From Bacteroidales bacterium (GTDB lineage Bacteria > Bacteroidota > Bacteroidia > Bacteroidales > Muribaculaceae), in NCBI GenBank assembly GCA_910575615.1, contig CAJTEX010000024.1:1-46109 (forward strand): DNA of 46,109 bases. Direction: 5' to 3'. The notes beneath the pieces were generated by a model, which worked only from the letters and a program-made list of their open reading frames with translations, did not search any database and had not been told where the DNA came from. The position numbers and the translations under genes were made by a program. Shown here one piece after another: positions 1 to 46,109 of this stretch; positions within the stretch are counted from its first letter, which is position 1; every line of letters begins with the position of its first letter.

Positions 1-129
1 AAATCTTAATTATCAACACGCCATCAGAAACCCCCAGACCCTATTGTCAACCCCTGTAAAAACTGTCCAAAAATCACAGGTTATCAATGGGGGGCAATTT
101 AAATAATCCATAGGGGGTCAATTTGTTGA
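1..129. other. Gene-free left edge
   Basis: I see no open frame of useful length here on either strand. The stretch is A/C-rich and holds two similar short G-runs, near 87-99 and 111-123, each leading into CAATTT. Together with the AraC remnant immediately to the right it reads as decayed intergenic DNA. Confidence 0.5.
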
Positions 130-228
130 GAATATCCAGTAGGGATGGGCAGCATGGGCAATTTCCGCCAATGCTTCCGCGAGGAATTCAATTCCACACC
201 CTCTGAATACCTGCGGAATCTCGTATAG
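130..228 (+). pseudogene. Remnant of an AraC-family regulator (C-terminal end only)
   Basis: Between an in-frame TGA at 127-129 and a TAG at 226-228 the plus strand encodes about 32 residues that match the last helix-turn-helix of AraC/XylS regulators: VGMGSMGNF, then FRQCFREEF, then TPSEYLRNL. In intact members this segment is preceded by some 70 residues of the first helix-turn-helix, which is absent: the frame is closed at 127 and no other frame upstream continues the family. I read it as the 3' stump of a deleted or frameshifted regulator. The family assignment comes from the conserved tail motif (F..CF..EF..TPSEY); the pseudogene status is inferred from the truncation. Confidence 0.6.
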
Positions 229-311
229 ACACAATCCGATGATCCAAGTTCCCCAGTTCAGACACAGCTGGCGCGCCAATTTCTGAAATACTACATTATC
301 CCCTTAAGCAC

Positions 312-352
312 ACCATCCTGACGATTCTCAGATTGGAGACCGTCAGGATGGT
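312..352. terminator. Hairpin downstream of the outer-membrane barrel gene
   Basis: A perfect 12-bp inverted repeat, ACCATCCTGACG (312-323) with its complement at 341-352, surrounds a 17-nt loop. It lies about 40 nt past the stop of the minus-strand gene ending at 393. Neither flank has a long T-run, so a factor-independent terminator is likely but not certain. Confidence 0.5.
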
Positions 353-392
353 TGTATTGGATATGCCTGTATGTTCAGCGACTGGGGAGGGG

Positions 393-1010
393 TCAGAAGA
401 AGTAGGTGGCTGACACTGCCCAGTAGCGGTTGCGGGCGGAATAATTCTCAAGTTTCACGGCTTTGGTTGTGTAAGTCATACCCCAGGTGTATGACCCGGC
501 TACCTGCCAGCGCTTGAAGATCTCAGCACCGATACCTGCCCGCAGGCCGATTGAGCCGAATGGGTATTCCATCGCCTTGCATGATGAGTGGGCGATATTG
601 AAGCTGAACACCGGGCCACCGAAGACAAATGGCGCAAGGGTGTCCTCAAAGCCGTTCATGCGGGTCCACTTGAATTCCAGGTTGAGGGGAATCTCAAGTG
701 TGTGGAGATACAGATGCTCTTTGCCGTAACCGTCGACAGCCCATATTTTGCGGCTTCCCAGATCAAGGGTGGCGCCTTTCATAGCATACAAGGCACCGAT
801 TCTCAGCCCGAGACCTATGCCGGGGAACATCATCTCCCCCTGCACACCGAGGCGCGGCCCTACGGCCCCGTCGACAGTGACCAGGTCCTGCTTGAAGTCG
901 AGGGTGGTGAACCCCGCGCCTACCTGGGCTCCGTAACGAAACTCGGCTTTTGACTGGAATGACACAACGGCCAGGGCCACGCACACGAGAAGGTATTTAA
1001 GGAGTTTCAT
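393..1010 (-). CDS. Small outer-membrane beta-barrel protein (PorT / OMP_b-brl type)
   Basis: This is a 205-residue protein with a signal peptide (about residues 1-22, hydrophobic core then SKA before EF). The rest consists of alternating short beta-strands and ends in YFF, the aromatic C-terminus typical of outer-membrane barrels. Length and composition fit the PorT-like barrels common in Bacteroidetes. Its ATG overlaps the TGA of hisS (ATGA at 1007-1010), so it is translationally coupled as the last gene of a typA-hisS-omp run. No specific ligand or role can be read from the sequence. Confidence is high for location and fold class, low for function. Confidence 0.75.
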
Positions 1011-2380
1011 TCTTTGGGGAGGATTACGTTGATGATTGAGTCTGCGTCGGCGGTGACCGAGGTCTGCTCTCCGGTCGACATGTTTTTCAATGTCACTTTC
1101 CCCTCGGCCAGCTCACTTTCGCCTATTATTGCCACGAACGGGATCGCCGAGGTGTCGGCATAGCCCATCTGTTTCTTCATCTTCACCTGGTCAGGGTAAA
1201 CCTCGGCTGCCACACCGACTCCGCGGAGCTGCTTGGCCAGGCGGAGAGACATCGCGGCCTCGGCATCGCCGAAGTTGGCGAAGAGGACGGTGGTGGCAGT
1301 GGCTTTCGCCTCGGCAGGGAAAAGGTCGAGGGAGAGCAGCACGTCATATATACGGTCTGCGCCAAACGAGACCCCGACTCCCGAAAGGCCGGGCATGCCG
1401 AACACGCCTGTGAGGTTGTCGTAACGGCCTCCACCTGAAATCGAGCCAATCTGCACATCGGCAGCTTTGACCTCGATGATTGTGCCGGTGTAATAGTTGA
1501 GGCCACGGGCGAGCGAGACATCAAGGTCAAGCTCGGCGGTCAGCCCGAGGGCGGTGACCCCGCCTACCACGGTCTTGAGCTCCTTGACACCGAGGCTGCC
1601 GGTCTCAGAGGAAGCCAGCAGCGACTCAAGCTGTGAAAGACGCTCGTCGAGCGAGCCTGAAATCGCGAGAATCGGCTGCAGCTTAGCGACTGCCTCCTGT
1701 GACAGCCCGCGCTCTACCAGCTCTTCGTTGACCTTGTCGAGGCCGATTTTGTCGAGCTTGTCGATGGCGGTGGTGATATCGATGATTTTGTCGGGATGGC
1801 CGATAAGCTCGGCGATTCCGGCAAGCACCTTGCGGTTGTTGAGTTTCAGAATCACCCTGATGCCGAGACGGCGGAACACCTCATCGACCATCTGGAGCAA
1901 TTCAATCTCATTAATGAGCGAATCAGAGCCGACCACATCGGCGTCACACTGGTAGAACTCGCGGTAGCGGCCTTTCTGAGGACGGTCGGCGCGCCATACG
2001 GGCTGAATCTGATATCTTTTGAAAGGCATCTGGAGGTCGTTGCGGTGCTGCACCACATAGCGGGCGAAAGGCACCGTCAGGTCGTAGCGCAATCCCTTCT
2101 CACTGATTTTTGAGGTCAGCTTGGGATAGTTGACATCGGCCACCTCAGCCGCGTCGACATTCTTCATGTATTCCCCCGAGTTGAGAATCTTGAAGAGGAG
2201 CTTGTCACCCTCCTCGCCATATTTCCCCATCAGCGTGGAGAGGTTTTCCAGGGCGGGAGTCTCCACGGGGTTATAACCATAGAGGCGGAAGACGGTGCGG
2301 ATGGTGTCGAAAATATAGTTGCGTCGAGCCATTTCCACCGGGGAAAAGTCGCGCGTTCCTTTGGGTATGGAGGGTTTCAT
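1007..2380 (-). CDS. hisS: Histidine--tRNA ligase
   Basis: A class II aminoacyl-tRNA synthetase that charges tRNA-His. Visible landmarks are KGTRDFSP at the N-terminus, the motif 2 region ([13 protein letters not shown], about 120-132, through YREFYQCD near 139-146), the histidine-binding signature [10 protein letters not shown] (290-299), SGGGRYDNL (315-323) and motif 3 ([11 protein letters not shown], 334-344). The C-terminal alpha/beta anticodon-binding domain follows. At 457 residues it is longer than the E. coli enzyme, as in the longer HisRS type found in Bacteroidetes, with extra sequence between motif 2 and the His signature. It starts 17 bp after typA and overlaps the downstream barrel gene by 4 bp. 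The assignment is secure. Confidence 0.97.
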
Positions 2381-2397
2381 CTTTAAGTGGGGGATAC

Positions 2398-4197
2398 TTA
2401 ATTTTTGTTGGCGCGTTTGCGTTCGAGTTCGTCAAGGATGATTTTGCGGAGTCGCAGATGATTGGGGGTGACCTCAACATACTCATCCTCCTTGATGTAT
2501 TCGAGAGCTTCCTCAAGGCTGAACACCACAGGGGGCACAATCTTCGCCTTGTCGTCAGCTCCGGAGGCACGCATGTTGGTCAGCTTCTTTGACTTGGTGA
2601 CATTGATGACGATGTCCTTGTCTTTGGAACTCTCACCGACCACCTGGCCTGCATAGACCTCCTCCTGGGGGAAGATGAAGAAGCGTCCGCGGTCTTGCAG
2701 CTTGTCGATAGCGTAGGCATAGGCCGTTCCGGCCTCCATGGCGATGAGCGAACCATTGGTGCGGCGCTCGATTTCACCTTTCCAGGGCTGGTATTCCATA
2801 AACCGATGGGCCATGATGGCCTCTCCGGCCGAACCGGTCAGCACATTGTTTCGCAGTCCGATGATACCGCGCGATGGTATCTGGAACTCCATATGGACGC
2901 GGTCGTTCTGGGTGGTCATCGACACCAGGTCACCCTTGCGGCGGGTCACCATGTCAATCATCTTGGAGGCGTATTCCTCGGTGACATTGATGGTCAGAAG
3001 CTCGACAGGCTCGCATTTGACCCCGTCGATTTCCTTGATGATTACCTGAGGCTGGCCCACCTGCAGTTCATACCCCTCGCGGCGCATAGTCTCGATAAGC
3101 ACCGAGAGATGCAGCACACCACGGCCGAAGACATTCCATTTGTCCTCGTTGTCGCTCTTGGTGACGCGCAGCGCAAGGTTCTTGTCAAGCTCGCGGGTGA
3201 GGCGTTCCTGGATGTGGCGGGAGGTGACAAACTTGCCGTCCTTACCGAAGAAAGGAGAGTCATTGATGGTGAATGTCATCGACATCGTGGGCTCGTCTAT
3301 GGCGATACGGGGCAGCGGCTCGGGATTGTCAAGCAATGTGACAGTGTCGCCAATCTCAAAATTCTCGAGACCCACCAACGCGCAGATGTCGCCCGAAGAG
3401 ACCTCCTGGACGCGCTTGCGTCCCATCCCCTCGAATGTGTGGAGCTCCTTGATTTTCTGGCGGGCCACCGAACCGTCGCGGCAGCTGAGGCCTATCTCCA
3501 TACCCTCGCGGAGGGTGCCACGGTGTACACGTCCCACGGCGATACGTCCCACATAGCTTGAATAGTCAAGCGAAGTGATCAACATCTGGGGGTCGCCATC
3601 AATCGTCTTGGGAGCCGGGATATGCTCGATGATGGCATCAAGCAGGGGTATGATATTGTCGGTCGGCTTCTGCCAGTCGAGGCTCATCCAGCCGTTTTTG
3701 GCCGAGCCGTATATTGTCGGGAAGTCAAGCTGTTCCTCCGTGGCATCGAGATTGAACATCAGATCGAACACCATCTCCTGCACCTCCTCGGGACGGCAGT
3801 TGGGCTTGTCGACCTTGTTGATTACCACCACCGGTTTCAACCCCATCTGGATGGCCTTCTGAAGCACAAAACGGGTCTGGGGCATCGGGCCTTCAAAAGC
3901 GTCTACCAGCAGCAGGCAGCCGTCGGCCATGTTCAGCACACGCTCCACCTCGCCGCCGAAGTCGGCGTGGCCCGGGGTGTCGATGATGTTTATCTTCGTG
4001 TCTTTATAATTGATGGAGACATTTTTGGAAAGGATCGTTATGCCCCTCTCCCTCTCCAGGTCGTTGTTGTCGAGGATAAGTTCGCCGGCATTCTGATTCT
4101 CGCGAAAGAGATGCCCGGCCAGAAGCATTTTGTCGACCAGCGTCGTCTTACCATGGTCGACGTGGGCGATGATTGCGATGTTGCGGATGTTCTGCAT
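2398..4197 (-). CDS. typA: Translational GTPase TypA/BipA
   Basis: A ribosome-binding GTPase of the EF-G/LepA superfamily, linked in other bacteria to 50S assembly and stress adaptation. G-motifs from the chosen start: AHVDHGKTT (G1, 11-19), RGIT in switch I (51-54), DTPGH (G3, 73-77) and NKVD (G4, 127-130), followed by domain II, domain III and the TypA-specific C-terminal domain. The frame opens upstream to 4248, but the family begins a few residues before [13 protein letters not shown], so I place the start at the ATG at 4197. This gives 599 residues, close to the usual 600-610. A promoter element lies 49 bp upstream (4246-4253). It heads the typA-hisS-omp unit. Confidence 0.95.
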
Positions 4198-4245
4198 TAC
4201 GGATGTAAACAGCTTTGATATTATTTTCAGTTCATTTTCAAGCCG

Positions 4246-4253
4246 CAAAGTTA
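4246..4253 (-). promoter_or_regulatory. Bacteroidetes -7 element for typA
   Basis: On the minus strand the sequence reads TAACTTTG, a perfect TAnnTTTG box, 48 nt before the typA ATG at 4197. This implies a short leader and supports the internal ATG over the longer frame. I see no clear -33 TTG at the usual spacing. Confidence 0.55.
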
Positions 4254-4331
4254 CGAAAAATTCCCGTAATCCTCCCCTACCGCCCCCGCTTTTTTATTCA
4301 ACAGGCTGCCAGGTGCGCACAAAGATGGGGG

Positions 4332-4928
4332 TCAGTCGGCGGCACAGACCCCGTCGAGCGAGAGGAGGCGGCCAGTGATTTCCGGGAAGATGTCGGCGCG
4401 CATTGACAGGGCCATCGTGCAGGAGTTGTCAAAGGTCTGGCTGAGTATGTCAAGCTCGGTTGAGGATTTGACCACTTTCATCACGTCGTTCATGGCCAGG
4501 TAGGGGAATGTGAAGGTAAAGGTCTCTTTCTTGTGGCACTGTATTATTTCCCCCTCTTCGATGGCCAGGCGCGCGGCCTCACGGTAGGCGACGATAAGGC
4601 CGGGGGTGCCGAGCTTGATGCCCCCGAAATAGCGCACAACGATGATTACGATGTCGGTCAGGTTGGCCGAGTTGATCTGACCGAGAATCGGTTTCCCGGC
4701 TGTGCCCGACGGCTCCCCGTTGTCTGACGACAGGAAGTCGAGGCGGTCGGCCCCGAGCATGAACGCCCAACAGACATGGCGGGCGTCGAAATACTCCCTG
4801 GAGACACGCTTTACCTCCTCCCGGGCCTGCTCGCGGGACGTGACCGGGATGGCGAAGCTGATGAATCGGCTCCGTTTCTCGGTGAAAACAGCTTTTGCGG
4901 GGGCGGCGAGGGTGTAGTAGGTATCCAT
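4332..4928 (-). CDS. YigZ/IMPACT-family protein (UPF0029)
   Basis: A 198-residue member of the IMPACT/YigZ family. The signature SDNGEPSGTAGKPIL is intact near residues 68-82, followed by the conserved VVRYFGGIKLG segment, and the C-terminal ferredoxin-like domain (UPF0029 C-terminal) is complete. Bacterial members are about 200 residues and their exact biochemical role is unsettled; eukaryotic IMPACT proteins modulate the Gcn1/Gcn2 translational stress response. It follows the GT42/DUF115-like gene after 17 bp and is probably co-transcribed with it. Family confidence is high, function open. Confidence 0.9.
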   Translation of the reverse strand: MDTYYTLAAPAKAVFTEKRSRFISFAIPVTSREQAREEVKRVSREYFDARHVCWAFMLGADRLDFLSSDNGEPSGTAGKPILGQINSANLTDIVIIVVRYFGGIKLGTPGLIVAYREAARLAIEEGEIIQCHKKETFTFTFPYLAMNDVMKVVKSSTELDILSQTFDNSCTMALSMRADIFPEITGRLLSLDGVCAAD

Positions 4929-4945
4929 CGGTGAGCGCAGGTTGT

Positions 4946-5806
4946 TTATGAGATTTCTCCCCGGGGAAACGCGTCAATCATTGACCCGGGGGTGGCGTTG
5001 ACAATCGACACACCGCGCGAGGCGGCATAAGCCTGGAGGCGGTGGTAGGACCGGAAGGCAATCGCCATGCTGTCAAGCACTTCATGGAGCGGATGTCTCA
5101 CATATTCCTGGCGGATGCGTTTCTCTTCCCGCTCATCCTCCTTGTAAAAATGGGGCTGCACCGACACCACTTCATTGCGGTCGTTGACCGTCAGGGTCGA
5201 CAGCCATGAATGGTCGGCCCCGAGCAGGCATATCCGTTTGTAGCCGAGCCATATGCCGGCCATTATCGATGGCACCATCACGTTGCGGGGGCGTGGCATG
5301 CCCCGGCGCATTCCAAACATAGCGTCTTCAAACCATCCGAACCCCTCGACGGCCACGAAATTGAATGTGTCGACTTTCAGCTTCGGGTTGTCAAACAGCC
5401 GGGCCCGGCGGCGGCAGGCGGCGGGGATGAGCAATGTCATCCCGAAATCAATGGCATTGAGGTTGTCAATCAGCCGCCTCACATTCGGGTCGCTGTCGGC
5501 TTTGTCGAAAAAATGGGGGTCAGCAAGCACATAATACCGGGGCTTCACCTGCATGAACTCGGGCGAATTGGCGAAGAAGTTGACGGCAAGGGTGTCTGAC
5601 CTGCGCAACATCTCCATGTCCTCGTCAAGGCAGCGGCGCAGCGATGGGCCATTGCCGAGAATCACAAGCGGCCTGCCGTCTGCCACCCCATCAGCCCTGC
5701 GCGGCCCGCTGCCGCCGATTGCCGGAAGCAGCCGCAAGCAGCTCTTCAGCGTTGAGCCGAGGGAGTCAAAAAAACCTGCCAGTTGTGATATCGCGGAATT
5801 GCCCAT
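4946..5806 (-). CDS. GT42 (CST-I)/DUF115-like Rossmann protein, possible glycosyltransferase
   Basis: This 286-residue protein has no signal peptide. After a variable N-terminus comes VILGNGPSL (48-56), a nucleotide-binding-type loop shared by CST-I/II sialyltransferases (GT42) and DUF115 proteins. Further features in the same order as those families are YYVLADPHFF (91-100), VPSIMAGIWLGYKRICLLGADHS (split near 178-200) and a C-terminal GVSIVNATPGSM (265-276). This suggests a CMP-sugar-dependent glycosyltransferase or DUF115-type enzyme; the donor and acceptor cannot be read. A legI-like nonulosonate synthase gene lies 6 kb away, which makes a CMP-nonulosonate donor conceivable, but that is inference only. 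It has its own promoter (5843-5850) and leads into yigZ. Confidence 0.6.
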   Translation of the reverse strand: MGNSAISQLAGFFDSLGSTLKSCLRLLPAIGGSGPRRADGVADGRPLVILGNGPSLRRCLDEDMEMLRRSDTLAVNFFANSPEFMQVKPRYYVLADPHFFDKADSDPNVRRLIDNLNAIDFGMTLLIPAACRRRARLFDNPKLKVDTFNFVAVEGFGWFEDAMFGMRRGMPRPRNVMVPSIMAGIWLGYKRICLLGADHSWLSTLTVNDRNEVVSVQPHFYKEDEREEKRIRQEYVRHPLHEVLDSMAIAFRSYHRLQAYAASRGVSIVNATPGSMIDAFPRGEIS

Positions 5807-5842
5807 TTATGCCTGACTGTATGCTTTGTCGTTAATTTTGTG

Positions 5843-5850
5843 CAAACTTA
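5843..5850 (-). promoter_or_regulatory. Bacteroidetes -7 element for the GT42/DUF115-like gene
   Basis: The minus strand reads TAAGTTTG (TAnnTTTG), 36 nt before the ATG at 5806. It faces away from the glsA promoter in the same 113-bp divergent spacer. Confidence 0.55.
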
Positions 5851-5893
5851 ATAATTTTATAGGGATTTTCATCCCTGTTTCATCTAAAAATAG

Positions 5894-5901
5894 TAAATTT
5901 G
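5894..5901 (+). promoter_or_regulatory. Bacteroidetes -7 element for the glsA operon
   Basis: TAAATTTG on the plus strand matches TAnnTTTG and ends 18 nt before the glsA ATG. The expected -33 TTTG is degenerate. It is the only good promoter candidate I see in front of the long plus-strand run that starts with glsA. Confidence 0.5.
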
Positions 5902-5919
5902 CCCCTCTGAAAGGAGCCT

Positions 5920-6852
5920 ATGACAGACAATGACGCGATGAGGATTGATCTTGACGGGGTGTTGCGCCAGCGGCTTCCCCGCCTTTCCAGGTTCATTCCG
6001 CGGTTTGCCGTGGAATGGATGAAGCGCACCATACGCCAGGACGACCTCAACCGCATCCTGGAGGAGAACGCCGGGCTTGAGGGGGCAGACTTCGCCCGAG
6101 GGGCGTTGAAGTCGCTCGACATCAAGGTAGAGGCCAGGTTTGAGGACCGCCTCCCCTCCCCCGCCGAACGGCGTGTGCTGTATGTCAGCAACCATCCCCT
6201 GGGAGGTCTCGACGGGCTGGCCCTGATTGACTATGTGCAACGCCGCCACGGGGGAAATGTCTACTTCGTGGTCAACGACCTGCTGTCGGCGGTCAAGCCG
6301 CTTGAAAGCGTGTTCCTCCCCGTCAACAAGTTCGGCAGGCAAAACCGCGAGGCGGTGAAGGCTGTCGAGGATGCTTTCGCCGGTGATGACCCCGTAATCA
6401 TGTTTCCGGCTGGGCTTGTGTCAAGGCTGCAGCGGGTAGCCTACATGGGCCGGAAACGCAAGATGGTGGCCGACCTGGCATGGAACAAGATGTTTGTCAA
6501 CAAGGCCCATCAATACAGACGCGACATCATCCCCGTATTCTTCAGCGGAAAAAATTCGAGGAAATTCTACAGGATGGCCAACCTGCGCCGCCACCTGGGC
6601 CTCAGATTCAACTTCGAGATGATATATCTGCCCGGAGAGATGGTGAGGATGGCCCACAGCGCCCTGTCGATTTCGTTCGGCGTGCCGCTGTCTTGGAAAA
6701 TGCTGACTCCCGGGCGTGAGGCAGCCGCCTGCGCCGCCGCGGTGAGGGCTTCGGTCTACCACATAAATGTTGTGGACGCCGACCAGCCCCCCGCAAAGAG
6801 GATTCTTTTTCCACAGGGTCCGTTCCCAAAAAACAAGAGACAAAATGGCTGA
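5920..6852 (+). CDS. glsA: Glycine-lipid O-acyltransferase (PlsC/OlsA-like)
   Basis: A 310-residue membrane-associated acyltransferase of the lysophosphatidate acyltransferase/hemolysin type. The catalytic His-Asp pair sits in NHPLGGLDG (His92, Asp98; spacing five residues, as in the hemolysin/OlsA branch), and an FPAG motif (162-165) marks the acceptor-side block. In Bacteroides thetaiotaomicron the adjacent glsB/glsA pair makes glycine lipids: GlsB N-acylates glycine with a 3-hydroxy fatty acid and GlsA O-acylates that hydroxyl. The order here and the 8-bp overlap with the next gene match this pair, so I transfer the name. The family call is direct; the substrate is inferred from the pairing. 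Confidence 0.82.
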   Translation: MTDNDAMRIDLDGVLRQRLPRLSRFIPRFAVEWMKRTIRQDDLNRILEENAGLEGADFARGALKSLDIKVEARFEDRLPSPAERRVLYVSNHPLGGLDGLALIDYVQRRHGGNVYFVVNDLLSAVKPLESVFLPVNKFGRQNREAVKAVEDAFAGDDPVIMFPAGLVSRLQRVAYMGRKRKMVADLAWNKMFVNKAHQYRRDIIPVFFSGKNSRKFYRMANLRRHLGLRFNFEMIYLPGEMVRMAHSALSISFGVPLSWKMLTPGREAAACAAAVRASVYHINVVDADQPPAKRILFPQGPFPKNKRQNG

Positions 6853-7795
6853 AAAGATAATCGACCCGGTAGACCCCGGAAAAATAATCGCCGAGCTGAC
6901 CCCCGAACGCTTGCTGCGCAAGACCAACAAGGGGGGCAACGAGATATATGTGGTCGACTGCCGAAACGCCCCGGAGACGATGCGCGAAATCGGCCGCCTG
7001 CGCGAAATAGCGTTCCGCGCCGCAGGCGGAGGCACCGGCAAGAGCTGCGACATCGACCAGTATGACACAATGGATCCCCCCTGCCGCCAGCTTATCGTAT
7101 GGTCGCCCGAAGACCGCCAGATAATCGGCGGCTACCGGTTCATACTCGGCAAGGACATCAGGATTGAGGATGGCCGCCCGAGGATAGCGACATCACACAT
7201 GTTCAGCTTCTCGCCCCGGTTCATCTCAGAATACCTTCCGCAGACCATCGAGCTTGGCCGGTCGTTCGTCAGGCTCGAATACCAGTCGTCGCGCGCCGGG
7301 GCAAAAGCGATATTCGCCCTTGACAACCTCTGGGACGGCCTTGGGGCCCTGACCGTGGAGCATCCCGAGATGAAATATCTCTTCGGGAAGTTCACGATGT
7401 ATCCCAGCTATGACCGCGAATGCCGCGACATGCTGCTGTATTTCCTCAACAAACATTTCCCCGACTCCGACAATCTCTGCCGACCATACTGCCCGATCGT
7501 GCGTGGCGACGGCAAAGGAAGGTTCGAGACCATGTTTCCGGGCCATGACTTCAAGGAGGATTACAAAATCCTTAATTGCGCCATCCGGGAACACGGCATA
7601 AACATACCGCCGCTGGTCAACGCGTACATGAGTCTCAGCCCGACACTCAAGGTGTTTGGCACAGCCATCAACGACGAGTTCGGCGACGTTGAGGAGACCG
7701 GGATATTCCTCACCATCGCCGAGGTCTACGAGGAGAAGAAAGACCGTCACATCAACTCATACCATCCCGAGGAGGGGCATCACGCCGACATATGA
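6845..7795 (+). CDS. glsB: Glycine N-acyltransferase for glycine lipid/commendamide (OlsB-like, GNAT fold)
   Basis: A 317-residue acyl-ACP-dependent N-acyltransferase of the OlsB/autoinducer-synthase-like GNAT group. Near the N-terminus it shows LREIAFRAAGGGTG (52-65), acidic residues CDIDQYD (68-74) and GGYRF (95-99), then the long C-terminal half typical of Bacteroidetes GlsB. The expected product is N-(3-hydroxyacyl)glycine, called commendamide when palmitoyl-based, the precursor of the O-acylated glycine lipid. The frame opens further upstream inside glsA; I chose ATG 6845, which overlaps glsA by 8 bp. Its stop overlaps the next ATG (ATGA), indicating translational coupling. Confidence 0.82.
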   Translation: MAEKIIDPVDPGKIIAELTPERLLRKTNKGGNEIYVVDCRNAPETMREIGRLREIAFRAAGGGTGKSCDIDQYDTMDPPCRQLIVWSPEDRQIIGGYRFILGKDIRIEDGRPRIATSHMFSFSPRFISEYLPQTIELGRSFVRLEYQSSRAGAKAIFALDNLWDGLGALTVEHPEMKYLFGKFTMYPSYDRECRDMLLYFLNKHFPDSDNLCRPYCPIVRGDGKGRFETMFPGHDFKEDYKILNCAIREHGINIPPLVNAYMSLSPTLKVFGTAINDEFGDVEETGIFLTIAEVYEEKKDRHINSYHPEEGHHADI

Positions 7796-9393
7796 ACCAC
7801 ACTGACTCAAAAATGGCCGTCCTGGCCCTGCTGCTGGCCTCTGTCGCAGGCCCGACGGGGACAACGCTTCACGCGGCCGAGCCAGATTTCGATTCCGGCA
7901 GCGGGATTGTGATGACAGGCCGCGCCGAGGGGATATTCGCCGCAGGCAGCGGCGGATTCGCCCCCTATTACATCGTGTCAAACAACCACGGCATCCTGAC
8001 CCAGAGCGGCGACGCCCTGCTGAGGCTTTCACTCGACAAAAGCCCTGACACCACAAAACGGTTCAGCTATGGATTCGGGGTTGACTTCCTGACCGGCTAC
8101 GCATCCTCTACCGATTATCTGCGTTTCTCGCCCTATGAGGCCGCTGGCGCGACAAAGGTGGGGGGCGGCTGGCTGGCCCCGCACTCAGAGCATCCATCGC
8201 GCATCTGGCTGCAACAGCTGTATGGCGAGGTGCGCTACCGTGGTGTTTTCCTTACCGCCGGGATGAAACAGCATTCCTCCGCGTTGCTGAGCCACACCCT
8301 GTCGAGCGGCGACCTCGTGGAGAGCGGCAACGCCCGGCCTGTTCCCGAGGTGAGAATCGGGTTCAACGACTTCCAGGACATCCCCTTCACCAACGGGTGG
8401 CTCCAGATACAGGGTGAGATTTCCTACGGCAAGATGACCGACAACGGATGGTTGCGCGACCATTACAACTATTACAACAGCCATCTCAACCAAGGGGCGC
8501 TTTACAGCTACAAGCGGTGCTATTTCCGCACAAAACCTGCGGAACGATTCTCCGCAACATTCGGCATGCAGGTCGGAGCCTTCTTCGGAGGCAAAACAGA
8601 CTGGTATGCCAACGGGGAACTGTACCGCACGGCAACATACTCAAAAGGTATCAAGCAATTTTTCAAGATGCTGCTCCCCACCGATGGCGGTCTCGAATAC
8701 TACTCGGGCAGCTCGCTCGGAAGCTGGGACGTGCTGTTACGCTACCGTCTCGATGACGGCTCAACCATAAAGGCATACATGCAGAAGCCGTGGGAGGATG
8801 GCTCAGGCATCGGGTTCCTCAACGGATTCGACGGAATATGGGGCATCCAGTTCACATCGGCCCGCAAAGGGTGGATTTCAGGAGCTGTGATAGAATACCT
8901 CGACTTCACCAACCAGTCAGGCCCGATGCACTGGGATCCGGACGACGCGCCCGGCACAGACATCACCAACCGTGCCGAAGGTGCTGACGACTATTATTAC
9001 AACCAAGAATACAACGCTTATGCCAATTACGGCATGGCGATAGGGTCGCCGTTTCTTGTATCCCCCATATACAACACCGACGGCTACCTGCAATTCACTG
9101 CAAACCGCGTAAGGGGTTTCCATGTCGGGGTGGAGGGGAACCTTTCGTCACAGGTCTCATACCGCGTCCTCGGAGGCTACCGCCGTTCATGGGGAAGCGG
9201 ACGTATCCCGTTCTTATCGCCCAAGGATGACACCTCGGTGATGGTGGAAGCATCCTATTCCCCCGCCAAGGTGCCCGGACTGGCCATAAAGGGGGCAATC
9301 GGTCTCGACCGTGGCCAACTTTACGGCAACACCACAGGCGGAATGCTCACAGTCTCATACTCAGGTCTTATCAGAATACCCAAAAAGCGATGA
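7792..9393 (+). CDS. Wzi-like capsule-assembly outer-membrane barrel
   Basis: This 533-residue protein has a cleavable signal (hydrophobic to about 28, HAA before EPDF) and a long barrel of alternating aromatic strands that ends in LIRIPKKR. The N-terminal region (FAPYYIVSNNHGIL, about 56-69) and overall length agree with the capsule assembly Wzi family. E. coli Wzi is an outer-membrane lectin that anchors capsule. Bacteroidales carry several paralogues, many outside capsule loci. Its ATG overlaps glsB and its stop overlaps the next gene (ATGA at 9390-9393), so it belongs to the glycine-lipid operon. Whether it binds polysaccharide or has a lipid-related role is unknown. Confidence 0.75.
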   Translation: MNHTDSKMAVLALLLASVAGPTGTTLHAAEPDFDSGSGIVMTGRAEGIFAAGSGGFAPYYIVSNNHGILTQSGDALLRLSLDKSPDTTKRFSYGFGVDFLTGYASSTDYLRFSPYEAAGATKVGGGWLAPHSEHPSRIWLQQLYGEVRYRGVFLTAGMKQHSSALLSHTLSSGDLVESGNARPVPEVRIGFNDFQDIPFTNGWLQIQGEISYGKMTDNGWLRDHYNYYNSHLNQGALYSYKRCYFRTKPAERFSATFGMQVGAFFGGKTDWYANGELYRTATYSKGIKQFFKMLLPTDGGLEYYSGSSLGSWDVLLRYRLDDGSTIKAYMQKPWEDGSGIGFLNGFDGIWGIQFTSARKGWISGAVIEYLDFTNQSGPMHWDPDDAPGTDITNRAEGADDYYYNQEYNAYANYGMAIGSPFLVSPIYNTDGYLQFTANRVRGFHVGVEGNLSSQVSYRVLGGYRRSWGSGRIPFLSPKDDTSVMVEASYSPAKVPGLAIKGAIGLDRGQLYGNTTGGMLTVSYSGLIRIPKKR

Positions 9394-9890
9394 CAATTAT
9401 CAGCAACATATCCCGGCGCGCGTCAATGCTTCGTAAGGCGGTATCGTTGATTCCGTCAGTCTGCCTGCTACTGTTTGTCGTTTCGGGATGCACCCGCAAC
9501 AACGGCGACATCGGCGACTGGTTCGGGAAATGGCAGGTGACGGAAGTCAAAGTCAACGGTCTGCCGGAGGATGATTATGAGCCTCGGTATTTCTGGGAAT
9601 TTCAGAATGACATAATCAGGATGGTATGGGTAGGACCAGAAGGGTATGACCGTGACACCTACTACTGTTTCGGCACCTGGAAACAGCCCTCCGACAACAC
9701 GGTGGTGTTTGATTTCTCCCACAGCGATGACGACGGAAGCTTGCTTTACCGTCCGTTCAGCGCAATGCATTTCCCCGCCGACCATCCTTTCACCCTCACC
9801 ATAAGCGACAACGGAGGTAAAGAATGCGTCATGAAGTATATCGATGAGGCTACCTCGTCGGAATACACCTACACGTTGCGCAAAAGGTAA
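9390..9890 (+). CDS. Small lipoprotein, lipocalin-like
   Basis: A 166-residue protein with a lipoprotein signal: a hydrophobic stretch (about 18-31) ending in the lipobox VSGC, with Cys34 as the acylated residue. The mature part is rich in Trp, Tyr and Asp and alternates short strands (WFGKWQVTEVKVNGL, YYCFGTWK), like the lipocalin-type lipoproteins of Bacteroidetes. I do not recognise a named family. The first ATG overlaps the Wzi-like stop (ATGA); ATG 9426 would also leave an adequate signal peptide. Its position suggests a partner of the Wzi-like barrel at the outer membrane. Confidence 0.7.
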   Translation: MTIISNISRRASMLRKAVSLIPSVCLLLFVVSGCTRNNGDIGDWFGKWQVTEVKVNGLPEDDYEPRYFWEFQNDIIRMVWVGPEGYDRDTYYCFGTWKQPSDNTVVFDFSHSDDDGSLLYRPFSAMHFPADHPFTLTISDNGGKECVMKYIDEATSSEYTYTLRKR

Positions 9891-9937
9891 CCTCTCCCGC
9901 CGCGTAATTTTCAAAACTGACAATAAATAACGACGAT

Positions 9938-10927
9938 ATGCCACGCGAAATATCTCACGCCCTCGTCACCGGTGCCGACGGTTTCATCGGCTCACATCTC
10001 GTAGACCTTCTCCTTGACCGAGGAATCAAGGTCAGGGCCCTCTGCCAGTACAACTCCTTCAATAACTGGGGATGGCTTGAAGGCAAATCCCACCCGGCGC
10101 TGGAGATTGTATGCGGAGATGTGCGCGACGCGGCTTTCTGCCGCCACATCGCCAAGGATGCAGACACGATATTCCACCTTGCCGCACTGATAGCCATACC
10201 ATACAGCTATGTGGCCCCAGAGAGCTATGTCGACACCAATGTGACCGGCACTCTCAACATCTGCCAGGCGGCGAAAGACATGGCCACGGAGCGTCTCATC
10301 GTCACCTCGACATCAGAGGTCTACGGCACGGCGCAGTATGTGCCCATCGACGAGAAGCACCCCCGTCAGCCCCAGTCGCCCTACTCGGCGACAAAGATTG
10401 GGGCCGACGCGATAGCCAAAAGCTTTTTCAACGCCTTCAACCTGCCGGTAGTCATCGCACGGCCTTTCAACACCTACGGACCGCGCCAGAGCGCCCGGGC
10501 AATCATCCCCACCATAATCTCACAGATAGCCAACGGCGAGAGGAGAATCAAGGTGGGCGACCTCTCCCCCACCCGCGACTTCAATTTCGTCGAGGACACT
10601 TGCCGAGGATTCCTGGCATTGGCCCAGGCCGACGGTATAGAGGGTGAGGAAATCAACATCGCCACCGGCACAGAGGTGACCATGGCCGAGACACTGCGTC
10701 TCATTGCCGAGCTTATGGATGCCGATGTGGAGTATGTGATCGACCCGCAACGCCTGCGACCCTCTAAGAGCGAGGTCTTCAGGCTGTGTGGAGACAACAC
10801 CAAAATCACCGGACTGACACAATGGAGGCCGCAGGTGACATTGCGCGAGGGGCTGGCCCGCACCATCGAGTGGTTTACCGACAGTGACAACCTTTCGCGA
10901 TACAAGTCTGACATCTACAACCGGTGA
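9938..10927 (+). CDS. LegB-like NAD-dependent nucleotide-sugar 4,6-dehydratase
   Basis: A 329-residue extended short-chain dehydrogenase. It has TGADGFIG (11-18) for NAD binding, STSEVYG (124-130), in which Glu127 occupies the dehydratase acid/base position, and YSATK (149-153) with the catalytic Tyr and Lys. The series TSEVYG, QSPYSATKIGAD and ARPFNTYGPRQS follows the LegB group, which makes a 4-keto-6-deoxy UDP- or GDP-GlcNAc as the first step to legionaminic acid. It starts 47 bp after the lipoprotein gene and overlaps the ATP-grasp gene. A dTDP- or GDP-sugar dehydratase is the alternative, but the legI-like neighbour favours the nonulosonate pathway. Confidence 0.75.
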   Translation: MPREISHALVTGADGFIGSHLVDLLLDRGIKVRALCQYNSFNNWGWLEGKSHPALEIVCGDVRDAAFCRHIAKDADTIFHLAALIAIPYSYVAPESYVDTNVTGTLNICQAAKDMATERLIVTSTSEVYGTAQYVPIDEKHPRQPQSPYSATKIGADAIAKSFFNAFNLPVVIARPFNTYGPRQSARAIIPTIISQIANGERRIKVGDLSPTRDFNFVEDTCRGFLALAQADGIEGEEINIATGTEVTMAETLRLIAELMDADVEYVIDPQRLRPSKSEVFRLCGDNTKITGLTQWRPQVTLREGLARTIEWFTDSDNLSRYKSDIYNR

Positions 10928-10932
10928 CCCCT

Positions 10933-11880
10933 ATGGAAAAGGTAGGCATACTTTTTCTCGGAGGGGCCAAAAGGGTCTCGATGGCCGAGAAATTCATCTC
11001 GGCGGGGCAAAGCCTCGGCGTGGAGGTGGCAATATACAGCTACGAGCTGTCACGGGAAGTGCCTGTGTCAGCCGTGGCCGGGATACTGACCGGCCTCAAA
11101 TGGGGAGACCCCGGAATATACGAAGACCTCCATGCCAAAGTCACAAGCCACAGCATCAGCCTGATGGTGCCGTTTGTCGACGGAGCAGTCGAGGTGGCCG
11201 CCCGATACCGCGACCTCTACGGCGGTGTGACAGTCCCGGCAGGCGACGCGGCCTCAGCCGCCCTGATGTTTGACAAGGTCGAGGCAGACCGCGTTTTCAG
11301 GGAGAAAGGATTGCCGGTGCCATCTTCCGACAGGTTCCCGCTTATAGCCAAACCCCGCTTCGGCTCAGCGTCAAAAGGGATAAAGATAATCGCCGACGAG
11401 ACAGAATTTCGTCCGTTCGCGGGCAACCCCGACTATCTCCTGCAGGAATACATCTCACCCCGCAGGGAAATCACTGTCGACTGTTATGTCTCCCTGGCAG
11501 GGGAAATCATAGCCGCTGTGCCCCGTTACCGTCTTGAGACCCAGGGGGGAGAGGCGTCAGTGACCGAGACTTTCCGTGACCGGGAGGTCGAGGAGCTTGC
11601 CCGGAAGACTCTCCGCCTGACCGGGCTGCGCGGCGCGGTGACCATACAGATGTTGCGCGACACCCGCGACAACAGGCTGATGCTGATGGAAATTAATCCC
11701 CGCCTGGGTGGCGGGGCTGTCTGTGCCTGCCATGCCGGGGCAGACCTGCCGGGCTTCATACTGCGCGACACTCTCGGGCTGCCCCTCGAGCCATTCGACG
11801 GCTGGAAAAGCCATATACGTATTTGCCGGTACATGTCTGAAGTGGCGTTCGATATGTCGGCATCACCCAATGACAACTGA
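10933..11880 (+). CDS. ATP-grasp ligase in the nonulosonate module
   Basis: A 315-residue (from ATG 10933) ATP-grasp enzyme of the carbamoyl-phosphate-synthase-large-chain type. An N-terminal Rossmann-like half (GILFLGGAKR) is followed by LIAKPRFGSASKGI (nucleotide lid), LLQEYI and the Mg-binding EINPRLGGG near the end. Such enzymes join a carboxylate to an amine or other nucleophile using ATP. Proteins of this type occur beside leg/neu genes in Bacteroidetes and may decorate or assemble an amino-acyl or amide group, but the substrate is unknown. A GTG at 10924 overlaps the legB-like stop (GTGA) and is the alternative start. Confidence 0.7.
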   Translation: MEKVGILFLGGAKRVSMAEKFISAGQSLGVEVAIYSYELSREVPVSAVAGILTGLKWGDPGIYEDLHAKVTSHSISLMVPFVDGAVEVAARYRDLYGGVTVPAGDAASAALMFDKVEADRVFREKGLPVPSSDRFPLIAKPRFGSASKGIKIIADETEFRPFAGNPDYLLQEYISPRREITVDCYVSLAGEIIAAVPRYRLETQGGEASVTETFRDREVEELARKTLRLTGLRGAVTIQMLRDTRDNRLMLMEINPRLGGGAVCACHAGADLPGFILRDTLGLPLEPFDGWKSHIRICRYMSEVAFDMSASPNDN

Positions 11881-11889
11881 CCATAAGCA

Positions 11890-12894
11890 ATGAAGCGAGT
11901 CATCATCATAGCCGAAGCAGGCGTGAACCATAACGGCGACTACCAGCGCGCCGTCGATATGGTGTATGCGGCCAAGGAAGCCGGAGCCGATTATGTGAAA
12001 TTCCAGACAGCGGTTCCCGAGCTTGTAATCTCCTCAGTGGCCCCAAAAGCCGAATACCAGAAAGAGACCACAGGCAACAATGAGAGCCAGCTGGAGATGT
12101 GTCGCAAGATTCATCTGAAACTTGACGATTACCTGCCGCTGTCAGAGCTGTGTCGCGAGGTTGGCATAGGATTCATGTCAACCCCTTTCGACCTTGTTTC
12201 AATTGACTGCCTGGCCCCACTGGGTATGGATTTCTGGAAGATTCCATCAGGAGAAATCACCAACCTCCCCTACCTGCGCAAAATAGCTGCAAAAGGGGGA
12301 AAAGTGATTCTGTCGACAGGCATGTCTGAGCTGCCTGAGATAGAAGCCGCCATGAATGTGATAGAAGCCGGAGGCATACAGCGCAGCGACATATCGCTAT
12401 TGCACTGCAACACCCAATACCCCACCCCGATGCGCGATGTCAACCTGCGGGCGATGGAGCAGCTCCGCTCCATGCATCCCGGAATGGTTGGATACAGCGA
12501 CCACACGACAGGCATCGAGGTGCCGGTGGCAGCTGTAGCCATGGGGGCCGAAATCATAGAGAAGCATTTCACACTTGACAAATCGCTTCCCGGCCCTGAC
12601 CACCGCGCGTCGCTTGACACCGCCGAACTGCGGGCGATGGTGAATGCCATAAGAAACATAGAGCTTGCCATCGGAGACGGAGAGAAACATGTCTCTGACT
12701 CCGAGCGCCCCAACATCGAGATTGCCCGCAAAAGCATAATAGCGGCCCGCGACATAAAAACCGGAGAGATTCTGACCGAGGAGAACCTGACGGTGAAACG
12801 TCCCGGCAATGGCATCTCTCCTATGCGATGGGACGAAGTGGTAGGCTCACGCGCCATCCGGGATTTCAAGGCAGACCACCTGATTGAAATATGA
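11890..12894 (+). CDS. NeuB-family nonulosonic acid synthase (LegI-like)
   Basis: A 334-residue PEP-condensing synthase of the NeuB/LegI/PseI family. AEAGVNHNGD (8-17) opens the TIM barrel; STPFDL, KIPSGEITN, STGM and the C-terminal barrel HFTLDKSLPGPDH with its metal/substrate residues are all in place. The last 60 residues form the antifreeze-like SAF domain. The enzyme condenses an N-acylated hexose with PEP to a nine-carbon acid. LegI is preferred over NeuB because of the LegB-like dehydratase two genes upstream. The usual partner genes (aminotransferase, acetyltransferase, hydrolysing epimerase, CMP-transferase) are absent from this window. Confidence 0.82.
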   Translation: MKRVIIIAEAGVNHNGDYQRAVDMVYAAKEAGADYVKFQTAVPELVISSVAPKAEYQKETTGNNESQLEMCRKIHLKLDDYLPLSELCREVGIGFMSTPFDLVSIDCLAPLGMDFWKIPSGEITNLPYLRKIAAKGGKVILSTGMSELPEIEAAMNVIEAGGIQRSDISLLHCNTQYPTPMRDVNLRAMEQLRSMHPGMVGYSDHTTGIEVPVAAVAMGAEIIEKHFTLDKSLPGPDHRASLDTAELRAMVNAIRNIELAIGDGEKHVSDSERPNIEIARKSIIAARDIKTGEILTEENLTVKRPGNGISPMRWDEVVGSRAIRDFKADHLIEI

Positions 12895-12945
12895 TTTGAC
12901 GGACACCGCCCCAAGCCTATCCATCCCTCAGATTGTTATATCCGT

Positions 12946-13842
12946 ATGCACAACGAAAACATGACTCCAGAAGAAACCGGCACCCCGCTCAAGTCGGTCA
13001 TAGCCGGAATAATCAACCGCCTCTCGCCCAAATATGGCGCGGGCGAGGCCAGGGAGATGTCACGCATTATTTTCGAGAATCTAAAAGGATGGAACCCTGT
13101 GGAAATCGCAATCCGACAGGATGAACCGATCAGCGGCTTCATCACCGGAAAGGTCGACAAGGTTGTAGGCCGCCTCCTCGACGACGAGCCGATACAACAG
13201 ATTTTCGGCAATGCCGATTTTTACGGGATGAAACTGAAGGTCACCCGAGACACTCTCATTCCACGTCCCGAGACAGCCGAGCTTGTCGACATCATCGTCA
13301 AGGAGAATCCAGCCAAAGACCTGCGGGTGCTTGATGCCGGCACAGGTTCGGGATGTATCGCCATAGCCCTGTCGCGCAACCTTCTTTTCCCTGAGGTCAC
13401 GGCTATCGACATAAGCGGCAAAGCTCTTGACGTGGCGGCGGAGAACGCCCGTCAGCTGCGGGCCGGGATAGACTTCAGGCATGCCGACATCCTGTCGCTG
13501 CCCGAGGGACTTGAAGGCTTGACATTCGACATCATCGTGAGCAACCCTCCCTACATTGCGGAGAAGGAGAAAGCGAAGATGGACCGCAATGTGCTTGACT
13601 ATGAGCCAGAATCGGCACTCTTCGTTCCCGATTCCGACCCGTTGAAATTCTACACTTCCCTGCTCCGCGTGGCCAATGGCACCCTGCTGTCGCCCAGCGG
13701 CAAAATCTATTTTGAGATAAACCCCGAGTATGCCCCGCAGCTGAGACAGGAAGCTGAAAGCCTCGGATTCACAGAAGTGACATTAACCCGCGACTCATAT
13801 GGCAAGCAACGCTTCCTTTCGGCCAAAAAAGAAACTGACTGA
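12946..13842 (+). CDS. prmC: Peptide chain release factor N5-glutamine methyltransferase
   Basis: PrmC/HemK methylates the Gln of the GGQ motif in release factors RF1/RF2. Signatures: IPRPETAELV (105-114), the SAM-binding loop LDAGTGSGCIA (129-139) and the catalytic NPPY (200-203). At 298 residues it is slightly longer than the usual 280. A second ATG at 12961 is a possible start. It overlaps recX by 44 bp in a different frame. It follows the legI-like gene after 51 bp without an evident promoter. Confidence 0.93.
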   Translation: MHNENMTPEETGTPLKSVIAGIINRLSPKYGAGEAREMSRIIFENLKGWNPVEIAIRQDEPISGFITGKVDKVVGRLLDDEPIQQIFGNADFYGMKLKVTRDTLIPRPETAELVDIIVKENPAKDLRVLDAGTGSGCIAIALSRNLLFPEVTAIDISGKALDVAAENARQLRAGIDFRHADILSLPEGLEGLTFDIIVSNPPYIAEKEKAKMDRNVLDYEPESALFVPDSDPLKFYTSLLRVANGTLLSPSGKIYFEINPEYAPQLRQEAESLGFTEVTLTRDSYGKQRFLSAKKETD

Positions 13843-14305
13843 AGAGATGGCTCTTCAGCGTCTGGAATCATTATGCGCAGGCGGAGAGCATTGCCGCCAT
13901 GAACTGTCAGAGAAGCTGCGCAAGTGGGGGATGTTCCCTGATGAGTCTGAGAGAATTCTTGACTCGCTCGAACGCCGCAGATTTTTTGACGACAGCCGTT
14001 TCGCCTCGGCGTTTGTCCGCGACAAGCTGCTCTACAATAAGTGGGGACGTATGAAAATCGTTATGGCACTGAAAGCCAAGCGAGTAGACACAACACTGAT
14101 AGATGAGGCTTTCGACGAGATTGACAATGATGATTATCGCGAGATTGTCAGAGACTTCCTCTCGGCCAGAGCGCGCACGATTAAGGCGGGTTTCACATAC
14201 GAGGGACGCACAAAATTGTACCGTGCAGGCCTCAGCCGGGGATTTGAGTCTTCAATCGTGTCAGGGTTAGTCAAAGACCCGGCAACCTGGGGTGAACAGG
14301 AATGA
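13799..14305 (+). CDS. recX: RecX-family regulator of RecA
   Basis: A 168-residue helical RecX protein that binds RecA filaments and modulates their activity. Three-helix repeats are visible: ALQRLESLCAGGEHCRHEL, then EKLRKWG, RFFDDSRFASAFVRDKL and the KWGRMKIVMALKAK block. The longer start at 13799 retains KKLTEEMALQRLESLC, which resembles the usual N-terminus in Bacteroidales; ATG 13847, just after the prmC stop, would drop part of it. The stop overlaps comF (ATGA at 14302-14305). Confidence 0.85.
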   Translation: MASNASFRPKKKLTEEMALQRLESLCAGGEHCRHELSEKLRKWGMFPDESERILDSLERRRFFDDSRFASAFVRDKLLYNKWGRMKIVMALKAKRVDTTLIDEAFDEIDNDDYREIVRDFLSARARTIKAGFTYEGRTKLYRAGLSRGFESSIVSGLVKDPATWGEQE

Positions 14306-15066
14306 ACACCCGCCACGACATAAGCTATCGCGTCAAAGAGGCCGCGAGAAATCTGTGTCGCCATGCCGGGGAGCTTGCGTATGACCTGTCACGGATGTTT
14401 TTCCCGGTATGCTGCCCTGTATGCCACAAGGCACTGGTGAAAGGTGAAAACCTGTTATGCCTTGAATGCCTGTGGAAACTGCCGCGTACCGGCTACCATC
14501 TGTCAGCCGACAACGAACTGATCCACAAGCTTGTCGACATAAACGCCCCAGTCGAGAAAGCCGCATCATATTTCTTCTATAAGAACAGCAGCCCATACAG
14601 CCGTCTGATACGCGACGCGAAATACAACGGCCAGCCGGCCATAAACCGTAGCCTCGCCCGCGAATTCGCCCGCGAACTGCGTCCTGCAGGGTTCCTTGAT
14701 GACATCGACCTGATAATACCGGTGCCTGTACATTGGTCAAAAAGGCTGCGGCGCGGCTACAACCAGACAGACTACATAGCCCGAGGCATCAGCGATGTAT
14801 CGGCGATTCCCGTGTCATACAACCTCAGGGCGAAGCGCAGACACACTACCCAGACCCACAAAACAGGAAAGGAACGCCGTTCGGCGTCCCTTGATGTGTT
14901 CAAAGTAATCGAGCCGGATATGCTCGCCGGAAAGCACGTGTTGCTTGTCGACGATGTGATAACCACCGGCTCCACCATATTGTCATGCGCGCGTGTCCTC
15001 CACAACAATGTCGAGGGGTTGCGACTGTCAATCCTCTCGCTCGCGGCGACACGCCTTGGCCAGTGA
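14302..15066 (+). CDS. comF: ComF-family phosphoribosyltransferase-like protein
   Basis: A 254-residue ComFC-type protein. It has an N-terminal zinc-binding motif (cysteines at 37/38, 41, 53, 56) and a C-terminal type I phosphoribosyltransferase domain with the PRPP loop VLLVDDVITTGST (213-225). In naturally transformable bacteria ComFC assists DNA uptake; in others the role is unknown. It is the last gene of the plus-strand run: its stop codon lies in the loop of the terminator at 15053-15078. Confidence 0.9.
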   Translation: MNTRHDISYRVKEAARNLCRHAGELAYDLSRMFFPVCCPVCHKALVKGENLLCLECLWKLPRTGYHLSADNELIHKLVDINAPVEKAASYFFYKNSSPYSRLIRDAKYNGQPAINRSLAREFARELRPAGFLDDIDLIIPVPVHWSKRLRRGYNQTDYIARGISDVSAIPVSYNLRAKRRHTTQTHKTGKERRSASLDVFKVIEPDMLAGKHVLLVDDVITTGSTILSCARVLHNNVEGLRLSILSLAATRLGQ

Positions 15067-15078
15067 GGAGGCCAAGGC
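15053..15078 (+). terminator. Terminator overlapping the comF stop
   Basis: GCCTTGGCC (15053-15061) pairs perfectly with GGCCAAGGC (15070-15078); the 8-nt loop holds the comF TGA at 15064-15066. A TTTT run follows at 15087-15090. It separates the plus-strand run from the convergent DUF2148 gene. Confidence 0.65.
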
Positions 15079-15089
15079 TGGCACAGTTT

Positions 15090-15608
15090 TCAACGGTCAA
15101 AAAACGGAGACTTGGAGGATGCCGACACTGGTATGGCGAAATACTGGCTGCAGCCGGGCAGAAGCCCCATACGCTCCGCGCCCATACCCGCAGAGAACAT
15201 CACACGGGTGTCTACCCTCTCGTCGGCAGCCGTGGCCACGGCCGAACCTATCGCTATGCCGACATCGGTAGGGTTGAACGCGCACGGCACGTTTCCTGGC
15301 TTGTCGCCACAGGAGGGGAAACCGCAGTGTCCGCAGTTGAGTCCCATCATCTGCGCGCGGGTGGCTATCACCAGCACACAGTCGGCCTGCAGTATGTTGC
15401 CGCTGTCGCGTTTGTAGACCGGACGGCCAGTCTCCTCATGAAGCTCGAGCATGACCTCCGACAACCGACGGATGTCATCATCTGTCAGCAGGCAGCACTC
15501 GAGGATATCCACTCCTTTTGCCTTGGGGGCAGTACGGGCGGCGGTCATCATGCGGCGACCTGCCTCTATCACCCGCTCCCTGCGGCTTTCTCTTTCATCT
15601 ATAATCAT
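15090..15608 (-). CDS. DUF2148 ferredoxin-like domain protein
   Basis: A 172-residue cytoplasmic protein of the DUF2148 family. A central cysteine cluster, CGHCGFPSC plus a fourth Cys (positions 92, 95, 100, 109), looks able to hold an iron-sulfur cluster. The flanks are small-residue-rich helices and strands (DVGIAIGSAVATAAD). The function is not established. It lies 36 bp after queA and is probably the last gene of the ftsX-DUF3098-uppP-truB-queA run. Confidence 0.85.
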   Translation of the reverse strand: MIIDERESRRERVIEAGRRMMTAARTAPKAKGVDILECCLLTDDDIRRLSEVMLELHEETGRPVYKRDSGNILQADCVLVIATRAQMMGLNCGHCGFPSCGDKPGNVPCAFNPTDVGIAIGSAVATAADERVDTRVMFSAGMGAERMGLLPGCSQYFAIPVSASSKSPFFDR

Positions 15609-15644
15609 AGTCTCGGCTGTTTAATGCTGTTACCTGTGACAAAA

Positions 15645-16697
15645 TCAGTCAATGACCAGCATGGCATCGCCATAGGCACCGAACTTGTATCCCTCCTTCA
15701 CGGCCACATCATATGCTTTCATGACAAGCTCATAGCCGCCAAAGGCGCAAACCATCATCAGCATCGTTGAGTACGGCATATGGAAGCCCGTAATCAGCGA
15801 GGTGCTGACAGTGAAGTCATACGGCGGGAAGATGAACTTGTTGGTCCATCCGGTGTAAGTCTTCATATGTCCGCCCATGCTGACCGCGCTTGCGATACCG
15901 CGCAGGGTCGAAGTGCCGACGGCGCATACCCTTTTGCCATTGTCCTTGGCATGGTTGACCATCTCCACAAGATCCTCGGTGACAGACATGTCCTCCGAGT
16001 CCATACGATGTTTGGTCAAGTCTTCGACATCAATCTCGCGGAAAGCTCCAAGTCCGCAGTGAACGGTCAGGAATCCCTGCTCCACACCCTTGATTTCAAG
16101 CCTTTTCATCAATTCGCGGCTGAAATGTATGCCTGCAGAAGGCGCGACCACCGCCCCTTCGTTCTTGGCGAAAATGGTCTGGTAAGCCTCCGCATCCTCC
16201 TCGTTGGCCTCACGCTTGATGTATTCAGGAAGCGGAGTCTGCCCCAAGGAGTAGAGGGCACCCTTGAACTCCTCATGGGGCCCGTCATAGAGGAAACGAA
16301 GTGTGCGGCCGCGCGATGTGGTGTTGTCTATCACCTCGGCCACCATCGATTCGTCCTCTCCGAAATACAGCTTGTTGCCGATGCGGATTTTGCGTGCCGG
16401 TTCCACCAGCACATCCCATAGTTTGTGCTCGGGATTCAGCTCCCTGAGCAGAAACACCTCGATTCGCGCTCCGGTCTTCTCCTTGTTGCCGTAGAGACGG
16501 GCCGGGAACACCTTCGTGTCGTTGAAAACCATCACGTCGCCATCGTCGAAATACTGGATGACATCTTTGAATTCCTTGTGCTCGATTTCTCCTGTCTTAC
16601 GGTGAACCACCATCAGACGGCACTCGTCACGATGCAGAGCCGGGGTCTGGGCAATCAGGGCTTCGGGAAGCTTGAATTTGAACTGTGAAAGTTTCAT
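15645..16697 (-). CDS. queA: S-adenosylmethionine:tRNA ribosyltransferase-isomerase
   Basis: QueA transfers the ribosyl part of SAM to preQ1-tRNA to form epoxyqueuosine in the tRNA wobble position. The 350-residue protein is full length and shows [13 protein letters not shown] near the N-terminus and the conserved [17 protein letters not shown] and [15 protein letters not shown] blocks. It sits 58 bp after truB on the minus strand. No preQ1 riboswitch is visible because the gene is internal to an operon. Confidence 0.95.
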
Positions 16698-16755
16698 ATG
16701 ATGTAAATGGGATATTTTGTGTTGGGATGGTGTATTTTTATGGTTGATTCAAATC

Positions 16756-17667
16756 TTAGTCACGGGTGTCTTTTGCCATCCGTTCCTGATAGGTCAATAT
16801 GTCGCGACGGTCGGCTTGGGCGGTTTTCCCATCCTGATGATATTCTCCAGGAGCTATCACAAACGGCTCTCCCCCATCAGGTTGGGCGATATGTATCTCA
16901 GAGCGGCATATCTCCGCCACGGCGTCATCAACGTCAAGGCAACGTTCTATGGGATAGTCTCCCACACGAGTGCGCCGCAATGCCGCAAGATGCGCTCCCG
17001 AGCCGAGAGCCTCGCCGATGTCGCGGGCAAGCGCCCTTATGTAGGTGCCTTTTGAACAGACCACACGCAATGTCAACAGCATGGCAGACGCGTCGAAATC
17101 GACAACTTCAATCTGGTCGATAACGAGGGTTTTGGGTTTAAGCTCCACCACCTCTCCTCCGCGTGCCATCTTGTAGGCCCGTTTGCCGTCCACTTTGCAG
17201 GCGGAATATGCCGGAGGCACCTGGCTGATGGTGCCCACGAAACGGGGCAAGACCTCGTCAATCAGATTGCGGTCGATATGCTCTGTGGGATAGACGGCAT
17301 CCACTGGTGTCTCTTGGTCAAACGACGGGGTGGTGGCTCCGAGCTGCAATGTGGCCACATACTCCTTCACACCTGCCTGCAGGATGTCAATCTGCTTGGT
17401 CGCTTTTCCGAGGCATATCAGCATGACCCCTGAAGCGAGCGGGTCAAGCGTCCCGGCATGCCCCACCTTGAGTTTCCTGACTCCGGCGTGGCGCACCCGT
17501 CCCAACAACGCTCCGCGCAGTTTCTTCACCACATGGAATGAAGACCATCCCAATGGCTTGTCAACAGCCCACACGCATCCTTGATGGAGGTCGAGAGGTT
17601 GAATGACCTCAGATTTGTTGTTGTTATCCAAGTGAAAAAATGGTTGTAACGGGGTAAGACAGGTCAT
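16756..17667 (-). CDS. truB: tRNA pseudouridine(55) synthase
   Basis: TruB converts U55 in the T-loop of tRNAs to pseudouridine. VDKPLGWSSF and KVGHAGTLDPLASGV carry the catalytic Asp (in TLDP), and YSACKVDGKRAYKMAR is the third signature. The frame opens at 17757 inside uppP, which would overlap that gene by 80 bp. I chose ATG 17667, 10 nt after the uppP stop (303 residues). A TTG at 17631 would give a product closer to the conserved start. Function is secure, the start is not. Confidence 0.9.
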   Translation of the reverse strand: MTCLTPLQPFFHLDNNNKSEVIQPLDLHQGCVWAVDKPLGWSSFHVVKKLRGALLGRVRHAGVRKLKVGHAGTLDPLASGVMLICLGKATKQIDILQAGVKEYVATLQLGATTPSFDQETPVDAVYPTEHIDRNLIDEVLPRFVGTISQVPPAYSACKVDGKRAYKMARGGEVVELKPKTLVIDQIEVVDFDASAMLLTLRVVCSKGTYIRALARDIGEALGSGAHLAALRRTRVGDYPIERCLDVDDAVAEICRSEIHIAQPDGGEPFVIAPGEYHQDGKTAQADRRDILTYQERMAKDTRD

Positions 17668-17677
17668 AACGGGGTGG

Positions 17678-18553
17678 TCACCAGCATATGCATATGATTC
17701 CGACCACAACGCAATACAGAGAGAACCAGATGAGTTTGCCTTTCTTGACAATCTCAATCATCCATTTGCAGGCCGCGCAGCCCACTATGAAAGCTGCAAG
17801 GAACCCGACCAGCAACGGGAACCATCCGAGGTCGGTTTCAGCCTCCGGGGCCTTGAGCATCTTCAAGAAATCAAGAAGCGCCTCCCCGAGAATCGGGATG
17901 ATAACCATGAAGAATGAGAACTGGGCTATCTGCTCGCGGCGGTCTCCGATGATGATACCGGTAGCTATGGTGGTGCCTGAACGGCTAAGACCGGGCAGCA
18001 CGGCAATCGCCTGGCTGCAGCCGATGATGAACGCGTCATACCAGGTGATGTTGCGTCCGGGAGTCGCCCCGGTGTCTCCTTTCAGCATCGGGGCGCGGCC
18101 ACGTGTGGAGACAGTCGACATGCCCTTGCGCCCTGTGAAATACGCGAAAGCCAGCAGGGTCGCTGTGACACAAAGGCATATTCCTATCAATGTGAGGTTG
18201 TTGCCCCCTCCCTCATTGACTCCGAAAAATTGCTCTACTTGATCCTTGAAAAGCACTCCGACAATGGCCACGGGGATGCACGAAAGAAGAATCTTCCACA
18301 CATACCGGCTGTTGGCATCATTGCGGAATGTGAAAAAGGAGGTGCAGAGGGGCACAAATTCGCGCCATAGCACCACAATTGTAGACAACACAGTGGCTAC
18401 ATGCAACACCACATTCAACTGAAGGGCCTCTTCCCCCGGAAGATTGAGGCCGAGAATCTCGCGGAATATCTCGATATGTCCGCTTGAGCTTATGGGCAGA
18501 TATTCGGCAAGTCCCTGGACTATGCCCAATATCAGAGCGTCTAACCAATCCAT
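17678..18553 (-). CDS. uppP: Undecaprenyl-diphosphate phosphatase
   Basis: UppP/BacA recycles the lipid carrier for peptidoglycan and surface glycans by dephosphorylating undecaprenyl diphosphate, and gives bacitracin resistance when overproduced. The 291-residue multi-spanning protein has both active-site motifs: EYLPISSSGH (17-26) and LPGLSRSGTTI in the second half. It is embedded between DUF3098 and truB, an arrangement conserved in Bacteroidetes. Confidence 0.95.
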   Translation of the reverse strand: MDWLDALILGIVQGLAEYLPISSSGHIEIFREILGLNLPGEEALQLNVVLHVATVLSTIVVLWREFVPLCTSFFTFRNDANSRYVWKILLSCIPVAIVGVLFKDQVEQFFGVNEGGGNNLTLIGICLCVTATLLAFAYFTGRKGMSTVSTRGRAPMLKGDTGATPGRNITWYDAFIIGCSQAIAVLPGLSRSGTTIATGIIIGDRREQIAQFSFFMVIIPILGEALLDFLKMLKAPEAETDLGWFPLLVGFLAAFIVGCAACKWMIEIVKKGKLIWFSLYCVVVGIICICW

Positions 18554-18585
18554 CTTATTCCTTGTTTATTCAATTCCGGTTTGTA

Positions 18586-18921
18586 TCACTTTTCGTTCTC
18601 CTCCACCGAGGCTCCGTCGGAGTCAGAGGGACGGCGGATTATGGCATACCCCATGAACAGGAACCCGAGGAACGAAATCGTGGGGCCGACAACAACGCGG
18701 CGAGCGCTGAAAATATCAGGATTGAAAGCTTCCTCGGTCGAACTTCCGCCGAGCATAAGCAGGAAACCGGCGATTATCAAGGCTCCGGCGATTGCCATCA
18801 TCACGAAATTTTTCTTTCCGAGAGGAAACTGGGAAAGGGACTCTTTCTCAAGGCGGCTGTCAGGCCGCTTTCCGGAATGGATTCCGGCTACCGAGCCGGC
18901 TTTGTTGTGTTGTACTGCCAT
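18586..18921 (-). CDS. DUF3098 small membrane protein
   Basis: A 111-residue protein with a hydrophilic N-terminus, two transmembrane helices (about 38-58 and 75-95) joined by a short extracytoplasmic loop, and an acidic C-terminal tail. This is the DUF3098 layout, found in Bacteroidetes between ftsX and uppP. No catalytic residues are evident. The conserved place between a division protein and a lipid-carrier phosphatase suggests an envelope or division role, which is inference only. Confidence 0.85.
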   Translation of the reverse strand: MAVQHNKAGSVAGIHSGKRPDSRLEKESLSQFPLGKKNFVMMAIAGALIIAGFLLMLGGSSTEEAFNPDIFSARRVVVGPTISFLGFLFMGYAIIRRPSDSDGASVEENEK

Positions 18922-18960
18922 GTGCTGGATGGATACTCAATGTTAGTTATAGATGTCACG

Positions 18961-19833
18961 CTACTCGAACATGTCGTCATAGTCGGCCCGCAGATAGCGG
19001 TTGGTGGCGAAAAAGGCCGCGATGGCACATATGGCCATACCAGTGATGAAAATCGCCACGAATATGACCGCGACTGTGGCCCATGGCAGCAGCGGGTCAA
19101 GGGCCTCGTCCCAGTTCTTGCCCCAGGCGATAAGCCCGGCAAGCAGTCCGGAGGCGACGATACCGGCCACCACCCCCTGCACGAGGTTTGACAGTATGAA
19201 CGGGCGTCGTATGAATCCCGGGGTAGCGCCCACGAGTTTCATAGTGTGTATGAGGAAACGGCGCGAATACACCGTAAGCCTGACCGTGTTGTTGATAAGC
19301 ACAAACGAAATCAGCAGCAGGGCCGCGGCTATGACAAGCATCACGGTGTTGAACATACGGGCGTTGCGGGTCAGGCTCTCAACCATATCGGTGTTGACCG
19401 AGACCTCATCCACCCCCTCGAACGCGCTCCAGCGGCCGACAAGGGCTGCGATGCTGTCAACATTGGCCCAGTCTTTTTTGACACGTATGTCAAACATCGG
19501 GGAATAGGGATTGACACCAAGCATCTCGACCAGAGCCGGGCCATCGGCCCCTGCTTCCTCCCTGAGGACATCCTCGGGAGAGAGGTATTTGTATTCCGAG
19601 ACATACGGGGCAGACACGCACAAATCGCGGAGCTTCCCGATGTTGTCGGAAGGCACCGAATCGCATAACACGACGGTAAATCCCATCTTCTCTTTCAGCT
19701 CCCGGTCAAGGGTGCTGAACGTGATATTTATCGAAGCCACGAGGCCAAGGATGAACAACACCAGGGTGACGCTTATGGTGGAGGTCACACGGTCGCCCAT
19801 CCCGGCGATGCGGGACTGATTCTTTTTCTCCAT
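18961..19833 (-). CDS. ftsX: Cell-division protein FtsX
   Basis: A 290-residue FtsX, the membrane part of the FtsEX complex that controls peptidoglycan hydrolases at the septum. The topology is typical: an N-terminal helix (about 22-42), an extracytoplasmic domain of some 130 residues, then three helices near 175-200, 225-245 and 260-285. FtsE is not adjacent, which is usual in Bacteroidetes. It heads the run ftsX-DUF3098-uppP-truB-queA, with a well-formed promoter 10 nt before its ATG. Confidence 0.92.
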   Translation of the reverse strand: MEKKNQSRIAGMGDRVTSTISVTLVLFILGLVASINITFSTLDRELKEKMGFTVVLCDSVPSDNIGKLRDLCVSAPYVSEYKYLSPEDVLREEAGADGPALVEMLGVNPYSPMFDIRVKKDWANVDSIAALVGRWSAFEGVDEVSVNTDMVESLTRNARMFNTVMLVIAAALLLISFVLINNTVRLTVYSRRFLIHTMKLVGATPGFIRRPFILSNLVQGVVAGIVASGLLAGLIAWGKNWDEALDPLLPWATVAVIFVAIFITGMAICAIAAFFATNRYLRADYDDMFE

Positions 19834-19843
19834 ATTTGTCGTG

Positions 19844-19874
19844 CAAAATTACAACATCAGGAAGCCCTTGTCAA
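19844..19874 (-). promoter_or_regulatory. Promoter of the ftsX operon
   Basis: On the minus strand TTG (19874-19872), a 20-nt spacer and TAATTTTG (19851-19844) fit the Bacteroidetes consensus closely. The -7 box ends only 10 nt before the ftsX ATG, so the leader must be a few nucleotides at most. Confidence 0.7.
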
Positions 19875-19922
19875 TAGCCAAGGACAATTTAAAGTATTAA
19901 AATTCCTAAACAGGGGTCGCTG

Positions 19923-21281
19923 TCAGTCGGCCAGATCGCAAATCAAGGTCGCGGAAGAGGCATCACGCACCACCACTTTGACGAAATCGCCGGTATGGTA
20001 ATCACCCCGGGGGAACACACAGGTCTTGTTCTGTTGTGTGCGACCCACCCACTGGTCAGTGCTGCGCTTTGACACACCCTCCACCAGTACCTCGAAAACC
20101 TTCCCGATGTCGCGCTTGTTGGATTCGGCCGAAAGACGGTTCTGCAAGGCTATCATACGGTTTAGGCGTTCGATCTTGACATCTTCCGGGATGTTGTCAG
20201 GCATCGTGCGGGCGGCCAGTGTGCCCGGACGCTCGGAATACTTGAACATGAATGACGAATCGAAGGCGGCTTCCTCCATCAGCGAAAGTGTCTGCTGGAA
20301 ATCCTCTTCAGACTCATCGTGGAAGCCGGTGAAGAGGTCGGATGACAATCCGCAATCAGGAATACGTCTGCGTATGGCGGCCACACGCCCGAGATACCAC
20401 TCCCTGGTGTACTTGCGGTTCATCGCCTTAAGCACTGAGTCGGAGCCGGATTGCACTGGCAGGTGGACATGGTTGCATATGTTGTCGTAACGGGCAATGA
20501 TGTCAATGGTCTGGTCGCTCATGTCTTTTGGATGGGATGTGGTGAACCGAATCCTCATATCCGGAGCGGCCTGGGCTACAAGTTCCAGCAACCTGGGGAA
20601 ATCAACCTCTTCACAGCCATCGGCGGCATACCGCGAAGCTTCCTCCCCTTTGTAACAATAGGAGTTCACATTCTGCCCCAGCAGGGTGACCTCCTTGAAG
20701 CCACGACCACGCAAGTCGGCCACCTCGTTGAGGATGCTTCCTGTCTCGCGTGAACGTTCACGCCCGCGGGTGTAAGGCACTATGCAGTATGAACAGAAGT
20801 TGTTGCAGCCGCGCATGATGCTCACGAAACCGCTGACGCGGTTGCCGGTGATTCGCGACGGTATCACGTCGCGGTAAGTCTCCGTGGTGCTCAGCTCCAC
20901 GTTTATGGCCTTCTGCCCGACTTCCACCGACGCGAAAAGGTTTGGCAGGTCGAGATACGCGTCAGGCCCCGCCACGAGGTCGACACCGTGGTTTTCAATC
21001 AGGTTGTCCCTGACACGCTCGGCCATGCAGCCGATGACACCGAGGATAAGCCGACCCGACTTTTTGCGACGCAATGAGGCCAGGTATTGCAGGCGGTTGA
21101 CTATCTTCTGCTCGGCGTTGTCGCGTATGGAACAGGTGTTGAGCAGTATCGCGTCAGCCTCCTCGGGAGTGGCCGCCTGGACGTATCCGCAGACCCCGAG
21201 AATCGACGCAACGACCTCGCTGTCGGCGACATTCATCTGGCAGCCGTAGGTCTCTATGAAGAGTTTCTTGTCTTTTCCCAT
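19923..21281 (-). CDS. miaB: tRNA-2-methylthio-N6-dimethylallyladenosine synthase
   Basis: MiaB is a radical-SAM methylthiotransferase acting on i6A37 of tRNAs. The auxiliary cluster cysteines are at 14, 50 and 85, and the radical-SAM CxxxCxxC at 159, 163 and 166 (in MRGCNNFCSYC). A C-terminal TRAM domain follows. The 452-residue length is normal. It lies upstream of, and in the same direction as, the ftsX operon, but that operon has its own promoter in the 89-bp gap. Confidence 0.95.
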   Translation of the reverse strand: MGKDKKLFIETYGCQMNVADSEVVASILGVCGYVQAATPEEADAILLNTCSIRDNAEQKIVNRLQYLASLRRKKSGRLILGVIGCMAERVRDNLIENHGVDLVAGPDAYLDLPNLFASVEVGQKAINVELSTTETYRDVIPSRITGNRVSGFVSIMRGCNNFCSYCIVPYTRGRERSRETGSILNEVADLRGRGFKEVTLLGQNVNSYCYKGEEASRYAADGCEEVDFPRLLELVAQAAPDMRIRFTTSHPKDMSDQTIDIIARYDNICNHVHLPVQSGSDSVLKAMNRKYTREWYLGRVAAIRRRIPDCGLSSDLFTGFHDESEEDFQQTLSLMEEAAFDSSFMFKYSERPGTLAARTMPDNIPEDVKIERLNRMIALQNRLSAESNKRDIGKVFEVLVEGVSKRSTDQWVGRTQQNKTCVFPRGDYHTGDFVKVVVRDASSATLICDLAD

Positions 21282-21342
21282 CTGATTATTACGGTGTTAA
21301 ACAGCGGCACTCCTGAAATATGCCGAAAAACACCTGAATAAA

Positions 21343-21374
21343 TTTGTCAGTGATGCACAAATACTTTATTTTTG
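21343..21374 (+). promoter_or_regulatory. Promoter of the succinate CoA-transferase gene
   Basis: TTTG (21343-21346), a 20-nt spacer and TATTTTTG (21367-21374) form a near-ideal Bacteroidetes promoter. The ATG at 21411 lies 36 nt further, giving a leader of about 30 nt. Confidence 0.75.
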
Positions 21375-21410
21375 CGCAAAATTACGAAAAAAACCTGAAA
21401 CCAATCTATC

Positions 21411-22904
21411 ATGGGATACGAATTTATCTCGGCGGCTGAAGCAGCCGAAATGATTTGCAACGGCAACACCCTCGGCCTGTCGGGTTTCACTGCCCCCGGC
21501 AACCCTAAGAGCATCACCGAAGCGCTGGCGGCAAAAGCTGCCCGCGAGCATGAACAAGGACGGGAATTCAAGGTGAACATATTCACCGGAGCCTCCACCA
21601 ACGACCATGTCGACGGTATCCTCTCGCGCAACAACGCCATCAACATGCGCGCGCCTTACCAGAACACCCCTGACCTGCGCAAGCGCATCAACTCCCACGA
21701 CACCCACTATTTCGACCGACATCTCTCTGAAATGGCCCAGGAAATGCGTTACGGCTTCTATGGCGATATCGACTTCGCCATCATAGAGGCAGCCGCCATC
21801 GACGAGAACGGCGAGGTGCTGCTCGGATGCGGCGTCGGGAACATCCCCACTTTCGCTCCGCGTGCCAAGAAAATCTTCATAGAACTCAACGAGGCGCTTC
21901 CCCAGGCGCTGATGGGAATGCACGACATCTACGTTCCGGCAGACCCCCCTTACCGCCGCGAGATACCCATCTACACCCCCCAGGACCGCGCCGGACGCCC
22001 CACATTGAAAGTCGATCCGTCAAAAGTCGTCGGAATCGTACGCACAAACGCGCTTGACGGCGTGAAAGCGTTCACAAAACCCGACGATGTCTCAGAACGC
22101 ATCGGAGCCAATGTGGTCAACTTCCTCGTTTCGGAATACCGCAAAGGACGCATACCCAAGGAATTCCTCCCCCTTCAGAGCGGAGTGGGCAACGTGGCCA
22201 ACGCCGTGCTGCACTACCTTTGCCTTGACAAGGAGCTGCCCAACTTCATGATGTACACCGAAGTGGTGCAGGATTCGGTACTCGAACTGCTGCGCCGCGG
22301 CAAATGCACATTCGCCAGCACATGCTCGATGACTTTCTCCGACGAGGTCGAAAGCCAGCTTTTCGCAGACATGGATTTCTTCCATGACAAAATCATGCTG
22401 CGTCCGTCCGAGATTTCCAACAACCCGGAAGTAATCCGCCGACTCGGTGTTATAGCGATGAACACCGCCCTTGAGGCCGACATCTTCGGCAATGTGAACT
22501 CCACACACGTGCTCGGCACAAGGATGATGAACGGCATCGGCGGTTCGGGCGACTTCACACGCAACGGATTCCTCTCTATTTTCTCCTGCCCGTCAATCAC
22601 CAAGGAGGGACTCATAAGCAACATCGTGCCCCACGTGTCTCACCATGACCACTCCGAACACTCGGTTGACATCCTCATCACAGACCAGGGTATCGCCGAC
22701 CTGAGAGCAAAAGATCCCGTGCAGCGCGCGGAGACCATCATCGAGAACTGCGCCCACCCGATGTACCGCGAACTCCTCTGGGACTACATCAAGATGGGCA
22801 AGGGCGGACAGACCCCGGCCACGCTCAACGCTGCCTACTCCTTCCACACCGCTTTTGCCGAGACCGGCGACATGCGCAAGGTCGATTACAGCAAGTACAT
22901 GTAA
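21411..22904 (+). CDS. Succinate/acetyl-CoA:CoA transferase (class I, Cat1/ScpC type)
   Basis: A 497-residue CoA-transferase of the acetyl-CoA hydrolase/succinate CoA-transferase family. The N-terminal domain has GLSGFTAPGNPK; the C-terminal half has the conserved GIGGSGDFTRNG and ITDQGIADLR. In Bacteroidales fermenting via succinate and propionate such enzymes swap CoA between acetyl-, propionyl- and succinyl-CoA. Codon usage is strongly C-ending, as in highly expressed genes. It is monocistronic, with a strong promoter and a long hairpin behind it. The exact CoA donor and acceptor cannot be told from sequence. Confidence 0.88.
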   Translation: MGYEFISAAEAAEMICNGNTLGLSGFTAPGNPKSITEALAAKAAREHEQGREFKVNIFTGASTNDHVDGILSRNNAINMRAPYQNTPDLRKRINSHDTHYFDRHLSEMAQEMRYGFYGDIDFAIIEAAAIDENGEVLLGCGVGNIPTFAPRAKKIFIELNEALPQALMGMHDIYVPADPPYRREIPIYTPQDRAGRPTLKVDPSKVVGIVRTNALDGVKAFTKPDDVSERIGANVVNFLVSEYRKGRIPKEFLPLQSGVGNVANAVLHYLCLDKELPNFMMYTEVVQDSVLELLRRGKCTFASTCSMTFSDEVESQLFADMDFFHDKIMLRPSEISNNPEVIRRLGVIAMNTALEADIFGNVNSTHVLGTRMMNGIGGSGDFTRNGFLSIFSCPSITKEGLISNIVPHVSHHDHSEHSVDILITDQGIADLRAKDPVQRAETIIENCAHPMYRELLWDYIKMGKGGQTPATLNAAYSFHTAFAETGDMRKVDYSKYM

Positions 22905-22944
22905 TCGCCTCCACCGCCTGACAAAACAACACAACCACTAATAC

Positions 22945-22991
22945 CAAGGACGTAACGCGACGGAAAAACCGTTTCCCGCGTTACGTCCTTG
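22945..22991 (+). terminator. Long perfect hairpin after the CoA-transferase gene
   Basis: CAAGGACGTAACGCG (22945-22959) and its exact complement (22977-22991) form a 15-bp stem; inside it ACGG/CCGT closes a further small stem. There is no T-run behind it, so it may act as a terminator or as a 3'-end stabiliser. It lies 20 bp before the next start codon. Confidence 0.6.
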
Positions 22992-23011
22992 TCGCCTGAA
23001 AACAGAAAACA

Positions 23012-23932
23012 ATGAGACTTGCCGCGATAAGACAAAAAATCAAGCCATGGATGTTGCCGATTGCCATGCTTGTGGGCCTTGTGTTCCATGAATACATCCA
23101 TCACATCGCTTTTCTATCGAAGTATCTGATTTTCGTCATGCTGCTGATTACCTACTGCCGGGTCAAGATAAGCGATTTCCATACCGGGGCCTACATATGG
23201 TGGCTGCTCGCCGTGCAGATAGTCGGAGCAGGCGCGGCCTACCTGGCCATAGCCCCCTTCAACAACGAGCTCGCCCAGGGAGCCTTCATATGCATCTTCT
23301 GCCCCACCGCCACCGCTGCCCCCGTGATAACCGGCATGCTCGGAGGCTCAGTGTCAAAAGTGGCAACATATTCCCTGTTCAGCCATATCGCGGTCGCATT
23401 GCTTGCCCCGTTGTTGCTGTCTTACATCGAGCCGGGAGCGGAGACCACATTCCTTGAATCCACCATATCGATAAGCACAAGCGTCTTGCCGCTTATCCTG
23501 GGGCCGCTCGTCCTGGCACTTATGCTACAACGGTTCGCCCCTAAAGTCCATTCAGACATAGCCAACCACCAGGGATTGTCATTCTACATCTGGGCCGTGG
23601 CGCTGATCATCGTGGTGGGCAACTCGGTGAGCTTCATATTGAGACAACCCTCCGACAAACTGCCCGAAATCATATGGCTCGGGGCCATCTCACTGGCCAT
23701 ATGCATACTGCTTTTCCATATCGGTCGCAAAATAGGCGGCCATTTCGGCGACAAGGTTTCAGGCGCGCAAAGCCTGGGGCAGAAAAACACAGTGCTTGCC
23801 ATCTGGCTCGTCCTCACATTCCTGCATCCGGTAGTTTCTGCCGCCCCCGCGGCATATGTGGCATGGCACAACACCGTCAACTCATATCAGATATACCGCC
23901 TCGAAAAAAGGAAATCCAGAAAGAGAATCTGA
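23012..23932 (+). CDS. BASS-like (bile acid:sodium symporter superfamily) membrane transporter
   Basis: A 306-residue protein with about nine or ten hydrophobic helices and a basic C-terminus (RLEKRKSRKRI). FCPTATAAPVITGMLGG near the middle resembles the discontinuous helix region of BASS/arsenite-type carriers, and the length is usual for that superfamily. The substrate (organic acid, bile acid or other anion) cannot be inferred. It sits between the CoA-transferase gene and a Crp-family regulator, all plus strand, so a link with organic acid export or uptake is possible but unproven. Confidence 0.7.
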   Translation: MRLAAIRQKIKPWMLPIAMLVGLVFHEYIHHIAFLSKYLIFVMLLITYCRVKISDFHTGAYIWWLLAVQIVGAGAAYLAIAPFNNELAQGAFICIFCPTATAAPVITGMLGGSVSKVATYSLFSHIAVALLAPLLLSYIEPGAETTFLESTISISTSVLPLILGPLVLALMLQRFAPKVHSDIANHQGLSFYIWAVALIIVVGNSVSFILRQPSDKLPEIIWLGAISLAICILLFHIGRKIGGHFGDKVSGAQSLGQKNTVLAIWLVLTFLHPVVSAAPAAYVAWHNTVNSYQIYRLEKRKSRKRI

Positions 23933-24056
23933 CATTGCGATAACTTTACCCCCTCCGAGATTGTTTTACCAATAGGCCGAGCCAGACGGCCCAACGCCAA
24001 CAAAAACTCCACACGAAACCCCGATACACCAACACCTACCATATAAACAAGGACTG

Positions 24057-24734
24057 ATGGACAGCATGTTCCAGACATTGATGCAGATGCCGCTTTTTCA
24101 CGGTGTCTCATACAACAAGCTCTCCGAGATACTCGGAAAGCACCGGTTTCATTTCATCAAATACGCCGACAATGACAAAATCATCTCGGCCGGCGACTTA
24201 TGCACCCACCTATCGACAGTGGTGTCAGGCAAGGCGAGAATGACCGTTGCCAACGCCGACGGACGCGTGAAGATTTCCCAGACCCTGGAGGCCCCCGAAC
24301 CAATAGCGCCCGACTTCTTTTTCGGCCGCACCACCCGCTACCCGGCATCGGTCATATCCCTCGGGGTCTGTGGCATAATGCAGATTGAGAAAAAGGATTA
24401 CATTGAAATCATCAACTCCGACAGAGTGTTCCTGTTCAATTACCTCAACATGCTTTCGATGAATGCCCAGCTGTCTACCGACGGCGTGCTGGCGTTGACA
24501 TCCGGAGACCTACGGAAACGTATCGCCTACTGGATTGTAGCCCTCACCCAGCTAAACGGCAAGGACATCGTGATGGAATGCCGCCAACGCGACCTGTATT
24601 CTGTGTTCGGCGTGCCACGCCAGTCACTGACAGCCGCGCTGACCGAGATGAAAGAAGCCGGCCTGCTCGACTTCTCCCCTTCAAGCATAGAAGTCAACGA
24701 CCGTCGCCAACTTCTCGATTTACTTGGCTCCTGA
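24057..24734 (+). CDS. Crp/Fnr-family transcriptional regulator
   Basis: A 225-residue regulator with an N-terminal cyclic-nucleotide-binding-like beta-roll (about 10-125), a dimerisation helix and a C-terminal winged helix-turn-helix (DLYSVFGVPRQSLTAAL, about 181-197). The N-terminus lacks the Cys cluster of Fnr, so an iron-sulfur oxygen sensor is unlikely. The strict cAMP-binding Arg/Ser signature is not evident. ATG 24066 is a possible alternative start. The ordered array of sites that begins 42 bp after its stop could be its target, by proximity only. Confidence 0.88.
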   Translation: MDSMFQTLMQMPLFHGVSYNKLSEILGKHRFHFIKYADNDKIISAGDLCTHLSTVVSGKARMTVANADGRVKISQTLEAPEPIAPDFFFGRTTRYPASVISLGVCGIMQIEKKDYIEIINSDRVFLFNYLNMLSMNAQLSTDGVLALTSGDLRKRIAYWIVALTQLNGKDIVMECRQRDLYSVFGVPRQSLTAALTEMKEAGLLDFSPSSIEVNDRRQLLDLLGS

Positions 24735-24776
24735 TTCTATGAAATTGGCCTAAAATCAACTGCCGGAACCGAACAG
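24735..24776. other. Start of the 640-bp gene-free region before ompA
   Basis: Between 24735 and 25376 there is no convincing coding frame. The region holds, in order, an ordered array of CTATAT sites (24777-24900), a promoter (24923-24953), a probable non-coding transcript (24960-25200), a hairpin (25157-25200) and an ompA promoter box (25284-25291). The first 42 bp show nothing further. Confidence 0.6.
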
Positions 24777-24900
24777 GTGAATAAATATAGACAATATTTC
24801 CCTATATCAATCTCTATATTTATCTATATTTACCAAAACACAACATCTTGATAATCAAGGATTAAAACTTTAAATACCCCCTATATTTATCTATATTCAC
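24777..24900. repeat. AT-rich array of CTATAT sites bounded by inverted GTGAATA/TATTCAC
   Basis: CTATAT occurs at 24802, 24814, 24824, 24881 and 24891, and its complement at 24785. A 20-nt unit, CTATATTTATCTATATTTAC (24814-24833), recurs with one mismatch at 24881-24900. Spacings of 10-12 bp within groups put sites on one DNA face. The outer ends form an inverted pair, GTGAATA (24777-24783) and TATTCAC (24894-24900). The array ends 22 bp before a -33 element, the place expected for an activator or multi-site regulator. Confidence 0.6.
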
Positions 24901-24922
24901 ACAATATCAAACACCCGGCCTC

Positions 24923-24953
24923 TTGACAAACCCGACTTTCTGTTATAATTTTG
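24923..24953 (+). promoter_or_regulatory. Strong promoter inside the ompA upstream region
   Basis: TTG (24923-24925), 20 nt, then TAATTTTG (24946-24953) matches the Bacteroidetes consensus; the same stretch also reads TTGACA and TATAAT. The start should lie near 24960. The nearest start codon of a real gene is more than 400 nt away. Confidence 0.7.
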
Positions 24954-24959
24954 CATTGT

Positions 24960-25200
24960 GAAATTTTTCAGACACCCCGTCAAAAGTGGGCTTCTGAATA
25001 GGATTAAAGACAAAAGGATTTGTTTGATTTATTTTAAGGAATTAGTTTTTAGGGTTAGTATTAGTGATGCAGGCCACAGACCTGTCTCACGTTTCAAAGA
25101 AGATAATAATCGTGTTTTATGTTAGGTTTGTTATCCATCGGCTGATAACGCCGAGGAAAAACTAAAGGACTGGTCCGCGAGGGTCGGTCCTTAGTTTTTA
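24960..25200 (+). ncRNA. Candidate small RNA or long leader upstream of ompA
   Basis: From the predicted start near 24960 the sequence runs about 240 nt without a plausible protein and ends in the hairpin at 25157-25200 followed by TTTTTA. Several local stems are visible (CAGG..CCTG near 25070-25084; GTTATC..GATAAC near 25131-25150). A promoter plus terminator without a gene is the signature of a small RNA. An alternative is a long ompA leader with an attenuator. I do not recognise a known RNA family. Confidence 0.45.
25157..25200 (+). terminator. Terminator-like hairpin in the ompA upstream region
   Basis: AAAAACTAAAGGAC (25157-25170) pairs, with one bulged A, with GGTCCTTAGTTTTT (25186-25199), around a G/C-rich loop. 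The T-run on the 3' arm gives terminator character; the A-run on the 5' arm means it could also work in the reverse direction. Confidence 0.55.
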
Positions 25201-25283
25201 AAGCCACTTCCACTACCTTTGAAAAACACCACCCGTTAACATTTGCTTCATGAACCAAAAAAATGACAACCGTGTTTATCTGA

Positions 25284-25291
25284 TAACTTTG
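25284..25291 (+). promoter_or_regulatory. -7 element for the ompA-like gene
   Basis: TAACTTTG is a perfect TAnnTTTG box, 85 nt before the ATG at 25377. A TGACA sequence stands about 16 nt upstream of it, but a true -33 TTTG is missing. Confidence 0.5.
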
Positions 25292-25376
25292 CTTAACACC
25301 CTTTTTCAGCCCAGGACAAAAACCGGCTGATTCAATCAACAGCTCTATGAATTGTAGAACCAAAAATTTACGAGTG

Positions 25377-26585
25377 ATGAAAAAACAACTATTTTTTGCC
25401 ACGACAGCTCTGTGTTGCGGGCTTCTGGCATCCTTCAATGCCAACGCCCAGGACACGATTGTTGTCGAGGAAGAGAGCGTCAGTGTGGTAGACGTCGCCA
25501 ACTGCAAGACCAACTACGCGGTCAACGGCCATGACAACTGGTTCATCCAGCTTGGCGCAGGCATCGACGTGCCCCTGTTTGAGAACGAACTCGCCGTAGG
25601 CGATGCCAAACGCCATATCACCGCCACCTACAACGGTGCTTTCGGCCGCTGGTTCTCACCTTATATGGCTTTCCGCATCAGCGCTTATGGCGGCGCATGG
25701 CACTGGGACAATGTATCCTACTCCAAGGCCAAGTTTGCCAACGTGAACCTTGATTTCATGTGGGACATGTGCAACTCCCTGGGAGGTGTCAACCCTGACC
25801 GCCCCGTGAGCGTCATCCCGTTCGTCGGACTTGGAGGCACCTATGTGTGGGGCATCCAGTCTGACGGCACCAATGTGCACCGCGAGGGCAAGTCGCGCAA
25901 TCGCCAGTGGGCGCTTCCCGTGTCTGCCGGTATCCAGTTCCGCTTCCGCCTCTGCCGCTATTGCGACTTCTTCCTTGAAGGACGTGCGTCATTCTACGGC
26001 GACAATGTCAACGGCGCAGCCATTGACGCTCCCGTCGACATCAATATCCAGGCAACCGGCGGTTTCTCCTTCAATCTCGGAGGTGTGAACTACCAGGCTT
26101 ACAACGCATGCAAAGACCAGGCTTACATCGCCTCCCTCAATAACCAGGTGAACAATCTCCGTGGCGAACTGGCCACCACTGCAGCAGCCCTCGCCGCCGC
26201 ACAGGCACAGCTCCCCTGCCCCGAAGTCACCCAGCCCGACTGTCCCGAGTCGACCGCTGCTCCCATGATGTCGACAGTGCGCTTCACCATCAACTCCGCC
26301 AAGATTTCCGACGAGGAGATGGTCAACGTCTACAACACCGCCGAATACCTCAAGAGCAATCCCGACGTGAAGGTACTCATCAAGGGTTACGCCGACAAAG
26401 ACACCGGCACCTCGGAATACAACCAGAAGCTCTCTGAGCGCCGCGCACAGGCTGTCTATGACACCCTCACCAAGGCCTACGGCATCAACCCCAGCCGCCT
26501 CTCAATCGACGCGGAAGGCAGCACCCAGCAACCTTACAAGACCAACGACTGGAACCGTATCGTAATCTTCGTGCCCGGCAACTGA
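25377..26585 (+). CDS. OmpA-family outer-membrane protein
   Basis: A 402-residue porin-like protein. It has a signal peptide (1-25, ending NANAQ), an N-terminal beta-barrel (GAGIDVPLFENEL to GGVNYQAY), a short linker with a helical QVNNLRGELATTAAALAAAQAQL segment and Pro/Cys pair motifs, and a C-terminal OmpA domain that binds peptidoglycan (FTINSAKISDEE to NRIVIFVP). The frame opens at 25347, but MKKQ at 25377 is the proper signal-peptide start. Codon use is that of an abundant protein. A strong terminator follows. Confidence 0.93.
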   Translation: MKKQLFFATTALCCGLLASFNANAQDTIVVEEESVSVVDVANCKTNYAVNGHDNWFIQLGAGIDVPLFENELAVGDAKRHITATYNGAFGRWFSPYMAFRISAYGGAWHWDNVSYSKAKFANVNLDFMWDMCNSLGGVNPDRPVSVIPFVGLGGTYVWGIQSDGTNVHREGKSRNRQWALPVSAGIQFRFRLCRYCDFFLEGRASFYGDNVNGAAIDAPVDINIQATGGFSFNLGGVNYQAYNACKDQAYIASLNNQVNNLRGELATTAAALAAAQAQLPCPEVTQPDCPESTAAPMMSTVRFTINSAKISDEEMVNVYNTAEYLKSNPDVKVLIKGYADKDTGTSEYNQKLSERRAQAVYDTLTKAYGINPSRLSIDAEGSTQQPYKTNDWNRIVIFVPGN

Positions 26586-26629
26586 CACACACTTCATAAA
26601 CCGTGACGCCTCTCACACAGGCACACCCG

Positions 26630-26661
26630 GCTCCCGGAGCACCTCAGCTCCGGGAGCTTTT
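26630..26661 (+). terminator. Intrinsic terminator after the ompA-like gene
   Basis: GCTCCCGGAGC (26630-26640) and its perfect complement (26647-26657) form an 11-bp stem with a 6-nt loop, followed by TTTT. It is a textbook factor-independent terminator. Confidence 0.9.
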
Positions 26662-26718
26662 CATTTGTGACGAAAACCGATAAATGGCAAAAACACTCCG
26701 CAGACCGAAAAAAAGAAG

Positions 26719-26726
26719 TAACTTTG
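26719..26726 (+). promoter_or_regulatory. -7 element just before the DAHP synthase gene
   Basis: TAACTTTG matches TAnnTTTG and ends only 4 nt before the GTG at 26731. If used, transcription would begin at or beside the start codon, giving a leaderless or nearly leaderless mRNA. No -33 motif is clear. Confidence 0.4.
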
Positions 26727-26730
26727 CAAC

Positions 26731-27870
26731 GTGAACAATTCTGCCCCCCCACATATATATAATAAAAAGGCCGATGAAAGCCTTTTCCCCGAACTGCTTC
26801 CGGCTATAGACGCTACCACATGTCCCGGTCCTGTGATAATCGCCGGGCCGTGCAGCGCCGAAAACGAACAGCAGGTGATGGAGACCGCCTGCCATCTCGC
26901 AAACATAGGAGTGTCGGCATTCAGGGCCGGTGTGTGGAAGCCCCGCACCCATCCCGGCTGTTTCGAGGGACGCGGCGCCGACGCGTTGCGATGGATTTCA
27001 GATGCCGGACGCAAGACCGGCATCATGACAGCAACCGAGGTCGCTTCCGCGCAACACCTCGAAGAGGCGCTCGACAACGGAATCGACATACTTTGGCTAG
27101 GGGCACGCACCACCACAAATCCGTTTGCCGTCCAGGAAATAGCCGATGCCGCACGCGACTGGGCCAACCGCCACAATGTGGAAGCGTCATCCCTCAGATT
27201 CCTTGTGAAAAATCCGGCAAACCAAGACCTCGAGTTGTGGATCGGGGCAATACAGCGTCTTTACAACGCAGGCATAAGGCGGCTGACAGCCATCCACCGC
27301 GGATTCAGCGTCTACGGCAATCAATATTACCGCAACCCGCCACAATGGCAGATCCCGATGGAACTGAGACGGCGAGTCGGCGCTTCTCTCCAAATCCTGT
27401 CTGACCCCAGCCACATAGGCGGCAAACGCGAACTGGTCGAGCCAATCGCACGACAAGCGCTCAGCCGGGGTTTCGACGGTCTGATAATCGAGGTACACCC
27501 CCATCCCGAAGAAGCCCTCAGCGACAGCGGCCAGCAAATCACACCGGCCGAGCTGGAGGACATGCTCCGACGGCTGACGCGCAATCCGGGAAAAGATGAT
27601 GGCGACAAGGCAGAACTGGCCTCATTGCGCGGCCAGATCGACCAGATTGACGATGAATTGATGACGTTGATTCAAAGGCGCATGGAAGTAGCCAGAGAGA
27701 TAGGCATCTATAAAAAATCACACTCGATGACCGTGGTGCAGCCTGACCGCTACGAGAACCTCATCACCCGGCGTGTGGCCGAGGCCGAGTCGCTCGGATT
27801 GTCGCCAGATTTCATACGCGCGCTTCTGGCCGCCATCCACGAGGAGTCTGTGCGTCAGCAACTCTCCTGA
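26731..27870 (+). CDS. Bifunctional DAHP synthase / chorismate mutase type II
   Basis: A 379-residue fusion. The N-terminal domain is a type I-beta 3-deoxy-7-phosphoheptulonate synthase (IIAGPCSAENEQQV, FRAGVWKPRTHP, IHRGFS, DPSHIGGKR), the first step of aromatic amino acid synthesis. The C-terminal 90 residues are an AroQ-type chorismate mutase (LRGQIDQIDDELMTLIQRRM). In Bacteroidetes this fusion is standard and the mutase part may serve feedback control. The only in-frame start before the core is GTG 26731, with an N-terminus some 15-20 residues longer than expected. It stands alone, without other aromatic pathway genes in the window. Confidence 0.93.
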   Translation: MNNSAPPHIYNKKADESLFPELLPAIDATTCPGPVIIAGPCSAENEQQVMETACHLANIGVSAFRAGVWKPRTHPGCFEGRGADALRWISDAGRKTGIMTATEVASAQHLEEALDNGIDILWLGARTTTNPFAVQEIADAARDWANRHNVEASSLRFLVKNPANQDLELWIGAIQRLYNAGIRRLTAIHRGFSVYGNQYYRNPPQWQIPMELRRRVGASLQILSDPSHIGGKRELVEPIARQALSRGFDGLIIEVHPHPEEALSDSGQQITPAELEDMLRRLTRNPGKDDGDKAELASLRGQIDQIDDELMTLIQRRMEVAREIGIYKKSHSMTVVQPDRYENLITRRVAEAESLGLSPDFIRALLAAIHEESVRQQLS

Positions 27871-27910
27871 CACAGGCCGTCACATCCTCCCCCTCAGCGG
27901 CCATACGGTT

Positions 27911-28651
27911 TCAGAAAGCAGAATCGTTGAAGACGCGTCCGGCCAGCTTTGCGGCGTGACGACGGTAGTCTTTCGACTCCAGGTATTGCTCTATCGTTGA
28001 GCAATGCTTGTGGTTGTGCATGTCTGTGCCGACAAAATCCACCATGTCACAATCAATCAGATGTTCGGCCATCTGCTTGACATCCTTGCCGTAGTTGCCG
28101 GCAAGGCTCAGCAGATTCACCTGGAAAAGCGTCCCGGCGTCATGCAGCTGGCGATAACGCTCCCTCTTCTGGAAATAGTAGACATACCTTTCGGGATGGG
28201 CAAGAATCGGCTTGTAACCTCTCATCTTCAGGTCGAAAAGCATCTTGTCGAGATTCCACGCCTCCTGTATGAAAGAGTTCTCAACCAGCAGGTAATTGTT
28301 GGGCATCGGATTCACCAGCCCCTTCTCGAGCTGGGAGGTGAAAAAAGCATCCATGCGGTATTCGGCCGAGTGCATCAGCTCGATGGCCACCCCTTTTTTA
28401 TCAACCGCCTCTTTTAGTTTATTGAAAGCCGGCAGGATCGTGTCGGGGGTGTTCTCAAAAGTATCCTGCGTGACATGGGGAGTAGCGATTATCCTCTCTA
28501 TACCCCATTCCTTTTCATGGGCCACGAGATCAGCGCCGCCTTCGGCCTCACGCTGGCCGTCGTCGATACCAGGAATCAGATGGCAATGAATGTCGGTATG
28601 GAAAAAAAGCTCAGGCCGTCCGACCGGCTTTTTCCTGAAGAAATTAAACAT
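27911..28651 (-). CDS. CpsB/CapC-type PHP-domain tyrosine phosphatase
   Basis: This 246-residue protein of the PHP superfamily has the metal-binding motifs DIHCHLIPGIDDG (20-32), IIATPHV, HPERY and GTDMHN near the C-terminus. In Gram-positive and Bacteroidetes bacteria such CpsB/YwqE proteins dephosphorylate the bacterial tyrosine kinase that controls polysaccharide export. No kinase or Wza gene lies in this window. The frame opens at 28873; I chose ATG 28651 because MFNFFRKK followed by the PHP core is the family start. It is convergent with the DAHP synthase gene and divergent from the carboxylase gene. Confidence 0.85.
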   Translation of the reverse strand: MFNFFRKKPVGRPELFFHTDIHCHLIPGIDDGQREAEGGADLVAHEKEWGIERIIATPHVTQDTFENTPDTILPAFNKLKEAVDKKGVAIELMHSAEYRMDAFFTSQLEKGLVNPMPNNYLLVENSFIQEAWNLDKMLFDLKMRGYKPILAHPERYVYYFQKRERYRQLHDAGTLFQVNLLSLAGNYGKDVKQMAEHLIDCDMVDFVGTDMHNHKHCSTIEQYLESKDYRRHAAKLAGRVFNDSAF

Positions 28652-28752
28652 CTCTAATCTCTGTAAACTTAAGGTTTTCAATAAGTCCAATAAGAGCACC
28701 CGGCCTTTTCCTAATTCACGAGAAGAGCGGCGGGCAGATTGATTGTCAATTG

Positions 28753-28760
28753 CAAAGTTA
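28753..28760 (-). promoter_or_regulatory. -7 element for the CpsB-like gene
   Basis: The minus strand reads TAACTTTG, about 100 nt before the ATG at 28651. It supports the downstream start codon rather than the longer frame, which opens at 28873. Confidence 0.5.
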
Positions 28761-28812
28761 AGGAGAATTTCCGGAATTTTCGCTATATCTATGCTATTTT
28801 TCACCAAGACTG

Positions 28813-28842
28813 TTGAAAATTCAAAAAAAATCATTAAGTTTG
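28813..28842 (+). promoter_or_regulatory. Promoter of the biotin-carboxylase-family gene
   Basis: TTG (28813-28815), 19 nt and TAAGTTTG (28835-28842) form a good Bacteroidetes promoter. It lies inside the apparent 5' extension of the downstream frame, which confirms ATG 28876 as the true start. Confidence 0.7.
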
Positions 28843-28875
28843 CATGTAGATTTATACCATAAAGAGCTATCAACT

Positions 28876-30774
28876 ATGGAGAAGAAGTTAAAAATCAGGG
28901 ACTTAACCCTGCGCGACGGCCAGCAGTCACTGTTTGCCACCCGTCTGAAACAGCAAGACATCGACCCTCTGCTTCCCCTTTACAAGGATGCAGGATTCTA
29001 CATCATGGAGGTGTGGGGCGGCGCAGTGCCCGACTCAGTGATGCGCTATCTCGACGAATCCCCTTGGGATCGCCTGCGCACCATCTCCAAAGCCATAGGC
29101 GGGAAGTCGCTCCTGTCGGCTCTGTCCCGCGGCCGCAACCTTTTCGGTTATGTTCCCTACCCCGACTCGGTCCTCGAAGGATTCTACAAAGAAGCCATCA
29201 AGAACGGCCTTAACATAATGCGTATCTTCGACGCGCTCAACGACATCGACAATGTCAAGGAGTCGATACGTCTCATCAACGAGCTTGGCGGCATCGCCGA
29301 CGCAGCCGTATGCTACACCGTGGATCCCAAGGAGGAAGCTCCCGTCGAGGCCCCCAAGAAGAAAGGCTTTTTCAGCTCGCTTTTCGGCAAGAAAGAGGAT
29401 GCTCCCGCCGCTCCCAAAAAGATATTCACCGACGAGTATTTTGTCAACCTCGCCATTGAGATGGAGCGTCTTGGCGCCAAAATCATCACCCTCAAGGATA
29501 TGGCAGGCCTCGTGCGCCCCTCTCGCGCGGCTTCGATCATCGGCAAGCTGAAAGCAGCCGTGAAAGTGCCCGTTGACTTCCACACCCACTGCACCCCCGG
29601 TTACGGACTCGCCTCATCCCTGATGGCCATCCTCAACGGCGTGGACATCCTCGACACCAACATCTGGTGGTTTGGCGAAGGCTCGGCAGCTCCCGCCATC
29701 GAGCTTGTCTATGTGTTCTGCAAGAAACTCGGCATCGAAGTGGAAGTGAACATGGAGAAAGTCGGCGAAATCCGCGAGCGCCTGGAAGGCATCCGCCGCA
29801 ACCTGGCCGACTTCGACCTCAACAAGGATCATTTCCCCAAGAAATTCGACCCCCTCAAGGACACACTTCCCGCAGAAGTGGACGCCCTCTTCGACAAAGC
29901 CATCGCCGCTGCCAAGGCAGGCAACGAGGATGAACTCCTTGCCGCCTGCCACGCCATCGAGGCCCATTTCGGATTCCCCAAGCCCAACCTGCTTGTCAAG
30001 GAAGCCGAGGTTCCCGGCGGTATGTACTCCAACATGGTCGCCCAGCTCAAGGCCCTTCAGGCCAGCGACCTGCTCGACGACGCAATGCGCCTGATTCCCA
30101 AGGTGCGCCGCGACGCCGGTCTGGTGCCCCTTGTTACCCCCACCAGCCAGATTGTCGGTTCACAGGCCGTGCTGCTCGCCATGGATCGCCGCAAAGGCAA
30201 CCCCGACTACACCCAGGCCAACAACCAGTTCATCTCCCTCGTCAAGGGTGAATACGGCCACACTCCCGTAGCCATCGACCCATCCTTCCGTGAGAAAATC
30301 ACCGGAGATGCGACCGAGAAGCCTTACGACGTGTCGTCTTACAAGAAACCCGCCAACCCCGAAGTCGCCGACCTCGGCGGAGTGCCCCTCGCATCCAATT
30401 CCGAGGAATACCTCCTGCTCGAACTGCTGCCCAACGTGGCCAACAAGTTCCTCCGCAACCGCCGCGAAGAGGAATACAAGGCCAAACAGCCCGCAGAAGC
30501 TCCCAAGGCAGAAAAGGCAGAAGCCGCTCCCGCCAAGGTGGAGGATGACGAGCCTATCACCGGCGAGGTGTTCCGCGCTCCTATGGGAGGCCGCATCATC
30601 GAAATCAACGTCAAGCCCGGCGACAAGGTTAAGAAAGGCCAGATAATGATGGTCTACGAGGCCATGAAGATGGAGAACGACCTTGAAGCCGACCGCGACA
30701 TGACCATCAAGCGCGTGTTTGTCACACCCGACGAAGTAATCGGCACCGACGCCCTCCTGCTTGAATACGAATAA
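28876..30774 (+). CDS. Biotin-dependent carboxyltransferase, pyruvate carboxylase subunit B / oxaloacetate decarboxylase alpha type
   Basis: A 632-residue protein. It has a carboxyltransferase TIM barrel (RDLTLRDGQQS at 8-18; metal/lysine site ITLKDMAG at 204-211; DFHTHCTPGYG), a PYC_OADA conserved domain, an Ala/Pro/Lys linker and a C-terminal biotinyl domain with EAMKMEND, whose Lys is biotinylated. It interconverts oxaloacetate and pyruvate, with a separate biotin carboxylase or a membrane decarboxylase as partner; neither is adjacent. A charged insertion at about 152-182 interrupts the barrel (see findings). Codon use suggests high expression. Confidence 0.9.
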   Translation: MEKKLKIRDLTLRDGQQSLFATRLKQQDIDPLLPLYKDAGFYIMEVWGGAVPDSVMRYLDESPWDRLRTISKAIGGKSLLSALSRGRNLFGYVPYPDSVLEGFYKEAIKNGLNIMRIFDALNDIDNVKESIRLINELGGIADAAVCYTVDPKEEAPVEAPKKKGFFSSLFGKKEDAPAAPKKIFTDEYFVNLAIEMERLGAKIITLKDMAGLVRPSRAASIIGKLKAAVKVPVDFHTHCTPGYGLASSLMAILNGVDILDTNIWWFGEGSAAPAIELVYVFCKKLGIEVEVNMEKVGEIRERLEGIRRNLADFDLNKDHFPKKFDPLKDTLPAEVDALFDKAIAAAKAGNEDELLAACHAIEAHFGFPKPNLLVKEAEVPGGMYSNMVAQLKALQASDLLDDAMRLIPKVRRDAGLVPLVTPTSQIVGSQAVLLAMDRRKGNPDYTQANNQFISLVKGEYGHTPVAIDPSFREKITGDATEKPYDVSSYKKPANPEVADLGGVPLASNSEEYLLLELLPNVANKFLRNRREEEYKAKQPAEAPKAEKAEAAPAKVEDDEPITGEVFRAPMGGRIIEINVKPGDKVKKGQIMMVYEAMKMENDLEADRDMTIKRVFVTPDEVIGTDALLLEYE

Positions 30775-30796
30775 GCCTACATTACCGTCTTACCAT

Positions 30797-30836
30797 AAAA
30801 AATGGATTCCGGAGTTTCCGGAATCCATTTTTTTTA
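30797..30836 (+). terminator. Intrinsic terminator after the carboxyltransferase gene
   Basis: AAAAAATGGATTCCGG (30797-30812) and its complement (30818-30833) pair around a 5-nt loop and end in a run of T. The A-run on the other side makes it bidirectional in principle. Confidence 0.9.
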
Positions 30837-30838
30837 AT

Positions 30839-30846
30839 TATTTTTG
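30839..30846 (+). promoter_or_regulatory. -7 element for the glycosyltransferase/LPS kinase operon
   Basis: TATTTTTG matches TAnnTTTG and ends 32 nt before ATG 30879. It starts directly after the preceding terminator, which marks a new transcription unit. Confidence 0.5.
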
Positions 30847-30878
30847 CAATATTGTTAGCCACTCCTCTCAACTTAAGC

Positions 30879-31838
30879 ATGCATCCGACCGTATCAGTCA
30901 TAATCCCGAACTACAACCACGCTCCCTATCTCAGGGAGAGAATCGACAGTGTCTTAGGTCAGGATTTCGAGGATTTCGAGGTGATACTTCTTGACGATTG
31001 CTCAAACGACCACAGCCGAGAGATACTCGAACGATACCGGCAGCACCCCAAAGTCAGCCACATAGTGTTCAACGACAAGAACTCCGGGACGACATTCGCC
31101 CAATGGAGGAAAGGGTTGTCACTCGCCTGCGGCAAATATGTGTGGATTGCCGAAAGCGACGACTATGCCGAGAAAGATTTCCTGTCGACTCTTGTCGACG
31201 CGCTGGAAACCAATCCCGAAGCAGTGCTTGCCTTTTCCGGCTCAAAAATAATAGACAGCCTCGGCAATGAGATTCCCGGAGAAGACTGGGACAAGTTTGG
31301 CAGACGGCTCGGAACACGGGCCACATACACGGGCAAAGAGCTGACCATACGCAGACTTCTGCGCAACAACCTGATTTACAACGCATCAATGGTAGTGTTT
31401 CGCAGAGAGGCCGCCCCGGAGATAACTGAGCGATACCTGAATATGAGGTTTTGTGGCGACTGGCTTTTCTGGTCGCAACTTGCCCGCAAAGGGCAAGCGG
31501 TCGAGATATGCCGCAAACTCAACAATTTCCGGCAGCACTCCAACAAAGTCTCAGCCTCGGCATCCAAGGCAGGCAAAACCTACACAGAGGGAACCGAGAT
31601 AGTGGCCGAAATGGCCCAATGGCTTGACCTGACCCCGCTGCAGCGTAAAGTAATCGCCGGGAGGATATGCAAACGCCTCAGGAAACATCCGGGGCTGCTG
31701 TCTTCTGAACCAGCCCTGAAGACACAGCTGACACGGCTCGCAGCCACCAGGCGGCTTCATCCCCCCTTGCTATCACTGCTGTATGAGGCTGACAAGATGC
31801 TTCACTTCTCCCGCCTCCCTTCGCAATCGAGAGGATAA
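30879..31838 (+). CDS. Family 2 glycosyltransferase
   Basis: A 319-residue GT-A enzyme: VSVIIPNYNHAPYL at the N-terminus, LLDDCSNDHS, then the metal-binding WIAESDDYAE and a C-terminal helical region with basic residues (RKVIAGRICKRLRKH). No transmembrane helix, so cytoplasmic or peripheral. The frame opens at 30852, but the fold begins right after MHPT at 30879. Sugar donor and acceptor are not readable. It is the first of three glycan genes that end in an LPS kinase, which points to LPS core or lipid-linked saccharide assembly. Confidence 0.85.
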   Translation: MHPTVSVIIPNYNHAPYLRERIDSVLGQDFEDFEVILLDDCSNDHSREILERYRQHPKVSHIVFNDKNSGTTFAQWRKGLSLACGKYVWIAESDDYAEKDFLSTLVDALETNPEAVLAFSGSKIIDSLGNEIPGEDWDKFGRRLGTRATYTGKELTIRRLLRNNLIYNASMVVFRREAAPEITERYLNMRFCGDWLFWSQLARKGQAVEICRKLNNFRQHSNKVSASASKAGKTYTEGTEIVAEMAQWLDLTPLQRKVIAGRICKRLRKHPGLLSSEPALKTQLTRLAATRRLHPPLLSLLYEADKMLHFSRLPSQSRG

Positions 31839-31899
31839 CCCAGCGCGGATTCATCCCGCAAGCCGTTCCTAACCATAACCCTGCCCCAGCAACGTAAAG

Positions 31900-32709
31900 A
31901 TGAGAATCTCACTGATTATCTCCACATATAATTCCCCCAAGGCTCTTGAGGCCTGTCTGCACAGCGTCATGAAGCAGACATCCAATCCTTATGAAGTCAT
32001 CATCGCCGATGACGGCTCAACAGACTCCACCCCTGAGGTGATTGAACGGTTCAGCCGCCAGGTGTCATTCCCAGTGGTGCATGTCTGGCAAAAAAACGAA
32101 GGTTTCCGACTCGCGACTATACGCAACAAGGCCATCGCAAAGGCCAAGGGAGACTATATCGTGCAGATTGACGGCGACATACTCCTGCATCCCGAATTCA
32201 TCGCCGACCATGCCGCGGTGGCTCGTAGAGGGCACTTCGTATGCGGGAGCCGTGTGCTGATAGAGAAAGACCTCACAGGCAAAATTTTCGCCGACCCGTC
32301 GATCACAGTCACCTCCTGGACCCACGGCATATCAAACCGCAAAAACGCCATCCGTTCGATATTCCTCGCAAAAACCATCAACCTTATATCTCCGTCCAAA
32401 CTTAAATATCGCGGATGCAACATGGCATTCTGGCGCAGCGACCTGCTTGCCGTCAACGGATATGACGAGAGCTTCCTTGGATGGGGATGCGAGGACCACG
32501 ACCTCGTAGCGCGCCTTATGAACCACCGTATCAAGCCATTGCAGGTGCGTCACCGGGCCATATGCTACCACCTGTGGCATCCGTCATCAAAAAAGGAGGA
32601 CACATTCCAGCGCAACAACGACCTGCTGGAAGCCACCCGCCGCGACAAACGGATCAGGAGCAATGACGGGCTTGACAAATACCTCAACGGCGACATCACC
32701 CTGCAATGA
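31900..32709 (+). CDS. Family 2 glycosyltransferase with GT7-like C-terminal region
   Basis: A 269-residue enzyme starting MRISLIISTYNSP, with IADDGSTDST, the metal motif QIDGDILLHP and, near residue 195, FLGWGCEDHDLVARL, the block typical of the galactosyltransferase/GT7 C-terminal extension of bacterial GT2 proteins. This pattern recurs in Bacteroidetes LPS core glycosyltransferases. Its stop overlaps the next ATG (ATGA at 32706-32709), so translation is coupled to the kinase gene. Confidence 0.87.
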   Translation: MRISLIISTYNSPKALEACLHSVMKQTSNPYEVIIADDGSTDSTPEVIERFSRQVSFPVVHVWQKNEGFRLATIRNKAIAKAKGDYIVQIDGDILLHPEFIADHAAVARRGHFVCGSRVLIEKDLTGKIFADPSITVTSWTHGISNRKNAIRSIFLAKTINLISPSKLKYRGCNMAFWRSDLLAVNGYDESFLGWGCEDHDLVARLMNHRIKPLQVRHRAICYHLWHPSSKKEDTFQRNNDLLEATRRDKRIRSNDGLDKYLNGDITLQ

Positions 32710-33458
32710 GACAAGTCATACATCCCGACTACACTGACCTCACCGACGGTCTGCTCAAGCTCGCCCACGGGGAATACTCCCCAGTGAAGACATTCTGCAA
32801 CAACCGCAACAAAGTCGATCTCGCATCTCTCGACGGCAAACCTGTGGTTGTGAAAAAATACAAGCGCACCAACCTGCTGACCGGGATAATCTACACATTC
32901 TTCCGAAAATCGAAAGCCAGACGCGCATATGAGCACGCCCTCAGGCTTCTGTCACTCGGTATATCCACCCCATTCCCAATCGCGTACATCGAAGAAAGCA
33001 GATGGGGCATATTCCGCGACGGATACTTCATATCCGAATATGTCGACCTCCCTGCGGTTTCCGACGTGTTTTATACCGACCGGCTGAGCAAGGAGGAGCA
33101 TTACCTGATGGCCGACAACCTGTCGCGTTTCACTTTGACCCTCCATATGACAGGAATAATCCCCCTGGATTACAACACCACCAACATCCTGTTTGAGAAG
33201 ACTGCCGGCAGATACAAATTCACACTCATAGACATCAACCGGATGAAAATAGGCCGTGTCCCGAAGCTGAAAGAAGCCATGAGATCTTTTTTCCAGCTCG
33301 GCACATATCCCCATGATTACCTTGGACTCCTGGAGCCGTATGTGTGGGAACGCGGTTTCAACTTCGAGGATGCCCTCTATCATGTGATACGCCACCGCCG
33401 CAACCAGATCCGTCTGCGTAAAATCAAACGTTTCTTCAAGCCAAAACGGCAACAGTAA
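32706..33458 (+). CDS. Lipopolysaccharide core kinase (InaA/Kdo-kinase family)
   Basis: A 250-residue protein-kinase-like enzyme of the lipopolysaccharide kinase family. The lysine of VVVKKY (about 48-52), a glutamate in the following helix (ARRAYEHAL), a catalytic-loop Asp155 in IPLDYNTTN with Asn160, and a metal-binding Asp176 in LIDINRMK can be placed. The usual HxD is here PLD, a variation. The expected role is phosphorylation of a core sugar (Kdo or heptose) in LPS on the cytoplasmic side. The C-terminus is very basic (KIKRFFKPKRQQ), fitting membrane contact. Confidence 0.8.
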   Translation: MRQVIHPDYTDLTDGLLKLAHGEYSPVKTFCNNRNKVDLASLDGKPVVVKKYKRTNLLTGIIYTFFRKSKARRAYEHALRLLSLGISTPFPIAYIEESRWGIFRDGYFISEYVDLPAVSDVFYTDRLSKEEHYLMADNLSRFTLTLHMTGIIPLDYNTTNILFEKTAGRYKFTLIDINRMKIGRVPKLKEAMRSFFQLGTYPHDYLGLLEPYVWERGFNFEDALYHVIRHRRNQIRLRKIKRFFKPKRQQ

Positions 33459-33471
33459 TCAATCCTACGAG

Positions 33472-34605
33472 TCACACAGGTATCACCATCATCGGCACAT
33501 CGGCGCGAAACAGGATTTTGTGGGCAATTGACGGGTTGAACACCCTCGCGAACACATTACGTTTCTTGTTGGGCACACATATGAGGTTGAACGGCCCCTC
33601 CTGCATAATGTTCCTGAAATCCTCTATCAGTGTGTCAAGGCGTACGGTACGCATATCGAACCCATATCCCGGGAAATGCTCCCGGCAATAATTAAGAAGA
33701 TTAAGCTGGGCCTGTCCGGTCTTTGCATCCGCCACTCCCCGATCTCTACGACCCGGGATATACACAAGCATCACCTCGAGCGACTGCCCCTTCATGATAC
33801 GGCAAAGGGTGTCGAGGGCAATCATATCCTCCTGTTCGAGATTGCAGAGAAACGCCACACGACGCATCTCCATCAACTCGGCCACATCCACATTCTCAGG
33901 CACTGTGAAGGCCGGAATACGACAGGAGTCAAGCACCTCAGCCGTGACGCTTCCTATCAGCTCGGCCTCCTTCTTGTCAGCCCCTCGCGTGCCCATGACA
34001 ACCAGCTGGGGATTCTTGTCGCGCGCATATCCGAGAATCGACTCTTCGGGAATCCCCTCTATCACCATGGTTGAGAATTTCACCGCAGGCACTTCCCCCG
34101 ACTTTATCCACCCGCGTATCTTTGAGGCATATGACTCCATCATGGCGCGGGCCTCCTCCTCGATTGTCTGCCTCTCTGCCATATCCGCCAGCTCGTAATC
34201 ATAGGAATCCATCAGCTGGACACCGCGCGGCGAGGCCGGGGCGATGAATGAATGAAGTAACTCTATCGAATAGCCGAGTTTCGCGGCCAGCCTGAACGCG
34301 AGCCGCGCGGCATTGTCGGAATGCGGCGAGAAATCAGTGGGCAACAAGACCGTGCCCCCCGCGTCGCCACTTTCCCCGTCGGTCGGGAAGTTGAAAATCT
34401 CGATGTTCTCTATGATGCGCAGGGCAAGCGGCAGGTCAGACTCCTTGATTCTGATTCTGATTCTGACACCGGCGGCTACAGTCGGCGACGCGAGATTTAC
34501 ATTGTTGAGCTCGACATATATGCCTTCCCGCTCAAGGAGCGCCTTCAGGGGCAAAGCCTTTTCAATGGTGTGGACGGCTACGGTAATCAGTCTGTTGGGA
34601 GTCAT
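33472..34605 (-). CDS. DUF2007 plus tandem universal stress protein domains
   Basis: A 377-residue fusion. Residues 1-72 resemble the DUF2007 putative signal-transducing domain (VAVHTIEKALPLKALLEREGI). Two Usp domains follow: the first (about 86-236) with LLPTDFSPHSDNAARLAF and VMGTRGADKKEAELIGSVTAEVL, an ATP-type G-2x-G-9x-G(S/T) signature, the second (about 245-377) more degenerate. Usp proteins bind ATP or act in stress adaptation. A hexamer repeat in the DNA encodes alternating Arg and Ile (RIRIRI) in the first domain. It is preceded by the terminator of the helix-turn-helix gene. Confidence 0.85.
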   Translation of the reverse strand: MTPNRLITVAVHTIEKALPLKALLEREGIYVELNNVNLASPTVAAGVRIRIRIKESDLPLALRIIENIEIFNFPTDGESGDAGGTVLLPTDFSPHSDNAARLAFRLAAKLGYSIELLHSFIAPASPRGVQLMDSYDYELADMAERQTIEEEARAMMESYASKIRGWIKSGEVPAVKFSTMVIEGIPEESILGYARDKNPQLVVMGTRGADKKEAELIGSVTAEVLDSCRIPAFTVPENVDVAELMEMRRVAFLCNLEQEDMIALDTLCRIMKGQSLEVMLVYIPGRRDRGVADAKTGQAQLNLLNYCREHFPGYGFDMRTVRLDTLIEDFRNIMQEGPFNLICVPNKKRNVFARVFNPSIAHKILFRADVPMMVIPV

Positions 34606-34632
34606 TGTCGGATGTCTAATAATATTGGCGTA

Positions 34633-34680
34633 AAAAGCTATGACGCGCTGGACTGGGCTAAGCAGGCCGACGCGTCATAG
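34633..34680 (-). terminator. Terminator behind the small helix-turn-helix gene
   Basis: CTATGACGCG (34638-34647) and its perfect complement (34671-34680) form a stem around a 23-nt loop. Read on the minus strand the stem is followed by CTTTTTA. It closes the unit that ends at 34706 before the stress-protein gene. Confidence 0.75.
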
Positions 34681-34705
34681 ATAATGTCATCAGACGAGGG
34701 AAAGT

Positions 34706-34972
34706 TCATTTTTCCTTCTTCTGCTCCTCTTCCTGAAGGATTTCCACGGCCATGTCATAGATGGTGGTGTCGTCAAGGACAACAATGCCGCCGTCAGGCC
34801 CCGGTTCGATATGCAACCCGCAATTCTTGCCAAACTCATAGTTTGTGCCGCCGAAATAGTTTCGGATTGTCTGAGGTGTCGTGTTGAGTTTGTCAGCTAT
34901 GCGGGCTACGGCGCCGTCAGGCAGTGCGTCTTTGATGCGACGGAGATCGTTGAAGGATATTGTCTTAGTCAT
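34706..34972 (-). CDS. Small helix-turn-helix DNA-binding protein conserved in Bacteroidales
   Basis: An 88-residue protein starting MTKTISFNDLRRIK. A helix-turn-helix is apparent at 19-40 (DGAVARIADKLNTTPQTIRNYF), followed by a conserved region HIEPGPDGGIVVLDD and a charged tail. I recall similar small proteins widely in Bacteroidales without an established function. The frame opens at 35044, but the ATG at 34972 gives the conserved start. It lies between the Bat operon and the stress-protein gene, with its own terminator behind it. Confidence 0.75.
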   Translation of the reverse strand: MTKTISFNDLRRIKDALPDGAVARIADKLNTTPQTIRNYFGGTNYEFGKNCGLHIEPGPDGGIVVLDDTTIYDMAVEILQEEEQKKEK

Positions 34973-35141
34973 TCTCGTATGGTTTTGGGGGTTTGTAACT
35001 GCTATATCAAGGGTCAGAGAGGAATTTTTCCTAAATTTATACACTTAATTTGAGTTATCCAAATTTTTACGGTATGTTATAAAACATATCCCACAGCTTT
35101 TATCTGTTAATCTTGCAAAAGTCAACTATTTATCAAGAATA

Positions 35142-36017
35142 TCAGATTTTCTCCACCTCGGAGGCCCTTATCCAGGCCCGCTCGCCGTGTCCGACAAGCA
35201 CCTCATACCACATTCCCTCGCCCGGATTGGCGATTGAATCAATGATTTCCACCTTGGTGCCTTCATGCAGCAGAAACGCCTGCTCGGCCTGGCTTCTGGC
35301 CTCACGGGGCGATGTCGAGAGCTGTGACGAAGGGGGCAGGATAATGGCGAACTTGTCGGAATTGACACGATTGGCAGCCGCGAAAGACACGATCACCGCT
35401 CCGACGGTCAATGCGAACACTATGAGGGCTCCGAAAAAGCTGGCTTTCTTGACAGCAACAGCCGAAGAGAACACATAGGCGGCTACCCCGCCGAGGAATA
35501 TGGCGAACAACACAAGGGCAAAGACCGCCCAGGTGTCGGCATGAAACATTCCCACGGTGCCGTCCCACACCGAGTCCATATAAGATCCGCTGTCAATCTG
35601 CTTGTCTGTTATCTTGGAATTCACAAACTCGAGATTCGCACGCGCGTCGGCATTGGTAGGATCAAGCTTGAGCGCCCGCTCATAATTGACAATCGCCTTG
35701 CCGAGATTGCCCTGGCGGTAGTATGCGTTGCCAAGATTATAGAAAAGCGTAGTGGAGCTGCCTTCAGCCTCCAGAGCCTTGAGATACAGAGCTTCTGCCA
35801 TCACGAAATTGTCAGCACTGTAAGCTGAGTCAGCCTGTTGCGCGAGAGCCTCGCCTGAGAGTGAGGCAGCAGCCCCTGCGATTCCGGCTCCTGCCACAGA
35901 GTCGGTTGCAACCTCGGCGACGCCAACACTCTTCTCCGGGTCGACACAGTCGGGCTGCTTGGCGCCGGCGGCAATCACGGAGACACAAAAAAGCAATATG
36001 GTGTGTAACAGTTTCAT
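35142..36017 (-). CDS. batE: BatE: TPR and SH3-like membrane protein of the Bat operon
   Basis: A 291-residue protein: signal peptide (1-19), TPR repeats (about 60-125; NLGNAYYRQGNLGKAIVNYERAL), two transmembrane helices (about 163-185 and 195-215) and a C-terminal SH3-like domain (230-291; HEGTKVEIIDS, WYEVLVG). This is the BatE architecture. The frame opens to 36176, but MKLLHTILLF at 36017, four bases after the batD stop, is the natural start. It is the last gene of the eight-gene Bat unit. Confidence 0.88.
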   Translation of the reverse strand: MKLLHTILLFCVSVIAAGAKQPDCVDPEKSVGVAEVATDSVAGAGIAGAAASLSGEALAQQADSAYSADNFVMAEALYLKALEAEGSSTTLFYNLGNAYYRQGNLGKAIVNYERALKLDPTNADARANLEFVNSKITDKQIDSGSYMDSVWDGTVGMFHADTWAVFALVLFAIFLGGVAAYVFSSAVAVKKASFFGALIVFALTVGAVIVSFAAANRVNSDKFAIILPPSSQLSTSPREARSQAEQAFLLHEGTKVEIIDSIANPGEGMWYEVLVGHGERAWIRASEVEKI

Positions 36018-36021
36018 CGGT

Positions 36022-37884
36022 CTATTTGCGTTTGCTAATGTTGCTTTTCTCAAGTTCATTAATCGAGGATGTGGCCTCGTTGTAGACAGCCTCCACCGAA
36101 GCCTCGGATGAGGAATCCGGGGTATAGCGGGCCATCTCACACTGGTCAAGCACATTAATGATCCTGCCGGCGACATCTTCTCCCACGCCCCTGTCGGCCA
36201 ACGTCTGGGATATGTTCTGGCGCGTGAGTTGCGAAACCGGTATCGAAAGCTTGTCGCCGAGATACCCCCACATGGCTTTCAGCATTGCCTCATAGAACCG
36301 CTCGGGCTGGCGCGATTTCATAAAGCCCACGGCCTCGCGCAGGCTCTTGCGGGCCACTTTGCTCGCACGGGCATTGCGTCGTCCGGCCACATCAGCGTTG
36401 AGCCTCACCTGACGGCCATAAACCGTTATGGCCAGTATGAGAGCAACCACAAGCAACCCGGCCACGACCCAGTACCACCAGTTGAATATCAGCGGATGGT
36501 GGGTCTGCGAGAGGTGCTTGTCGCCGGTCTTTATATGCAGGATGTCAGTGTTGCGGGCCTCTATTTCACGCTGTTCGGCGCTGATGGTGGTGCCGCTACC
36601 CTTGGCGATTTCCATGTTGTAGCCAGGCGCGGTAAGAGTGACGTATGACTTCTTGGCTGGATCGAAATACACGAATTTCTGCTCGGGAATCTTGAATGTG
36701 CCGACACTCTGAGGCACGATAGTGTAGTCGACCATCATGGTGCCGGTGACTGTCGAGCCACTCACACGGGTGCGGTAATCTGTCTTCGGCGAGAACTGCT
36801 CGAAGTCATCGGGAATCTCAGGTTTTGGCTCATGGATATACTTGATATTGCCCGTTCCGGTGACGATGTATTCAAGCGAGGCAGCCTCGCCGGTCTTGAG
36901 TTTCTCAGGCGCGAGCCGGCTCTCAAACGTGAACTGTCCCACGGCATTGTCAAATCCAGCCGGGCGCGGCTCGGGGAGCGGGGTTATATCGACCGTTGAA
37001 GAATAAGGCTGGAGATGCACCTCTTTCTCGACCGGACGTCCAGAGACGAACCAACCGTTGCTGACACGCTCTATCTGCACCACACTGAGGTCATACTTGC
37101 CAGAACTGATGGTCAACTTGCCCGACTTCTGGGGGAAGATGATGCATTTCTTCAACACAGCCGTCACATAGTTCTGCCCGTTGTAATTCTCCACGGCGTT
37201 GAGCGCGGCCTGCGTATCGACCTCCTCGATAAGAAACCCGTCGAAAGTAGGCGGGGTAGTCATCATAAACGAATTGATGCGCTGGAACTTGGTGTACAAT
37301 TTTATGGTACACTCTATTGCCTCCTGCTCGTAAGCATGGCTTTTGTTGAGAATGATTCTCACGAAGATGTCATCCTTGGATATGGGCCGCGATGTGTCAT
37401 CCTGAGATGACAGGTCATCGACATGCACGCTCTGCTGGGGGGCGGAGCCTCCATATCCGTAGCCATACCCGCCAGCCTGCTGCGACTGGGGAGCCTTGTC
37501 GGCAGGGAGGATGATGAACTTGGCAGACTGCGATGTCAGCTTTTTGCCGTCGACCACTATTGAGGCGGCCGGAATGGTGAAAGTCCCCTCCTCCTCGGCG
37601 CGGTATATGAATGTGTATTCGACCGTGCTTGACGACGATGCCTGCCCGTTGATTATCTGGTAGCTCTGCGAAGTGCTTACTCCGGGTTGGGGGTTGAGCA
37701 GCTTGCATCCGTTTATGGCCGGCGCGTTCAGGCTTGTCCCCTCACCGTTGGAGAGGCGGTAAGTGACCGCAAAACGGTTTCCCGCGATGACATTGCGTGG
37801 CGGTATGACCTGGAAAGAGGTCTGAGCCGCCATTGTCGCGCAGAAAATCAAAACTGCCGTTAATATCGAAAACAACTTCTTCAT
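36022..37884 (-). CDS. batD: BatD: membrane-anchored protein of the Bat operon
   Basis: A 620-residue protein with a signal peptide (1-20, TMAAQ), repeated immunoglobulin-like beta domains typical of the BatD/oxygen-tolerance family (FQVIPPRNVIAGNRFAVTY; VRIILNKSHAYEQE), one transmembrane helix near 480-500 (WWYWVVAGLLVVALILAITV) and a cytoplasmic tail of about 120 residues. A Gly/Tyr-rich patch (GGYGYGYGG) interrupts the first third. In B. fragilis the bat genes were linked to aerotolerance; the mechanism is unresolved. Confidence 0.92.
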   Translation of the reverse strand: MKKLFSILTAVLIFCATMAAQTSFQVIPPRNVIAGNRFAVTYRLSNGEGTSLNAPAINGCKLLNPQPGVSTSQSYQIINGQASSSSTVEYTFIYRAEEEGTFTIPAASIVVDGKKLTSQSAKFIILPADKAPQSQQAGGYGYGYGGSAPQQSVHVDDLSSQDDTSRPISKDDIFVRIILNKSHAYEQEAIECTIKLYTKFQRINSFMMTTPPTFDGFLIEEVDTQAALNAVENYNGQNYVTAVLKKCIIFPQKSGKLTISSGKYDLSVVQIERVSNGWFVSGRPVEKEVHLQPYSSTVDITPLPEPRPAGFDNAVGQFTFESRLAPEKLKTGEAASLEYIVTGTGNIKYIHEPKPEIPDDFEQFSPKTDYRTRVSGSTVTGTMMVDYTIVPQSVGTFKIPEQKFVYFDPAKKSYVTLTAPGYNMEIAKGSGTTISAEQREIEARNTDILHIKTGDKHLSQTHHPLIFNWWYWVVAGLLVVALILAITVYGRQVRLNADVAGRRNARASKVARKSLREAVGFMKSRQPERFYEAMLKAMWGYLGDKLSIPVSQLTRQNISQTLADRGVGEDVAGRIINVLDQCEMARYTPDSSSEASVEAVYNEATSSINELEKSNISKRK

Positions 37885-37976
37885 AGTCGTTTCAGTAATA
37901 TCTCATTAAAAATAGTTGTCTGTTATATCCGTGAGTGACAGCTTGACCTGAGCTACTCAAAGAGGAAAGGGTGTCA

Positions 37977-38789
37977 TCACCAAGGCTTGCCGGTCTGCCG
38001 CTGACGCGACTGCTTCTCCTGGCTCTGCTTCATCTGCTCAACCTTCATCCTTGTGGCAGACTCCTTTGCATCCATAGCCTTGAGAATCTGAGCCGCGCTC
38101 TGCTCGCTTAGACCTCCCTGCTGCTCTTGCTGCTGTTGTTGCTGCTTGTCTTGGTTCTGCTGGTCCTGGTTCTGGTCCTGCTTGTCATCCTTGTCCTGGT
38201 CTTGCTGCTGTTGCTGCTGATCCTGGTTCTGATTCTGGTCTTGGTTCTGGTCTTGCTTGTCATCCTTGTTCTGGTCTTGCTGCTGCTTTTTGAGCTGCGC
38301 CAGACGTAGGTTCTCGCGTGCCTGATTGTCTTCAGGATTGCGACGCAAGGCATTCTTATACATCTCTATGGCCGCGCCGTAGTCTTCACCCTTGTAGGCA
38401 ATGTTGCCACGGTCGTAAAATGACTGTTGGGCAAGTTCAATGTCAGGATTACCGGCCGTCTGGGCCAGTATCTGGTCGGCCTGCCTGATGAGTGAATCCC
38501 CCTTGTTGGCAAGGTCTTCACCCCGCTGTTTGAGGTATGATGACGCGAGGTTGAACTGCGCCCGGGCGTTGTCAGGATTCTCTCCGAGGGCCTTTTTGAA
38601 ATTCACCTCCGCCTCGGCGTAACGCTGCTTGTCGAAAAGGCTCTTGCCCTCCTTCATGTAATTGCGCTCGCGCTTGGTTGACGGACGCTGGCCTGCAGGC
38701 TGCTCCTTGTCTGAGGAACAACCGCTTGCCATCGCTCCCGCAACCAGCATGGAGACCGAGATTGCTGCTATCTTCAAGAACTGCTTCAT
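37977..38789 (-). CDS. batC: BatC: TPR lipoprotein with a long Gln/Asp-rich tract
   Basis: A 270-residue protein. The signal ends in a lipobox (ASGC, Cys24), followed by TPR repeats (about 47-165; KEGKSLFDKQRYAEAEVNFKKAL, then DRGNIAYKGEDYGAAIEMYKNAL). Residues 168-225 are an almost pure Gln/Asp/Asn/Lys tract, then a conserved-looking end (LSEQSAAQILKAM). The Q-rich part is encoded by irregular short repeats. The start overlaps the batB stop (ATGA at 38786-38789). TPRs probably mediate contact with the BatA/BatB von Willebrand proteins. Confidence 0.9.
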   Translation of the reverse strand: MKQFLKIAAISVSMLVAGAMASGCSSDKEQPAGQRPSTKRERNYMKEGKSLFDKQRYAEAEVNFKKALGENPDNARAQFNLASSYLKQRGEDLANKGDSLIRQADQILAQTAGNPDIELAQQSFYDRGNIAYKGEDYGAAIEMYKNALRRNPEDNQARENLRLAQLKKQQQDQNKDDKQDQNQDQNQNQDQQQQQQDQDKDDKQDQNQDQQNQDKQQQQQQEQQGGLSEQSAAQILKAMDAKESATRMKVEQMKQSQEKQSRQRQTGKPW

Positions 38790-39883
38790 TTTGACAATTC
38801 CTTATTGACTGTTGTTTGTTTTTTCAGGCTTTCACCACCTTTGGCGGCAATTTTCTGACGGGAGAAGAATGTATAACGTTTCAGCCAGCCGATTTTGGTC
38901 GGGAGGATGACAGCGTCAATCACCAGCAGAATCAGCGCAATCCAGACAAACATCGGGAATTGCTCGGCGCTGGCCTTGTATGACACATGCTGGAGGTCGC
39001 TTTTCTTGATTTTGTCAAGCTGGCCAACCAGGTTTGACAAAGCCTTGGATGAGGAACCGTTGATATAAACGCCACCTCCGGCCTCGGCTATTTCCTTGGC
39101 CATCTGTTCGTTGAGGAATGTGGTGACGGGCGCGCCGGTCTCATCTTTCAGAAAATCACCATTGCGGTTGACCGGTATCGGCGCTCCCTTTATCGAGCCG
39201 ACTCCCATCACATCAACCTCTATGCCGAGGCTTTTGGCGTATTTGGCCATCTCTACGGCGTCCCCCTCATGGTTTTCACCATCCGTGATGACGATTATCG
39301 CCTTGTTTATGTCCTCGGCGGGGGAGAAAGAATTGATGGCCATGTTTATGGCAGTGCCGATGGCAGTGCCCTGGGTGGGCACCATCTCGGTGGATATTTC
39401 ATCGAGATACATCCTTGCCGACACGAAATCTGTCGTGATCGGCAACTGGGTGTAAGCCTCCCCGGCGAAGACAATAAGGCCGACCTTGTCGTTGCCAAGC
39501 TTGTCTATGAGATTGCCGAGAAGATATTTCGCGCGGTCGAGACGAGAGATGCCACGGGTGTCATCGGTCGAAGAGGCAAGCATCGACCGCGAAACGTCAA
39601 ACGCGATCATGACCTCGATGCCCTCGGTCGACTCAACCTCCTCTTTCTCGCCGGCACGAGGGCGCGCCACAGCGACAATCAGAGAGGCGAGGGCGAGAAG
39701 CTCGAGGGTGATCTTCACGGCGGGTTTGTATTTCGAGGCCTCCGGCATCAGCTGTTCAAGATGACGTAGGTTGCCGTAACGGCGCAGCTTCATCCTGCGG
39801 GCCACACGCGACCAGTACCACAACCCGAATATCACCAGGATGAGGAGCAGTAAATACAATAATGAAGGATATGCGAACGACAT
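38786..39883 (-). CDS. batB: BatB: von Willebrand factor A membrane protein
   Basis: A 365-residue protein with two N-terminal transmembrane helices (about 5-25 and 55-73), a VWA domain with an intact MIDAS (FDVSRSM, Asp96/Ser98/Ser100) and a further helix near the C-terminus (FVWIALILLVIDAVIL). The VWA domain would bind a divalent cation and a protein partner in the periplasm. It is adjacent to the paralogous batA (7-bp gap) and coupled to batC. Confidence 0.93.
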   Translation of the reverse strand: MSFAYPSLLYLLLLILVIFGLWYWSRVARRMKLRRYGNLRHLEQLMPEASKYKPAVKITLELLALASLIVAVARPRAGEKEEVESTEGIEVMIAFDVSRSMLASSTDDTRGISRLDRAKYLLGNLIDKLGNDKVGLIVFAGEAYTQLPITTDFVSARMYLDEISTEMVPTQGTAIGTAINMAINSFSPAEDINKAIIVITDGENHEGDAVEMAKYAKSLGIEVDVMGVGSIKGAPIPVNRNGDFLKDETGAPVTTFLNEQMAKEIAEAGGGVYINGSSSKALSNLVGQLDKIKKSDLQHVSYKASAEQFPMFVWIALILLVIDAVILPTKIGWLKRYTFFSRQKIAAKGGESLKKQTTVNKELSK

Positions 39884-39890
39884 AATATTG

Positions 39891-40877
39891 TTACGGGATA
39901 GTGCGGAGCCAAGTCTGGCGGATTACAACTTCGAGGAGCAGCAGGGCCAGCGCGGCCAGCGCCCATGGCAGATAACAGTCCTCGGTATGAGAGAAATGTT
40001 TCACATCAAGCTCGGTCTTCTCGAGCTGGTCGATTTCGGCGAAAATCTCCTGGAGCACGCGGTTGCCGGTGGCACGGAAATATTTTCCACCGGTGATGTC
40101 GGCGATTTGTTTCAATGTTGCCTCGTCGATCACAACCGGTTGTGGCTGATACTCGATGCGTCCAAACATGTTGTACATCGGGTAAAGGGCCGTGCCGTTG
40201 GTGCCGATACCGATGGTGTAGACTTTTATGCCGAGCTTGCGGGCTATCTCGGCGGCTGTGAGCGGGGCCACGATACCGGTGTTGTTTGAGCCGTCAGTCA
40301 GCAGTATGATGCTCTTTGATTTAGCCTTGCCATCCTTAATTCGGTTGATGGATGTGGCCAGGCCGTCGCCGATGGCGGTGCCATCCTCAAGCATCTCACG
40401 GTTAAGAGCCGTGACATAGTTGGCGAGGGTGGCGCGGTCGGTGGTCATCGGCACACCGGTGAATGCCTCTCCGGCAAACACCACCAGCCCCATGTTGTCG
40501 TTCTCACGTCCATTGATGAAGTTGGCGGCGATTTTCTTGGCGGCCTCCAGACGGTCGGGCTTGAAGTCGCGGGCGAGCATCGAAGAGGAGATGTCAAGGG
40601 CTATGACCATGTCGGTGCCTTCGGTTTTGGATGTGCGCCAGGCGTCGCGTGTCTGCGGACGCGCCAGGCAGACCACCAGGCAGCCTATGGCGAGCAGCCT
40701 GAGCAGATACATCGCATACAGGCCATATTGGCGGGCGGGCCTCCCCAATGAGCGGAATGGCCCCGTGGTGGAAATCTGGAGGGAGGGGTTGGCCGTACGT
40801 CGCCGCCAGATCCACCACCCCGCGAGGGGCAGGCAAATCAGCAACAACCATAACATGCCGGGATTAGCGAATTGCAT
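39891..40877 (-). CDS. batA: BatA: von Willebrand factor A membrane protein
   Basis: A 328-residue paralogue of BatB: N-terminal hydrophobic helices (about 8-25 and 53-72), VWA domain with MIDAS DISSS (95-99), TDGSNNTG for the third metal loop and a C-terminal helix (LPWALAALALLLLEVVI). It probably pairs with BatB, and the MoxR ATPase encoded at the head of the operon is expected to act on such VWA proteins. Confidence 0.93.
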   Translation of the reverse strand: MQFANPGMLWLLLICLPLAGWWIWRRRTANPSLQISTTGPFRSLGRPARQYGLYAMYLLRLLAIGCLVVCLARPQTRDAWRTSKTEGTDMVIALDISSSMLARDFKPDRLEAAKKIAANFINGRENDNMGLVVFAGEAFTGVPMTTDRATLANYVTALNREMLEDGTAIGDGLATSINRIKDGKAKSKSIILLTDGSNNTGIVAPLTAAEIARKLGIKVYTIGIGTNGTALYPMYNMFGRIEYQPQPVVIDEATLKQIADITGGKYFRATGNRVLQEIFAEIDQLEKTELDVKHFSHTEDCYLPWALAALALLLLEVVIRQTWLRTIP

Positions 40878-40907
40878 CTTGTATATTCTCTAAATGATAT
40901 TTCATAT

Positions 40908-41930
40908 TCATTTCACGGTGGTGCCGGACCTTTCTTGCGATTGAGCGTATGGCTGTGTCCATACTGGGTCTGGAGCTGAATCCTCTCCACCCTCACCGGT
41001 CGGTTCCTCAACCGGCTTTGTCTCCTCAACGAAGCGGACAGCTTCTGCAAGGGCGCGGTGGTTGTCGTCAGGGAGCGGCCTTACCTTGGCAAACTTCACG
41101 AAGTCTGCGATTTCCAGTATGCGCTTCATTCGGGCGTTGGGCATGCGCGTGGTCTCATTCTCGTTAAGCACACGCGTTATCTGCTGGGATGTCATCTCCA
41201 TTGCATTGATGCCGAAACGCCCCTGGAGGTAATCACGCAGGATATCAATCAGGCGGGTGTAATATTCCTTCTCCTGGCCACTCTGCCAGAGGTTCTGCTC
41301 GCGCAGGCTTTCAAGCCGCTGCATGGCAAGCTGGTAAGGGGGCACGGGTTTCTTCTTCGGGATAAGCGGCACCTCAACCTTGCGGGTCATTATCAGATAA
41401 CCGCAGATTCCGGCAGCCACCAGCAACAGTCCGGCAAGAATCCACTGCCAGTAGTCAGTTAGCCAGTCAGGCAGGAAATCATACCATCTTGACTCGAAGT
41501 CCATAGCCGGAGCAATCGGGTTTATGTCATCCATATGGCTGACATCCACCGGGTTCACTTTCAGGGTTATCGGCTCGGTGCGGAGCGTGTCGGGCCCTGC
41601 GACCATCAGGAACGGTGGAATTGTGTAAAGCCCTGAGTCAAACGACTGGATAATCAAGGCCCTCTTCATCTCCACCAACCCGTTGCCGAGGTTGGTGGTA
41701 TCGCCGTAGACCCAGTCTATCAGCTCCACCTCGGCGGGAATGGCATCCTTGTCGACAAGTATCTCAGACGGCGAACCGGCCTGGTCCACAATGTCGAAGC
41801 GGATAGCGGTCTGGTAGCCCATCGTAATCTGCGACGAGTCAACCACCGCCTTTATCGAGCGGGCGGAGGCCGTAGCGCCGAGCGACAAGGCAATAAGTAA
41901 TATCGATATGTATGTCAGCCTTTTAAGCAT
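40908..41930 (-). CDS. BatD-like membrane protein between DUF58 and batA
   Basis: This 340-residue protein has a signal peptide (1-22; SLGATASA), an extracytoplasmic beta-rich domain (about 25-155), a single transmembrane helix (WQWILAGLLLVAAGICGYLIM) and a cytoplasmic tail with LESLREQNLWQSGQEKEYYTRLIDILRDYLQGRFG, a helical segment found in DUF4381/BatD-like proteins. The frame opens at 42068, but ATG 41930 gives the signal peptide. It has the usual place of the unnamed third Bat operon gene. Function unknown; probably an inner-membrane partner of BatA/B. Confidence 0.8.
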   Translation of the reverse strand: MLKRLTYISILLIALSLGATASARSIKAVVDSSQITMGYQTAIRFDIVDQAGSPSEILVDKDAIPAEVELIDWVYGDTTNLGNGLVEMKRALIIQSFDSGLYTIPPFLMVAGPDTLRTEPITLKVNPVDVSHMDDINPIAPAMDFESRWYDFLPDWLTDYWQWILAGLLLVAAGICGYLIMTRKVEVPLIPKKKPVPPYQLAMQRLESLREQNLWQSGQEKEYYTRLIDILRDYLQGRFGINAMEMTSQQITRVLNENETTRMPNARMKRILEIADFVKFAKVRPLPDDNHRALAEAVRFVEETKPVEEPTGEGGEDSAPDPVWTQPYAQSQERSGTTVK

Positions 41931-41991
41931 CAGACAAACTTCTTTTTGTTGTGGAATTGATTTTTCAGGATGAGTTGTCTTCAGGAAGACA

Positions 41992-42861
41992 TCATAACTT
42001 TCTGCGGAAGAGTCCCATAAGGGCGGTGACAAAATCCTCGTCAGTAGCCACCGAACAGGAATTGACACGGCAACGCTTGAATGTGTCAGACATCACCTGC
42101 TGGCGCTCATACCACCAGCGGTTGTATTGGTTGCGCACCTTTTTTGAGGAGGTGTCGACCCATTGCTCGGCTCCGTTTTCAAGATCCTGCACTCTCATGA
42201 GCCCCACGTCGGGAAGCTGGGTGTCGCGCTTGTCATAGACCTGCACCCCATACACGTCATGCTTGTTGGCGGCGATTGACAGAGCCTTGTGGTAATCCTT
42301 CTCGTCGATGAAGTCAGAAATAACGAATGTGGTGCAACGCTTTTTTAGCGCGTCGGTGAAATACCGCAGCACCATGCCGACATCTGTCCCTTTATGGTCG
42401 GGGGTGAAGTCTATAAGCTCGCGGATGATGAACAGGATATGCTTCTTTCCTTTCTTGGGAGGGATGAACTTCTCTATTTTGTCGGAGAAGAATATCACCC
42501 CGATCTTGTCGTTGTTCTGTATGGCGGAGAAGGCGAGGGTGGCGGCAATCTCCGCTATCATCTCACGTTTCTCCTCCCCGACCGCTCCGAAAAGGCGCGA
42601 ACCGCTGACATCGACAAGCAGCATCACCGTCAGCTCGCGTTCCTCCTCGTAGATTTTGACATACGGGCGGTTGTGGCGGGCGGTCACATTCCAGTCGATG
42701 TCACGGATGTCGTCGCCATACTGGTACTCCCTGACTTCCGAAAAGGTCATGCCACGCCCCTTGAACGCCGAATGGTATTCTCCGGCGAATATATTCTGCG
42801 AAAGCCCGCGTGTCTTTATCTCGATACGCCTGACTTTCTTCAACAGTTCGTTGGCATCCAT
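41992..42861 (-). CDS. DUF58 protein of the Bat operon
   Basis: A 289-residue cytoplasmic protein of the DUF58 family, which always travels with MoxR ATPases. The family signature GDDIRDIDWNVTARHNRPYVK is complete (in part: DDIRDIDWN), followed by a VWA-like fold with LLVDVSGS. It has no transmembrane segment. It would couple MoxR to the membrane-bound VWA proteins BatA and BatB. It follows moxR by 44 bp. Confidence 0.93.
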   Translation of the reverse strand: MDANELLKKVRRIEIKTRGLSQNIFAGEYHSAFKGRGMTFSEVREYQYGDDIRDIDWNVTARHNRPYVKIYEEERELTVMLLVDVSGSRLFGAVGEEKREMIAEIAATLAFSAIQNNDKIGVIFFSDKIEKFIPPKKGKKHILFIIRELIDFTPDHKGTDVGMVLRYFTDALKKRCTTFVISDFIDEKDYHKALSIAANKHDVYGVQVYDKRDTQLPDVGLMRVQDLENGAEQWVDTSSKKVRNQYNRWWYERQQVMSDTFKRCRVNSCSVATDEDFVTALMGLFRRKL

Positions 42862-42905
42862 CTTCTTTTGCTTGGTTTTAGAGATATGGCCTTACTTGGC
42901 GGGGA

Positions 42906-43901
42906 TTAGGGTACGACAACCTTGTCGAGGATTTCAGATATGATCTCGTCAGCCGATATGTTGTTGGCCTCAGCCTCATAGGTCAGGCCGATACGGTGGC
43001 GCATTACATCGTGACAAACGGCGCGGACATCCTCGGGGATGACATAACCGCGCTGACGCAGGAAAGCGTAAGCCTTGGCGGCACGGGCCAGGGAAATAGA
43101 CGCGCGGGGTGAGGCGCCGAAAGCAATGATGCTCTGCAGCTCGGGCAAACCGCACTCGGCGGGGAAGCGTGTCGCGAAGACGATGTCCACGATATAACGC
43201 TCGATTTTCTCGTCGATGTAAATCTTCTCGACCACCTGCTGCGCGTCGATGATGTCTTCCGGACGAAGCAGGGGCTGCACTTTGGCTTTCTTGTTGGAGA
43301 GGTTCTGGCGTATGATCAGCTTCTCCTCCTCACGGGTCGGATAACCGATGACCACTTTCAGGAGGAAACGGTCGACCTGCGCCTCAGGAAGCGGGTAAGT
43401 ACCCTCCTGCTCAATCGGGTTCTGGGTCGCCATCACAAGGAACGGCTCGTCAAGCGGGAATGTATGGTCGCCGATGGTCACCTGGCGCTCCTGCATCGCT
43501 TCCAGCAGGGCGGCCTGCACTTTGGCGGGAGCGCGGTTGATTTCGTCGGCGAGGACGAAGTTTGCGAAAATCGGACCGCGCTTCACCTGGAACTGCTCAG
43601 ACTTCACGCTGTAGACCATTGTGCCGGTCACATCGGCGGGGAGGAGGTCAGGTGTAAACTGTATGCGGCTGTATTTTGCGTCAATCAGCTGGGAAAGCGT
43701 CTTGATGGCCAATGTCTTGGCAAGACCGGGCACACCTTCGAGAAGGACATGTCCGTTGGAAAGCAACGCGATGAGCAATGATTCCACAAGGTGCTTCTGA
43801 CCTACGATGGTCTGGTCCATCCCCTGCGTGATGAGGCTTACGAAATTACCACGGCTTGCCACGAGGTCGTTGAGTTCTCTGATATTTACAGTTTCACTCA
43901 T
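42906..43901 (-). CDS. MoxR-family AAA+ ATPase
   Basis: A 331-residue AAA+ ATPase of the MoxR family: Walker A GVPGLAKT (56-63), Walker B with VLADEINRAP (Asp119, Glu120), sensor 1 ATQNP and the C-terminal lid. MoxR proteins act as chaperones that insert cofactors or mature VWA-containing complexes. The frame opens at 43943; ATG 43901 gives the conserved start. It heads the eight-gene Bat unit, with a promoter box about 100 nt upstream. Confidence 0.95.
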   Translation of the reverse strand: MSETVNIRELNDLVASRGNFVSLITQGMDQTIVGQKHLVESLLIALLSNGHVLLEGVPGLAKTLAIKTLSQLIDAKYSRIQFTPDLLPADVTGTMVYSVKSEQFQVKRGPIFANFVLADEINRAPAKVQAALLEAMQERQVTIGDHTFPLDEPFLVMATQNPIEQEGTYPLPEAQVDRFLLKVVIGYPTREEEKLIIRQNLSNKKAKVQPLLRPEDIIDAQQVVEKIYIDEKIERYIVDIVFATRFPAECGLPELQSIIAFGASPRASISLARAAKAYAFLRQRGYVIPEDVRAVCHDVMRHRIGLTYEAEANNISADEIISEILDKVVVP

Positions 43902-44004
43902 AAGTTTCTTATAGTTGGTTTTGTTATTATGCAAATTTGACAAATGGAGAACCGGCGGCGCGGACGGCTTTAAAAACAGTCACAGACCGACCCGGTTTAC
44001 AGTG

Positions 44005-44012
44005 CAAAAGTA
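44005..44012 (-). promoter_or_regulatory. -7 element of the Bat operon
   Basis: The minus strand reads TACTTTTG (TAnnTTTG), about 103 nt before the moxR ATG at 43901, so the operon would have a leader near 95 nt. No clear -33. Confidence 0.5.
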
Positions 44013-44105
44013 TGGAAACAAAACAGGTAAACGTTAAAACAGAGTGTTAAATTTATCTATCAACCGTTTACCTATTTTAAGATTTAATCATTTTTAAGCA
44101 ATCCG

Positions 44106-45386
44106 CTATTCCGACATGGCTTTATAAGCCTCACGGTCAGCTTTCTTTAGCGACTCCTTGCTTGACGGGTCAATGTCATATTTCGCGGCGGGGGGGATGA
44201 CCACCACCATGCCGTTCTCTAGGTTGTCGGGATCCTTGATTTTATCCTTGTTTTCCAGGTATATGTACACCCAGAACTTGGCGTTTCCATAATGGCGGCG
44301 CGACATCACCGACAGATAGTTGCCGGGCTTTACAGTGTCGGTGACGACCTTGGCCCCCTGCGGAGCGGCTGTTTCTACCATCTCCGGCATCCCTGCCGCA
44401 GCGGGGTCGTCAGCAGGCTGTTCCGGAACAGCCTCTGCCATATCCGTGGAATCTTCCAAGCAACCCGGCAACGCTTGCGCCTGCCCGGCCGCATCATCAG
44501 GGTTCCCACCGTTGTTGCGGATGAAAATCCCGTCTTCCATTACTTCAACGTTTGCAGGCAACCCAAAGTTTGAATGGCTGTATGCCAGGTATCCGGCGAC
44601 CAGCCCCAGGAGGCAAGCAGCTATGGCTGTGACAACCAGAGTGAGGGTGGTGTGGCCCACGCGTTTTATGGTCACACGACTCTCAGGCTCAAGCCTTACG
44701 GCCACCGGGGTGTCATGGTCGTGCGCAGAAAGCGCAACCGGGATATGCACAGGGGCGGCAGATGGCGCGGCGGGCTCGCAGTCACGCGCGGCAGCCTGTC
44801 TGCCTGTGGCAAACCGGGGAGGCAGAGGTGGCGGTGTCTGCGCCTGCCCAGCAGATGACACGCAGGAATCGGCGGATTCTTGAGCTGAGGTTGTGGCATC
44901 TGTTGCATCGGACTGACGGCCCGGTTGGGGCTTATCCTCCACCACTGCCTCAGCATCAGCCTCGGAAATGGCTTCAGTCTCAATGACATCAGCCTCGGAA
45001 ATGGTTTCCTGGCTGTCAGCTTCATCCATCTCATTTCCGGCCTCCTCCCCTTCCGCAGGCCCCATCGAGGAAGACATGTCCGCGTCGAGTTCGTCATCGG
45101 TCAGCGAGTCGGCAAGCTCCACAGACTCGAACATCGCGAACGGCTCGTTGACCTTTTCGGCCAAGGATGATTCAGGGGCAAACTCGACACCCGGCTTGCC
45201 ATCGACATCGGCCGCCACCTTAAAGGTGCCGAGTCCGGCGATTCTGACAAAGCCATCGGCGGCGAGCCCCTGGGTGATGACCATCGTGAATTCTTTCAGG
45301 AAAGCACCGGCGACCTCTTCGCCGCAATTCACCTTCGAGGCGAGGCGGGTGATGATTTCCGGCATTGGAATCGTGAACGTGCTCAT
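44106..45386 (-). CDS. HU-like domain - transmembrane helix - LysM protein
   Basis: A 426-residue protein with an unusual order. Residues 4-88 form an HU/IHF-like DNA-binding domain (IITRLASKVNCGEE, VRIAGLGTFKV). Residues 92-240 are a Glu/Ser/Ala/Pro-rich linker with tandem EADVIETEAISEADAE-like units. A transmembrane helix lies at about 247-269 (TLTLVVTAIAACLLGLVAGYL), preceded by basic residues (KRVGH), which predicts the N-terminus in the cytoplasm. A linker follows and residues 352-400 are a LysM domain (VKPGNYLSVMSRRHYGN to VVIPPA), which binds peptidoglycan. It overlaps the upstream HU gene (ATGA). It could tie the nucleoid to the wall. Confidence 0.85.
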   Translation of the reverse strand: MSTFTIPMPEIITRLASKVNCGEEVAGAFLKEFTMVITQGLAADGFVRIAGLGTFKVAADVDGKPGVEFAPESSLAEKVNEPFAMFESVELADSLTDDELDADMSSSMGPAEGEEAGNEMDEADSQETISEADVIETEAISEADAEAVVEDKPQPGRQSDATDATTSAQESADSCVSSAGQAQTPPPLPPRFATGRQAAARDCEPAAPSAAPVHIPVALSAHDHDTPVAVRLEPESRVTIKRVGHTTLTLVVTAIAACLLGLVAGYLAYSHSNFGLPANVEVMEDGIFIRNNGGNPDDAAGQAQALPGCLEDSTDMAEAVPEQPADDPAAAGMPEMVETAAPQGAKVVTDTVKPGNYLSVMSRRHYGNAKFWVYIYLENKDKIKDPDNLENGMVVVIPPAAKYDIDPSSKESLKKADREAYKAMSE

Positions 45387-45670
45387 TTGCGGGGGCCCTC
45401 CGAGATCCCGTTCTTTAGCCGGCCACCGGGGATAAACTCCAGCTCTACGGCGGGGGGAAGAAGCACGCGGCGACCCGTGGAGAGGTCTCTCACCACGGTC
45501 TCATTACGTTTAACCCCTTGGAATGAGCCCAACGATGGGAGTGCCAGCCTGTTGAGGTTGCCACACTCCTCTCCTACCACCTCGACAAATCCCACTAAGA
45601 GCCGTTCGGCTGTGGAGACCTCAAGGTTGAGGCGCTTGGCCATTATGTTTATGAATTGTCTGCTGTCCAA
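45383..45670 (-). CDS. HU/IHF-family DNA-binding protein
   Basis: A 95-residue HU-like protein: an N-terminal helical pair (DSRQFINIMAKRLNLEVSTAERLLVGFVEVV), then the beta-arm region (LPSLGSFQGVKRN, LSTGRRVLLPP) and the C-terminal helix (FIPGGRLKNGI). The length and layout are those of HU, although the conserved GFG is LGSF here. It probably dimerises, possibly with the HU domain of the following gene, to which it is coupled by a 4-bp overlap. A -7 promoter box lies directly upstream (45688-45695). Confidence 0.88.
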   Translation of the reverse strand: MDSRQFINIMAKRLNLEVSTAERLLVGFVEVVGEECGNLNRLALPSLGSFQGVKRNETVVRDLSTGRRVLLPPAVELEFIPGGRLKNGISEGPRK

Positions 45671-45687
45671 TGTGTATAGAATTTCGG

Positions 45688-45695
45688 CAAAGTTA
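45688..45695 (-). promoter_or_regulatory. -7 element of the HU-like gene pair
   Basis: The minus strand reads TAACTTTG, 17 nt before the ATG at 45670. Spacing to the terminator hairpin upstream is short, so the -33 region overlaps that hairpin. Confidence 0.5.
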
Positions 45696-45707
45696 ATAAA
45701 ATTCCAT

Positions 45708-45744
45708 CAAAAAACCGCGCCGACTCTCAAAAGAATCGGCGCGG
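45708..45744 (-). terminator. Minus-strand terminator between the insertion sequence and the HU pair
   Basis: CCGCGCCGA (45715-45723) and TCGGCGCGG (45736-45744) form a 9-bp G/C-rich stem. Read on the minus strand it is followed by TTTTTTG, a U-tract. It would stop a transcript coming from the right, yet no minus-strand gene is visible up to the window edge. Confidence 0.75.
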
Positions 45745-45866
45745 GTGCACGGCTCTTTCATTTAAGATTCCGTCTCATTATCGAGAAATGTGTTATTTTA
45801 TAGCGAGGGCAGTTCGGATGGAGAGAGCTCAACCTCTGATTTTCAAGAAAATAAGTGTATTAAAAA

Positions 45867-45946
45867 TTTGGTCAAGTGGTAGGTTTTTAGTAACTTTATG
45901 GGTGAATATCAAACAGTTACGTTAAAAATGGAGCCACTTGACCAAA
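45867..45946. repeat. 13-bp inverted repeat around the transposase promoter and start
   Basis: TTTGGTCAAGTGG (45867-45879) has its exact complement at 45934-45946, which lies 3 nt inside the coding frame. The loop of 54 nt contains a promoter-like box (TAACTTTA, 45891-45898) and the start codon at 45928. It may be part of the element's end or an expression control. Confidence 0.6.
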
Positions 45947-46109
45947 GCCTTTCGATTGACGCGCATAAGGTCAATCACACCGCAAAAGTAATAAATAAAT
46001 TCGTTCCACAGGGCAGTATTCTGGAACGGCTGATGAATTTTGCCGCCTCAGTCCCTGATTTCCGTAGATGCGACAAAGGAAACATCCGGCATCGACTCAA
46101 CGACATCAT
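45928..46109 (+). CDS. 5' part of an insertion-sequence transposase, ISAs1-like (cut by window end)
   Basis: An open frame from ATG 45928 runs to the window edge, 60 codons without stop. Its middle reads LERLMNFAASVPDFRRCDKGN and then HRLNDI, resembling the N-terminal domain of ISAs1/H-repeat transposases (DDE_Tnp_1-associated: (I/V)PD.R......H.L.DI). The catalytic DDE part lies outside the window. A promoter-like box (45891-45898) and an inverted repeat surround the start. Family assignment rests on a short stretch and is moderately sure; the element's left end cannot be fixed. Confidence 0.6.
   Translation, partial: MEPLDQSLSIDAHKVNHTAKVINKFVPQGSILERLMNFAASVPDFRRCDKGNIRHRLNDI

Follow-up and report, generated by a model that had tools for sequence, protein, structure and literature searches.

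A conserved pair of overlapping HU-type genes in Bacteroidales, one encoding an HU domain, a single transmembrane helix and a LysM-type domain

The stretch of DNA analysed here, called the window, is a whole contig of 46,109 bases from a Bacteroidales genome of 3.13 Mb. Two genes, B and A, lie on its minus strand, B preceding A and overlapping it by 4 nt (Table 1). Upstream of B stands a terminator-like hairpin, counterparts of which were found by eye upstream of B in three related loci (L035, L036 and L037), and between hairpin and B lies the box TAACTTTG, which we take to fit the Bacteroides -7 element TAnnTTTG and which has a similar site at the same place in the same three loci. Given the hairpin and the box, B and A are probably a transcription unit of their own. 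Counted over the entire window, TANNTTTG is present 26 times where 12.6 were expected (sd 3.6), a number reached by none of 100 shuffles and an excess that agrees with a Bacteroides-type -7 box. A scan for sigma-70 consensus promoters found 3 against 1.7 expected and was uninformative, and searches of this DNA for Rfam families and tRNA genes returned no matches. Downstream of A, a gene for a MoxR-type ATPase heads a row of DUF58/Bat genes on the same strand. Elsewhere, an ORF of 70 aa (45898-46107, plus strand) runs off the contig end; this ORF and two others, of 533 aa (7792-9393, plus) and 286 aa (4946-5806, minus), have no Pfam match at E<=0.001. A gene row at 9938-12894 (plus), with a GDP-mannose dehydratase/epimerase-type gene and NeuB, is likely to direct synthesis of a nonulosonate-type surface sugar.

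Table 1. Features of the B-A locus and its neighbours, in window positions.
Feature	Position	Strand	Basis or remark
ORF B, HU-like protein, 95 aa, full beta-arm	45383..45670	-	Pfam, AF2, Foldseek
B beta-arm region, residues 51-80	45431..45520	-	alignment columns, AF2 strands
ORF A, HU-linker-TM-LysM, 426 aa	44106..45386	-	Pfam, PDB, AF2
A HU body, residues 1-83, net charge -4	45138..45386	-	Pfam, AF2, Foldseek
Turn in place of beta-arm, A residues 60-64	45195..45209	-	alignment gap, arm count, DSSP
Acidic linker, mostly disordered (predicted), A residues 84-245, net charge -26	44652..45137	-	AF2, charge
Transmembrane helix, single, A residues 246-271	44574..44651	-	AF2; N terminus inside by charge
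Periplasmic linker (predicted), acidic, A residues 272-344, net charge -13	44355..44573	-	AF2, charge
LysM fold (predicted), A residues 345-403	44178..44354	-	PDB Kbp, Foldseek, DSSP
C-terminal helix after LysM (predicted), A residues 410-425	44112..44159	-	AF2; kept in homologues
Terminator-like hairpin, 13 pairs, with T run	45715..45744	-	45 nt upstream of B
TAACTTTG, putative -7 element	45688..45695	-	between hairpin and B
MoxR-type ATPase gene	42906..43901	-	Pfam AAA_3; downstream of A; start set by MSETVNIREL of relatives

The B gene begins with TTG, at a position where relatives have ATG; TTG is also present there in L035, L036 and L037, the last two of which add an upstream in-frame ATG. 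The Pfam model Bac_DNA_binding matches B with 45.1 bits over residues 1-88 (88 of the 90 model positions), and the AlphaFold2 (AF2) model (pLDDT 92.1) predicts an HU fold with strands at 48-55, 58-61, 68-71 and 74-81, for which Foldseek returned HU structures (best E 6.7e-8). B has a net charge of +3, and its arm retains K54, R67 and R68, without proline at position 63. In A, the same Pfam model is confined to residues 10-59 (25.5 bits, cut-off 22.4). The AF2 model of A has a mean pLDDT of 70.8, with high confidence at the HU body (8-83) and at the LysM-type region (348-397), and values mostly below 50 across 113-239 of the linker; Foldseek relates the modelled HU body to HU (E 3.7e-4). The gene limits, the strand and the order HU, linker, membrane helix and LysM that an earlier note had read from the letters of this DNA are borne out.

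The pair is conserved well beyond the window. A single-sequence search gave matches in 26 of 41 genomes of relatives, including 24 of 25 of the same family, the window's own genome among them. B adjoins A in 23 of these 26 loci and, by inspection, in two more, L016 and L019 (the latter shares its contig with L049); L009 is at the edge of its contig. Of the named loci, which are the best 80 of 308 confirmed, 77 encode HU and LysM within a single ORF, so that this arrangement is not a product of chance. The three others (L073, L079 and L082) lack a full A where they are cut at contig edges, L079 also having an in-frame stop. An entire B stands before A in 75 of the 77 HU+LysM loci among these best 80 of 308 (74 by a first test, plus L049). 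The two exceptions are at contig edges: L039 shows only the last part of B, and L067 is cut inside A. The two genes are also tightly spaced, since 82 of 85 measured pairs lie within 30 nt, 43 of them overlapping and 35 by exactly 4 nt. The coupling to a second HU-like gene that had been noticed in the window is hence a property of nearly all these loci. In 148 sampled genomes of the order, at least 25 match the HU and LysM ends in one place, the remaining listed matches being mostly HU genes of 90-130 aa. Furthermore, the pair is found in another class of the phylum, in 22 of the 25 genomes sampled from one family (f40), where A has a full arm with a classic NPQTG-type tip in most. Among 29 further loci, the best 29 listed, 25 encode HU and LysM in a single ORF, and a B accompanies every one of them. 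The other four all belong to one family (f30) and combine a short B with an A that lacks LysM; L122, the sole one of the four tested, has an A that ends in SPOR. A presence count for A of at least 291 of 296 genomes was set aside, as genes with HU or LysM alone are matched as well.

The DNA-clasping beta-arm is absent from the HU domain of A, whereas B has it. Arm length, counted from the phenylalanine of the GxF motif to the conserved Asn of A, is bimodal among 96 A homologues: it is exactly 39 residues in 54 of them and 20-29 in 42, the window having 24. Aligned with armed homologues, A shows a gap of 15 residues at the arm, and AF2 with DSSP places a turn where the arm stands elsewhere. The HU domain of armless A proteins has a mean net charge of -5.1, against +0.7 for armed ones. 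As A is both armless and acidic, DNA binding by A cannot be assumed in the window's lineage, and binding by the pair, if there is any here, would take place mainly through B. Of the "HU-like DNA-binding domain" that the earlier note ascribed to A, the HU fold therefore stands, while the DNA binding is not supported. In a quick tree built without the arm columns, the arm trait needs 7 changes, of which well-supported branches require at least 3. Armless rows group together, and the smallest sets with good support that surround the window, of 4 and 12 rows, contain no armed member. Although the tree is unrooted and gives no proof of direction, loss is likelier than gain, armed forms being found in the distant f40 rows and on most deep branches of Bacteroidales.

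At the other end of A, no Pfam model matched the LysM region at E<=1. A model for LysM proteins from NCBIfam reaches E 1.9e-6, but with 28.4 bits against a cut-off of 134. The best PDB match is Kbp, over residues 329-400 (E 1.5e-6), and Foldseek aligns the modelled region with 8zex (E 1.3e-3) and with 7pvc (40% identity, rmsd 1.2). From model and sequence together, A is thus predicted to contain a LysM fold that is related in sequence to known ones. Its binding to peptidoglycan is putative, since the nearest solved relative is Kbp. As for topology, the 12 residues flanking the membrane helix hold 2 K/R on the N side and 0 on the C side; among the 96 homologues, K+R within 12 residues favour the N side in 75, show no difference in 18 and favour the C side in 3, and a hydropathy scan gives one membrane segment in 93 and none in 3. 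A would therefore cross the membrane once and, by charge bias, with its N terminus inside and LysM outside, in line with the positive-inside topology previously proposed. One relative of the same family keeps HU, linker and membrane helix and lacks LysM: its A homologue (L030, 1489-2277, genome G021) is 262 aa long and stops 11 residues past the helix, and no LysM was found in the three forward frames between it and the MoxR gene. In other related proteins (L122, L153, L160 and L162), SPOR occupies the place of LysM.

The SPOR-ended forms lead to a known protein architecture, described by the Pfam models HU-CCDC81_bac_1 and HU-CCDC81_bac_2 (PF18174 and PF18175, with SPOR as PF05036): two HU domains, the second armless, precede a linker, one membrane segment and a domain of wall type. 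Neither A nor B of the window has a match to PF18174 or PF18175 at E<=1. At E<=0.001, HU-CCDC81-type proteins occur in 64 of the 296 genomes sampled, 55 of them above the cut-off, and L160 and L162 are further fused forms recognised by custom profiles, with SPOR by Pfam. When profiles were compared by hhalign, the first HU domain (HU1) gave 59, 61 and 43% with the B-type sets against 0.8-2.6% with the A-type sets, and the second (HU2) gave 83% with armless A and 97% with SPOR-ended A. The order HU1 with B and HU2 with A is seen for B, for armless A and for SPOR-ended A, and not for full-arm Bacteroidales A. Indeed, HU2 matches Bacteroidales B better (42%) than it does the full-arm A of this order (13.5%), so that orthology domain by domain is moderate only; f40 A and f40 B give 31 and 27%. 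These fused relatives suggest, with moderate strength and by analogy, that B and A form a heterodimer. They are the best argument for the pairing, and back the idea that B is the dimer partner of A, which had been put forward from the layout of the two genes. We read the window pair as a split, LysM-ended variant of the HU-CCDC81-SPOR architecture. The window's genome also has one HU-CCDC81-type protein of its own (L152, 812-1936, G000:C8; HU-CCDC81_bac_1 60.7 bits, _bac_2 49.0 and SPOR 19.2, which is below the cut-off), and this would be another wall-linked HU system next to the LysM pair. Mutual exclusion of the two systems was considered and dropped, as this genome and two of the same order (G270 and G278) have both.

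Taken together, these observations can be read as follows. B and the HU body of A would form an HU-type heterodimer held under the inner membrane. A would cross the membrane once, its HU body remaining in the cytoplasm on a long, acidic and flexible tether that would keep the HU head mobile and off the membrane, while LysM and the C-terminal helix would sit in the periplasm, on the wall. The job of the pair would be to fasten a cytoplasmic object, in the simplest case the chromosome, to the cell wall. Where A is armed, both subunits could clasp DNA; in the window's lineage, the armless A would be mainly anchor and dimer partner, B giving the remaining contact with nucleic acid. We consider the chances of such a heterodimer, spanning to the wall and tethering the chromosome or other cytoplasmic cargo, to be about even. 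Several observations count against a tether: the HU domain of A is acidic and armless, B beside an armless A has lost many of its arm charges, LysM is nearest to Kbp, itself no wall protein, and L030 does without LysM.

The loss of charge in B is best seen against the state of its partner. Of the 96 A rows, 11 are without a B in alignment A4 and were left out of the comparison. The mean charge of the B arm is -0.6 beside an armless A (34 rows) and +4.9 beside an armed A (51 rows; Mann-Whitney p 6e-9, raw), and the arm-tip proline is missing from 27 of the 34 B rows with an armless partner, as against 1 of the 51 with an armed one. It is kept in 7/34 armless-partner, 41/42 armed Bacteroidales and 9/9 f40 rows. 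When ancestry is taken into account, the covariation of A and B is no longer clear (independent contrasts, r 0.21, p 0.053), with 3 independent pairs on supported branches and none against. Perhaps, then, B follows the arm state of A. As proof of contact between the two proteins, their co-evolution was set aside, the raw signal being strong and the phylogeny-corrected tests weak.

Some of these data also speak for another reading, in which the HU bodies have lost DNA binding and the B:A pair docks a cytoplasmic protein to the wall, for instance a division or envelope-stress factor, perhaps MoxR/Bat. The missing arm and acidic HU domain of A fit it, as do the many arm charges lost in B beside an armless A and the likeness of A, including SPOR-ended A, to HU-CCDC81_bac_2; in the eukaryotic CCDC81 branch, DNA binding has been lost. 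However, B still has its arm, and basic positions 54, 67, 68 and 86 are kept in most armless-partner rows (K54 in 32/34, R or K at 68 in 31/34). The loss of proline, for its part, says little, and was set aside as a mark of lost DNA binding, since the two canonical HU genes of the window's genome lack it too. The MoxR gene cuts both ways: it lies within 2.5 kb downstream of the pair in 45 of 70 loci with room for it but is absent from the other 25, which makes it a common neighbour of the pair and not a fixed one. We regard docking of this kind as possible, although rather unlikely.

A membrane-held transcription or signalling protein, whose LysM would sense the wall or its turnover products and whose HU end would signal to DNA, would suit the predicted topology and the MoxR/DUF58/Bat genes nearby. 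But the linkers on both sides of the helix are long, acidic and of low confidence in the model, hence poor transmitters of a signal, and no sequence-specific DNA domain was matched by Pfam or NCBIfam; this reading appears improbable. Least probable of all, and by our estimate very improbable, is a membrane-anchored HU pair with no wall link, in which LysM would be a Kbp-like sensor of ions or proteins. In its favour, no PDB entry matches better than Kbp, which according to PMC7806268 has a BON-LysM architecture with no signal sequence (the title of a reference there calls E. coli Kbp a cytoplasmic potassium sensor), and L030 has HU, linker and helix without LysM. Against it, the wall domain SPOR takes the same place in L122, L153, L160 and L162, and charge bias puts LysM outside.

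Returning to the wall-spanning B:A heterodimer, we also propose, tentatively and with appreciable doubt, a wider scenario. The pair would be a phylum-wide nucleoid-to-wall tether of two subunits, in which the arm of the anchored subunit has been lost repeatedly in gut lineages, leaving a one-armed HU dimer held at the envelope and moving away from classical clasping. Little is known of how Bacteroidota position and hold their chromosomes, and a conserved pair that could join nucleoid and wall by one membrane helix offers a direct, testable handle. Naturally occurring armed and armless versions moreover separate anchoring from grip on DNA without any design work.

In the openly licensed PMC literature we found no description of an HU-TM-LysM protein; PMC10434189 mentions, for B. 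thetaiotaomicron, a gene of the HU family and one for LysM, as separate genes. The earlier note's view that no such system had been described thus holds for that literature, but its HU-CCDC81/SPOR relatives already have Pfam models. The kind of architecture is known, and the split, LysM-ended, arm-losing variant appears to be new within the literature searched. Burroughs and colleagues, in a 2017 paper on HU/IHF clades, are reported to have predicted roles in chromosome partition for the HU-CCDC81 proteins of Bacteroidetes.

Compared with known systems, both proteins share the HU fold, by model, with the HU/IHF (DNABII) family. B is a divergent member, at 45 bits where the canonical HU genes of its own genome reach 93 and 87 (92.8 and 87.4 bits), and A departs further, being acidic, armless and fused to a membrane helix and LysM. 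Among solved structures, the LysM of A comes closest to Kbp (YgaU), with a beta-alpha-alpha-beta fold and 38-40% identity over about 52 residues, and TsaP is another LysM protein near it, of the same fold. Kbp is a BON-LysM protein without signal sequence, whereas the LysM of A follows a membrane helix predicted to be N-in. The closest system as a whole is HU-CCDC81-SPOR, with which A has in common a membrane helix followed by a wall-type domain, LysM replacing SPOR; there, HU1 and HU2 belong to one polypeptide with a SPOR end, whereas in the window they would be divided between two overlapping genes, with a LysM end.
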